Notes under the pieces: model-generated
Database searches by the model: none
What the model was told of the DNA's origin: nothing
The model's input: the letters and a program-made list of their open reading frames with translations, nothing else
Translations under genes and position numbers: made by a program
Shown here: in pieces, positions 1 through 42,388 of the stretch
Numbering within the stretch: the stretch's first letter is position 1
Layout of the letters: each line of letters opens with the position of its first letter
Source: a virus
DNA: 42,388 nucleotides
IMG/VR virus record: IMGVR_UViG_3300030101_003966
Location: 5,913 to 48,300 of that record
Reading direction: 5' to 3' (one strand)

Positions 1-2
1 TT

Positions 3-71
3 CTTGTCGTAGCGAGTATTTATGGAATTAAAGGAACACAAATATTTAGAAACGGGGGAGGTAAAAAATGA
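3..71 (+). CDS. C-terminal tail of a gene cut by the left edge
   Basis: The third frame is open from the window edge and stops at 69-71, giving about 22 residues that end in NGGGKK. The stop overlaps the next start codon as ATGA, the usual junction in this genome, so this is more likely a real gene end than chance. It would belong to the head module, where portal or terminase genes are expected further left. Too little is visible to name it. Confidence 0.45.
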   Translation, partial: LVVASIYGIKGTQIFRNGGGKK

Positions 72-244
72 TTTGGAATTGGTTAAAAAATTTATTCACA
101 CCTAAAAGAATAAAAGATCCACATGAAGAATTATATGAACCTAGAGATTACACAGTAGAACAATTGCAAAAAATGACAAAAGGCGATTTAAAAAAACTAC
201 GAAGACAGGGTAAAATAAATTCTATTGCATATCCTTTTTATTGA
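68..244 (+). CDS. Small hypothetical protein, 58 aa
   Basis: An ATG at 68 lies 6 bases after a strong Shine-Dalgarno run (GGGGGAGG at 54-61) and is coupled by ATGA to the upstream gene. The product starts with an amphipathic Trp-rich stretch (MIWNWLKNLF) and then becomes charged (KGDLKKLRRQGK). I do not recognise it. A short helical membrane-surface anchor at the N-terminus is possible. Confidence 0.6.
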   Translation: MIWNWLKNLFTPKRIKDPHEELYEPRDYTVEQLQKMTKGDLKKLRRQGKINSIAYPFY

Positions 245-258
245 TATATAGATTTTGA

Positions 259-465
259 ATGAATTTAAAAAATGTTTTGATACAAGCATTAGAGGATAGA
301 TACAATGCAAAAATATCAGAGGCAGATGCTACAATTAAAATTTATTTAGAAAATAGTGTAGGGATTGGAGAACATCCACAACATCTTGATGAGATAGACA
401 AATTATTACAATCAATAGTCGATTCTGAAGAAAAATTAAATGCATTACAATCATTTAAATTATGA
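259..465 (+). CDS. Small conserved phage protein, 68 aa, GIGEHPQ motif
   Basis: The protein is mostly helical and acidic, with the distinctive motif GIGEHPQH at residues 35-42 followed by a Glu/Leu-rich helix. I recognise this type as a small conserved protein of marine phages, found near head genes, without a known function. Its end overlaps the next gene by 4 bases (ATTATGATT), which suggests translational coupling. The helices could support a scaffold or assembly role, but that is inference only. Confidence 0.7.
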   Translation: MNLKNVLIQALEDRYNAKISEADATIKIYLENSVGIGEHPQHLDEIDKLLQSIVDSEEKLNALQSFKL

Positions 466-1037
466 TTAAAGGTGATAGCACCGAATATGAACTTTTAGCA
501 AAGTGGTGTTCTAAATTACAATTCTTTGAAGAACCAAAATCAGTTACTACTTGTGAAATAGGCATAAGGGAGGGTTTAGGATCAAAAATAATAATGCTCA
601 GTATGAAAGAAAGAATTAAAAATACTCCATATGAACATATAGCAATAGATCCATATAATAATTTAAATTATCAACACTATGATGCAACGGAACCAGAAAC
701 TGCAGACTATACAGATAAAATGAGATTACAAATGCAAAAAGATTTTGCTGATGAAAAAAATTTTAATTTTTATCATGTTACAGATATTCAATTTATGAAT
801 ATATTTCACACTCAAAATAAAATATTTGATTTAGTGCATTTTGATGGACCACATATGACTAGAGATATTTTAAGAGAAGCTATTTGGTTTGCTGATAAAT
901 CAAGAAAAGGCACAAGATTTGTTTTTGATGATACAAAATTTTTTGATATAGAAACTACAATAAAAGCACTAAGTTACTGGAATTTTGATATACATGAATC
1001 TGGAAATAATAAAATTTGTTTACAAAAAACTAAATAA
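462..1037 (+). CDS. Class I SAM-dependent methyltransferase
   Basis: 191 aa. Motif I is visible as CEIGIREGLGSKI (about residues 31-43), followed by an acidic end of strand 2 (IAIDPYN, about 60-66). DLVHFDGPH (about 124-132) lies at the position of the motif IV strand, and a later strand reads FVFDD. This is a Rossmann-fold methyltransferase close to the small-molecule or sugar type seen in marine phages, not a DNA methyltransferase, since no DPPY or PC motif is present. The substrate is unknown. It overlaps its neighbours by 4 bases and 1 base, so it is co-translated with head genes. A role in modifying virion or surface glycans would fit the two glycosyltransferases elsewhere in the window, but this is speculation. 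Confidence 0.78.
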   Translation: MIKGDSTEYELLAKWCSKLQFFEEPKSVTTCEIGIREGLGSKIIMLSMKERIKNTPYEHIAIDPYNNLNYQHYDATEPETADYTDKMRLQMQKDFADEKNFNFYHVTDIQFMNIFHTQNKIFDLVHFDGPHMTRDILREAIWFADKSRKGTRFVFDDTKFFDIETTIKALSYWNFDIHESGNNKICLQKTK

Positions 1038-1234
1038 TGTTTGATTTTCATACAATAGAGGCAATAAAAAATAAAATTACAAAACAAATAGAGGATGTGA
1101 AAGAACATATTTGCTATGGGGTTGAAACTGAATCTCAATTAATGTATGCTCGAGGCAGACTCAGCGGATTAGAAACGCTGCTTCAGGATATTAAAAACCT
1201 GCATAAGGAGAATGACGATGGTACAATTGATTAA
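1037..1234 (+). CDS. Small helical hypothetical protein, 65 aa
   Basis: The start codon shares its A with the stop of the preceding gene (TAATG). The product is predicted to be all-helical, with a heptad-like pattern (IEAIKNKITKQIEDVKEHI) and a second Leu-rich helix. Similar 60-70 aa proteins occur just upstream of co-chaperonin or scaffold genes in related marine phages; function unknown. Its 3' end overlaps the start of the GroES-like gene and supplies that gene's Shine-Dalgarno sequence. Confidence 0.7.
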   Translation: MFDFHTIEAIKNKITKQIEDVKEHICYGVETESQLMYARGRLSGLETLLQDIKNLHKENDDGTID

Positions 1235-1661
1235 ACCTAAACTTACAGATTTTGGTAATGACCAAAATAAAAAAGAAGAGGTAAAATCACAAATTCCAAC
1301 AGATCCAAAAGGCATCAAAGAATATCTTGAAATCATACCAAACCCAGTAGGATACCGTATGCTTGTTAGGCCATGGTCTGGCAAAGCAAAAACTAAAGGC
1401 GGTGTAATATTAGCAGATGAAACCCAAGATAAAATTCAAATGACAACAGTTGTTGGATTAGTAGTTAAAATGGGTGAAACATGTTATTTAGATAAAGAAA
1501 GATTTCCTAATGGGCCTTGGTGTAAGGAAGGAGAATTTGTTGTTTATGGCAGATACTCTGGAAATAGATTTCAAACAAAATACGGTGAACATCGTATTTT
1601 AAACGATGATGAAATAATAGGAACTATAGGAAAACCAGAAGATATTCTCCATTTATTTTAA
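1218..1661 (+). CDS. groES: GroES-like co-chaperonin
   Basis: A Cpn10-family protein of 147 aa. The core starts at about residue 45 (GYRMLVRP), followed by the mobile-loop region KTKGGVILADETQ (58-70). This contains the hydrophobic tripeptide VIL, equivalent to the IVL of GroES that docks on GroEL. Later come VVGLVVKMG, the EGEFVVYGRYSG barrel strand and DEIIGTI near the end. It has about 40 extra N-terminal residues and a loop around 90-103 absent from bacterial GroES (about 97 aa). I chose ATG 1218 rather than 1212 because AAGGAG at 1205-1210 is then 7 bases away. By analogy with T4 gp31 it may adapt host GroEL to fold the capsid protein encoded 2.2 kb downstream. The family is clear; the partner is inferred. 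Confidence 0.88.
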   Translation: MVQLIKPKLTDFGNDQNKKEEVKSQIPTDPKGIKEYLEIIPNPVGYRMLVRPWSGKAKTKGGVILADETQDKIQMTTVVGLVVKMGETCYLDKERFPNGPWCKEGEFVVYGRYSGNRFQTKYGEHRILNDDEIIGTIGKPEDILHLF

Positions 1662-1673
1662 AAGGAGGATAAA

Positions 1674-2726
1674 ATGGCAGAAGTAAAAGACTATAGTGCA
1701 GAAGCTCTATTAGCCAAAGAAAAAGAAGTTCCTTTAGATACTGATGACGTAAAAGAAGAAAACGTTGAGGTAAAAGAAGAAACTAAAAAAGAAGAACCTA
1801 ATCTTAATTTAGGAGATGTAGATCTTGGTTATACAGATCATACCAAACCAACTGATAAAAAAGATGAGCCTAAAATTGAGATAACTGAAGATGAGAAAAA
1901 AGAAGTAGAAGTCAAAGAAGAAAAAAAAGAAGAAGAAAAACCAAACCTTCAAGATTCAAGAAGAGATTATCAAAAAAGAATCGATAAACTTGTCTTTCAA
2001 AAAAAAGAAGCAGAGAGAAGAGAAAAGGCTGCTCTTGAATTTGCAAAAGGTGTACAAAAAAAATTTGATACTAATCTTAAAAAGCTAGATACTACTGACG
2101 AACAGTATTTAAAAGAATTAGATGCTAGAGTAGATGCTCAAAGAGAACAGGTCAAAGTAGCTCTTCAACAAGCTATCGAGAAACAGGACGCTTCAAAAAT
2201 GATGGAAGCTAATGATAAATTAACACAATTAGCTGTAGAAAAAGAAAAAGCTAGATTGGAGATTAATAATCGAGAAGAAAAAAAGAAACTTGAAGAAGAA
2301 AATAAACAACAAAAAAACGTACAAGCTGATACCTCAAACAGCGGAACATCAGAGTCAATGCCACAAATAACTCCAAAAGCTAAGAAGTGGGCTGAGGAGA
2401 ACTCATGGTTTGGAACTGATGAAGTCATGACTAATGCTGCAATCACAATTCACAATAATATTTCTCAAGAGGGTATTGAAGTAGATAGTGATGAGTATTA
2501 TAATGAAGTTAATTCAAGACTAAGGAAGTATTTTCCAGATAGTTTTGATGCTGATAAAGACGAGCCAAAAAAAGAGACTCCGAAACCCGTCCAAACGGTA
2601 GCCTCTGCTGGTCGAAGTCAACAAGGACGCAGAACTGTGAAACTCACCAAATCACAGGTAGCTATTGCTAAAAGATTAGGGGTGCCACTAGAGGAATACG
2701 CTAGATACGTGAAGGAGGATAAATAG
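1674..2726 (+). CDS. Putative head scaffolding protein
   Basis: 350 aa, preceded by a strong Shine-Dalgarno sequence (AAAGGAGG). Residues 1-100 are very Glu/Lys-rich and low in complexity. Residues about 105-215 form a long predicted coiled coil (KRIDKLVFQKKEAERREK onward). A more globular segment around 225-300 has SWFGTDEVMTNAA, and the C-terminus is basic (GRRTVKLTKSQVAIAKRLG). High charge, coiled coil, basic C-terminus and position two genes before the capsid gene are the usual signs of a podovirus scaffold protein. The NSWFG segment is common to scaffold-like proteins of marine phages. No protease gene is visible nearby. Confidence 0.75.
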   Translation: MAEVKDYSAEALLAKEKEVPLDTDDVKEENVEVKEETKKEEPNLNLGDVDLGYTDHTKPTDKKDEPKIEITEDEKKEVEVKEEKKEEEKPNLQDSRRDYQKRIDKLVFQKKEAERREKAALEFAKGVQKKFDTNLKKLDTTDEQYLKELDARVDAQREQVKVALQQAIEKQDASKMMEANDKLTQLAVEKEKARLEINNREEKKKLEEENKQQKNVQADTSNSGTSESMPQITPKAKKWAEENSWFGTDEVMTNAAITIHNNISQEGIEVDSDEYYNEVNSRLRKYFPDSFDADKDEPKKETPKPVQTVASAGRSQQGRRTVKLTKSQVAIAKRLGVPLEEYARYVKEDK

Positions 2727-2727
2727 T

Positions 2728-3198
2728 ATGAGTACAATTAAGAGAACTTCACGGGAGTCAGATTCAAAAGCTTCAAAAGAAGCAAAGAAACTTTGGACTC
2801 CACCATCCAGTTTGGATGCTCCACCTGCTCCGAACGGGTACGCCCATAGATGGATACGTACATCCGTTCAAGGTTTTGAAGATACAGCTAATGTATCTAA
2901 AAAATTAAGGGAAGGTTGGGAATTTGTCAAAGCTGATCAAATTAAAGAAGAGATTGGTGAAAACAAATATCCTTTCTATACCGAAGGTAAATATCAGGGG
3001 TGTATTGGAATTGGAGGCCTTGTGTTGGCAAGGATACCGGAAGAGATATTAGTTGCCCGTGCTGAGTATTTTAATAAAATTACTCAAGACAGAATGAATG
3101 CCGTGGACAACGATCTTATGAAGGAACAACACCCGGATATGCCAATCAATATTGATAGGCAATCCAGAGTGACCTTTGGTGGTAGTCGCAAAAAATAA
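2728..3198 (+). CDS. Conserved head-module protein, 156 aa
   Basis: The product has a basic, disordered N-terminus, then a Pro-rich segment (TPPSSLDAPPAPNGYAHRWI) and a compact region with WEFVKADQI and GLVLARIPEEILVARAEYF. It ends in a basic SRKK tail. This type recurs between the scaffold and capsid genes of marine podoviruses, function unknown to me. The spacing (one base after the scaffold stop, before a decoration-like gene) suggests a minor head or assembly protein. Confidence 0.72.
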   Translation: MSTIKRTSRESDSKASKEAKKLWTPPSSLDAPPAPNGYAHRWIRTSVQGFEDTANVSKKLREGWEFVKADQIKEEIGENKYPFYTEGKYQGCIGIGGLVLARIPEEILVARAEYFNKITQDRMNAVDNDLMKEQHPDMPINIDRQSRVTFGGSRKK

Positions 3199-3248
3199 TT
3201 TTGCAATTGCTACTGGGTCTTAAACAAACGTTAAAGGAGAACAAATAA

Positions 3249-3827
3249 ATGGCAAACGTAAGTGAAAAGTTTGGTCTAAGACCTTACAGAAAACTAGACG
3301 GTACACCATTAGTTGGTGCTCAAAACAGATACACGATTGCTAGTGGTTATGGGACTGCAATTTTCCAAGGAGATTTGGTTGAACCAAAAGGAACTGGAAA
3401 TATTGAAAAACATGGTGCTAACACATCAGATGCTGTTGTGGGCGTTTTTAACGGATGTTTCTATACAGATCCAACTACTCAAAAGCCAACTTTTAGCAAT
3501 CACTATCCAGGTGGAATTGCAGCAAGTGATATCACAGCATTCGTTGTTGATGATCCTGATGCAGTTTTCTTGATAGATGCAGATGAGGCTTTCACTAGAG
3601 CAGATTTGTATAAGAATTATTCTGTTACAAACACAACTGGTGTAACACAAACAGGAATATCAAAAGCACAGCTTGATGTATCAGTATCAGGAACTGCTAC
3701 TACTTTCGCTATTCAAGCGATAGATATTAGTCAAGATCCAGATAACTCTGATACGGGTTCAGCTAATGCTAATGTTCTTGTTAGAATCAACAATCACTTC
3801 TATAGAAGTGGTACAGGTATAGCGTAA
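3249..3827 (+). CDS. Putative head decoration or stabilising protein
   Basis: 192 aa, Shine-Dalgarno AAAGGAG 9 bases before the ATG. The N-terminus reads MANVSEKFGLRPYRKLDG. The rest is rich in Gly, Thr, Ser and Asp and probably all beta, with no membrane segment. It lies directly before the capsid gene with only 15 bases between, and proteins like this are typical in marine phages. Placement and composition suggest a capsid decoration protein; an alternative is a minor capsid subunit. No catalytic motif is visible. Confidence 0.65.
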   Translation: MANVSEKFGLRPYRKLDGTPLVGAQNRYTIASGYGTAIFQGDLVEPKGTGNIEKHGANTSDAVVGVFNGCFYTDPTTQKPTFSNHYPGGIAASDITAFVVDDPDAVFLIDADEAFTRADLYKNYSVTNTTGVTQTGISKAQLDVSVSGTATTFAIQAIDISQDPDNSDTGSANANVLVRINNHFYRSGTGIA

Positions 3828-3841
3828 TAAGGGAGATAAAC

Positions 3842-3863
3842 TATGGCAATATCACGTTCACAA
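3842..3863 (+). repeat. Copy 1 of a 22-base gene-start repeat (MAISRSQ)
   Basis: This segment spans the start codon of the capsid gene and matches 9011-9032 at 21 of 22 bases. Both copies encode the same first seven residues (MAISRSQ) at the start of otherwise unrelated proteins. Confidence 0.8.
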
Positions 3864-4760
3864 CTAGTTAAAGAACTAGAGCCAGGTTTGAATGCTTTAT
3901 TCGGCCTGGAATACAACAGATACGAAAATCAACATGCGGAGATTTACGTAACTGAAACATCTGACAGAGCTTTCGAAGAAGAAGTAATGTTAAGTGGTTT
4001 CGCTTCTGCACCAACTAAACAAGAGGGTGCTGGAGTAGTTTTTGATCAAGCAGGTGAAACTTTCACAGCAAGATACAATCACGAAACAATCGCTTTAGCA
4101 TTTGCTATTACTGAAGAAGCAATAGAAGATAACCTATATGACAGACTTGCAGCGAGATACACAAGAGCTCTTGCAAGATCAATGTCTAACACGAAGCAAG
4201 TTAAAGCTGCAAACGTGCTTAACCAAGCACAATTTACTGCAGTAACTGGTGGAGACGGGAAGCCTTTAATAGCTTCTGATCACCCACTAGCTACAGGTGG
4301 TACATTCTCAAATGTACTAGCAGTAGCAGCAGATCTTAACGAAACTTCATTAGAACAGTCATTAATAGATATCGCAGGATTTGTAGACGAAAGAGGTTTA
4401 AAAATCGCTGCTCAAGGTAGAAAAATGATAATTCCAAAAGAATTACAATTTACTGCTGAGAGATTGATGAAATCACCTCAAAGAACTGCAACTGCAGATA
4501 ACGATATCAATGCAATCGCTTCAATGGGTATGGTACCAGAAGGTTATTCAGTTAATAACTTTTTAACTGATACTGACTCATATTACTTATTGACTGACGT
4601 GCCTAACGGATTGAAACATTTTGTTAGATCGCCAATCAAAACTGCGATTGAAGGTGACTTCGATACTGGTAATGTAAGATTTAAAGCTAGAGAAAGATAC
4701 TCTTTTGGATTTTCTGATCCAAGATGTATTTTTGGTAACGGAAACTTACCAACTAGCTAA
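3843..4760 (+). CDS. Major capsid protein
   Basis: 305 aa. The sequence resembles phage major head subunits of the HK97 fold / Mu gpT-like group. It has an N-terminal helical part, an E-loop-like stretch (GVVFDQAGETFTARYNHETI), a long spine-like helix (AITEEAIEDNLYDRLAARYT), a Gly/His segment (DGKPLIASDHPLATGGTFSN) and a C-terminal beta-rich part with RFKARERYSFGFSDPR. No prohead protease cleavage site is obvious. It is followed by the only strong GC-rich terminator in the window, which fits a highly expressed last gene of the head operon. The first seven residues are shared with the 43-aa peptide at 9012. Confidence 0.88.
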   Translation: MAISRSQLVKELEPGLNALFGLEYNRYENQHAEIYVTETSDRAFEEEVMLSGFASAPTKQEGAGVVFDQAGETFTARYNHETIALAFAITEEAIEDNLYDRLAARYTRALARSMSNTKQVKAANVLNQAQFTAVTGGDGKPLIASDHPLATGGTFSNVLAVAADLNETSLEQSLIDIAGFVDERGLKIAAQGRKMIIPKELQFTAERLMKSPQRTATADNDINAIASMGMVPEGYSVNNFLTDTDSYYLLTDVPNGLKHFVRSPIKTAIEGDFDTGNVRFKARERYSFGFSDPRCIFGNGNLPTS

Positions 4761-4786
4761 TACTAATTAAATAGTATTAATATTAA

Positions 4787-4815
4787 GGGGCGGTGTTCAC
4801 ATCGCCCCTTTTTTT
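4787..4815 (+). terminator. Rho-independent terminator after the capsid gene
   Basis: A GC-rich hairpin with arms GGGGCG (4787-4792) and CGCCCC is followed by seven T residues (4809-4815). It is the clearest intrinsic terminator in the window and stands out in an AT-rich genome. Confidence 0.9.
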
Positions 4816-4818
4816 ATG

Positions 4819-4824
4819 TATAAT
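4819..4824 (+). promoter_or_regulatory. Candidate -10 element (TATAAT) after the terminator
   Basis: A perfect TATAAT lies immediately downstream of the capsid terminator and about 90 bases before the next start codon. A -35 would fall inside the terminator hairpin and is not clear. The pairing of terminator and promoter suggests a separate transcript starting near 4831 that carries the structured leader. Confidence 0.5.
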
Positions 4825-4844
4825 AAAAAGACCTAGATTAAATT

Positions 4845-4911
4845 ATTATGTCGACTGGCTAGGCAGACGGTATAGAGACGACATAATGAAAACGGCTATA
4901 CACATAGGAGG
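4845..4911 (+). promoter_or_regulatory. Structured 5' leader, possible pseudoknot over the Shine-Dalgarno region
   Basis: A perfect 9-base inverted repeat, ATTATGTCG (4845-4853) and CGACATAAT (4879-4887), encloses a 25-base loop. Within the loop, GTATAG (4870-4875) is complementary to CTATAC (4896-4901), which lies just before the Shine-Dalgarno AGGAGG (4906-4911). The two helices together would form an H-type pseudoknot next to the ribosome site. The leader is richer in G and C than its surroundings. Regulation is inferred. Confidence 0.55.
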
Positions 4912-4916
4912 AAATT

Positions 4917-5471
4917 ATGGCTAAAACAACATTTACGGGTCCAGTAAGATCTCTTAACGGGTTTTTAGGTTCGGGTCCTAATATGGCACAAGCAATAACA
5001 GGTACTGTATCTGATAGTGCTAGTGATATAAATAAATACCAAGGTAAAGTATTAACAATTACTGATGCTACTACTGTTTTTAATTTACCGGCTATCGTAA
5101 GCACAGCTGATTCTGTTTCATCAGGACCAGGGGGTGACCCAAATTCTGCCAACAATGTCGGAATTATGTATGAGTTTATCATGATTGAAAACCTTACGGG
5201 TTCAAATACTGTTACAATAAATGCAGGAACTGCAGCAGGTCATTCATCTGCTGATGTATTTAGAGGAATGGCAATTTACAATAACACAGCCACAGATCCA
5301 GGAGCAGTAACAGCATTTAATGGAAGTAACACAGATACTTTAACATTAACTGCAACCACAAAAGGTGGACTTATGGGAGCTCAAATTCAATGTAGAGCAA
5401 TCTCTGCTTTGAACTGGCAAATAAGTGCACAATTGATTGGTAATGGAACATTTGCTAATCCTTGGAGCTAA
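4917..5471 (+). CDS. Putative virion protein, beta-rich, 184 aa
   Basis: Strong Shine-Dalgarno (AGGAGG, 5 bases before ATG). The protein is rich in Thr, Ala, Gly, Ser and Asn, with few charges and no membrane helix, consistent with a beta-structured virion protein. Segments such as VLTITDATTVFNLPAIV and MIENLTGSNTVTINAGTAA look like stacked strands. It follows its own promoter and structured leader and lies next to another protein of similar make-up, so it may be an abundant decoration or fibre protein. I do not recognise a named family. Confidence 0.65.
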   Translation: MAKTTFTGPVRSLNGFLGSGPNMAQAITGTVSDSASDINKYQGKVLTITDATTVFNLPAIVSTADSVSSGPGGDPNSANNVGIMYEFIMIENLTGSNTVTINAGTAAGHSSADVFRGMAIYNNTATDPGAVTAFNGSNTDTLTLTATTKGGLMGAQIQCRAISALNWQISAQLIGNGTFANPWS

Positions 5472-5481
5472 TAAATAACTA

Positions 5482-5501
5482 GTGGCTCCTTCGGGAGCCA
5501 C
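5482..5501 (+). other. Intercistronic hairpin with UUCG tetraloop
   Basis: A perfect 8-bp stem, GTGGCTCC / GGAGCCAC, closes a C(UUCG)G tetraloop, one of the most stable RNA loops known. No T run follows, so it is not a classic terminator. It lies between two probable virion genes, 7 bases before the next Shine-Dalgarno (AGGAG). An mRNA-stabilising or processing element is the simplest reading. Confidence 0.85.
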
Positions 5502-5521
5502 GAACTATAGGAGAAAAAAAT

Positions 5522-6124
5522 ATGTATATGGGTGACGTAAAGTCGAAAACTTTTATCGACACAAATGCTTCTTCTACTACTTTTGTTGCTGTTGCTGCTC
5601 AACCAACGACTACGTTTACTTTAGCAAAAACTTCTTTTGGTACGAACACAGCCAGAAAAATTACAGCTACAACTTCGGGATCGGGTGATAGTGGCAAAAC
5701 GATAACTATTGTCGGAACTGATGAAAATGGAGATGCTCTTACTGAGGTGATTACTTTACCAGGTTCAGCTACGACAACTTCTGGGACAACAGGTGCTTTT
5801 TTAACAATAACTTCAGCTACTGTTAGTGCACAACCTGCAGCCAACGTTTCTTTAGGTATGACTGCTGATGTTTTTGGAGGTATTTTTGCAGGAAGAACAA
5901 GAGTTAGACAAGCTAACGTAGCATCAGGTGGTGCTATTGGTAGTGTCGAAGTAAGAAACGAAAGTATTACTGGAGATTCTTTATTAACAGTTAGAACAAG
6001 TGCAACTGAAGGAAATATAAGCACTATTAACATTCCTCAAGATGGAATTCTTTATAAAAATGGTGCTTTTGTTACTTTTTCAGAGGTAAGTTGTAATTCA
6101 GTAACTGTTTATTTTGATGCTTAA
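5522..6124 (+). CDS. Putative virion protein, beta-rich, 200 aa
   Basis: The protein is rich in Thr, Ser, Ala, Gly and Val. A segment around 55-85 (ITIVGTDENGDALTEVITLP) resembles small repeated beta modules of phage decoration or tail proteins. There are few charged residues and no membrane segment. It follows the UUCG hairpin and shares composition with the gene upstream. No family name can be given with confidence. Confidence 0.65.
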   Translation: MYMGDVKSKTFIDTNASSTTFVAVAAQPTTTFTLAKTSFGTNTARKITATTSGSGDSGKTITIVGTDENGDALTEVITLPGSATTTSGTTGAFLTITSATVSAQPAANVSLGMTADVFGGIFAGRTRVRQANVASGGAIGSVEVRNESITGDSLLTVRTSATEGNISTINIPQDGILYKNGAFVTFSEVSCNSVTVYFDA

Positions 6125-6434
6125 TTCATATTATGATGATATCTTAGGTTTTAAGCGTGGGGGCGATGTGCAACCACCTAAAACCAAAAAATATTTTAGA
6201 TCAACTAAATCAGGTGCAGGAATGACTTCTGCTGGAGTTGCAAGGTATAGAAGAGAAAACCCTGGTTCTAAATTAAAAACTGCAGTTACTGGTAAAGTAA
6301 AACCAGGTTCAAAAGCTGCTAAAAGACGTAAATCTTTTTGTGCAAGATCAGCAGGACAAATGAAAAAATTTCCAAAAGCTGCAAAAGATCCTAATTCAAG
6401 ATTAAGACAAGCAAGACGTAGATGGAAATGTTAG
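6117..6434 (+). CDS. Basic Cys-containing marine-phage protein, 105 aa
   Basis: I chose ATG 6117 over TTG 6114; it overlaps the previous stop by 8 bases. The N-terminus has SYYDDILGFKRGGDV. The C-terminal part is conserved in marine phages: GVARYRRENPGSKLKTAVTG, then KRRKSFCARSAGQMKKFPKA and RLRQARRRWKC. This matches a small domain of unknown function that I believe is catalogued as a DUF (possibly DUF6321; the name is not certain). The two Cys and very high Arg/Lys content suggest a nucleic-acid-binding or packaged protein. The RGG near the N-terminus resembles GG motifs in other virion candidates here. Confidence 0.75.
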   Translation: MLNSYYDDILGFKRGGDVQPPKTKKYFRSTKSGAGMTSAGVARYRRENPGSKLKTAVTGKVKPGSKAAKRRKSFCARSAGQMKKFPKAAKDPNSRLRQARRRWKC

Positions 6435-6459
6435 ACTAAATTTTTTTTTCGTATATAGT
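6432..6459 (+). promoter_or_regulatory. Candidate promoter for the P4H-like gene, leaderless
   Basis: TAGACT (6432-6437, overlapping the TAG stop of the upstream gene) is followed after 16 bases by TATAGT (6454-6459). The start codon at 6466 is only 6 bases further, so transcription should begin at or very near the A of ATG. The same -35-like hexamer, also overlapping a TAG stop, precedes the gene at 9178. Confidence 0.45.
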
Positions 6460-6465
6460 TTATAT

Positions 6466-6948
6466 ATGGAAACGATAGCCATCGACAGAGACGTTGTTTA
6501 CGTTAAAGAAAATTTCTTAACAGATAAAGAGTGTAATCAATATTTTAAACTAATAAAAGATATAGGATATTACCCAGAAAATATTGATTGGAAATCAAGA
6601 GTGATCGAAATAAACAACGATCCAATAGTAGAAAAAACTCAAAAATTTTTAGAAAAAGAATTTGAATTAAAATTAGTTTTAGATCAAGCACAATTACAAA
6701 ACCATCATGTTAATTCTTACTGTGGAATGCATACTCACGATCACAACGGTAGAGAAAACACAGAATTTAATAGTTTAATATATTTGAATGATGATTTTGA
6801 AGGTGGAGAATTTGTTACTAAAAAAGGTATAAAAATAAAACCCAAAAAAGGAATGTTAACTTTTTTTAATGGAAATAAGGTGTGTCATGGGGTCAATAGG
6901 GTTTATTTACGAGATAGAAAGACTATAATATTATGGTGGAAGAAATAA
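6466..6948 (+). CDS. 2OG-Fe(II) oxygenase, prolyl 4-hydroxylase-like
   Basis: 160 aa with a double-stranded beta-helix pattern: NSLIYLNDDFEGGEF (102-116), then KPKKGMLTFFNG, the distal metal ligand H141 in VCHGVNRV, and DRKTIILWW. The proximal site reads CGMHTHDHNG (86-95), so the usual HxD appears as H89-x-H91 or a shifted variant. Arg146 or Arg151/Lys152 could bind 2-oxoglutarate. There is no Shine-Dalgarno sequence, and a promoter-like -10 lies 6 bases upstream. Phage members of this family are common in marine phages; the substrate (host or virion protein, or a small molecule) is unknown. Confidence 0.82.
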   Translation: METIAIDRDVVYVKENFLTDKECNQYFKLIKDIGYYPENIDWKSRVIEINNDPIVEKTQKFLEKEFELKLVLDQAQLQNHHVNSYCGMHTHDHNGRENTEFNSLIYLNDDFEGGEFVTKKGIKIKPKKGMLTFFNGNKVCHGVNRVYLRDRKTIILWWKK

Positions 6949-6954
6949 AATTTT

Positions 6955-7668
6955 ATGGCTTATTTAAATGCAAACATACCACCCCTCTATTGTAAAATAA
7001 GAAAGGAGTATCTTTATGACATGGAAGAAAATAAAGGACAGTATAGTGACTGTGTTATCTTTAGCATTACTAGTATATCAGGCAGGGCTATCTTATTTAA
7101 CATCATGCTTCCAAACGGTGCGTGTTATTGGAGACTGCCTATTTCAGCATTTTTCCAAAAACAATTTGACAGAACTGAAGTGCCCGATATGCAAGTACAC
7201 GAATTGGAATTGTGGAACTGTTTTAGCTACTGGCCTAGTGTTACTTGCTTTGATTGGTTGGATGGTCTAAAAGGAAAATATCTTGGATTAGATAAAAAAT
7301 TTTATCATGGTAAATATTTATTTACGATTGATTGGGCTCACCCAGATGTTAACATCATCGATACAGAACATTCTGAAATACCTCAAGAACATAAGTGTGC
7401 ACATATATTGGAGCTTGATAACGGTAATTATGCAGCTCAGCCTAATAATCGTATTCTGTGGCACTGTACTAGTTATACTACTGATGACTCTTGGCCTGAC
7501 TATAAAGTCCAAACTACCTATTGGGATGCAGAGGACTCTAGCATGGTTACAGAGGACTCTGATAAGATGTTTTATCAAATGGAAAAAATAAAAGATGAAA
7601 AAAGAACGTATAAATCCTACAAAGAACATGGTGATGATATATCTTATGAAAATGAAAGGAAAAAATAA
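6955..7668 (+). CDS. Conserved marine-phage protein, 237 aa
   Basis: The protein is rich in Trp, Tyr and Cys (NGACYWRLPISAFFQKQF; WNCFSYWPSVTCFDWLDGLKGKYL; DNGNYAAQPNNRILWHC) and ends in a charged tail. I recognise it as a conserved unknown of marine phages. No catalytic motif is visible to me. It ends as TAATG with the next small gene. A second frame inside it (7016-7270) has a good Shine-Dalgarno and hydrophobic stretches but I judge it spurious. Confidence 0.78.
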   Translation: MAYLNANIPPLYCKIRKEYLYDMEENKGQYSDCVIFSITSISGRAILFNIMLPNGACYWRLPISAFFQKQFDRTEVPDMQVHELELWNCFSYWPSVTCFDWLDGLKGKYLGLDKKFYHGKYLFTIDWAHPDVNIIDTEHSEIPQEHKCAHILELDNGNYAAQPNNRILWHCTSYTTDDSWPDYKVQTTYWDAEDSSMVTEDSDKMFYQMEKIKDEKRTYKSYKEHGDDISYENERKK

Positions 7669-7793
7669 TGGATAAATATTTATATAAACTATTTGGTTAT
7701 TTAGATAATTTAGTAAATAAAATAGGAGTTTTGTTTAATGAGGGACACAAGGTTATTGGAAAGTTATTTCAAAAAAGAAAAAGAAAAAAATAA
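7668..7793 (+). CDS. Small amphipathic basic peptide, 41 aa
   Basis: The start codon overlaps the preceding stop (TAATG). The product begins with an aromatic amphipathic stretch (MDKYLYKLFGYLDNLVNKIG) and ends in a dense basic cluster (KLFQKRKRKK). I do not recognise it. The pattern suggests a membrane- or nucleic-acid-associated peptide, and it lies in the run of genes that leads to the endolysin. Confidence 0.5.
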   Translation: MDKYLYKLFGYLDNLVNKIGVLFNEGHKVIGKLFQKRKRKK

Positions 7794-7902
7794 AGTAAAA
7801 TTGCTACAAAAAACACTACGACAAGAAGTTGACATTGGAGCAAATGGAACGCAATCTTATATTATTAAAAAAGGAATAAACAAAGGTAAAAAACTTGGCT
7901 AA
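7738..7902 (+). CDS. Small basic protein, 54 aa
   Basis: ATG 7738 lies inside the previous gene, preceded by GGAG at 7723-7726. The product begins MRDTRLLESYFKKEKEKNK and ends in KKGINKGKKLG. It is highly charged and Lys-rich with no membrane segment. Its end overlaps the next gene's TTG start by 8 bases. No family is recognised; the tight overlap on both sides supports it as a real gene. Confidence 0.5.
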   Translation: MRDTRLLESYFKKEKEKNKVKLLQKTLRQEVDIGANGTQSYIIKKGINKGKKLG

Positions 7903-8317
7903 TAAACCTCTATCAATATCTGAATCGGCAGCCGTTCAAATGCCTATGAAGACGGTTGCTAGTTTAATAGTTATTGTAGCACTCGGTACAATGGGCTATT
8001 TTCAAATTGTAGAACGTATCAACATCGCAGACACTAAAATTAAAATTATGGAACAAGATGTTGAACAAAATACAGAGTTTAGAATTAAATGGCCACGGGG
8101 CCAAATGGGATCACTTCCCGCAGACTCGGAACAATATATGATGTTGGAAGATCTTTACAAGACTACCGATCGTTTAAATAAACACATTGAGTCAATGGCA
8201 TTGAACAAAGTAAATATAGAATTTTTAACAAAACAAATGGATAAAGTTTTAGTAGACATAGAAAAATTAAAAGATGCCAATAGAGATCTTGGCTATACAA
8301 ATGGAAAGTCACAATGA
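7895..8317 (+). CDS. Membrane-anchored coiled-coil protein (lysis or tail candidate)
   Basis: 140 aa from a TTG start. One transmembrane helix is visible at about 19-40 (MKTVASLIVIVALGTMGYFQI), followed by a soluble region that is largely coiled coil (ADTKIKIMEQDVEQNTEF; LTKQMDKVLVDIEKLKDAN). One helix near the N-terminus plus a coiled coil is the architecture of inner-membrane spanins and of some phage injection proteins. It lies two genes before the endolysin. No outer-membrane partner lipoprotein is visible. Spanin-like function is inference. Confidence 0.7.
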   Translation: MANKPLSISESAAVQMPMKTVASLIVIVALGTMGYFQIVERINIADTKIKIMEQDVEQNTEFRIKWPRGQMGSLPADSEQYMMLEDLYKTTDRLNKHIESMALNKVNIEFLTKQMDKVLVDIEKLKDANRDLGYTNGKSQ

Positions 8318-8526
8318 TTGAAGCTGTAGTAGGATTACTTATGTTTGTAAACGGAGAGATTAAGGAGGCTCGTTTACAAAGTTCGATGGCTGAATGCTTA
8401 CGTGGGAAGCGGACGGCTGAACGACAGTATTCAGAAACTGTGTCTTACAAATGTTGGAAAGGTAAAGCAGAATTAGAAGATAATATAGATGGTTCAAAAT
8501 CAATTAAAAAATTAATTGTAGAATAG
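8314..8526 (+). CDS. Small protein with hydrophobic N-terminus and Cys pair, 70 aa
   Basis: Coupled to the upstream gene by ATGA. The hydrophobic N-terminus (IEAVVGLLMFVNGE) is followed by a charged region with two Cys (AECLRGKR and YKCWKGK) about 19 residues apart. I recognise small proteins of this kind near marine phage endolysins, function unknown. Export with a disulfide bond is plausible. The layout resembles two reverse-strand proteins at 39.5-40 kb. Confidence 0.65.
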   Translation: MIEAVVGLLMFVNGEIKEARLQSSMAECLRGKRTAERQYSETVSYKCWKGKAELEDNIDGSKSIKKLIVE

Positions 8527-8533
8527 GAGTAAT

Positions 8534-9010
8534 ATGAATCTTTCACGGAATTTCACTCTCTCAGAACTTATTAAAAGCGACACTGCTATACGTAGGGGTA
8601 TTAATAATAATCCTAACGCAGAACAAATAGAAAAATTAAAAATGTTATGTGAAAATATTCTCCAACCGGTACGTGATCATTTTGGCAGGGTCAAGGTGAC
8701 CAGTGGGTTTCGTAGTGTAGAATTATGTCTTGCCATCGGCAGCTCAGCGAACAGCCAACATGCAAAAGCTGAGGCGGCAGATTTCGAATGTCCAGGTGTC
8801 GATAATGCTGAATTGTTTGATTGGATTAAATTTAACCTTCATCCAGACCAACTCATCCTCGAGTTCTATACTCCGGGTGAACCTAACAGCGGATGGATTC
8901 ATGCAAGTTGGATAGAGGGAACGCCAAGAGCTAGTTTTTTACATGCCTTTAGAAAAGATGGCAAAACACAATACAAACCTGTTTTAGGTAAAGCAAAGGA
9001 GTTAATATAA
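8534..9010 (+). CDS. Endolysin, M15-family peptidase
   Basis: 158 aa, of the length usual for VanY/L-Ala-D-Glu-type phage M15 peptidases. Zinc ligands are visible as SQHAKAEAADFE (H76 and D83) and WIHAS (H123), with E110 in QLILEF as the likely catalytic acid. The conserved core VTSGFRS lies at 55-61. It would cut the peptide cross-links of the host cell wall for release. Shine-Dalgarno AGGAG lies 6 bases before the ATG. No signal peptide is seen, so it needs a holin; the nearest candidate is the XhlA-like protein 20 kb away at 29126, or the membrane protein at 7895. Confidence 0.9.
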   Translation: MNLSRNFTLSELIKSDTAIRRGINNNPNAEQIEKLKMLCENILQPVRDHFGRVKVTSGFRSVELCLAIGSSANSQHAKAEAADFECPGVDNAELFDWIKFNLHPDQLILEFYTPGEPNSGWIHASWIEGTPRASFLHAFRKDGKTQYKPVLGKAKELI

Positions 9011-9032
9011 TATGGCAATATCACGATCACAA
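9011..9032 (+). repeat. Copy 2 of the 22-base gene-start repeat (MAISRSQ)
   Basis: This copy matches 3842-3863 at 21 of 22 bases, including the T before the start codon. It encodes MAISRSQ at the start of the 43-aa basic peptide. Confidence 0.8.
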
Positions 9033-9143
9033 ATGCCTAAGCAAATCGAAGGCAAATTAAGAGGTGCTAGGGATGAAAAAAAGAAAAAAAAGAGAGTTAT
9101 TGCATCTATAAAAAGAAAAAAAAGCTTATTATTCAAAGCATAG
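9012..9143 (+). CDS. Basic 43-aa peptide sharing its N-terminus with the capsid protein
   Basis: The peptide reads MAISRSQMPKQIEGKLRGAR, followed by a run of Lys and Arg and a short hydrophobic end. Residues 1-7 equal those of the major capsid protein, and the following K-Q-I resembles K-E-L there. About 40% of residues are Lys or Arg. I recall similar peptides in marine phages, with no known role. The shared start could bind the same partner as the capsid N-terminus (scaffold or DNA), which is inference. Confidence 0.65.
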   Translation: MAISRSQMPKQIEGKLRGARDEKKKKKRVIASIKRKKSLLFKA

Positions 9144-9169
9144 ACTGTAAGTAAAAGAAATGTTATAAT
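9141..9169 (+). promoter_or_regulatory. Extended -10 promoter for the lysine-rich cluster, near-leaderless
   Basis: TGTTATAAT (9161-9169) is an extended -10 element. TAGACT (9141-9146), 17 bases upstream of the TATAAT, matches 4 of 6 bases of the -35 consensus. The next ATG is at 9178, so the start of transcription should fall 0-3 bases before it and no Shine-Dalgarno sequence would be transcribed. Confidence 0.6.
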
Positions 9170-9177
9170 TCTTTACT

Positions 9178-9573
9178 ATGACAAAATTATGCCCAAGAGG
9201 TAAAGCTGCAGCGAAAAGAAAATTTCGAGTTTATCCTTCAGCATATGCTAACGCATATGCAAGTAAAATTTGTGCAGGTAAAATTAAAGATCCATCTGGT
9301 GTAAAAAGAAAAGATTTTAAAGGTCCTAAACCTGCAGGTAAAGTTAACGGTGGAGAAGCAAAAATTAAAAAAGTTGCAGGTGCTTTACATAAAGCTTCGA
9401 AACTTCATAAAGCACAAGCTAAATCATTAGACTCTGTTATAAAAACAAACAAAGGTGCATTTGCTCAGAAACTTGAACCTTATAATGGTAGCTATATTAA
9501 AGGAAATTTAGCTGGTCATGAAGTGTCTAACGATAGTTTATCAAATTACTATAAAGGTATGTTAGATGACTAA
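9178..9573 (+). CDS. Lysine-rich marine-phage protein with YPSAYANAYASKIC motif
   Basis: 131 aa. The N-terminal block CPRGKAAAKRKFRVYPSAYA followed by NAYASKICAGKIKDPSG is a strongly conserved small domain in marine T4-like and podo-type phages. A second part has ALHKASKLHKAQAKSL (about 68-83), also found in the protein at 10392, and the C-terminus is SNYYKGMLDD. The protein is very basic. Two or three Cys near the N-terminus could bind metal. The function is unknown; a packaged, DNA-binding internal head protein is a reasonable guess. It is driven by its own promoter just upstream. Confidence 0.78.
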   Translation: MTKLCPRGKAAAKRKFRVYPSAYANAYASKICAGKIKDPSGVKRKDFKGPKPAGKVNGGEAKIKKVAGALHKASKLHKAQAKSLDSVIKTNKGAFAQKLEPYNGSYIKGNLAGHEVSNDSLSNYYKGMLDD

Positions 9574-9796
9574 AAAAAAGAAAAAAGGATATCAAACAGC
9601 AGAAGAGTTAGTTGGAAGTGGTAAAAAAGAAAAAATTTTTGATAATCCTTTTGATGCTAGAAAAGCTGGAGATGACGAAGACAGAGCAGATTTTAGAGAT
9701 GCAAAAAAAATAGAGGCTAAAGGATTAAGAGATGGAGGCATGTGCCGTGGAGCAGGAGCAGCGATAAGAGGTACAAAATTTAAAGGTGTATTCTAA
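9566..9796 (+). CDS. Small charged protein, 76 aa
   Basis: Overlaps the previous gene by 8 bases and the next by 1 base. The product starts with TKKKKKGYQ, has a charged middle (NPFDARKAGDDEDRADFRDA) and ends in GGMCRGAGAAIRGTKFKGVF. The ending MCRGAGAAIRG.KF.G recurs in small marine-phage proteins. Function unknown; it is part of the lysine-rich cluster. Confidence 0.72.
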   Translation: MTKKKKKGYQTAEELVGSGKKEKIFDNPFDARKAGDDEDRADFRDAKKIEAKGLRDGGMCRGAGAAIRGTKFKGVF

Positions 9797-10389
9797 TGGG
9801 CAAAAAAACCTCTGTACCAGATTATCTAAAAAAAACATTAAGAGGCACAACTATTGGAGGTGGTGTAGACTTATATGATGATCCTGATGTTTCTGTGCCT
9901 AAAGCAACTTTAAGTATAAAAAAAGGTACAACAACTATTTCAGGTGGTGCTGAAAAACCTTTTTTAAAAAAAGAAAAAGGTAATGTTTCTAGCACACTTT
10001 CATTAGGTATTACTAAAGAGGGGAAAAATTCTTTATTTACTTTAGAAGGAAGTAAAACAGGAAAAAGAAAGAATATAGGTTTTAGTTTTTCAAAATCATT
10101 TAAATCAGGGGGATTAAAAAAATGGTTCGATCAAAAATGGGTAGATATTGGGAGCAAACGAAAAGATGGTTCATACGCACCATGTGGTCGTTCAAAATTA
10201 GCAGCGGATCAAAAACGGAAGTATCCAAAATGCGTCCCTGCTGCCAAAGCAGCGAGGATGACAGAATCCCAGAGGAAGAGTGCCGTTGCAAGGAAAAGAG
10301 CTAAGGCTCAAGGTGTTGGTGGTAAACCAACAAATGTAAGCACCTTTACCAAAAAGTATTATGGTGGTATGATAAAAATTAAAGGATAA
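9796..10389 (+). CDS. Lysine-rich protein with WVDIG...CGRSK domain, 197 aa
   Basis: Residues 1-100 are Gly/Thr/Lys-rich and probably beta. The second half contains KKWFDQKWVDIGSKRKDG, then YAPCGRSK, YPKCVPAAKAARMTESQR and KSAVARKRAKAQG. This is a domain shared by many marine phages (I believe DUF5872-like; the name is not verified). Two Cys sit in PCGR and KCVP. The C-terminus FTKKYYGGMIKIKG resembles the YYK ends of the neighbouring proteins. A role as a packaged or DNA-associated virion protein is inferred from charge and context only. Confidence 0.75.
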   Translation: MGKKTSVPDYLKKTLRGTTIGGGVDLYDDPDVSVPKATLSIKKGTTTISGGAEKPFLKKEKGNVSSTLSLGITKEGKNSLFTLEGSKTGKRKNIGFSFSKSFKSGGLKKWFDQKWVDIGSKRKDGSYAPCGRSKLAADQKRKYPKCVPAAKAARMTESQRKSAVARKRAKAQGVGGKPTNVSTFTKKYYGGMIKIKG

Positions 10390-10391
10390 TT

Positions 10392-11261
10392 ATGTCAGAA
10401 AAACTATCAGATAAATTAAAAAACTTATTTGCAAAAAATAGAGGTGCACCTCCGGCAGGAGCTTATCCAAAGATGTCTGAATTTAAAGCATATAAAGCGG
10501 GTCAAAAATTTGCTAATAAAAAAATACCTAGTAAATCTAAAGCATTAATTACTGCAAAAACAGCAAAAAATTTAAGAAGACTAGCAACTTTAAGTCAATT
10601 AAGAGGAGCAGCTATACCTGCAGGTATAATCTATTTTGGTGGATCTACAGCTTATAAAATAGCTACTGCACCACCAGAAACTAAAGCAAAGATAAAAAAA
10701 CTAAAAACTAAATTAAGTAAAACAAGCACAAAAGATTATCATGCTGATCTTTTAAAAATGAAAGTAGGAGGAGATACAATGTTAAAGAACCCCAAAAAAG
10801 CTGATTTAGATAAAGATGGCAAATTATCTAGTTATGAGAAAAAAAGAGGAAAAGCCATCGAAGCTAATATGAAAGCTAAAAAAGGTAAAATGATGAAAGC
10901 TAAATCAGGTGATATGGCTAAAATAAATAAAGTAGTCAAAGGTTTAAACAAAGCTTCTAAGTTACATCAAGCTCAAGCTAAAAGTTTAAAAACAATCAAA
11001 GCTAATGTCGGTATGGCTGCTGAAAGAGTTAGAGATAAAGAAAAATCTAAAGAAAAAAAAGATACTATAATTAAGTTTAGATCAGGTAAAAAATTTGAAA
11101 AGAAAGGCCCAGTTCAAAAAGTTAACATAACAAAAGCATCTATGGGAATGGAAGCTAAATCAACTAGAGGTTATGGTGCAGCTAGAACTTCTGGCATGGG
11201 TTTACAAGATGAACAATTAATACCAGGAAAATCTTTAGACTATTATAAAGATTTAATGTAA
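10392..11261 (+). CDS. Lysine-rich helical protein, 289 aa
   Basis: This is the longest of the basic cluster. One short hydrophobic segment near 75-92 (LRGAAIPAGIIYFGGSTAYK) could touch a membrane. An EF-hand-like acidic loop, DLDKDGKLSSYEKK, lies near 138-151. A repeat-like motif, GLNKASKLHQAQAKSLKTIK, is shared with the protein at 9178, and the C-terminus GKSLDYYKDLM is like its end. The loop DxDxDGxLS fits a calcium-binding DxDxDG pattern. The combination suggests an internal virion protein, but this has not been shown for the family. Confidence 0.7.
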   Translation: MSEKLSDKLKNLFAKNRGAPPAGAYPKMSEFKAYKAGQKFANKKIPSKSKALITAKTAKNLRRLATLSQLRGAAIPAGIIYFGGSTAYKIATAPPETKAKIKKLKTKLSKTSTKDYHADLLKMKVGGDTMLKNPKKADLDKDGKLSSYEKKRGKAIEANMKAKKGKMMKAKSGDMAKINKVVKGLNKASKLHQAQAKSLKTIKANVGMAAERVRDKEKSKEKKDTIIKFRSGKKFEKKGPVQKVNITKASMGMEAKSTRGYGAARTSGMGLQDEQLIPGKSLDYYKDLM

Positions 11262-11267
11262 TGAATT

Positions 11268-11963
11268 ATGGCTACATCGGGAACATCATCATTCGATTTA
11301 AATATCGATGAAATTATTGAAGAAGCATACGAAAGATGTGGTATGCGAACTAATAGTGGCCATGATTTACGTAGTGCAAGAAGAAGTTTAAATCTTTTAT
11401 TTTCGGAGTGGGGAAATAGAGGTGTTCATCTTTGGAAAGTGTCTTTAAATGAAGTAGCACTAGTAGCAGGAACTGCACAATACGCTGTTAACGAAAATGT
11501 TAACGATGTGCTAGAAGCTTATATTTCAACAACAGCTGCAGCTAGTAATACTTCATCAACTCAAGATATATCTTTGACAAAAATAGATAGGTCTGCCTAC
11601 GCTGCACTTCCAAATAAATTAGAAACAGGACAGCCCTCTCAATATTTTGTTGATAGACAAACGACTCCTCAAATTTTTTTGTATTTAGCACCTGATGCAT
11701 CTACTTTTAAAACATTAAAATTTTACACAATAGATAGAATTCAAGACTCAGGTATATATTCAAATCAAGCTGATGTTGTATATAGATTTTTACCATGTAT
11801 GTGTTCAGGCCTTGCATATTATTTATCTGTAAAAAAAGCTCCTGATAGAATTCAATTATTAAAACAACTTTATGAGGATGAACTATTAAGAGCTTTAAAC
11901 GAAGATGGCCAAAGAGCATCTGTTTATATTTCGCCTCAAACTTATTTTGGAGATGGAGTATAA
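11268..11963 (+). CDS. Head-tail adaptor, P22 gp4-like
   Basis: 231 aa. The N-terminal helices (FDLNIDEIIEEAYERCGMRT; DLRSARRSLNLLFSEWGNRG; HLWKV) are typical of podovirus adaptors that bind the portal and start the tail. The middle is beta-rich (AQYAVNENVNDVLEAYI) and the C-terminus helical (LYEDELLRALNEDGQRA). Its place just before other tail genes agrees. The family match is from memory of pattern, so the exact P22 or T7 counterpart is uncertain. Confidence 0.72.
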   Translation: MATSGTSSFDLNIDEIIEEAYERCGMRTNSGHDLRSARRSLNLLFSEWGNRGVHLWKVSLNEVALVAGTAQYAVNENVNDVLEAYISTTAAASNTSSTQDISLTKIDRSAYAALPNKLETGQPSQYFVDRQTTPQIFLYLAPDASTFKTLKFYTIDRIQDSGIYSNQADVVYRFLPCMCSGLAYYLSVKKAPDRIQLLKQLYEDELLRALNEDGQRASVYISPQTYFGDGV

Positions 11964-12400
11964 TGAGTTTTGCATCTGGTAAAAGATCAAAAGCAATTTC
12001 TGACAGATCAGGGATGGAATATCCTTATAGAGAAATGATTAAGGAGTGGAACGGATCGTTAGTGCACATTTCTGAATTTGAACCAAAACATCCTCAACTT
12101 GATCCTCCATACCATAAAGCAGATGCAATTGCTTTGAAAAATCCAAGAGTAATGAAATTTCAACAACCCACTCAAGAATTTGCGAACGATCAAACTATTT
12201 CAGATTCGGGAGGTACTAGAGTGGGAGTTGCTAATTTATCTTTACCTGGAGATTTTGCTTTTAAAACACAAGAGTTTAATGTGACATCAAACGGTATAAC
12301 TACTACAATACATAGTATGTTCCCTGAAGACCCATCGTTACAAAATAGAAGAAGAGAAATGTTAAGTAATATTGGAACTGTGGGGGTTAGTATTTCATAA
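11963..12400 (+). CDS. Conserved tail-module protein, 145 aa
   Basis: Linked to both neighbours by TAATG overlaps. It is conserved between adaptor genes in marine podoviruses, with HPQLDPPYHKADAIALKNPR and GDFAFKTQEFNVTSNG as recognisable blocks. It is probably soluble and beta-rich towards the C-terminus. A minor neck or tail protein is likely from position. I know of no functional assignment. Confidence 0.7.
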   Translation: MSFASGKRSKAISDRSGMEYPYREMIKEWNGSLVHISEFEPKHPQLDPPYHKADAIALKNPRVMKFQQPTQEFANDQTISDSGGTRVGVANLSLPGDFAFKTQEFNVTSNGITTTIHSMFPEDPSLQNRRREMLSNIGTVGVSIS

Positions 12401-13053
12401 TGTCAATTACACACGCAAATTTTTTAACTCAAGTCAGAAATTATACAGAAGTAGATAGCAATGTTTTAACAGATGCGATAATACAAGATTTTATAAGATC
12501 TGTAGAGTTAGATGTAGCAGGTAAAGTAGATTATGATGATTTAAGAAAATATGTTACTTCAACTTTTACTGCAGGAAATAGAGCTGTAACTTTACCTGGT
12601 GATGTCATAATTATAAGATCTGTTGAACACATAGATTCTTCAGGAAATAGAACTTTTTTGGAAAAAAGAGATATAAGTTTTATATCAGAATTTAATGGGA
12701 CAGGTAGACAAGGCACACCACAATACTATGCTAATTTTGATGATTTTAACATATTAGTGGCTCCCATACCTCCAGCTGCAGATACAGTTCAAGTAAACTA
12801 CATAAAGGATGCTCCTAACTTTACCTCCACAAATAATACATTTTTATCTACTTATCAGGAGTCTATGTTATTACATGGTGTCCTTGCTGAAGCTTTTAGA
12901 TTTTTAAAAGGACCTGACAATCTATACAATTTATATAATTCAAAGTATAATGAAGAAGTACAAAATTTTGCCCTACAACAAATGGGTAGAAGAAGACGAG
13001 GAGAATATACAGACGGAGTTCCTAGAATAAAAGTCGATTCTCCGAGTCCTTAA
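12400..13053 (+). CDS. Second adaptor-like tail protein, 217 aa
   Basis: Helical N-terminus (FLTQVRNYTEVDSNVLTDAI), a central beta sandwich (TSTFTAGNRAVTLPGDVIII; PQYYANFDDFNILVAPIPP) and a C-terminal helical bundle (LLHGVLAEAFRFLKGPDNL). This pattern is known from phage adaptor or T7 gp11-like proteins. It is similar in layout to the gene at 11268, so the two may be distant paralogues forming successive rings under the portal. Basic tail RRRRGEY near the end. Confidence 0.7.
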   Translation: MSITHANFLTQVRNYTEVDSNVLTDAIIQDFIRSVELDVAGKVDYDDLRKYVTSTFTAGNRAVTLPGDVIIIRSVEHIDSSGNRTFLEKRDISFISEFNGTGRQGTPQYYANFDDFNILVAPIPPAADTVQVNYIKDAPNFTSTNNTFLSTYQESMLLHGVLAEAFRFLKGPDNLYNLYNSKYNEEVQNFALQQMGRRRRGEYTDGVPRIKVDSPSP

Positions 13054-13069
13054 TTAAAGGAGAACAATT

Positions 13070-13516
13070 ATGGCTATAACAACAAACGCTATCTGTGATA
13101 GTTTTAAAAAAGAATTATTACAAGGTAAGCATGATTTCGATACATCGTCTGATACATATAAATTAGCGATGTTTACAAATTCTGCAACTTTAGGTAAATC
13201 AACTACAAATTATACAACTGGTAACGAAGTTTCATCACCGTCAGGATATACTGCAGGTGGAAAAGCTTTAGTAAACCAAGGTGTAAAAGTTTCATCTTCA
13301 GTAGCGATTACTGATTTTGCTGACTTATCTTTTGTAGGAGTTACATTAACTGCAAGAGGAGCATTAATCTATAATACAACAACTGATGGTGGTTCTAATA
13401 CTACTGATGCAGTTGCTGTGTTGGATTTTGGTGGAGATAAAACTGCAACTGCAGGAACATTTACAATTCAATTTCCTGCATTCACAACCTCTGCTGCAAT
13501 CTTAAGACTTGCATAA
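13070..13516 (+). CDS. Conserved structural protein, 148 aa
   Basis: Begins MAITTNAICDSFKKELLQGK, then a beta-rich sequence with YKLAMFTNSATLGKSTTNY and FADLSFVGVTLTARGALIYN. I recognise this type as a common virion protein of marine phages encoded among tail genes. No transmembrane helix or catalytic motif. Shine-Dalgarno AAAGGAG lies 8 bases upstream. A tail or base component is likely. Confidence 0.72.
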   Translation: MAITTNAICDSFKKELLQGKHDFDTSSDTYKLAMFTNSATLGKSTTNYTTGNEVSSPSGYTAGGKALVNQGVKVSSSVAITDFADLSFVGVTLTARGALIYNTTTDGGSNTTDAVAVLDFGGDKTATAGTFTIQFPAFTTSAAILRLA

Positions 13517-13528
13517 GGAATATAATGA

Positions 13529-14293
13529 ATGTCAAATACATGGGGTGCACTTAGTTGGGGAGTAGGCTCTTGGGGAACTGGGGGCGATCAAACTTTTGCG
13601 GTAACAGGTATAAGTGCATCCTTTAGTATTGGCTCACAATCAGTAACTGGCGAAATAAACTCAGGATGGGGTCGTCAAGAATGGGGCAACTCAGCTTGGG
13701 GAGAGGCTTTTTCAGTATCAGCTACAGGACAATCAATTACATCAATTGTTGGATCTACAACAGCTTTTACAGATTTTACTGCGGTAGTCAGTGGTATTCA
13801 ATCTAGTTTTAGTATTGCTAATATTGCCATACAAATTGATGGAAACATATTTGTTACTGCTGCTGAAGATCAACTAGATTTTACAATTGGTAGTGTAACC
13901 ACTACTGCAAATGCTAATGTATCTGTTACAGGAATTTCATTAACAGGTAGTATAGGTCAAGTAGTTCCTGAGCCTAAATTTATTGAGGAAGTTACTGGAA
14001 ATCAAGCAAGTTTCAGTTTAGGCACAATTACCCTTATCCAATCGACAAATGAATCTGTAAGTGGTCAAAGTATAACTACTAGTATTGGAAACGAAAGTCA
14101 GGAATCAATATATTCTGTAACAGGATCGACAATGACAGGTTCTATTGGCTCTGTTACAGTAACTGGAGTGGCTAATATTGATGTAACGGGCATACAAATG
14201 ACTGCCTCTGTAGGAAGTCCAAATATAACTGCTTGGCAAGAAGTAAATCTAGGTGTAAGTAATACTTGGACAGAGGTTGATTTAGCGGCATAG
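13529..14293 (+). CDS. Repeat protein of the tail, VTG-SIG repeats
   Basis: 254 aa. Residues 1-60 contain Trp-Gly repeats (WGALSWGVGSWGTGG; WGRQEWGNSAWGE). After this come about seven degenerate repeats of the form VTG-x-x-x-T-x-SIG, spaced 23-30 residues, for example VSVTGISLTGSIGQV and YSVTGSTMTGSIGSV. The C-terminus WQEVNLGVSNTWTEVDL recurs in marine phages. A stacked beta repeat making a fibre or tail rod is likely. The next gene, a fibre with its own promoter, lies 36 bases downstream. Confidence 0.72.
   Translation: MSNTWGALSWGVGSWGTGGDQTFAVTGISASFSIGSQSVTGEINSGWGRQEWGNSAWGEAFSVSATGQSITSIVGSTTAFTDFTAVVSGIQSSFSIANIAIQIDGNIFVTAAEDQLDFTIGSVTTTANANVSVTGISLTGSIGQVVPEPKFIEEVTGNQASFSLGTITLIQSTNESVSGQSITTSIGNESQESIYSVTGSTMTGSIGSVTVTGVANIDVTGIQMTASVGSPNITAWQEVNLGVSNTWTEVDLAA
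13580..14240 (+). repeat. Degenerate coding repeats (VTG-x3-T-x-SIG)
   Basis: About seven imperfect protein-level repeats with conserved VTG and SIG. The DNA copies have diverged, with third positions mixed. The repeats suggest growth by tandem duplication. Confidence 0.6.
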
Positions 14294-14305
14294 AAAATAT
14301 ATAAT
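14277..14305 (+). promoter_or_regulatory. Promoter before the tail fibre gene
   Basis: TTGATT (14277-14282), a 17-base spacer and TATAAT (14300-14305). Unlike other promoters here, it leaves a leader of about 18 bases that includes a Shine-Dalgarno sequence (AAGGAG) before the ATG at 14330. Confidence 0.6.
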
Positions 14306-14329
14306 AAGATTATTTAAGGAGAAATTTTT

Positions 14330-15601
14330 ATGACATCTAGTTTTTCAAGTGATCTAAAACTCGAGCTAATGGTAACTGGTGAAAATGCCGGTACATGGGG
14401 AGATAAAACAAACAATAATTTAAATTTAGTTCAACAAGCAGTCGCTGGATTTGAACAAGTTACGCTTTCAAGTGGTGGAACTTTAGCTTTAGCAATGACT
14501 GACGGAACTATATCGAATGCAAGAAATTTAGTTATTAAATTCGCTACTGCATCTATAGCGTCTAGCACAGTCTGTACTATCCCAGACAGTATTGAAAAAT
14601 TTTATATATTTGATTGTACAGGTTTAACTAACCCATCTAATTTAACAATCAAAACAGCTTCAGGAACAGGTTTTTCTCCTGACAGAGCAGCAATTTTTGC
14701 AGCATATGCTGACGGAACAAATCTTAAAGAAATTTCTTTAGATACTTTAGGCGGAACTGTTGCAGCTGCAAATTTAACTGGAACTATAAGCACTTCACAA
14801 ATTGCAGATGATGCAGTTACTTTTGCAAAAATGCAAGACACAACTACTGCTAATAGAGTTTTAGGAGCTGTCTCTGCGGGAACAATTGGTGAAGTTCAAG
14901 TACAAACAGATATGATAGCAGATGATGCGGTTAGTGCGGATAAATTAGCTAACACAAGTGTTTCTGCAGGATCATTTACTTCAGCATCCATAACTGTTGA
15001 TGCTCAAGGAAGAATTACTGCTGCATCGTCTGGTTCAGCAGGAGATACAAATATTTTCCCTATGTGGATAAATGAAACAGGAACTTATACGGCAAACGCT
15101 AGTGCAACAAAAATTTTTGTATATGCGGTTGGCGGAGGCGGTGGCGGAGGTGGAAATTTCCCTGGTCCCGCAGGAGGGCCTGGAGGAAATGCTGGAGGTG
15201 GAATAGCCAGAATTCCAGTTACTGCACCGTATGCTGTACCAGTGGTTACGGGAGCTGGAGGAAATGCCGGAGGAAATCAACAGGTAGGAGGTGCTGGTGG
15301 ATCAACAACTGTTGATACTAATGCAGTAGTCGCAAATGGTGGATCCGGTGGACAGGTATCAAATAATGCTCCTCAACCAGCTACTAACGGTAATTTTGGT
15401 GTGGCTGGTAATGCAGTTTCTATCAAAGATTATACGCCTATTGGCGAACCAGCTTTTGTACAACTATTTAATGTTCCTCAAAATTCAGATAATAACGCTG
15501 GTGAAAGAGGAAGCGGTGGTCACGGAGGAACTCCAGGACAAACAGGAGAAGCAGGAGGCCCTGGAAGGTTAGTTATATTTGAAAATGTTGTTGGAGGATA
15601 A
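14330..15601 (+). CDS. Tail fibre with glycine-rich tip
   Basis: 423 aa. The N-terminus (SSFSSDLKLELMVTGENAGT through WGDKTNNNLN) is a widespread attachment domain of marine phage fibres. The middle has trimer-type repeats (ISTSQIADDAVTFAKMQDTT; DMIADDAVSADKLANTSVSA). From about residue 245 there is a beta segment (GTYTANASATKIFVYAVG). A glycine-rich tip follows to the end, with eight consecutive Gly, GGPGGNAGGG, GAGGNAGGN and SGGHGGTPGQTGEAGGPGR. Such tips in other phages pack as polyglycine-II helices and carry the receptor-binding loops between them. This protein is therefore the likely host-range determinant. Confidence 0.85.
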   Translation: MTSSFSSDLKLELMVTGENAGTWGDKTNNNLNLVQQAVAGFEQVTLSSGGTLALAMTDGTISNARNLVIKFATASIASSTVCTIPDSIEKFYIFDCTGLTNPSNLTIKTASGTGFSPDRAAIFAAYADGTNLKEISLDTLGGTVAAANLTGTISTSQIADDAVTFAKMQDTTTANRVLGAVSAGTIGEVQVQTDMIADDAVSADKLANTSVSAGSFTSASITVDAQGRITAASSGSAGDTNIFPMWINETGTYTANASATKIFVYAVGGGGGGGGNFPGPAGGPGGNAGGGIARIPVTAPYAVPVVTGAGGNAGGNQQVGGAGGSTTVDTNAVVANGGSGGQVSNNAPQPATNGNFGVAGNAVSIKDYTPIGEPAFVQLFNVPQNSDNNAGERGSGGHGGTPGQTGEAGGPGRLVIFENVVGG

Positions 15602-15615
15602 TATTTTATATTTTT

Positions 15616-16062
15616 ATGGCTAAAGTTTATTTTCAAAAAGGTAATATTTCAGAATCTGGAATTGTAGGCATGTTTCTTAATGAAGCACAATTTACAGAAA
15701 TAAAATCTATAGAATATTTATCTCATTATGAAGTTAAAGAATTTTCTGATGATGACTATAATAATTTTTATACTGGTAAAAAAAGAATATCAGTAAGTGA
15801 TGAGGGTGTAATATCAGCTTTAGATAATGCAGTTGACCCTGAAAATACTATTGAAGAGGATTTTAAAAAAATTTTGAATATGTATCTTGGTAATCTTGAA
15901 GATTTTGTTTTTCAATATCCTAATCATTCAAAAACACCTGAAATTAGAAATTGTATTCAGTTTGGTAAAAATATAGATTACAGCTCTTTGACATTTCCTA
16001 ATAAACACCCGTTTGTATATTTAGCTGATAATAATGCATATATAATTTTATCTTATATATAA
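15616..16062 (+). CDS. Hypothetical protein after the fibre, 148 aa
   Basis: The start MAKVYFQKGNISESGIVGMF is followed by an acidic, aromatic-rich sequence. A helical middle reads TIEEDFKKILNMYLGNLEDF. Its position directly after the tail fibre is typical for a fibre chaperone or accessory protein, but I see no motif to support this. Codon use is as AT-rich as that of its neighbours. Confidence 0.6.
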   Translation: MAKVYFQKGNISESGIVGMFLNEAQFTEIKSIEYLSHYEVKEFSDDDYNNFYTGKKRISVSDEGVISALDNAVDPENTIEEDFKKILNMYLGNLEDFVFQYPNHSKTPEIRNCIQFGKNIDYSSLTFPNKHPFVYLADNNAYIILSYI

Positions 16063-16100
16063 TTATTGTACTAATTTTTATTTTTTGATATGTAGATTAA

Positions 16101-16838
16101 ATGAATCTAATTAAATTTTCTGCACCTAAAGAATTAGAAAATTTTTTAGATGGTGTTTATCCAGTACCTATAAAAACTAATTTACCTCTTTGGTATAAAA
16201 AATTAGAACACACAGTCCAAAATCAAACAATTAAGGGATGTAGACCTTTTTTAGATAGCATAACAGCAGGGTACCTTTTAAAAATGCCTCAAGATTTATA
16301 TTTAAAACATAACGTTTGGAATGAAAAAATTAATGCTTATGATTCTTATTTCAAATATGCACTTCCTGACGAAAGTATGGGTAAGTATAACCTTAACACT
16401 TGGCATAAACAATATCATAAAAAAGAACAGTTAGAAGGTGCTCCACAAGTAAAAAAAAATAGTAATCTACCAATATACAAAATTTTAAACCCTTATCACA
16501 TTAAAACACCTCCAGGTTATTCTTGTTTATTTACTGCACCATTTAATAATAGAGACGATAGGTTCGAAGTATTTACTGGTATTGTAGACACAGATAAACA
16601 TGATATAGAAGTTAATTTTCCTTTTGTCATAAACTCAGATAAGTATCCAAACTTAGAAACAACAATAGAGAGAGGTACACCTTATGTACAAATAATTCCC
16701 TTTAAAAGAGAGGACTGGAAAATGACTCTTGAATTTGAAAATAGATATAGTAAAACTGCTCATCTTCTACAAAACGTAAAAAGAAAATTAATTAATAATT
16801 ATAGAAATTTTTATTGGACTAAAAAAAAATGGATGTAA
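16101..16838 (+). CDS. DUF6065-like protein
   Basis: 245 aa. The pattern PLWYKKLEHTVQNQTIKGCR PF, then LDSITAGYLLKMPQDLYL and later TPPGYSCLFTAPFNNRDDRF with GTPYVQIIPFKREDW, matches a family I know as DUF6065. It is found in marine phages and often placed beside 2OG-Fe(II) oxygenases, as it is here. The role is unknown; no membrane segment. The conserved Cys, Asp and His could form an active site. It overlaps the next gene by 10 bases. The family name is given from memory. Confidence 0.75.
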   Translation: MNLIKFSAPKELENFLDGVYPVPIKTNLPLWYKKLEHTVQNQTIKGCRPFLDSITAGYLLKMPQDLYLKHNVWNEKINAYDSYFKYALPDESMGKYNLNTWHKQYHKKEQLEGAPQVKKNSNLPIYKILNPYHIKTPPGYSCLFTAPFNNRDDRFEVFTGIVDTDKHDIEVNFPFVINSDKYPNLETTIERGTPYVQIIPFKREDWKMTLEFENRYSKTAHLLQNVKRKLINNYRNFYWTKKKWM

Positions 16839-17386
16839 AAGATTTTATTCAAGTTTATGATAACTTTTTGCAACCTAAGGTAATAAGTAGTTTGTTAAAA
16901 TGGTTGAACACACAAGATTTTCAAGAAGCAACTGTAGTAGGCGGTTTAAGAAAAGATATCAGATCAGCAGCAACAAAAAATATCTGGAGAGATCCTAAGA
17001 GCTTAACTAATACACATTGGTGTAATTATTTAGCTAATAAATTTACTTTATTGGTAAGAAAGTACGATCAACAAAACTCCTACGGATCTAGTTGTACTTT
17101 AGTTAATGAATTACAAGCTTTAAAATATGAAGAGGGTGATTATTATGTGCCTCATACCGATAACGCCACAAATTTTCATAGAACACTAAGTGTTATTTTA
17201 ATTTTAAATGATGATTATGAGGGTGGTAGTTTAGTTTTTAAATGTACAAAAAAAGATAACACAATTCTAGAAGTTCCAAGAAAATCAGGGCGTGTAATTC
17301 TTTTTCCGTCTAATTTTTTATTTCCCCACGCAGTTCAAAAAATTACGAAAGGTTGTAGGTATTCAATAGTAGCATGGATAAAGTAA
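16829..17386 (+). CDS. 2OG-Fe(II) oxygenase, P4H/PKHD-like
   Basis: 185 aa with a complete site: H109-T-D111 in YYVPHTDN, R118, LNDDYEGGSLVF (strand with the GG turn), distal H167 in FPHAVQ and 2-oxoglutarate-binding R177 in GCRYSIVAW. This is the best-preserved of the four oxygenases in the window. It probably hydroxylates a protein side chain; the target is unknown. It overlaps the DUF6065-like gene and the next oxygenase by 10 and 13 bases, forming a co-translated set. Confidence 0.86.
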   Translation: MDVKDFIQVYDNFLQPKVISSLLKWLNTQDFQEATVVGGLRKDIRSAATKNIWRDPKSLTNTHWCNYLANKFTLLVRKYDQQNSYGSSCTLVNELQALKYEEGDYYVPHTDNATNFHRTLSVILILNDDYEGGSLVFKCTKKDNTILEVPRKSGRVILFPSNFLFPHAVQKITKGCRYSIVAWIK

Positions 17387-17913
17387 ATAATTTTAAATAT
17401 AAAATAATTAGAAATTTTTTATCAGAAGATGAAATAAAAGTTTATGGAGCTTATGCCAGATTGCAACATGAGCATAACGTTAATTATTTTGATGAAGGTG
17501 GAAATAATAATGGCGATACCGCTTTTTATAAAGATGATTTATTTAATTTTTTACAAAATGATAAACATAAAATAATTGAAGAGGCTACTGGTTGCAAATT
17601 GCTATACACTTATAATTATTGGAGATGTTACACTTTTAATGCAGAATTATTTAAACATAAAGATCGTCCCTCATGTGAATTTACAGCAACTTTGACTATA
17701 GACTCAGACGGCACCGATTGGCCTATACATGTAGAAGACAAAAAATTTCATTTAAAAAAAGGTGATATAGTAGTATATAAGGGATGTGATTTAGATCATT
17801 GGAGAGAGGCTTTTAAGGGAGATTATCAAATACAATTATTTTTACATTTTGTTGATGCAAATGGTAAATTTGCTCATTTAGAAAATGATAAAGGTAAAGT
17901 AAGGCATAAATAA
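17374..17913 (+). CDS. 2OG-Fe(II) oxygenase-like protein
   Basis: 179 aa. Candidate metal ligands are H95-K-D97 in FKHKDRPS and distal H142 in DLDHWREAF. Between them lie TATLTIDSDG.DWPIHVED and KKGDIVVYKG, as in the cupin-like fold of the family. The normal 2-oxoglutarate Arg is not obvious; Arg144 or Gln near 152-154 sits at the place. It overlaps the oxygenase before it by 13 bases. I assign the fold with fair confidence but not the substrate. Confidence 0.72.
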   Translation: MDKVNNFKYKIIRNFLSEDEIKVYGAYARLQHEHNVNYFDEGGNNNGDTAFYKDDLFNFLQNDKHKIIEEATGCKLLYTYNYWRCYTFNAELFKHKDRPSCEFTATLTIDSDGTDWPIHVEDKKFHLKKGDIVVYKGCDLDHWREAFKGDYQIQLFLHFVDANGKFAHLENDKGKVRHK

Positions 17914-18143
17914 TGAAAATAACACAAAATGAATCAACAGGCGATGCTTGGATTAAATTTTCAGATCAAGAAATTAAAACAATTAATCAAAAAAAGGAAC
18001 TTACTATTTCTGTAAAAGAAATGGGGCCTTTTGCTAAACAACTTATGCATATAGCTATGTTACTTTATCAAAAATATGACAATGTGCTTGAAAAAGAAGA
18101 AAAAGAAAATCCTAATTTCAAACCTGATAAACCACGTATTTAA
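17913..18143 (+). CDS. Small hypothetical protein, 76 aa
   Basis: Linked to the oxygenase by TAATG. It starts with a beta region (MKITQNESTGDAWIKFS) and then a helical stretch (EMGPFAKQLMHIAMLLYQKY), ending in Lys/Glu/Pro-rich sequence. No motif recognised. It ends just before the promoter of the gp10-like gene. Confidence 0.6.
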   Translation: MKITQNESTGDAWIKFSDQEIKTINQKKELTISVKEMGPFAKQLMHIAMLLYQKYDNVLEKEEKENPNFKPDKPRI

Positions 18144-18167
18144 CAAGATATAAATTAATGTTATAAT
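18140..18167 (+). promoter_or_regulatory. Extended -10 promoter for the gp10-like gene, leaderless
   Basis: TTAACA (18140-18145; 5 of 6 to the -35 consensus), 16 bases, then TGT + TATAAT (18159-18167). The ATG is at 18173, only 5 bases beyond the -10 box, so the mRNA should start on or within the start codon. The TGTTATAAT core is identical to that at 9161-9169. Confidence 0.65.
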
Positions 18168-18172
18168 ACCCT

Positions 18173-20323
18173 ATGCCATTAACAAATGTACAAATAGCCC
18201 CTGGATTTAATAAACAAGTCACTGAGACTGGAGCAGAGGGTCAATGGGTAGATGGTGATTTTGTAAGATTTAGATACGGACTTCCAGAAAAAATAGGTGG
18301 ATGGCAACAAATTGTTGATAAGACATTAGTGGGTGCAGCAAGAGAACAATTTATTTGGGCAGACTTGGATGGAAGAAGATATGCTGCAATAGGAACTAAC
18401 AAATTATTGGTAGTTTATTATGAAGATGCTTTTTACGATATTACACCTTTGGATACTGCAATAACTGGTTGTACTTTTACTACTGCAAATACTTCAGCTA
18501 CTGTAACAGTTAATAAACCAGCACATAATTTAGAACCTGGAGATTTATTTACTTTTACAAGTGTTACGCCTCCTACTGGAGCTGGGTATTCTACAGCAGA
18601 TTTTGAAACTAATACTTTTCAAGTAATTACCGTACCAACAAGTGATACATTTACAATTACAATGGCATCAGCTGCAGGAACTACTGTATCTGCAAATGGA
18701 TCAGCTGTAGTAAATCCTTATGTAAAGGTCGGATCTTTGAGTCAGACTTATGGATTTGGTTGGGGCACTGCCTTATGGGGTGGTGGCCAACAAGTTTTTT
18801 CTACTCTTAATGGTTCATTAAACGATGATACTGCAGGAACTGGTGGTGCAGGAACTTCAATAACTCTTGCGTCTACCTCTGGATTTCCAACATCAGGAAC
18901 AATTAAAGTTGGGAATGAATTCATATCTTATACAGGAACTACTTCTACACAATTAACTGGAATTACAAGAGGAGTAGCGGGAACAAGATCTGCACACTCA
19001 AGTGGGGCAGGTGTTGAATATTACACTGCATGGGGTGAAGCTTCGTTATCACAATCTTTATCTATTGACCCAGCTTCTTGGTCTTTAGATAATTTTGGTC
19101 AACAGTTGATTGCTACAATAAAAAATGGTGAATCTTTTTCTTGGAATCCTGTTAATGCTGATCCTAACGCATTAGCAACAAGAGCAGTAAAAATTTCTAA
19201 TGCTCCAACAGCATCAGTAATGTCATTAGTTTCTGATAGAGATAGACATTTATTTATGTTAGGTACGGAAACTACTATAGGAACACAGAGCACTCAAGAT
19301 AAACTATTTATAAGATTTTCAGATCAAGAAGATATAACTGACTATACACCAACTTCTGTTAATACATCAGGTTTTTTTAGATTAGATTCAGGCACAAAAA
19401 TTGTAGGAGCAGTTAAGGGTAAAGATTATACTTTTGTTTTAACAAACACTGCTGCGTATGTAATACAATTTGTTGGTCCTCCTTTTATATTTTCTGTTAG
19501 ACAAGTAGGATCAAATTGTGGTGCGATAGGCCAACACTCAATTAAATATGTAAATGGTGCCGTGTACTGGATGGGTGAAGCAGGTGGTTTTTTTGTTTAT
19601 GATGGTACAGTAAAAGCTTTACCTTGTTTAGTAGAAGATTTTGTATTCACAACAAAAGGCAGTAATTTAGGAATTAATTATCAAAACGGTGAATCTGTTT
19701 ACGCAGGTCTTTATACTTTGTATGAAGAAATTGTTTGGTTTTATCCTAAATCAGGAAGTGATTTTGTTGATAGGTGTGTAACTTATAATTATCAAAGTGG
19801 TACCTGGACTACTGGATCTTTAGCTAGGACTACATACCAAGATGCAAATTTATATGATAATCCTTACGCAACTGAGTTTAATTCAACAGGTGTACCTACT
19901 TTTCCTACGGTGCAAGGTATAACTAATATAAATGGAGCTTCTGTTTTTTATGAGCATGAAGTTGGTAATAATCAGGTAGATGCATCAGGTAATAAAACTG
20001 CTATACCAGCATTTATTCAGTCAGGAGATTTTGATTTATCACAAGGAGGAGATGGTGAGTTTTTTATGAGTGTGAGAAGATTTATACCTGATTTTAAAGT
20101 ATTAACTGGAGATGCACAAGTTACTATTAACTTAAGAAGATTTCCTGCAGCTAGTTCAGCCTCTTCGCCTCTTGGCCCATTTACTATAAATAGCTCGACT
20201 GAAAAAGTCGATACTAGAGCTCGATCTAGATTTGCTAGTATAAAAGTAGCAAATACCTCTACTGATCAAAGTTGGAGATATGGTACTTTTAGAGCTGATG
20301 TTCAACCAGATGGAATGAGATAA
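18173..20323 (+). CDS. P22 gp10-like tail (DNA-stabilising) protein
   Basis: 716 aa. The N-terminus (PLTNVQIAPGFNKQVTETGA) and GQWVDGDFVRFRYGLPEKI are hallmarks of this large group. In P22 the protein forms the hub under the portal and closes the channel after packaging. Two inserted beta modules are visible, near 100-180 (FTTANTSATVTVNKPAHNL) and 205-290 (TIKVGNEFISYTGTTST; RGVAGTRSAHSSGAGV). The rest resembles a propeller-like repeat with SDRDRHLFMLG and WMGEAGGFFVYDG. No Shine-Dalgarno sequence; promoter just upstream. Confidence 0.84.
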   Translation: MPLTNVQIAPGFNKQVTETGAEGQWVDGDFVRFRYGLPEKIGGWQQIVDKTLVGAAREQFIWADLDGRRYAAIGTNKLLVVYYEDAFYDITPLDTAITGCTFTTANTSATVTVNKPAHNLEPGDLFTFTSVTPPTGAGYSTADFETNTFQVITVPTSDTFTITMASAAGTTVSANGSAVVNPYVKVGSLSQTYGFGWGTALWGGGQQVFSTLNGSLNDDTAGTGGAGTSITLASTSGFPTSGTIKVGNEFISYTGTTSTQLTGITRGVAGTRSAHSSGAGVEYYTAWGEASLSQSLSIDPASWSLDNFGQQLIATIKNGESFSWNPVNADPNALATRAVKISNAPTASVMSLVSDRDRHLFMLGTETTIGTQSTQDKLFIRFSDQEDITDYTPTSVNTSGFFRLDSGTKIVGAVKGKDYTFVLTNTAAYVIQFVGPPFIFSVRQVGSNCGAIGQHSIKYVNGAVYWMGEAGGFFVYDGTVKALPCLVEDFVFTTKGSNLGINYQNGESVYAGLYTLYEEIVWFYPKSGSDFVDRCVTYNYQSGTWTTGSLARTTYQDANLYDNPYATEFNSTGVPTFPTVQGITNINGASVFYEHEVGNNQVDASGNKTAIPAFIQSGDFDLSQGGDGEFFMSVRRFIPDFKVLTGDAQVTINLRRFPAASSASSPLGPFTINSSTEKVDTRARSRFASIKVANTSTDQSWRYGTFRADVQPDGMR

Positions 20324-20487
20324 TGGCAAGAGTAGATATCGTTATTCCGGAACCTGCACCAGAATATACAGAAGAAAACCAACGACAAATAAATCAGTCT
20401 TTACGAACCATGCAAGATAAGTTAAACACTTCATATCAACAAGAATTAAAAAATGAACAAGACACTTTTAATTGGTTTTTAACATGA
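20323..20487 (+). CDS. Small coiled-coil protein, 54 aa
   Basis: TAATG coupling to the gp10-like gene and ATGA coupling to the next gene support this short gene. It starts MARVDIVIPEPAPEYTEENQ and then is a helix rich in Gln, Asn and Leu (RQINQSLRTMQDKLN), ending NWFLT. The same kind of short protein follows gp10-like genes in marine phages. It may be a small tail or assembly factor. Confidence 0.68.
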   Translation: MARVDIVIPEPAPEYTEENQRQINQSLRTMQDKLNTSYQQELKNEQDTFNWFLT

Positions 20488-20825
20488 CTATCCAATATAA
20501 AAATGCAGGTATAAATTTAAGTACAACAAATACAACATCTGTATTGACTTCTCCGTCTGGTGCAAGATGTTTGGTAAAACAAATTCAAATAGATAACTCA
20601 TCTTCTAGTCCAGTTAATTTATCTGTGCAGGTAACTGATAGTTCTGCTTCAAGCACGTTTGCAATTCATAGAAAATCAATACCCGCAAATTCTATTGAAA
20701 ATATTATATCCCAAACATTAGTTTTAGAAGAAAGTGATATTTTAAAAATGACTGCTGGAACTGCTAACGAAATTCAAGGTATAATTAGTTATGCACAAAT
20801 AGACAGATCACAAGAAAATGGCTAG
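20484..20825 (+). CDS. Conserved small virion protein, 113 aa
   Basis: I use ATG 20484 (ATGA overlap with the previous stop) rather than the upstream TTG. The protein is beta-rich: KNAGINLSTTNTTSVLTSPS, VKQIQIDNSSSSPVNLSVQV and LVLEESDILKMTAGTANEIQ. This pattern is common in marine phages, where it accompanies tail genes and probably forms a small beta-barrel on the virion surface. It ends overlapping the oxygenase at 20818 by 8 bases. Confidence 0.72.
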   Translation: MTIQYKNAGINLSTTNTTSVLTSPSGARCLVKQIQIDNSSSSPVNLSVQVTDSSASSTFAIHRKSIPANSIENIISQTLVLEESDILKMTAGTANEIQGIISYAQIDRSQENG

Positions 20826-21387
20826 ACATATTCTTTTTAAGGACGAAATTATAATTGATAAACTTATAGATACTAAGCTCCAAAGTAAAATTTTAAATTG
20901 CCTTGAAGATGAAAAAAAAAATGAAAAAGGCAGAAGACTTTCAAACGTAGGTGGTTTTCAAACAGATTTAATTTTTGATGAATATATATGTAGTACTTTA
21001 TTACAAAAAGTTTCAACTTTACTTGTTAATGAATATGGTCTTAAAAATTTAAAAATACGATTAGATTCTTTATGGATAAATGAAAATAAAAAAAATGATT
21101 TCAATGCTCCACACAATCATCCTAAATCTAATTTTTCGGGAGTCTATTATATTTCAGAATCACAAAAAGGTGGAGAGTTATTATTCTTACGAAATGATAC
21201 CTCTGTAATTCATACTCATAACGTTGATTTTATACAAACAGAAAGTTTTTTTGCTAGTGTATATTTTAAACCTGAAAAATATAAGTTAATAATTTTTCCA
21301 TCTCATCTAACACATATGGTGCAGCCACATACAGAAGAAGGAAAAAGAGTATCTGTATCATTTAATATAAATTTACACAAAAAATAA
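20818..21387 (+). CDS. 2OG-Fe(II) oxygenase, TIGR02466-like
   Basis: 189 aa. Key blocks are LDSLWINENKKNDFNAPHNH (82-101), SGVYYISE with GGELLF, and the distal part IIFPSHLTHMVQPH (158-171) with KRVSVSFN (176-183). Metal ligands would be H99 or H101 (an H-x-H site, usual for this family) and H166, with R177 for 2-oxoglutarate. This family is found in cyanophages and other marine phages. It is the fourth oxygenase-like protein of the window; none is close enough to another to look like a recent duplicate. Confidence 0.83.
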   Translation: MARHILFKDEIIIDKLIDTKLQSKILNCLEDEKKNEKGRRLSNVGGFQTDLIFDEYICSTLLQKVSTLLVNEYGLKNLKIRLDSLWINENKKNDFNAPHNHPKSNFSGVYYISESQKGGELLFLRNDTSVIHTHNVDFIQTESFFASVYFKPEKYKLIIFPSHLTHMVQPHTEEGKRVSVSFNINLHKK

Positions 21388-21389
21388 TT

Positions 21390-21518
21390 ATGGCTAGACA
21401 AAAATTTGTACATTACGTTCCAAGACCAAAACCAAGAAAAAGACCAAGAAGACATAAAAAAAGACTTTCAAAATCAGAAAAAAGAAGTTATAAGAAATAC
21501 AATCGTCAAGGAAGATAA
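21390..21518 (+). CDS. Very basic 42-aa peptide
   Basis: It starts MARQKFVHYVPRPKPRKRPR and continues RHKKRLSKSEKRSYKKYNRQ. About half of the residues are Lys or Arg. The stop forms TAATG with the next gene. Short peptides of this kind recur in marine phages. Nucleic-acid binding or packaging is possible by charge only. Confidence 0.65.
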   Translation: MARQKFVHYVPRPKPRKRPRRHKKRLSKSEKRSYKKYNRQGR

Positions 21519-21715
21519 TGAGTAATTTACCTAAAATACCAGCTGAAGCCAAAGAAATAATTAAACATAAAAGAACAGGAAAAATTTATGCTAGTAAAAC
21601 TGAGTTTGATGCTGATGTAGCCGATCCAAATACTGATACAAAAGCAGATGACTTTAGGCAAGATTTAGAAATAAAAGTAACTAGAGTTAATATTGAAGCA
21701 TTTACAAAAAAATAA
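21518..21715 (+). CDS. Small hypothetical protein, 65 aa
   Basis: TAATG at both ends. The product has KHKRTGKIYASKTEFDADVA and a charged C-terminal part (KADDFRQDLEIKVTRVNIE). The KRTGKxYxSxxEFxADVADPNT pattern is familiar from marine phage genomes. Function unknown. Confidence 0.66.
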   Translation: MSNLPKIPAEAKEIIKHKRTGKIYASKTEFDADVADPNTDTKADDFRQDLEIKVTRVNIEAFTKK

Positions 21716-22644
21716 TGGAAGCTAGAGGTGCAACTGAAATACAGCATGAGCTGTTAGAAAAATATGTTAGTAAAGAATTATTGGATAAAGTACAAATATG
21801 TACTTCAATACCAGGCAAAGTACCGTTAGACCCAAATAAAATAAATATACTTTGGCAAAAGAATTCTTACGATCAAGGTAATTTACATTCTTTTTTTACA
21901 GATAAGACAAGATTTGATGAGTATGATTGGTATGTATTTAATAGTCATTGGAACTATGAAAAGTTTAGATATTTTTTTTCTATTCCTGAAGATAAGTGTA
22001 TAGTAATAAAAAATGGAACTGACAATTTTCCAAAAAGAAAAAAATATCACAAAGGTGACCCAATAAAAATAATTCATCACTGCACTCCTTGGCGAGGTTT
22101 AAATGTTTTATTATTAGCTATGCAAATGTTAAAAAATGAAAACATTACTTTAGATGTTTACAGTTCATGTAAAGTTTATGGTAGTGAATTTGCAGATGGA
22201 CATGAGGTGGCTTTTAAAGATATTTATAAACAAGCCGAAAATTTACCAAACGTTAATTACATAGGGCACAAAACAAATGAATACATATTAGAAAATATTT
22301 GTAATTACGATTTATTTGTTTATCCCTCTATATTCGAAGAAACTTTTTGCGTGTCTGCCTTAGAAGCATTAGCATCAGGTTTGCACGTTATTACCACTAA
22401 TTTTGGAGCATTACCTGAAACGTGTTCTGAGTGGCCAGTCTATGTAAATTTTACTAAAAATCATGAATTGTTAGCAGAATCTTTTGCACATGCAATTGAT
22501 GCATCTGCTATATATTTGCATGAAGAGGGAATGCAAAAATATTTAGACGAACAACAAAAATTTTTTAAAAGATTTTATAGTTGGGATAGAAAAGGTTCAG
22601 AATGGACTAACTTTCTCACAGGAGCTATAAATGTCAAACGATAA
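21715..22644 (+). CDS. Glycosyltransferase, GT4-type (GT-B fold)
   Basis: 309 aa, shorter than cellular GT4 enzymes because the N-terminal Rossmann domain is reduced. The C-terminal donor-binding domain is clear: IHHCTPWRGLNVLLLAM, VNYIGHKTNEYI, DLFVYPSIFEETFCVSALEA (with the EX7E-type acid pair) and GLHVITTNFGALPE. It should transfer a sugar from a nucleotide donor. The substrate could be virion protein, DNA or host envelope glycan. It is coupled by overlap with the next sugar-transferase-like gene. Confidence 0.83.
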   Translation: MEARGATEIQHELLEKYVSKELLDKVQICTSIPGKVPLDPNKINILWQKNSYDQGNLHSFFTDKTRFDEYDWYVFNSHWNYEKFRYFFSIPEDKCIVIKNGTDNFPKRKKYHKGDPIKIIHHCTPWRGLNVLLLAMQMLKNENITLDVYSSCKVYGSEFADGHEVAFKDIYKQAENLPNVNYIGHKTNEYILENICNYDLFVYPSIFEETFCVSALEALASGLHVITTNFGALPETCSEWPVYVNFTKNHELLAESFAHAIDASAIYLHEEGMQKYLDEQQKFFKRFYSWDRKGSEWTNFLTGAINVKR

Positions 22645-23521
22645 ATATATTAATGAAGATACATATCAAACCCTACACGATACTAGAATAGAGCCACAAT
22701 CAGATTTTGAAAAAGCTACTAAAGTTTTATGGAAAAAAAAACCAGACTCAAAAGTTAAAATTGAAAAATCACCACATAGAATATTTTTAGGTACACCTGT
22801 GCATAGTGATGTATCCATACATTACACACAAGCTTTACTAGAGTTTCAACAAGAATGTTTTAAAAAAAAAATAAAAGTAAGGTTTCAATTAATGAAATCT
22901 TCACTTGTTACTCAAGGTAGAAATTTATGTGTGGCTGGTTTTTTAGAATCTAATGATACTCATTTATTGTTTATTGACTCTGATATTTATTTTCAGGCAA
23001 AATCTATTTTTACGATGTTAGAAGCGGACAAAGATATTATTTCAGTACCATATCCATTGAAAACTTTAATGTGGGATAAAACATTTAGAAAAATGAAAGA
23101 TGGTAAAATAAAAACTCCTGACGATATTAGAAAAACTTTACATACATATCCTATGAAAGTGCCAGATCCACAAAATATTAACGTGGAGAAAGGTGTAATG
23201 GAAGTTACTGATTCTCCAACTGGATGTATGTTAATAAAGAGAAGAGTTATCGAAAAGATGATAGAAAAATATCCAGACAAAAAAATTGTGCAAAAAACTA
23301 TTATTAATGGAAAATATGTTGAAAAACCTAATATGTGGAATTTTTTTGACACTTATCATGACCCTGTAGAAAAAACATTTTCTGGTGAAGATTTTGCATT
23401 TTGTAAATTATGGAGAGACATAGGTGGTAAATGTCACGCCTATATAAATGATTCAATAGTCCATGTAGGAGAACACCAGTATCAGGGAAGATTTTACGAT
23501 GAGTTGATACTGCCTAAGTAA
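22631..23521 (+). CDS. Glycosyltransferase-like protein, GT-A fold
   Basis: 296 aa. The central metal-binding motif is FIDSDI (D-x-D type) at about residues 116-121, in the context THLLFIDSDIYFQ. Later come DIISVPYPLKT, TDSPTGCMLIKRRVIEKM and the acceptor-side GEDFAFCKLWRDIGGK with HVGEHQYQG. This set is known in a GT-A family of marine phages and other viruses. It overlaps the GT4 gene by 14 bases, so the two probably act in one pathway, perhaps one extending what the other attaches. Confidence 0.8.
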   Translation: MSNDKYINEDTYQTLHDTRIEPQSDFEKATKVLWKKKPDSKVKIEKSPHRIFLGTPVHSDVSIHYTQALLEFQQECFKKKIKVRFQLMKSSLVTQGRNLCVAGFLESNDTHLLFIDSDIYFQAKSIFTMLEADKDIISVPYPLKTLMWDKTFRKMKDGKIKTPDDIRKTLHTYPMKVPDPQNINVEKGVMEVTDSPTGCMLIKRRVIEKMIEKYPDKKIVQKTIINGKYVEKPNMWNFFDTYHDPVEKTFSGEDFAFCKLWRDIGGKCHAYINDSIVHVGEHQYQGRFYDELILPK

Positions 23522-23533
23522 TTTGGTAATATA

Positions 23534-23542
23534 TGCTATAAT
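23534..23542 (+). promoter_or_regulatory. Extended -10 promoter for the ejection-protein operon
   Basis: TGCTATAAT is an extended -10 element. The ATG of the next gene is at 23557, giving an expected leader of about 8 bases without a Shine-Dalgarno sequence. It starts the run of genes to 29341. Confidence 0.58.
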
Positions 23543-23556
23543 TAGGAAATTAGTAT

Positions 23557-24435
23557 ATGGATCCATTTACATTAGCATTAGCCACATTTGGCGTACAAAA
23601 ACTTAGAGGAAAATCAACTAAAAGAGCATTAAGAGATGCAGCCATTTTTGGTGGAGGAGCACAGGTTCTTGGTATGAGTGGCTTAGGAGGTATAACTCCG
23701 TTTGGTTCTCGAGGTATACCTTTATCAATGCAGGGCTTAGGACAAACAACAGCAGGTAGAGGAATTTCATCATTGGTTGGTGCACCTAAATTAACAGAAG
23801 CTGAAGCAGTAAAAAAATTAGGAGAAGGTGCTTCTGAAGCACAAATAGCAAAAGCGATGAAAGGTTCTGGTTTTAGAGGCTTAGATACTAGTGGTAAAAT
23901 TTTTGCAGCATCTGCTATACTACCTTTACTTGAAGGTGCAGTAGAAGACAAACCACTTTTTTCTGAAGAAGATTATAAAAAAGCTTATGAAGAGCAGTCA
24001 AAAAATATTGAAGGTGGATTTCAACCCGCAACAAATGTAACACCAACAATAAGTGAAACATTTGGTTCAAATATGTTTTATGCAAATCAAGGTGGTCTTG
24101 CTACTGCAATACCAAAATATAATAAGGGTGGTGTAAATTATCTTCCATCTAAAATTGATCATAATGAAAATGATGTAAATAATTATGTAAGAGCTGAAGG
24201 GTATGTTGAAGATGGTGCCGGTGTTGGAGATAAGGATGAAGACACGATGTTAGCACAATTGGCTGATGGAGAATTTGTTTCAAGAGCTGATGCAGTTTTA
24301 GGAGCAGGTATTTTATCAGGAGCAGATCCAAAAAATTTTAAGAGTATGAGAAAAGCTGGTGCAGATTTTTTTTATGATCAGCAAAAAAAATTTAAAAGAA
24401 TATACGACATAACAAATGCAGCTAAACAAAATTAA
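23557..24435 (+). CDS. Putative internal virion / ejection-module protein, 292 aa
   Basis: The N-terminal half is hydrophobic and Gly/Ala-rich (AAIFGGGAQVLGMSGLGGIT). The C-terminal half contains FYANQGGLATAIPKYNKGGV, VEDGAGVGDKDEDTMLAQLA and DGEFVSRADAVLGAG, blocks common in marine phages next to ejection proteins. Two GG motifs match those in other virion candidates here. No enzymatic motif. It overlaps the GNAT-like gene by 20 bases. Confidence 0.68.
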   Translation: MDPFTLALATFGVQKLRGKSTKRALRDAAIFGGGAQVLGMSGLGGITPFGSRGIPLSMQGLGQTTAGRGISSLVGAPKLTEAEAVKKLGEGASEAQIAKAMKGSGFRGLDTSGKIFAASAILPLLEGAVEDKPLFSEEDYKKAYEEQSKNIEGGFQPATNVTPTISETFGSNMFYANQGGLATAIPKYNKGGVNYLPSKIDHNENDVNNYVRAEGYVEDGAGVGDKDEDTMLAQLADGEFVSRADAVLGAGILSGADPKNFKSMRKAGADFFYDQQKKFKRIYDITNAAKQN

Positions 24436-24877
24436 AATAGAAAAGAAAGTAGAGATACTTGAAGTCTTTCCAACTGTGGTTGACGAATATTGGAGTCTTG
24501 TAGATTTTATGTTAAGAGAGGGTTTAAAATACGATGGTGACCCTATGAGTATTAATGAACTAAAAAAAATAATTAAAAATGGTGAAATGCAATTATTTAT
24601 TTTTTTTGGTTCTGATGATGGTAAGCAGTATAAAGTTTTTGGTGTTTGTGTAACACGAATCACGGCTCTTCCTAATTTTAATCAATGTGAAGTAATTTTA
24701 TTAAAAGGTGAAAAGAGAGAATTGTGGCAAGATGAACTTGCTGATACAATAGAAAGTCTTGCTAAAAAAACTAATTGTAAAAGAATAGCTGTTCACGCAA
24801 GACCAGGTTGGCAACCTTTTTTAAAGACAAAAGGTTGGAATGTAAAAAGATATTTATACACAAAGGAGATTAAATAA
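24416..24877 (+). CDS. GNAT-like acyltransferase fold protein
   Basis: 153 aa. The order of elements suggests GNAT: an N-terminal helix (EYWSLVDFMLREGLKYDG), a strand pair (MQLFIFFGSDD; YKVFGVCVTRITALPN), an acidic region and a later strand (CKRIAVHARPGWQPFLKTKG) followed by WNVKRYLYTKEI. The acetyl-CoA loop (Q/RxxGxG/A) is not clear. Proteins like this are encoded beside internal virion genes in T7-like and marine podoviruses, where they may be structural instead of enzymes. Confidence 0.66.
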   Translation: MQLNKIKIEKKVEILEVFPTVVDEYWSLVDFMLREGLKYDGDPMSINELKKIIKNGEMQLFIFFGSDDGKQYKVFGVCVTRITALPNFNQCEVILLKGEKRELWQDELADTIESLAKKTNCKRIAVHARPGWQPFLKTKGWNVKRYLYTKEIK

Positions 24878-25719
24878 TGAGTTTTATATTTGGTGGCGGA
24901 GGTAGTGGTGGTGGCCAAACCACTACAGGATCAAGTGTTGTAACACAAAGAGAAGCTCCAGGAGTAGAAGCTAGAAAATTATCCTTATATGATCAAGCCG
25001 CTAAATTAGCAGCTCAACCTGTTTCTTTACCAGCTATACAGGTAGCTCCTATATCTGGAATTGAACAAGCTGCAATTACACAAGCAGGTCAAACAGGTGT
25101 TGGTGCAGGAACTGTGGGACAAGGAATAACTGCCTTACAAGGTGCACAAGCAGCTCCAAATATTTCACAATTTTTAAATCCTTTTCAATCATTTGTAACT
25201 GATGAAATTACAAGACAAGCTCAAATAGCAACAAACAGATTAGGTGCACAAGCTGTGGGAGCAGGTGCATTTGGTGGGGCAAGACAAGGGATTGCAGAAG
25301 CAGAAATAGAAAGAGCAAGATTAGCTAATATTGGTCAAGCACAAGCTCAAGGTTTTCAAACTGCATTAGGAGCAGCTCAAGCAGAAAGAGCTAGACAATT
25401 AGCTAGTGGTCAGGCTTTAGGTCAATTAGGTGCACAACAACAAGCAATGTCTCTTGCTGATATTCAAGCACAAATGCAAGTTGGTGGTGTTCAAAGAGGA
25501 ATAGGACAAGCTGCTTTGAATGCTCAAAGACAGACTGCTTTACAAAGAGCTTATGAGCCTTTCCAAAGAATAGAATTTTTAAAAGGTATTATGACTAACT
25601 TACCAACAACACAGAGTACACTTACAGCAACCACGGCTCCCGGTGCTAACCCAGTTGGACAAGCATTAGGTGCAGGATTAGGTGCATACTCTGCTTACAA
25701 CTTAATGCAGCCGAGGTAA
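24877..25719 (+). CDS. Ala/Gln-rich DNA ejection protein candidate
   Basis: 280 aa. A Gly/Ser-rich N-terminus (SFIFGGGGSGGGQTTTGSSV) is followed by a long helical part made of Ala, Gln and Gly (LGAQAVGAGAFGGARQGIAE; GQALGQLGAQQQAMSLADIQ). The tail PGANPVGQALGAGLGAYSAY is typical. This make-up matches podovirus DNA-transfer proteins of the P22 gp7/gp20 type, which are packed in the head and released into the host envelope on infection. Shine-Dalgarno AAAGGAG is present. Confidence 0.74.
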   Translation: MSFIFGGGGSGGGQTTTGSSVVTQREAPGVEARKLSLYDQAAKLAAQPVSLPAIQVAPISGIEQAAITQAGQTGVGAGTVGQGITALQGAQAAPNISQFLNPFQSFVTDEITRQAQIATNRLGAQAVGAGAFGGARQGIAEAEIERARLANIGQAQAQGFQTALGAAQAERARQLASGQALGQLGAQQQAMSLADIQAQMQVGGVQRGIGQAALNAQRQTALQRAYEPFQRIEFLKGIMTNLPTTQSTLTATTAPGANPVGQALGAGLGAYSAYNLMQPR

Positions 25720-25720
25720 T

Positions 25721-26608
25721 ATGGATAAAGTTTTAACAAGAAAATTATTTAAGGATAGATATTTTAAATATAATAAACCAAAACATTTTAATTCTGGTGG
25801 AATTGCTAATATACAACATTTTCAAGAAGGTGGACTTTCAAGAAGAGAGAAAGCTATAATAGCAGCACAATTTGCAGCTCCTTTATTACAAGCTACAAAA
25901 AGACCAGGTGAAAGTTCTTTAGCAGGAACTTTAAGAGCTGTGGGTCAAGGTGTTGAAAAATTACCGGCTACGTTGATTGCTTTAGAAAAAGCAAAACCTA
26001 AACAGGCAGCAAGGTTGTTAACTAATGCTGAATTAAAAGCAGCTAAGTTACCTCCAGGAACTTCTGCACAAATAGATTCAGAGGGTAAAATTAATGTAAT
26101 AAGTAAACCAAGTGCGGATGCTTTAAAGAGTGCTAGAGGTGCAAAAGAAATCAAAGCTATTTTAGGTGATGTTGCAAAAAATTATATTGAATTAGATAAA
26201 CCTGTAGGTCCTTTATCTTACAGAACTATTGCTCCTATAACAAATGTATTAGGAACAAAAGATGCAAGAAAATTTGCAGAATTAAAAGCTGATATTCAAA
26301 AGACTACTTCATTTTTAGGTAAAGCAATTTCTGGAGCTGCAGTTTCTGAGCAAGAAGCAGAAAGATTAAAAAGAATGATTCCACAATTAGGAGATACTGA
26401 GGTTACTTTTGAAGGTAAGATGAAAGCCTTAAATAAATACATGGATCAAACAATAGCTTTAGCAGAAGACACAAATGCAGAGTTTTTTGATGCTATGAAA
26501 ATAATGGATAATTCTGGTGCTACTGAGCTAATTACTTTTGATTTAGCTAAAGATATTAAATTTAGAAGAGTTGGTGATACTATTGATTTAACAGCTGGAG
26601 GATCTTAA
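25721..26608 (+). CDS. Ejection-module protein with GG motifs, 295 aa
   Basis: The N-terminus has FNSGGIANIQHFQEGGLSRR, with two GG motifs. The remainder is a helical, Ala/Lys-rich sequence (ALKSARGAKEIKAILGDVAK; FAELKADIQKTTSFLGKAIS) that ends in an acidic region. It lies between two other ejection candidates with no gaps. The last part (EVTFEGKMKALNKYMDQTIA) is common to marine phage internal virion proteins. No enzyme motif. Confidence 0.68.
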   Translation: MDKVLTRKLFKDRYFKYNKPKHFNSGGIANIQHFQEGGLSRREKAIIAAQFAAPLLQATKRPGESSLAGTLRAVGQGVEKLPATLIALEKAKPKQAARLLTNAELKAAKLPPGTSAQIDSEGKINVISKPSADALKSARGAKEIKAILGDVAKNYIELDKPVGPLSYRTIAPITNVLGTKDARKFAELKADIQKTTSFLGKAISGAAVSEQEAERLKRMIPQLGDTEVTFEGKMKALNKYMDQTIALAEDTNAEFFDAMKIMDNSGATELITFDLAKDIKFRRVGDTIDLTAGGS

Positions 26609-29148
26609 TGGCTGACATAGTAATTTCAGGACAAAAATTTAAAATAGCTGGAGAACAACCTACAGCCCAAGAGCAACTAGCTATAGATACATTTTTAGGT
26701 GCAAGAAATTATGAAGATGAAAAAACAGGTTCATCTATTTTAGATAATGATGAATTTATAATTACACCTGAGGATGTATTAACAGAAGCACAAAAAGGAA
26801 AATACAATCAAGACACAGAAAGTTTTTTATCTTCTCCAAGTTTTATGAGAATTGCAACAGAGGTAGGATTATCAATAGCTGGGGGAATAGCTGGAGTTGC
26901 TATGGCACCTTTTTCTGGTGGATCTTCATTAGCACTTACTGCAGTCACTGCTGCACGAATCGCTAGAATAGCAAGACCACTTTTAAATATAAGTGCAAAC
27001 ACCGTAGGTAAGATAGGTAGAGGTACACTTGGGGCTGCAGCTGGAGGAGGTACGGGTGCTGCTATTGCACAAGCATTTGATCCAAAAGAAAGTATCGTTA
27101 AAGAAGTAGCAAGAGGAACTATACAAGGTGGATTTGGTGAAATTTTAGGTTTTGGTATGGCAGGTGGTTTAGCTAGATTATATAACAAAGTAGCTACTGG
27201 TAGTGTAAATACGATGAGAACAGCAAACGCAGCTACAAAAGTTTTAGAAAGACAAAAAATATTTTATGGTGCACTTGGTAAAATTAGATCAGGTCAAATT
27301 ACTACACAAGGTATAGAAGAATTAATTGAAGCAAATCCTAAATTAAGTGATATTCAAAAAGCAACTTTAAGAAGCAAAGATCAAGCACTTGAGGTATTAG
27401 CAAGACAAGAACAAAAACTTGGTGCAGATTTTTTAGGACAAGTAGAAGCTGGAAGTATAACACCTGCTATGTTAACTGAAAATGCTATGATAGATCAACT
27501 ACAAGCAATTGCAGAAGCGTCTTTGTTTGGTGCAGGAAGAATGAGAGCAGCGTCTGGTGGAGCAAGAATTGGTTTAGTTGCTGGTATAGATGATTTAGTT
27601 GAAAATGCAATAAGAGGTGTTGATGCTGAAGTATTAGATCCTCAAGCTTTTGGTACTATGATTCAACAAAGTTTAACTAATTCACAAAAATTTCATACAA
27701 GAATTTTAACAGAAGGTTTTGGAGATCTAGCAAAACAAATAGATGAAGCTGGAGTTGTCCCGATAAGAACAAATAGTCCTGAAAAAATAAGAATATGGAA
27801 TCCACAATTAGGTAGAATAGAACAAACAGATTCATTAGGTGTTTATCTATCAAAACAATTAGAAGGAATGACAACTTCTAATTTTCCAGGTCAATATGAT
27901 GAAGCTGTAGATTTAATTCAAAGAACTATTGGTGGTGTAAAACCAAGAGCAACATTTAGGGAACTAGCTGAAGTTTATAAGGGTGTATCAAGAACTTCTA
28001 TAAAAACGCCAGAGGGTTCAAGAATACAAGCAGAAATTTTAAGACGTTTATCGGATTTAATGGAAAGAGCAGATTTACCAAGTGCACTTAGAACTAAAAG
28101 AAATGATTTAGTTGAACTAACAAAAATGGGAAGCAAATCTTTTAACCAAGGAATTTTTTCTGCAATAGCTAAAAAAAATGTTGGACAAGAAAAAATATTT
28201 GACATGATTTTAAAAGCAAATCAAAAAAGCGTTACTGATGATTTCTTAAAACAATTAAATGCTAAGACAACACAAGGTACAAGATTAATTCCTATAGAGG
28301 AAGCAAAAAGAATTGAAGATGGAATTAAAGGTCATTTTTTTAAAAGATTTTTAGATGACACTACTAGATTCGATAATCAATATACTTATCTTGATGCTGC
28401 TAAGGCTAGAGACTTTGTGCAAAACAAATATGCAGGTTTTATTAAAGATGGTGGATTAATTTCTAAAACTCAAGCTCAGTCTATGGACGAATATGTTGAA
28501 GCACTCAAATATGCAGAAGGTAAGATATTTAGACCAGGCACAACTGGTAAAGGAAGAGGCACAATATTTATTCAATTAAAAGAAGCCGGAGCTATTTCAC
28601 AAATTGGTGGAGCAATTGCATTAGGAAGTGGATATGTTGATCCTGGTGTGGCTGGTGTATTTATAATTGGTCCAACTGCTTTAGCTAGAATGTTTTCAAA
28701 TCCAAAATTAATGAAATTAGTTACTGAAGGGGTAAGAGGTACAACAACCCAAAATGTGCAAGGTTATACAAGGTTTATGAATCAATTAGGCTCTGGATTG
28801 GTTGGTAATAACATTATTACAGAGGAGCAAAATAATATGGTGCAAAACACTATAAAAGCAAACCAAGAGCAACTTGAAGCTATGTTAAAAGGAGATTTAA
28901 AAGCTCTTAATGTAGTTCCAAATGAAATGGAAAACCCAGCTAATGCAGATGCTATTCCAATTCAAAGTAATCAACCACCACAATCATCTGATACTATGAC
29001 AGATGTTCAATTACCTACAGTAAACCCAGTAGATTTACCTGTAACTTCAAGTGTTGATAATAGGCAATCATCTAATTTACAATTAGCTCAAGCTTTGAAC
29101 CTTTTTAATAAGGGAGGGATAGTAAGTGCCAAGAAAGTCAACGCATAA
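26608..29148 (+). CDS. Large internal virion / DNA ejection protein, 846 aa
   Basis: This is the longest gene in the window. Residues about 75-185 are rich in Gly, Ala and Ile, with membrane-like stretches (GLSIAGGIAGVAMAPFSGGS; LGAAAGGGTGAAIAQAF). A long helical region follows, and near residue 665-700 there is another hydrophobic part (ISQIGGAIALGSGYVDPGVA). The C-terminus is Pro/Gln/Asn-rich and ends in LNLFNKGGIVSAKK. Size, composition and place next to an Ala/Gln-rich protein agree with a P22 gp16-like or T7 gp16-like role in forming the DNA channel across the host envelope. No transglycosylase motif is clear. Confidence 0.74.
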   Translation: MADIVISGQKFKIAGEQPTAQEQLAIDTFLGARNYEDEKTGSSILDNDEFIITPEDVLTEAQKGKYNQDTESFLSSPSFMRIATEVGLSIAGGIAGVAMAPFSGGSSLALTAVTAARIARIARPLLNISANTVGKIGRGTLGAAAGGGTGAAIAQAFDPKESIVKEVARGTIQGGFGEILGFGMAGGLARLYNKVATGSVNTMRTANAATKVLERQKIFYGALGKIRSGQITTQGIEELIEANPKLSDIQKATLRSKDQALEVLARQEQKLGADFLGQVEAGSITPAMLTENAMIDQLQAIAEASLFGAGRMRAASGGARIGLVAGIDDLVENAIRGVDAEVLDPQAFGTMIQQSLTNSQKFHTRILTEGFGDLAKQIDEAGVVPIRTNSPEKIRIWNPQLGRIEQTDSLGVYLSKQLEGMTTSNFPGQYDEAVDLIQRTIGGVKPRATFRELAEVYKGVSRTSIKTPEGSRIQAEILRRLSDLMERADLPSALRTKRNDLVELTKMGSKSFNQGIFSAIAKKNVGQEKIFDMILKANQKSVTDDFLKQLNAKTTQGTRLIPIEEAKRIEDGIKGHFFKRFLDDTTRFDNQYTYLDAAKARDFVQNKYAGFIKDGGLISKTQAQSMDEYVEALKYAEGKIFRPGTTGKGRGTIFIQLKEAGAISQIGGAIALGSGYVDPGVAGVFIIGPTALARMFSNPKLMKLVTEGVRGTTTQNVQGYTRFMNQLGSGLVGNNIITEEQNNMVQNTIKANQEQLEAMLKGDLKALNVVPNEMENPANADAIPIQSNQPPQSSDTMTDVQLPTVNPVDLPVTSSVDNRQSSNLQLAQALNLFNKGGIVSAKKVNA

Positions 29149-29341
29149 AGATTCTTTAGCTCATCAACGTATTGATGATCATGAAAAACTTTGTCTCATT
29201 ATGCAAAGAGAGACCAATAAAAAAATTAAAGATTTACATGAAGATATACATAGATTAGAAAAAATCATGATATCTAGTTCTGCGTTTATTATTACTACTT
29301 TAATAGGAATTGTTGTTGCCCTTATATTAAAATTAAATTAA
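29126..29341 (+). CDS. XhlA-like holin candidate, 71 aa
   Basis: A GTG start within the 846-aa gene follows GGGAGG (29112-29117). The product has a charged, helical N-terminal part (MQRETNKKIKDLHEDIHRLEK) and one C-terminal membrane helix (SSAFIITTLIGIVVALIL) with a short LKLN tail. This is the layout of XhlA-type proteins, which help endolysins reach the wall. The endolysin lies 20 kb upstream, so this would be a split lysis system. Alternative: a membrane-bound coiled-coil partner of ejection proteins. Confidence 0.68.
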   Translation: MPRKSTHKDSLAHQRIDDHEKLCLIMQRETNKKIKDLHEDIHRLEKIMISSSAFIITTLIGIVVALILKLN

Positions 29342-29349
29342 AAGACCAT

Positions 29350-30093
29350 GTGCGTCTTATAAAAGAAAAAAACAAATTTTATATAACAGATCTTAAAAAA
29401 GAAAATAAATACAACTATGAGAAGTATACAAGACAAGAGGAACACGGCTCACGGACCTATAACGTAGGTAACAAAAAAATACCAAGTGTTACAACAATAT
29501 TATCGGTTACTCAATCAGAGGAAAAGAAAAGAGGATTAGACGCTTGGAGGGAAAGAGTTGGATACCAAGAAGCAGCTAGAATTACCTCTCAGGCGGCTCT
29601 CAGAGGCACGGAGATGCACTATGTTCTAGAAAACTACATAGATGGTCGTGGATACCTTAACCTTGCTCCAGAAGGCTCTCAGGCCCGACTTATGGCACAC
29701 GAGATAGTAAACAATCTTGACCTATTTAAGGTTGTATGGGGTAACGAAGTAAGTCTAGCATATGAAGATAAATGGGCGGGGGCAACCGATGTAGTAGGGA
29801 TTTATGCAGATAAGCCAACTATTATTGATTTTAAACAATCTAATAAACCTAAACGTGAGGAGTTTGTAGAAGATTATTATTATCAAATAGCAGCATATTC
29901 ATTAGCCCATAAAAAACAATATGGACCAATAGAACAAGGACTCATTTGTGTTTGTACAAAAGATATTATTTATCAAGAGTTTAAAATGGATGAAGCAAAA
30001 TTAAAAGAATATGAAGAGAAATGGTTAGAAAGGGTAAATAGATACCATGATAATAAAAAGAGTTTGGGCGATGCCAAACCATCGAACATTTGA
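29350..30093 (+). CDS. RecB/Cas4-like PD-(D/E)XK exonuclease
   Basis: 247 aa, GTG start. The nuclease core is visible: GTEMHYVLENY (helix with H), KWAGATDVVGIYADKPTIID with catalytic D, FKQSNK (K in the IIDFKQ strand) and QIAAYSLA (Q-x3-Y motif). IPSVTTILSV near the N-terminus is typical of this phage family. The protein probably trims DNA ends during recombination or host DNA breakdown. It opens the replication module. The next gene starts inside its 3' end. Confidence 0.82.
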   Translation: MRLIKEKNKFYITDLKKENKYNYEKYTRQEEHGSRTYNVGNKKIPSVTTILSVTQSEEKKRGLDAWRERVGYQEAARITSQAALRGTEMHYVLENYIDGRGYLNLAPEGSQARLMAHEIVNNLDLFKVVWGNEVSLAYEDKWAGATDVVGIYADKPTIIDFKQSNKPKREEFVEDYYYQIAAYSLAHKKQYGPIEQGLICVCTKDIIYQEFKMDEAKLKEYEEKWLERVNRYHDNKKSLGDAKPSNI

Positions 30094-30520
30094 AATAAAG
30101 CCAATACAAGAATTTATTAAAGAAAATGTTGGGTCAGATTATATAGATCCGTTTCCATATCCATTTAAAGAGGATGCAATTACATTTTTAAAAAAAATTA
30201 AAACTAATTCAAAATTAAGTCTTGTGTTTGATCCACCGTATTCTCAACGTCAATTAAAAGAAATGTACCATAAGAACGGGTTATCATTAGATCACCCGAT
30301 GAATAATAGTTATTGGACTAATTGTAAAAAAGAAATAGCTAGAATAATAAAACCAAAAGGTAAAGTAATTTCATTTGGTTGGAACTCAGGTGGTATTGGT
30401 AAAAAGAATAATTTTAAAATAGAAAAAATTTTATTAGTAAATCATGGGTCTCAACATAATGACACCATATGCACATTAGAAATTAAAGCCACTTCTGAAC
30501 CTGCTCCCCTAGAGTCTTAG
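30047..30520 (+). CDS. Adenine-specific DNA methyltransferase (DPPY), short
   Basis: 157 aa. The catalytic motif IV is VFDPPYSQRQ. The expected SAM-binding part is reduced to DYIDPFPYPFKEDAITFLK. After DPPY come LKPKGKVISFGWNSGG-like elements (here IIKPKGKVISFGWNSGG) and SQHNDTICTLE near the end. ATG 30047 or ATG 30071 (MPNHRTFEIKPI) could be the start; the second matches relatives I recall. No target-recognition domain is visible and no partner restriction enzyme is seen, so it is likely an orphan enzyme for genome protection or regulation. Confidence 0.78.
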   Translation: MIIKRVWAMPNHRTFEIKPIQEFIKENVGSDYIDPFPYPFKEDAITFLKKIKTNSKLSLVFDPPYSQRQLKEMYHKNGLSLDHPMNNSYWTNCKKEIARIIKPKGKVISFGWNSGGIGKKNNFKIEKILLVNHGSQHNDTICTLEIKATSEPAPLES

Positions 30521-31889
30521 CTGAAAGCTCTATTTTATTTTCTAAATTATTTAATACCATTTCATCTATAGTGTCTGTAGCAATAAGATCTATATATGTG
30601 ACTTGAGAAGTTTGACCATATCTATGAGCACGATCCTCGCTTTGTTGACGGACTTCCAAGTTATAAGAATTACTAAAATATATAACATACTTAGCAGCAG
30701 TAAGGGTAAGACCATAGCCACCAACAGTAGGGTTCCCAACAATGAAACGGCATCTGTCATCAGACTGAAAACTCTCAACAGCTTTGTTACGAAGAGCAAC
30801 TGAGTCTTTTCCGTATATCGAAACCACCGAATCTTTTCCATATACCTCTCCTAATTTTTTTTTTATCATTTCTATATTATGAACATAGTTTGCCCATATA
30901 ATACACTTGTCATCACTCTCCTCCAATATGTTCATTAATTCTTTTAACTTTGCATTAGTTTTAAAATCTACAATTTTACCATCATTAGTTTTAAGAAAAC
31001 CATTAGCAACTTGTTGTAATTTTAATAACTCCGTTAATTTATTATTGTATGAAACTTCATCATCTTTTAACACAATCAAAGCAGTAGCTTTTAATTTTTC
31101 GTAAGCAATTCTTTGTTCATCCGGTAATTCAATATGTCTTTGTACATACATTTTTTCAGGTAAATCAAGGCAATCTTTTTTTCTAACCCTAAAAGAAAAA
31201 GCCTTAAGTTTATACTCTAACTCCTCTAAATTGATATAATATTTAGGAATTTGAATGTTGTAGCCACCCCTTTCAATACTGTACATAACAGCATATTTAG
31301 ATTTAAAAACAGTATAGTTTTCATAACCTAGTAATTTTTTATCTAGAAAAGCACATTGAGAAAATAAATCTAAAGGAGATTTTGTTATAGGAGATCCTGT
31401 TAAAATTCTTTTAAAACGAGCTAATTGCCCTAATTTTATTATAGCTTTTGTTCTTGAAGCTTTTAAATTCTTTATAGAAGTGCTTTCATCTAATATTACC
31501 ATACTTCTCATGCCATGTTTTAATAACTTATATTCAAGCCATTTTTTTCCAGATGCATGTGATAATGCTTCTACATTCATTAAAATAAATGTTAATTTTT
31601 TTGGATCTAACTTAAATGTTTTATCTTTAGTAACTTTCCAAATATAAATATTAGTTTCCTCTGGACAATGAAAATCTATTTCTTTTTTCCAATTTTGATA
31701 CACAGAATTAGGTGCTATTACAAAAGCAAAATCAATTCTTTGTTCTTGATATAAGTAAGCAGCATTATCGATAGCAACCTTTGTCTTACCAGTTCCCATT
31801 TCCATAAAATAGGCAAAGTTATAAGGTTTGGCCCCTTCTATTAATGATTGTCTTTGATGCTTAAAAGGTTTTGTTTTATAATTGTACAC
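30483..31889 (-). CDS. SNF2-family DNA helicase
   Basis: 468 aa on the reverse strand with a GTG start. SNF2 motifs in order: Q-like FKHQ (9-12), I MEMGTGKTKVAI (29-40), Ia VIAPNSVYQNWKKE, II ILDESTSIKN, III LTGSPI, IV CIIWANYVHNIEMIKKKL, V NPTVGGYGLTLTAA and VI RQQSEDRAHRYGQTSQV. The domain spans almost the whole protein, as in phage Snf2-like helicases used in replication or recombination. It faces all other replication genes; its 3' end overlaps the methyltransferase gene by 38 bases, so the two transcripts would form an antisense pair. Confidence 0.92.
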   Translation of the reverse strand: MYNYKTKPFKHQRQSLIEGAKPYNFAYFMEMGTGKTKVAIDNAAYLYQEQRIDFAFVIAPNSVYQNWKKEIDFHCPEETNIYIWKVTKDKTFKLDPKKLTFILMNVEALSHASGKKWLEYKLLKHGMRSMVILDESTSIKNLKASRTKAIIKLGQLARFKRILTGSPITKSPLDLFSQCAFLDKKLLGYENYTVFKSKYAVMYSIERGGYNIQIPKYYINLEELEYKLKAFSFRVRKKDCLDLPEKMYVQRHIELPDEQRIAYEKLKATALIVLKDDEVSYNNKLTELLKLQQVANGFLKTNDGKIVDFKTNAKLKELMNILEESDDKCIIWANYVHNIEMIKKKLGEVYGKDSVVSIYGKDSVALRNKAVESFQSDDRCRFIVGNPTVGGYGLTLTAAKYVIYFSNSYNLEVRQQSEDRAHRYGQTSQVTYIDLIATDTIDEMVLNNLENKIELSAKTLGEQVQKWL

Positions 31890-31962
31890 GCAAGGTTATT
31901 TAAATTATTTATTTGCATAAATCAAATTAATAATATATTGATTCACGCACAAGGAGGTTCTT

Positions 31963-32508
31963 ATGGACTTAGAAGCAGAATCTATCATTACGATAGATAC
32001 TGGCATGTCAACTGACATAGCCGAATCTTGCAATAAGTTATTGGAAACTCAGAAAAAAATATTAACGACTGAAGAAGAACTTAAAAAGTTAAAGGACGTT
32101 GAAACAACCCTTTCTGAGCAAACAATTCCAAACTTAATGCAACAAGCTGGTGTATCTCTGCTAAAATTAGCAGACGGTACAGGGGTAGAGGTTAAACCAT
32201 TCTATTCAGCTAGAATACCAGCATCTAAAAGCGAAGAAGCTTTCAACTGGCTTAGAGAAAATGGCCATGGAGATTTAATTAAAAATCAAGTCTCTTTGGA
32301 ATTTGGTATGAAGCAAGATAATGAAGCTAAATCAATTATAGAAGAGCTGAAAGCAAAAGGTCTACCAGTAAAACAGAAAACAACCGTACACCCAAGTAGT
32401 TTAAGAGGATTTGTTAGAGAACAAATTCAAGATTTGGGTAAGGATGTACCTGCAGAGCTGTTTGGAACTTATGTTGCAAATAAAACTAAAATAACCACGA
32501 AGGAATAA
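31963..32508 (+). CDS. Conserved replication-module protein, 181 aa
   Basis: It has the strongest Shine-Dalgarno of the region (AAGGAGGT, 5-6 bases before ATG). The N-terminal half is coiled coil (CNKLLETQKKILTTEEELKK); the second half is globular with GTGVEVKPFYSARIPASKSE, FNWLRENGHGDLIKNQVSLE and VHPSSLRGFVREQIQDLGKD. I know this as a conserved gene preceding SSB-like genes in many phages, without certain function. It is probably a DNA-binding or recombination mediator. It forms an operon with the genes downstream. Confidence 0.7.
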   Translation: MDLEAESIITIDTGMSTDIAESCNKLLETQKKILTTEEELKKLKDVETTLSEQTIPNLMQQAGVSLLKLADGTGVEVKPFYSARIPASKSEEAFNWLRENGHGDLIKNQVSLEFGMKQDNEAKSIIEELKAKGLPVKQKTTVHPSSLRGFVREQIQDLGKDVPAELFGTYVANKTKITTKE

Positions 32509-32509
32509 C

Positions 32510-33328
32510 ATGTTGACTAAAGAAAAAGCGATGACGACTAAAAAAGATAACCTTCCATCTCAAATTAATTTAGAACAGATGGCAGGGCAAGGTCAAGAGT
32601 TTGTGACAGCTCGAGATCAAAAACTACCAATCCTAAAAATATTATATGCTAACTCACCTGTTTTAGATGAAACAGATGGTAAGTATGTTGAAACTGCTAA
32701 ACAGGGAGACATATGGAGTGAAACATCTGGTAAGGTTTGGAAAGGTAAAAAAGGACTAATAGTAGTACCTTGTCTTTACATAAATACTTTTAATGAGTGG
32801 AAAGATAAAGGCGACAGTCCAGGAAGACCAGTAAACATACATACTGATCCTGCAATCATGTCACAAACTACTAGAGGTGCAGATAACAAAGACCGACTAG
32901 AAAACGGAAACTACGTTGAAGATACAGGTAATCATTTTGTTTATATATTGGATGAAAATTATAATCCAATGGAACAAGCTCTGATTACTATGAAATCTAC
33001 ACAAAAGAAAAAATCTAAGACGTGGAATTCTATGATTATGTCAAGAAGAACACAAGGTAAGAATGGCATGTTCAATCCACCGTCTTGGTCTACTGCATAT
33101 AAACTAACAACTACTAAAGAATCAAACTCACAAAATTCTTGGTATGGTTGGGTTGTTGACTTTGATAAGTTTTTAAATACACAAGAAAATTTAAAAACAC
33201 TTGAAACAACACAAGCATTTTATCAAAGTGCAATGAAGAGTGATATTTTTGGTAAAGTAAATTTTGCCGATGAAAATCAAGCTGCAGGAAATAAAAGTAA
33301 CGAAGAGAAAACTGGCGTTCCGTTTTAA
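32510..33328 (+). CDS. Single-stranded DNA-binding-like protein
   Basis: 272 aa. Start ATG 32510 follows AAGGA; ATG 32531 is also possible. The central part is beta-rich (KGKKGLIVVPCLYINTFNEW; HFVYILDENYNPMEQALITM) and could be an OB fold. The C-terminus is acidic/polar and ends in GVPF, similar to the IPF tip of bacterial SSB, which recruits partner proteins. It lies between a probable mediator and the primase, as SSB genes do in podoviruses. Assignment rests on context and tail, not on a full family match. Confidence 0.62.
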   Translation: MLTKEKAMTTKKDNLPSQINLEQMAGQGQEFVTARDQKLPILKILYANSPVLDETDGKYVETAKQGDIWSETSGKVWKGKKGLIVVPCLYINTFNEWKDKGDSPGRPVNIHTDPAIMSQTTRGADNKDRLENGNYVEDTGNHFVYILDENYNPMEQALITMKSTQKKKSKTWNSMIMSRRTQGKNGMFNPPSWSTAYKLTTTKESNSQNSWYGWVVDFDKFLNTQENLKTLETTQAFYQSAMKSDIFGKVNFADENQAAGNKSNEEKTGVPF

Positions 33329-33336
33329 TATTTTTT

Positions 33337-34872
33337 ATGGAGGAGCAACTCTTAAAAATATTTGAGGGAAATTCTGAACTGTTCATCACTACCTCTCTTA
33401 CCGGAGAGGTAGATGAACGGGGTAAGACAGTAGGACAAACAATCACGGTTCACGAACCAGTCACTCTTAAAATTTGGAAAGACCATTTAGACGGTACAAA
33501 ACGAATTGGCATTAAACCTGAAAAAGAAAATAAATGTAGATGGGGCTGCATAGATGTAGATCCACATAATTATAAAAATTATAATCAAAAAAAAATTGTA
33601 GATATAATAAAAGAATTTAATCTTCCTTTAATTCCAACAAGATCAAAGTCAGGAGGTTTACACCTTTTTTTATTTTTAAATGATTGGTATCCAGTAAAAG
33701 ATATTTTAAAAAAATTACATCAATGGAATAACGATTTTTTTCAAGCTCAAGAAATTTTTCCTATGAATAAGTGTTTAAACATGCCTTACTTTAATATGAA
33801 TGCCACTACAGAATTTGCTTACACGGATGAAAATACACCTGTAATGATTGGAACATTTTTAGATTTAATAAAGAAAAAAACTTTATCTTTAGAACAATTG
33901 AATAAAATTAAAGTAAAAGAATATGAACCTGAAAGCGATTGGAAACAATATCCTCCATGTTGTCAAAAAATGATAAGCGAAAAATGGTCAGGTAATCATA
34001 GAAATGATTTGTTGTTTAACATAGGTGTTCTAGAAATGAGAAAGGCAGATGGTAATCTTTCAAAAAAAGAAATTACTCATATTCTGTTAGAAAGAAATAA
34101 AGAAGTTTTTACGACACCTTTAGATGAAAAAGAAGTTGTAAATACTGTGGCTAATTCAGTTAGTAAAAAAAATTATAACTTAAGATGTAATACCCCTTTA
34201 TGTGATAAAGATAAATGCAAGTTTAGAAAGTTAGGTATTGGATCACAAGTTCCTGATTTAATTGATGATTTTGAACAAATTGAATTTATTAGAAGCACAA
34301 AATCAATTGAATATTCTTTTGTATTTCAAGGAGAAAAGATCATTATTGGTCCTGAAGATATGAAAGATGAAAAGTCTTTTAGAGTTAAATTATTAAGATA
34401 CGGTATTTATTGGATAACTTTACCTAAACCTAGATCAGGCCCATCACCATTTGAGATGCTTATGTCTACTATTGTTAGACAAGCCGTTGAAAACGAAAAA
34501 ATGAAATTTGAAGATACATTAGGTGAAGAAAAATATAATTTTCTTAAAAAGTTTTTTGAAAGCCATATTGAAGAAGATGACTTTGATAAACTGCAAGATA
34601 ACTATGTAGTTTTAGATTCTAAGACAAATCTTTGTTACTTTAAAAAAATTACTTTTGAAAAATTTTTAGGAAATAATAAAACATTTAAAAGTGCAGCAGA
34701 AGCTATGCATCTGTTAGGATGTGAAAGAATAGATTATCATGAGGGCGTAAAAAATGTATGGTCTGTAGAAATGCCTAAGTTTGTAGATTATAAGAAGACA
34801 GAAAAAAAAGTAAGTAAAAAAACAGTATCGGAGATGGATGACGAATTCCACACAGGAAAGTTTAGAACTTAA
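33337..34872 (+). CDS. Archaeo-eukaryotic-type primase (AEP) with Cys-rich PriL-like region
   Basis: 511 aa. AEP catalytic motifs are CIDVDPHN (D73, D75) and SKSGGLHLFLF (S105-x3-H109 with GG). After this core comes YPPCCQKMI (C208, C209), a helical part (NDLLFNIGVLEMRKADG) and then C284, C289 and C294 in RCNTPLCDKDKCKF. The PPC...C...C arrangement resembles the Fe-S domain of the large primase subunit PriL, so one protein may carry both subunit functions. The C-terminal third (300-511) is not recognised. It overlaps the helicase gene downstream by 35 bases. Role: primer synthesis for the polymerase at 36889. Confidence 0.82.
   Translation: MEEQLLKIFEGNSELFITTSLTGEVDERGKTVGQTITVHEPVTLKIWKDHLDGTKRIGIKPEKENKCRWGCIDVDPHNYKNYNQKKIVDIIKEFNLPLIPTRSKSGGLHLFLFLNDWYPVKDILKKLHQWNNDFFQAQEIFPMNKCLNMPYFNMNATTEFAYTDENTPVMIGTFLDLIKKKTLSLEQLNKIKVKEYEPESDWKQYPPCCQKMISEKWSGNHRNDLLFNIGVLEMRKADGNLSKKEITHILLERNKEVFTTPLDEKEVVNTVANSVSKKNYNLRCNTPLCDKDKCKFRKLGIGSQVPDLIDDFEQIEFIRSTKSIEYSFVFQGEKIIIGPEDMKDEKSFRVKLLRYGIYWITLPKPRSGPSPFEMLMSTIVRQAVENEKMKFEDTLGEEKYNFLKKFFESHIEEDDFDKLQDNYVVLDSKTNLCYFKKITFEKFLGNNKTFKSAAEAMHLLGCERIDYHEGVKNVWSVEMPKFVDYKKTEKKVSKKTVSEMDDEFHTGKFRT
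33381..33418 (+). other. Long intragenic inverted repeat at the start of the primase gene
   Basis: GTTCATC (33381-33387) pairs with GATGAAC (33412-33418), and TACCTCTC (33390-33397) with GAGAGGTA (33404-33411). A two-base bulge (AC) on the left arm and a 6-base loop complete it. The 15 base pairs span codons 15-28. In this AT-rich genome such a hairpin is rare inside a gene. Confidence 0.75.
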
Positions 34873-36481
34873 AATATTAAAAGATCTATATCATAAAACA
34901 ATAAAAATCTTTGGTCCACCAGGTACAGGTAAAACATATACCTTAATAGAAAAAGTCTTAAAAGGTTATTTAAGAAAAGGTATAAGGCCAAATGAGATCG
35001 CATATTTGTCTTTTACAAATAAAGCTGTAAATACTGCAGTATCAAGAGCTCTAGAATCTTTTCCACAATATAATGCAGACGACTTTTCTAGATTTAAAAC
35101 TTTACATACTTATTGTAGAAGATACTTTCCTGAAGAAGTGTTTGATCCTAAAGATTGCACAATAGATTTTGCATTACAAACTAAGGTAATTAAAACCAGT
35201 GATAAAAGATTAGCAGATGATAATTTTATGTATAAAGATTGGTCACTTGGTGTTTACAGTAAAGCAAGAAATTTATTAATCAAACCAGAGGAAGCTTATA
35301 AGTTAGAAAGTTATAAAAGAGATTCTCTTACCGTGTTTCTAAGAAAGATAAGCACTTATGAGCATTATAAGACTGGTGGTGGGGAGAGATCATTTATCGA
35401 CTTTGACGATATGATAGAACGAGCAATAAAAGAAATAGATTTTCCATCACTAAAAGTTTTAATATTAGATGAAGCTCAAGATTGCACACCATTACAATGG
35501 TCAGTCATTTACAAAATGGCTCCGAAAGTTAAAAGAATTTATTTAGCAGGAGACGATGATCAAGCAATATATAAATGGAATGGGGCTGATCCAAAATATT
35601 TTACAAAATTTTTTCCAGGTAGAAAAGTAAAGTTAAGAAGAACTCGCAGATTTGGAGAAGCAATACATAGATTTTCTCAAATTATTCGAAGAGGTATAAG
35701 TGATAGTGAAGAAAAAGAATATTTAGCTGGGGGTACAAAAGGTTTAGTTAAAGCTTATTTATCATTTAAAGAAATACCTTTTGAGAAATTTGATGAAGAT
35801 TGGTACATTCTTGGAAGAATAAATGAAACTGTAAATCAATTAAGAATGTTAGCAAAAGATGCAGGATTATATTTTAAAGACAATAAAGGTACAAAATGTT
35901 TTGATCAAAAGCAATGGGAGTCTATTAAAGCTTGGACTGCTATATCTAATGGAAAAAAAATAGATAAGAAGGCTGCACGTAATATGTATAAACACATAAG
36001 AGAACTTGAAGACCCGGCATATAGATTAGATAAATTTTGGAGAGCTGAACCTGATTTCAAAGAGTATGATTTCCAAGCGTTAAAAGAATGGTGTGGTTTA
36101 ACATTAGACAATACAGAAAAAAATAAACCTTGGTATTGGATATTAAGAAGAAATTTTAAACCAAGGCAAGTAAGGCACTTTATTAGATTGCTAAGGAGAT
36201 ATGGTCAAAAAGAATTAGATAAAGATCCATTAATTACTATAGATACAATACACTCAGTAAAAGGTGGAGAAGCGAATCACGTTGTATTGTATGGTAAGGG
36301 TAATTATCCATCTGATTTTGGAAATAAAAATAATCAAGAAAAAAGTGACGAACGTAAGGTTTGGTATACAGGTGCAACTAGAGCAAGAAAAACTTTACAT
36401 TTGTTAAGATCTGATTATAAGTTTAATTATCCAATTGGACAAGATTATTTAATTTATGTGCAGGAGAAAAATGACAAATAA
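34838..36481 (+). CDS. UvrD/Rep-like superfamily 1 helicase
   Basis: 547 aa. Motifs: I GPPGTGKTYT (26-35), Ia YLSFTNKAVNTAVSRA, II LDEAQDCTPLQW (from about 210), III LAGDDDQAIYKWNGAD, IV RRTRRFGEAI, V IDTIHSVKGGEANHV and VI VWYTGATRARKTLHLL. All are intact. The family unwinds DNA 3' to 5'; T4 Dda-like 5' to 3' members are an alternative. It overlaps both its neighbours, so translation is coupled to primase and to the DUF3310 gene. Confidence 0.92.
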   Translation: MTNSTQESLELKILKDLYHKTIKIFGPPGTGKTYTLIEKVLKGYLRKGIRPNEIAYLSFTNKAVNTAVSRALESFPQYNADDFSRFKTLHTYCRRYFPEEVFDPKDCTIDFALQTKVIKTSDKRLADDNFMYKDWSLGVYSKARNLLIKPEEAYKLESYKRDSLTVFLRKISTYEHYKTGGGERSFIDFDDMIERAIKEIDFPSLKVLILDEAQDCTPLQWSVIYKMAPKVKRIYLAGDDDQAIYKWNGADPKYFTKFFPGRKVKLRRTRRFGEAIHRFSQIIRRGISDSEEKEYLAGGTKGLVKAYLSFKEIPFEKFDEDWYILGRINETVNQLRMLAKDAGLYFKDNKGTKCFDQKQWESIKAWTAISNGKKIDKKAARNMYKHIRELEDPAYRLDKFWRAEPDFKEYDFQALKEWCGLTLDNTEKNKPWYWILRRNFKPRQVRHFIRLLRRYGQKELDKDPLITIDTIHSVKGGEANHVVLYGKGNYPSDFGNKNNQEKSDERKVWYTGATRARKTLHLLRSDYKFNYPIGQDYLIYVQEKNDK

Positions 36482-36734
36482 AAATATGTTTGACGAAGTA
36501 TTTCCTGATGGCAAACAAGTTGGAGGATCTCACTATAAAAAATTTGTGATTCAACCTTGGACTTTTATAAGAAAAAATAATTTAAACCCATTACAGTCTA
36601 ATATTATTAAATATATATGTAGATATCTTTTAAAGGGAGACCCTATACAAGACTTAGAAAAAATTAAACATTATTGTGATTTAGAAATACAATATCTTAA
36701 AGAAAGAAGAGATGGGAGAAAAGATAAAAATTAA
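36471..36734 (+). CDS. DUF3310 (SaV-like) protein
   Basis: 87 aa from ATG 36471, chosen because AGGAGA lies 3-8 bases upstream; an earlier ATG at 36456 lacks one. Conserved blocks: GGSHYKKFVIQPWTFI, SNIIKYICRYLLKGDP and DLEKIKHYCDLEIQYL, which together match DUF3310. These proteins are frequent beside phage replication genes and are nucleotide-kinase-like in some annotations, but no biochemical role is settled. Confidence 0.86.
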   Translation: MTNKNMFDEVFPDGKQVGGSHYKKFVIQPWTFIRKNNLNPLQSNIIKYICRYLLKGDPIQDLEKIKHYCDLEIQYLKERRDGRKDKN

Positions 36735-36888
36735 ATGTACTTTATGTGAAAAAAATGCAGTCATTATTGAAAACAAAATTTATTATTGTGGTAATTGTGC
36801 TGTTAAGCAGTTTATTGACAGGGTGCATAAAAGATTACGATATAAACCCGGGGACAACAATAGTAAGAATAATGCTTCAGGAATCTAA
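36712..36888 (+). CDS. Small zinc-ribbon protein, 58 aa
   Basis: Overlaps the DUF3310 gene by 23 bases and ends directly before the polymerase gene. Two CxxC knuckles are visible: KCTLCEKN (C9, C12) and YYCGNCAVKQF (C26, C29). This makes a zinc ribbon of the usual 15-20 residue spacing, followed by a basic helix (FIDRVHKRLRYK). It may bind DNA or another replication protein. Confidence 0.72.
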   Translation: MGEKIKIKCTLCEKNAVIIENKIYYCGNCAVKQFIDRVHKRLRYKPGDNNSKNNASGI

Positions 36889-38763
36889 ATGAGTAATGGA
36901 TTGCAGCTAACATTAACATTTAAAAAATCCATGTGGAATACACCAATTGAATACAAAGATTTATCACAGTTTAAAGAAATTGCTATTGATCTAGAAACTA
37001 GAGATGAAGGTTTAAATCAAAAACTAGGAGCTGGTTGGGCTTTAGGCAAAGGAGAAATTGTAGGTTTTGCAGTAGCGGTAGAGGGTTGGAAAGGTTATTT
37101 TCCATTTGGTCATTTGGGTGGTGGAAATATGATACCTGAACAAGTAAAAAAATATATGAAAGATGTATGTGCTTTACCTTCAACTAAAATTTTTCACAAT
37201 GCTCAATATGATGTAGGTTGGTTAGAAGCATCAGGTTTCACGGTTAACGGTCCCATAGTAGATACAATGATTGCAGCAGCACTTATAGACGAAAATAGAT
37301 TTTCTTATTCTCTAAATGCCTTATCAGTAGATTATTTAAATGAAATTAAAGCAGAGACAGAATTAAGAGAGGCTGCAGCAGCTCATGGTATAGATCCTAA
37401 AGCAGAAATGTGGAAACTACCAGCAGAACATGTAGGTTACTATGCAGAACAAGATGCAGAGCTTACATTAAAACTATGGCAAAGATTTAAACAGGAAATT
37501 GCAACACAAAGTCTAACTACTGTTTGGGAAATGGAGCAGCAACTGCTTCCGATGTTAATAAAAATGCGTCAACGAGGTGTGAGAGTGCAAGTGGAAAAAG
37601 CTGCAGAACTACAAAAAGAAATGAAGAACCAAGAAAAAGAAATATTACTGGCCATAAAAAAAGAATCAGGAATAGAAGTAGACATTTGGGCATCACGCCA
37701 GATTGCCAGAGCTTTTGACAAATTGAAGTTAGACTACCCACGTACCGAAAAAACAAAAGAACCTTCCTTTACACAAAATTGGTTGATTAATAATAAAAAC
37801 AAAATAGCACAACTTATTGTTAGTGCAAGGGAGATAAATAAATTTCATGGAACTTTTTTATCTTCTATTATGAAGTACCAGGTTAACGGCAGAATACATG
37901 GAGAGATAAATCAATTAAGGGGAGATAATGGTGGCACTGTTTCAGGAAGACTATCGATGTCTAATCCAAATCTTCAACAAGTACCTGCTAGAAATAAAGA
38001 TTTTGGTCCCAAAATAAGAAGTTTGTTTATACCTGAAGAAGGTTATAAGTGGGGAAGCTTTGATTATTCGCAACAAGAACCAAGAATGACAGTGCATTAT
38101 GCAGCATCTATTGGAGACGGTTATGAAGGGTCAAATGAATTAGTAGAAGCTTATCAGAATGCAAGTGCAGATTTTCATCAAACTGTAGCTGATCTTGTGG
38201 GTATTGAAAGAACTCAAGCAAAGACAATAGGTTTAGGTTTAATGTATGGTATGGGAAAAAATAAATTAGCAATTTCTCTTGGTGTATCAAAAGATGAGGC
38301 AGATGAATTAATAATTAAATATAACAAAAAAGTTCCGTTTGTTAAAAAACTATCTGATAGATGTAAATATGCAGCTGATGAAAAAGGTGTGATAAGAACT
38401 AAAAAAGGTAGGAAGTGTAGATTTGATTTATGGGAAACAAGAGATTTTGGTTTACATATAGCAGAAAAATATGAAGATGCAGTTGCTAAATATGGAAAAG
38501 ATAATATTAAAAGAGCTTATACATACAAAGCATTAAATAGATTAATTCAGGGATCCTCAGCAGATCAAACTAAACAATCTATGTTGGACTGTTATACTTC
38601 AGGTCACTTACCTATGTTACAAATTCATGATGAATTATGTTTTAATATAAAAGATGACGAACACGCAAAAGAAATTCAAAAAATAATGCAAAAAGCTATT
38701 GAGTTTAAAGTTCCAAGTGTAGTTGATTATGGGCTAGGGGAAAGTTGGGGAGATGCAAAATAA
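36889..38763 (+). CDS. polA: Family A DNA polymerase with 3'-5' exonuclease
   Basis: 624 aa, without the 5' nuclease domain. Exonuclease: IAIDLET (D34, E36), HNAQYDVG (D108), YAEQDAE (Y185, D189), all intact. Polymerase: SGRLSMSNPNLQQVPARN, motif A FDYSQQEPR (D392), motif B RTQAKTIGLGLMYGMG (R441, K445, Y453) and motif C IHDEL (H580, D581, E582). Leu449 lies where E. coli Pol I has Phe762. Motif A has Gln-Glu-Pro where Ile-Glu-Leu is usual; the catalytic Asp and Glu remain. It is the replicative polymerase of this phage. The homing-type endonuclease gene overlaps its 3' end. Confidence 0.95.
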   Translation: MSNGLQLTLTFKKSMWNTPIEYKDLSQFKEIAIDLETRDEGLNQKLGAGWALGKGEIVGFAVAVEGWKGYFPFGHLGGGNMIPEQVKKYMKDVCALPSTKIFHNAQYDVGWLEASGFTVNGPIVDTMIAAALIDENRFSYSLNALSVDYLNEIKAETELREAAAAHGIDPKAEMWKLPAEHVGYYAEQDAELTLKLWQRFKQEIATQSLTTVWEMEQQLLPMLIKMRQRGVRVQVEKAAELQKEMKNQEKEILLAIKKESGIEVDIWASRQIARAFDKLKLDYPRTEKTKEPSFTQNWLINNKNKIAQLIVSAREINKFHGTFLSSIMKYQVNGRIHGEINQLRGDNGGTVSGRLSMSNPNLQQVPARNKDFGPKIRSLFIPEEGYKWGSFDYSQQEPRMTVHYAASIGDGYEGSNELVEAYQNASADFHQTVADLVGIERTQAKTIGLGLMYGMGKNKLAISLGVSKDEADELIIKYNKKVPFVKKLSDRCKYAADEKGVIRTKKGRKCRFDLWETRDFGLHIAEKYEDAVAKYGKDNIKRAYTYKALNRLIQGSSADQTKQSMLDCYTSGHLPMLQIHDELCFNIKDDEHAKEIQKIMQKAIEFKVPSVVDYGLGESWGDAK

Positions 38764-39181
38764 AAATTTACCACATGATAATAAAGATTTAATTGCTTAT
38801 GCAGCAGGTCTATTTGATGGTGAGGGAAACATTAATTATGCACAATATAAGGTTAGGAAACCAAACGGTAAAATATATTTAAAGTGGAATATAGGTATGG
38901 AGATAGCAATGACTGATTTAGATTGTATAAAAAATTTTTATGATATTGTAAATGTCGGTACTATACATTTTAAAGGTATTGCAAAAGGTTCATTAAATAA
39001 AAAAGAACAATGGAGATGGAGATGTTCTCATCAAAAAGCTTTGTATCTTTCTAAATTATTTTTACCTTATTCTGTAAGTAAAAGAAAAAAATTATTAGAT
39101 ATAATAAATCATTATGAGTTTAAAAAGCCGACAGAAGCCCTAAGTAAAAAGTTTCCTTTTTTAAAACTTAAGAAAAATTAA
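38753..39181 (+). CDS. LAGLIDADG-type homing endonuclease
   Basis: 142 aa with one motif, YAAGLFDGEGNIN (16-28), the LAGLIDADG variant seen in free-standing enzymes; E24 is the likely metal-binding acid. One motif means it works as a dimer. The following region (LKWNIGMEIAMTDLDCIKNF; VGTIHFKG) agrees with the fold. It begins inside the last codons of the polymerase gene, an 11-base overlap. Polymerase genes are common targets of such selfish endonucleases, so it may cut polA alleles that lack it. Confidence 0.86.
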   Translation: MQNKNLPHDNKDLIAYAAGLFDGEGNINYAQYKVRKPNGKIYLKWNIGMEIAMTDLDCIKNFYDIVNVGTIHFKGIAKGSLNKKEQWRWRCSHQKALYLSKLFLPYSVSKRKKLLDIINHYEFKKPTEALSKKFPFLKLKKN

Positions 39182-39360
39182 CTAGCAACAGCTAAATTTT
39201 CTTGTACATCTTGATATTTGATCTGATTTCTTTTTGATCGAATATCTCTTTCAAGTTTTAACATATCAACTGTACAACCACCATTTGTTAAAAAATCAGT
39301 TGTCCAGTTTGTTTCAAGCTGCTTTAACTCTGTTAACAGCTCTATTTTTTTCGGACTCAT
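39178..39360 (-). CDS. Small reverse-strand protein, 60 aa
   Basis: I chose the start at 39360 over 39372 since GAGGAAC lies 5 bases upstream of it. The protein is helical and charged (PKKIELLTELKQLETNW; MLKLERDIRSKRNQIKYQ). Its stop overlaps that of the endonuclease gene by 3-4 bases, so the two genes converge with no terminator between them. It overlaps the next reverse gene by 47 bases. Confidence 0.6.
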   Translation of the reverse strand: MSPKKIELLTELKQLETNWTTDFLTNGGCTVDMLKLERDIRSKRNQIKYQDVQENLAVAS

Positions 39361-39541
39361 ATAGTTCCTCATAAGTTATGTGAACCCTAGTATTGCCGGT
39401 GAAACCATCTTCGATTATCTCAACCTTACCTTGGTCCACTTGTTCTGACAAATTTAATATCGCTTCAGTGCAGTCTGCAGCTTCAACAACATGGTCTAAT
39501 TGCTGCCCTCCCATACTAGCTCTTATACGATAAGCCGTCAT
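39314..39541 (-). CDS. Small reverse-strand protein, 75 aa
   Basis: A compact alpha/beta sequence: TAYRIRASMGGQQLDHVVEA, AILNLSEQVDQGKVEIIEDG and RVHITYEELYESEKNR. Strand-helix-strand order suggests a small folded domain. ATGA-type overlap (4 bases) with the gene before it supports an operon of four. No family recognised. Confidence 0.62.
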   Translation of the reverse strand: MTAYRIRASMGGQQLDHVVEAADCTEAILNLSEQVDQGKVEIIEDGFTGNTRVHITYEELYESEKNRAVNRVKAA

Positions 39542-39798
39542 AAGATATTATAAGATATTGTAAAGGAATGGTCAATATCATAACCCTCAGAATTTATAGC
39601 CATACAATGCACATCATAATGATCCATGAAACCACCTAATTCTTCGATTTTTAATTTTTGAGATCTGCCTACATTAATTGCTTTTTCTCTGCATGTTTGA
39701 CTATCTTTTATATCATCTACTAAATATTGAGTGCATTGAGTTCCAATATCATGAAAATTCCAACATATACTTCCTAATAATATAAATTTTATTATCAT
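39538..39798 (-). CDS. Probable exported Cys-rich small protein, 86 aa
   Basis: The hydrophobic N-terminus (MIIKFILLGSICWNF) looks like a short signal or anchor. Several Cys follow (TQCTQ, QTCRE, VHCMA), consistent with disulfides in the periplasm. ATGA-type overlaps on both sides. Its layout resembles the upstream gene's product and the protein at 8314. Role unknown; superinfection exclusion proteins are sometimes of this kind. Confidence 0.6.
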   Translation of the reverse strand: MIIKFILLGSICWNFHDIGTQCTQYLVDDIKDSQTCREKAINVGRSQKLKIEELGGFMDHYDVHCMAINSEGYDIDHSFTISYNIL

Positions 39799-40007
39799 GC
39801 AGATTCTAAGGGTTTACATGCAAAAGTTGTATAAATTTTAAACTCGTTGACCTTATCGTTACCAATTTCTTCTATTTTTTCAATAGATTTTTTGTATCCT
39901 TCTATCTGACAACTGTATAAATCTATATACTGAGTGTCAAAAGTATGTGGAGGAATACATACAGTTTCAAGCATTGAGCATAGGGTTATTGATAAAATAT
40001 ATTTCAT
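39795..40007 (-). CDS. Probable exported small protein, 70 aa, first gene of reverse operon
   Basis: MKYILSITLCSMLETVC gives a short positively charged and hydrophobic start, followed by a helical region (LYSCQIEGYKKSIEKIEEIG) and a C-terminal Cys (TFACKPLES). The gene is divergent from 40051. A GATAAT-like -10 (reverse strand, 40027-40032) could serve it. Unknown function. Confidence 0.6.
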   Translation of the reverse strand: MKYILSITLCSMLETVCIPPHTFDTQYIDLYSCQIEGYKKSIEKIEEIGNDKVNEFKIYTTFACKPLESA

Positions 40008-40014
40008 AATTTAA

Positions 40015-40041
40015 TTGACATTTACCATTATCCCATATAAT
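40015..40041 (+). promoter_or_regulatory. Consensus sigma-70-type promoter, leaderless
   Basis: TTGACA (40015-40020) and TATAAT (40036-40041) are both perfect consensus boxes, though the spacer is 15 bases instead of 17. Transcription should start near 40048-40050, and the ATG is at 40051. This is the closest match to the host consensus seen in the window and probably drives an early operon from 40051 to the right. Confidence 0.72.
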
Positions 40042-40050
40042 TAAGATTTA

Positions 40051-40341
40051 ATGAAAAACAAAAAAAGTAAAAGTCTTATACTAGATAGTATCACTTCTGA
40101 GGTCGATGAACAATTGGGGTTGATTCCCTCACATGATTTTGATGGTAGTCCTATTGAGGATTCACTTCATATGGATATGTATGTAGATTCTATAGCAGCT
40201 ATACACTTTATAGATGGTTTAGGTAGAAAACATTATCCATTTAATAAAACTATTGCTACATATTTAGTTGAGGATGAACTAGAGTGTCGATTAAACGAAC
40301 CAACAGAGGAGGATAAAAATGTCGATAAAGAAAACAATTAA
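40051..40341 (+). CDS. Hypothetical early-type protein, 96 aa
   Basis: First gene after the consensus promoter. A basic start (MKNKKSKSLILDSI) is followed by acidic sequence with DFDGSPIEDSLHMDMYVDSI and GLGRKHYPFNKTIATYLVED. No known motif. The end overlaps the next gene by 23 bases; GAGGAGG at 40306-40312 serves that gene. Confidence 0.62.
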   Translation: MKNKKSKSLILDSITSEVDEQLGLIPSHDFDGSPIEDSLHMDMYVDSIAAIHFIDGLGRKHYPFNKTIATYLVEDELECRLNEPTEEDKNVDKENN

Positions 40342-40609
40342 ATTTACCACTAGTAGTATAACATTACCACCAACGGCTAGTTCAAGTGTGCATCCACCAA
40401 TAGGAGTAAAACCTGAAGGTGATGTTGATTTAGAAAAGGCATTAGATAGACTTGGAGAAACTATAAAAGGTTTATTAAAAAATATGGATACTCTTCAAAA
40501 AAATTTAGATAAACTTACAGCTGAAAATAAAAGACTGAAAGATGCTTTAGGTTTAGTAGAATCACCATTAGTATTAACAGAAGACATGGAGGTCAAAGAT
40601 GGATATTAA
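40319..40609 (+). CDS. Small coiled-coil protein, 96 aa
   Basis: N-terminal Thr/Ser/Pro-rich part, then a leucine-zipper-like helix (LGETIKGLLKNMDTLQKNLD plus KLTAENKRLKDALGL) from about 45 to 82. It may form a dimer. Strong Shine-Dalgarno (AGGAGG). Function unknown. Confidence 0.66.
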   Translation: MSIKKTIKFTTSSITLPPTASSSVHPPIGVKPEGDVDLEKALDRLGETIKGLLKNMDTLQKNLDKLTAENKRLKDALGLVESPLVLTEDMEVKDGY

Positions 40610-40820
40610 CAAATGGAAATCAGTTGCAATAAAAAAATATGATTATGATCTATTAAGGGGACTTTGCAAAGATAAATTTAGAGCACCCGGTGCTATGATT
40701 TCTAAAATACTTAGTGACTATGTAGATCATCAAGCTAGAAAATTAAAAATACCTAACGCAGCATATCGAACAAAGCTTATAAATGGAGCTGGAGATGGAT
40801 CTAAAAAAAATAAAGGGTAA
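40599..40820 (+). CDS. Possible ribbon-helix-helix-type protein, 73 aa
   Basis: KWKSVAIKKYDYDLLRGLCK at the start looks like the beta-strand and first helix of a ribbon-helix-helix DNA-binding domain, and AMISKILSDYVDHQARKL like the second helix. The C-terminus is basic and Gly-rich. A transcription regulator is possible; the call is tentative. Overlaps the previous gene by 11 bases. Confidence 0.55.
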   Translation: MDINKWKSVAIKKYDYDLLRGLCKDKFRAPGAMISKILSDYVDHQARKLKIPNAAYRTKLINGAGDGSKKNKG

Positions 40821-40989
40821 AGAATTTTTTACCATAGAATTAGATCTTGAAAACAACAATGTAACTTTATACGTTAATGGAGAGCTTAGAAATAAAATAC
40901 ATTCAGTTAAATCAGAGTCATTATTTGATCGAATGTTGAAAATTGCAAAATTAAAATTTCTTAAAATGAGAGACAGAGTTGAACAATAA
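40795..40989 (+). CDS. Small hypothetical protein, 64 aa
   Basis: I chose ATG 40795, 6 bases after GGAG, instead of ATG 40783 which has no Shine-Dalgarno. The protein has a beta segment (FFTIELDLENNNVTLYVNGE) followed by a basic helix (FDRMLKIAKLKFLKMRDRVE). It overlaps the previous and next genes by 26 and 11 bases. No family recognised. Confidence 0.55.
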   Translation: MDLKKIKGKEFFTIELDLENNNVTLYVNGELRNKIHSVKSESLFDRMLKIAKLKFLKMRDRVEQ

Positions 40990-41926
40990 ACTCAAAGTAT
41001 TAGATTTATTTAGTGGTATTGGTGGTTTTAGTTTGGGTCTTCACTCTACTGGTATATTTGATACAGTAAAGTTTGTAGAGTTTGATAAATTTTGTCAGAA
41101 AGTTTTACAAAAAAATTTTCCTGATGTTCCAATAGAAGGAGATATAAGAGATGTCAAAGGAGAAGAATTTGAAGCAGATGTCATTACTGGAGGATTCCCA
41201 TGTCAATCATTTAGCGTTGCAGGAAAACAAAAAGGAACAAACGACAACAGATATCTCTGGCCAGAAATGTTTAGACTCATTAAAGAAATTAAACCAGAAT
41301 TCGTTATTGGGGAGAATGTGCAAGGCCTTATTAACATCCAAAACGGCATGGTACTCAGACAGGTGCAAGACCAGTTGGAAAGTGAAGGTTTCGAAGTCCA
41401 ATGTTTCCTTATTCCAGCTTCAGGCATCGGTGCTTGGCATCAAAGGAACAGAGTCTGGATTATTGGCCACTCCAAATACAATGGATTACTTGCCTCCGAG
41501 AAGTGCAGCAGGAACAAAAAAATTAATGGAGGGACACAGGAAGGGCAGAACCAGACCATCGAATCTAAGAGAACAAGTGGATCCAGAAACGATAAAAATG
41601 TATCCAACACCAAATGCAACGAACATAAATACGCCACAATCAGACAGAGTAGAATTCAACAAATCTGGGGGTTTTACTCTGAGAAAGAAAAACAAACCGC
41701 ACATGACTTACGGGGCCAGACTTCAAGATGCGATGGAATTCCTGGACAAAAAACCTGGTGGCAAATTGAATGCGACCTTTGTGGAGTTCCTGATGGGATT
41801 TCCGCAGTCATGGACAAAGATAGAGCCGACAGAATAAAAAGTTTAGGTAATGCAATAGTCCCACAAATTGCAAGAGAAATAGGTTTAGCTTTAAAAAAAG
41901 TTTTAATTGAGGATGGTAGAGAATGA
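40979..41926 (+). CDS. dcm: DNA C5-cytosine methyltransferase
   Basis: 315 aa from a TTG start. Motifs in order: I LDLFSGIGGFSLGL, II-III VEFDKFC, IV ADVITGGFPCQSFS (catalytic Cys in PCQ), VI VIGENVQGL, VIII WHQRNRVWIIG and X RIKSLGNAIVPQIA. Between VIII and X lies a short variable region, of low complexity and rich in Lys, Asn, Ser and Thr, where the target-recognition domain belongs. It then has WWQIECDLCGVPDG, also found in relatives. No restriction enzyme is nearby, so it is an orphan. A second frame (41151-41837) is open inside it. Confidence 0.9.
   Translation: MNNKLKVLDLFSGIGGFSLGLHSTGIFDTVKFVEFDKFCQKVLQKNFPDVPIEGDIRDVKGEEFEADVITGGFPCQSFSVAGKQKGTNDNRYLWPEMFRLIKEIKPEFVIGENVQGLINIQNGMVLRQVQDQLESEGFEVQCFLIPASGIGAWHQRNRVWIIGHSKYNGLLASEKCSRNKKINGGTQEGQNQTIESKRTSGSRNDKNVSNTKCNEHKYATIRQSRIQQIWGFYSEKEKQTAHDLRGQTSRCDGIPGQKTWWQIECDLCGVPDGISAVMDKDRADRIKSLGNAIVPQIAREIGLALKKVLIEDGRE
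41151..41837 (+). CDS. Overlapping frame inside dcm, product of a recurrent phage protein type
   Basis: 228 aa, frame +1 relative to dcm. The product does not look random: ISGQKCLDSL, TAWYSDRCKTSWKVKVSKSN, VSLFQLQASV, ESGLLATPNTMDYLPPRSAA, GRTRPSNLREQVDPETIK, MYPTPNATN and GKLNATFVEFLMGFPQSWTK. I recall these blocks from many phage proteins that sit with cytosine methyltransferases, where the ending usually reads LNP-FVEWLMGFP-GWT. The dcm frame keeps motifs VI, VIII and X over the same bases. It could be a real second protein, or trace of an alternative recognition domain reached by frameshift. ATG 41151 follows AAGAG. Confidence 0.6.
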   Translation: MSKEKNLKQMSLLEDSHVNHLALQENKKEQTTTDISGQKCLDSLKKLNQNSLLGRMCKALLTSKTAWYSDRCKTSWKVKVSKSNVSLFQLQASVLGIKGTESGLLATPNTMDYLPPRSAAGTKKLMEGHRKGRTRPSNLREQVDPETIKMYPTPNATNINTPQSDRVEFNKSGGFTLRKKNKPHMTYGARLQDAMEFLDKKPGGKLNATFVEFLMGFPQSWTKIEPTE

Positions 41927-42021
41927 GTGCCACTTTTGGTTTAGGTATGTTTGCATATAATATGATTTGTTTATGTATTGGTTTAATTATATTATATTTT
42001 GTAATAAATAAAATTAAATGA
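41923..42021 (+). CDS. Tiny membrane peptide, 32 aa
   Basis: Overlaps the dcm stop (ATGA). It is almost all one membrane helix: SATFGLGMFAYNMICLCIGL and IILYFVINKIK. Its stop forms ATGA with the next peptide. Two such genes in a row, coupled by overlaps, suggest true tiny membrane proteins. Confidence 0.55.
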   Translation: MSATFGLGMFAYNMICLCIGLIILYFVINKIK

Positions 42022-42107
42022 GTTTTTTATTGAGTATATTTTTAATAGGGCTAATATATTTTTTTATTACATTATTATTAATATTTTGGAACAAAGAGGA
42101 ATTATGA
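42018..42107 (+). CDS. Tiny membrane peptide, 29 aa
   Basis: MSFLLSIFLIGLIYFFITLL followed by LIFWNKEEL: a single hydrophobic helix with a charged end. ATGA overlap with both neighbours. AAGAGGA at its 3' end serves as Shine-Dalgarno for the next gene. Confidence 0.52.
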   Translation: MSFLLSIFLIGLIYFFITLLLIFWNKEEL

Positions 42108-42388
42108 AAAACAATAGAAAAGCTTATAGAATTTTTATGGCATTGAGTAAAGAGTCTAGAAAAATTCTATCGTTTGAATACGAAATAGAGAAAGTAGACA
42201 ATACCGAAAATAAAAAATGGAATAATAGATTCTTATATAATTTTTGGAATTGGTTGTGGATGAAAAAATTTAAACATGCTCCACAAGATAAAACTATGGA
42301 ATTAGTTAAAAAGATAGAAAATTTTAATGCTCGATGCATGAGAGTTAGAGTTGAAGGAATAACAGTTAAAGATTTGAAAAGTCTCAAA
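42104..42388 (+). CDS. Hypothetical protein, cut by the right edge
   Basis: ATG 42104 with AGAGGA upstream. Open to the window end, 95 codons without a stop. The visible part is charged and Trp-rich in the middle (NFWNWLWMKKFKH), with an N-terminal KNNRKAYRIFMALSKESRKI. The reverse-strand open frame over the same bases is its shadow. Not recognised. Confidence 0.62.
   Translation, partial: MKNNRKAYRIFMALSKESRKILSFEYEIEKVDNTENKKWNNRFLYNFWNWLWMKKFKHAPQDKTMELVKKIENFNARCMRVRVEGITVKDLKSLK

Follow-up and report, generated by a model that had tools for sequence, protein, structure and literature searches.

A reading frame nested in a phage C5-cytosine methyltransferase gene, proposed to encode the target-recognition subunit of the same enzyme

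The locus and its two reading frames

The window analyzed is a stretch of 42,388 nucleotides (positions 5,913 to 48,300) of the 48.3 kb IMG/VR virus record IMGVR_UViG_3300030101_003966, which also encodes a phage DNA polymerase, helicase, primase and virion genes. It contains a C5-cytosine methyltransferase gene (frame 1, F1) and, wholly nested within it in the +1 frame of the same strand, a second open frame (frame 2, F2). A sequence-only reading had placed 687 bases open in two same-strand frames at 41151-41837, and these coordinates proved exact. In the features listed below and throughout, N and S denote nonsynonymous and synonymous change, the digit that follows denotes the frame, and the values are relative rates.

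40979..41926, + strand: F1, C5-cytosine methyltransferase, catalytic (alpha) subunit, 315 residues, TTG start, motifs I-VIII and X (Pfam, PHROGs, HhaI alignment)
41136..41141, + strand: Shine-Dalgarno sequence AAGGAG of F2, 9 nt 5' of the F2 ATG (sequence; same layout in relatives)
41145..41147, + strand: F2-frame stop TAA just 5' of the F2 start (sequence)
41151..41837, + strand: F2, proposed beta subunit (target recognition and motif IX), 228 residues, +1, wholly nested in F1 (ATG, homologues, recoding, selection)
41151..41462, + strand: N-terminal segment of F2, residues 1-104, with conserved W76 and LTWK/FQL/SGLW-like blocks, lying over motifs IV-VIII; proposed docking part (alignment; S1N2 48 versus S1S2 135)
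41192..41215, + strand: motif IV of F1, GFPCQSFS, with the catalytic Cys (sequence)
41312..41320, + strand: motif VI of F1, ENV (sequence)
41441..41467, + strand: motif VIII of F1, QRNRVWIIG (sequence)
41463..41600, + strand: recognition-type module 1 of F2, LATPNTMDY... (sequence, module comparison)
41468..41842, + strand: F1 bridge from motif VIII to motif X, open, with amino-acid changes at about the synonymous rate (N1S2 83 versus S1 94 in the F1-only region)
41601..41759, + strand: recognition-type module 2 of F2, YPTPNATNIN... (sequence, module comparison)
41760..41813, + strand: motif-IX-like block of F2, GKLNATFVEFLMGFPQSW (position and weak sequence likeness)
41843..41866, + strand: motif X of F1, LGNAIVPQ, within SLGNAIVPQ (sequence)

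F1 matches PF00145 (DNA_methylase) of Pfam along its span (E = 5.8e-56) and phrog_363 of PHROGs (3.5e-75), and HhaI aligns to its residues 5-162 (1.7e-25), covering motifs I-VIII. The motifs by which a C5-cytosine methyltransferase is recognized (I, PCQ in IV, ENV in VI, QxRxR in VIII, and X) are all present in F1, among them motifs VI, VIII and X that the sequence-only reading had reported. In a monomeric enzyme of this type, one chain carries a recognition domain and motif IX in the interval from motif VIII to motif X, a composition that F1 does not have; inspection of the F1 bridge, where the amino acids are near neutral, found no motif IX.

F2 has no catalytic methyltransferase motifs. It reads through the blocks that had been quoted for it and matches phrog_1008, labeled 'DNA methyltransferase' (E = 1.7e-23), as do F2 proteins of all clades tested; the label hides that the members are without catalytic motifs and are placed at +1 in a true methyltransferase gene. 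F2 had been described as covering almost all of the catalytic half of the gene after motif IV; it does lie over motifs IV-VIII and the bridge, but it starts just before motif IV. Among 264 related F2 genes, a Shine-Dalgarno-like site is found at 67% of F2 starts versus 14% of internal F2-frame ATGs, and an F2-frame stop lies no more than 12 codons upstream of the F2 start in 230 of 260 relatives. F1 codons of the GDI stretch may supply part of the Shine-Dalgarno signal, so that initiation at F2 is supported and not proved. A frame entered from F1 by programmed frameshifting would have no start of its own; F2 has a conserved ATG, a Shine-Dalgarno sequence and an upstream stop.

Conservation of the nested layout and selection on both frames

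When the F1 protein was held fixed and its codons were redrawn synonymously according to phage usage, uniform usage or its own usage (20,000 draws each), F2 was open in none of the 60,000 draws and contained a mean of 8-14 stops. The F2 open frame is far beyond chance, and an origin by chance was rejected. The GC content is 0.40-0.45 in the overlap and about 0.30 outside it.

Homologous loci, about 370 in all, were gathered by searching viral contigs four times with F2 queries from different clades and once with a single-chain relative, and bacterial genomes once; they were classed by the placement of motif IV, an LNP...LMG block and motif X. F2 is nested at +1 with motif X in F1 in 324 of the 332 classifiable loci; four loci are split, with motif X in F2, four records are single-chain (two of them being the same contig), and none is offset by -1. 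Most of the 37 unclassified loci run off a contig end or escaped the motif patterns, and of 17 read by eye most were nested too, with a few broken or fused. Of the 80 closest viral loci, nearly all have both frames intact; a few are cut by contig ends, and one (L014) has a single stop in F2. The median overlap across the family is 812 nt and takes up about 79% of the large gene. The hosts named in the records of the bacterial-genome scan include Bacillota, Bacteroidota, Proteobacteria, Spirochaetes, Acidobacteria, Chloroflexi, Verrucomicrobia, Synergistetes and others. Paenibacillus larvae phages have both frames annotated as DNA-cytosine methyltransferase, and Escherichia phage K1ind2, which carries the pair, also has annotations for both; further named carriers are Vibrio phage Vaitephage, Lacticaseibacillus phage R9.1 and phage C72C1. 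In two loci (L103, L355) the front of F1 continues into the end of F2 in one frame and without motif X, which may reflect decay or draft-sequence errors.

Substitution patterns were obtained from 53 non-redundant close relatives. At the ends of the gene where F1 alone is read, third codon positions vary at 0.40-0.47 and first positions at 0.17-0.22, which is the usual pattern; in the overlap the third positions of F1, which are the second positions of F2, are down to 0.13-0.25, and in the module and motif IX region the most variable positions are the first of F1, which are the third of F2. The drop at F1 third positions in the overlap was seen again in three other clades. The class rates, which are estimates from non-independent pairs and, in the module region, from an alignment built on F1, were 8 (N1N2), 22 (N1S2), 48 (S1N2) and 135 (S1S2) over motifs IV-VIII, and 38, 83, 32 and 59, respectively, over the module and motif IX region, with an S1 rate of 94 at the F1-only start. 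These rates imply that both proteins are constrained in the half containing motifs IV-VIII, F1 more strongly, and that in the other half F2 is constrained while F1 drifts near the synonymous rate. F1 and F2 are an overprinted gene pair, both open in homologues and both under purifying selection. The sequence-only reading had proposed a long conserved overprinted gene with both frames selected, and the number of nested loci and the synonymous constraint in the overlap bear it out; the outcomes it had named as contrary, namely stops in F2 of homologues and a lack of synonymous constraint, turned out the opposite way.

In 19 close relatives, F2 reads on past the F1 stop for another 125-170 codons, where substitutions follow an ordinary coding pattern (0.15/0.07/0.35). 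This C-terminal extension of 125-170 residues (TTIDHWLRSDHCFAYPT...W), which lies in a single frame downstream of the F1 stop in L001, L013, L037, L040, L057 and others, had no significant match in Pfam.

Recognition-type modules, a motif-IX-like block and rearranged relatives

F2 proteins have from 0 to 7 modules, each of which opens with [YWFL]xTP. At 60% identity the 711 modules form 188 families, and one family recurs at different positions with different neighbors. The feature that characterizes multispecific phage C5-cytosine methyltransferases, several exchangeable modules between motifs VIII and IX, is present. In such enzymes of the Bacillus phages SPR, phi3T and their relatives, several recognition modules lie side by side in the variable region. 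Those enzymes, for which PMC12707154 cites Trautner et al. 1996, are single-chain and single-frame; F1, by contrast, has to stay open through modules that are read in F2. Insertions in F2 relatives likewise leave both frames open. It is conceivable, at somewhat less than even chances, that many phage genes taken for 'orphan Dcm' encode two-subunit enzymes in which specificity resides in a subunit made up of recombining recognition cassettes, all in the +1 frame of the catalytic gene, with the two frames partly overprinted on each other; the cassettes would be swapped as DNA units open in both frames, and specificity could change with a constant catalytic subunit.

Relatives with other arrangements hold the same parts. 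Motifs I-VIII, PTP modules, an LNPxWVExLMGFP block and motif X follow one another in a single frame in L370, L116, L122 and Mycobacterium phage JoeyJr gp71. Such single-chain relatives are rare, and their motif-IX-like block is LNPxWVEWLMGFP or of the LxPxFVExLMGFP type. The N-terminal segment of about 100 residues of F2 is absent from the single-chain proteins, with open +1 relics in L116, L122 and JoeyJr. In the split relatives (L100, L114, L117, L119, Kampy gp78/gp77 and phiBT1), F1 stops after motif VIII, the F1 bridge is interrupted by stops or absent, and the +1 partner contains modules, block IX and then motif X. In Paenibacillus phage Tadhana, the F1 segment with motif X (QYDWEPARIETGVQNRVGRLKALGNAV) corresponds to QYEWEPPRVATGVKNRVPRLKACGNAV in F2 of L100; thus, motif X can switch frame, and the LNP...LMG block stays with the modules.

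Since the modules stand where single-chain enzymes have target recognition, they may be equated with the recognition region and the block that follows them with motif IX. A position-specific matrix for motif IX, with 18 canonical enzymes including E. coli Dcm (RRLTPRECARLMGFE) as the reference, was applied to the 15-mers of F2, and the LNP...LMG block was the top-scoring 15-mer in 57 of 76 proteins; a small HMM built for canonical motif IX distinguished F2 only weakly from shuffled sequences. Searches of solved structures with profiles of F2 or the IX-X segment returned no methyltransferase, so that the identification goes by position and weak sequence likeness, according to which the block is most likely motif IX. 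AlphaFold2 modeled F2 alone poorly (pLDDT 66, pTM 0.34), and no fold match for this model was found. In the model of the single-chain L370, the catalytic domain and the motif IX/X helices are confident and the modules are disordered; Foldseek aligned essentially only its catalytic domain to HhaI and HaeIII, which leaves the small domain without structural proof.

Two of the split relatives have annotations of their own. In phiBT1 (L378, 1135-1635 and downstream), gp9.1 is annotated 'DNA methylase may be inactive', and the un-annotated stretch before gp11 contains modules, motif IX and motif X in the +1 frame, which is likely the missing second subunit of gp9.1. In Kampy (L372, 1417-2512), two 'DNA methylase' genes lie side by side, of which gp78 corresponds to motifs I-VIII and gp77, in +1, to the modules with motifs IX and X, and the true start of gp77 is probably upstream of the annotated one.

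A predicted two-polypeptide enzyme and its alternatives

The locus very probably encodes a two-polypeptide C5-cytosine methyltransferase from overlapping frames, in which F1 would be catalytic and F2, made by internal initiation, would provide target recognition and motif IX. Translation of F1 would give the large catalytic subunit with motifs I-VIII and X, and ribosomes initiating at the internal +1 ATG with its own Shine-Dalgarno sequence would give the small subunit, consisting of an N-terminal part over motifs IV-VIII for docking, at least one 'YPTP' module and a motif-IX-like end. The first 100 residues of F2 may stand in for the covalent link of single-chain enzymes. F2 is predicted to bind F1 and to set the target specificity of the single enzyme so assembled, which would methylate phage DNA and presumably protect it from host restriction, as phage methyltransferases usually do.

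In M.EcoHK31I (YGGCCR), the small gene is reportedly nested in the large one in another frame. M.EcoHK31I is a two-polypeptide C5-cytosine methyltransferase with motif IX on the small polypeptide and motifs I-VIII and X on the large one (PMC3404938), a division that the F1/F2 layout shares as judged from sequence, with a motif IX likeness that is weak but correctly placed. Its recognition domain is predicted to be in the large subunit (PMC3404938), whereas selection and the single-chain relatives point to recognition by an array of variable modules in the nested frame of F1/F2. M.AquI (CYCGRG) is also a two-polypeptide enzyme, with motifs I-VIII and part of the variable region in the large subunit. 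Its arrangement, in which the small subunit carries both motif IX and motif X, is seen only in L100, L114, L117, L119, Kampy and phiBT1; in the window, by contrast, the large subunit keeps motif X and the small gene lies entirely inside the large one. The principle is the same as in M.EcoHK31I and M.AquI; what is new in the F1/F2 family is its breadth, the proposed recognition in a nested frame and the shuffling of up to seven dual-coded modules. No paper on the nested phage family was found among the openly licensed papers searched, and the hidden HNH frame in the phage methylase of ShiLan (PMC11855218) is a different thing from F2.

Three other explanations were weighed. F2 might be an independent overprinted protein, such as an anti-restriction factor, a regulator or a decoy, that merely shares the methyltransferase DNA, and its own start and Shine-Dalgarno sequence, the selection acting on it and the failure to detect a fold relation would all suit such a protein. 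That F2 is independent is nevertheless improbable, given that its modules and LNPxWVExLMGFP block occur in one chain with motifs I-VIII and X, that motif X shifts into F2 in split relatives, and that no intact F2 without a frame-1 partner was found among the approximately 370 loci gathered. A free-standing unrelated gene was rejected, and split and single-chain relatives place F2 as the recognition/motif-IX part of the same enzyme. Among the roles offered by the sequence-only reading, that of a partner fits best, and that of a decoy found no support. Its third suggestion, a different recognition module joined by frameshift, was nearly right about recognition, but the frameshift is unsupported in the nested forms. 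A programmed +1 frameshift after motif VIII, yielding a trans-frame protein in which motifs I-VIII are joined to the recognition part of F2, would accord with the offset between F1 and F2, which is always +1, and with the natural single-chain relatives, which have exactly that order. Because F2 has its own start, Shine-Dalgarno sequence and upstream stop and motif X is back in F1 in all but eight of the classifiable loci, such joining would require a second shift, and the start, Shine-Dalgarno sequence and N-terminal 100 codons of F2 are conserved even though the frameshift product would not use them; this explanation is very unlikely, and a frameshift fusion was rejected.

F1 might also suffice on its own as a methyltransferase, carrying its recognition domain in the bridge that runs from motif VIII to motif X, with F2 kept open by codon composition or for a minor role. 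F1 is continuous, the Pfam DNA_methylase match spans it, and the prediction for the large subunit of M.EcoHK31I is a precedent. The amino acids of the bridge, however, change at about the synonymous rate while F2 is held, the bridge is stop-interrupted or missing in split relatives, and no recoding left F2 open by composition, all of which make a self-sufficient F1 most improbable.

If the two-subunit interpretation is correct, a very common class of phage methyltransferases is misannotated as one protein, as two unrelated 'methyltransferases' or, like phiBT1 gp9.1, as inactive, and half of the enzyme is hidden in the +1 frame of such genes; the interpretation would then predict which protein to add to 'dead' phage methyltransferases and where their specificity lies. 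F1/F2 is a long, widespread and conserved same-strand overlap in double-stranded DNA phages, and offers a ready system for studies of two proteins encoded by one sequence.

Some individual loci have peculiarities of their own. A Roseovarius MAG (OX638333) has five apparently identical nested loci (L331-L335) on a single chromosome, which may be repeated prophages or an artifact of assembly, and the Oscillospiraceae genome that contains L304 (G006) has 25 dcm-family matches. In the closest phage relative (L083, KT997847, 1794-2719; 58% in F2), F1 starts in one frame and continues in another, and it is F2 rather than F1 that carries the CDS annotation 'putative cytosine-specific methyltransferase'.
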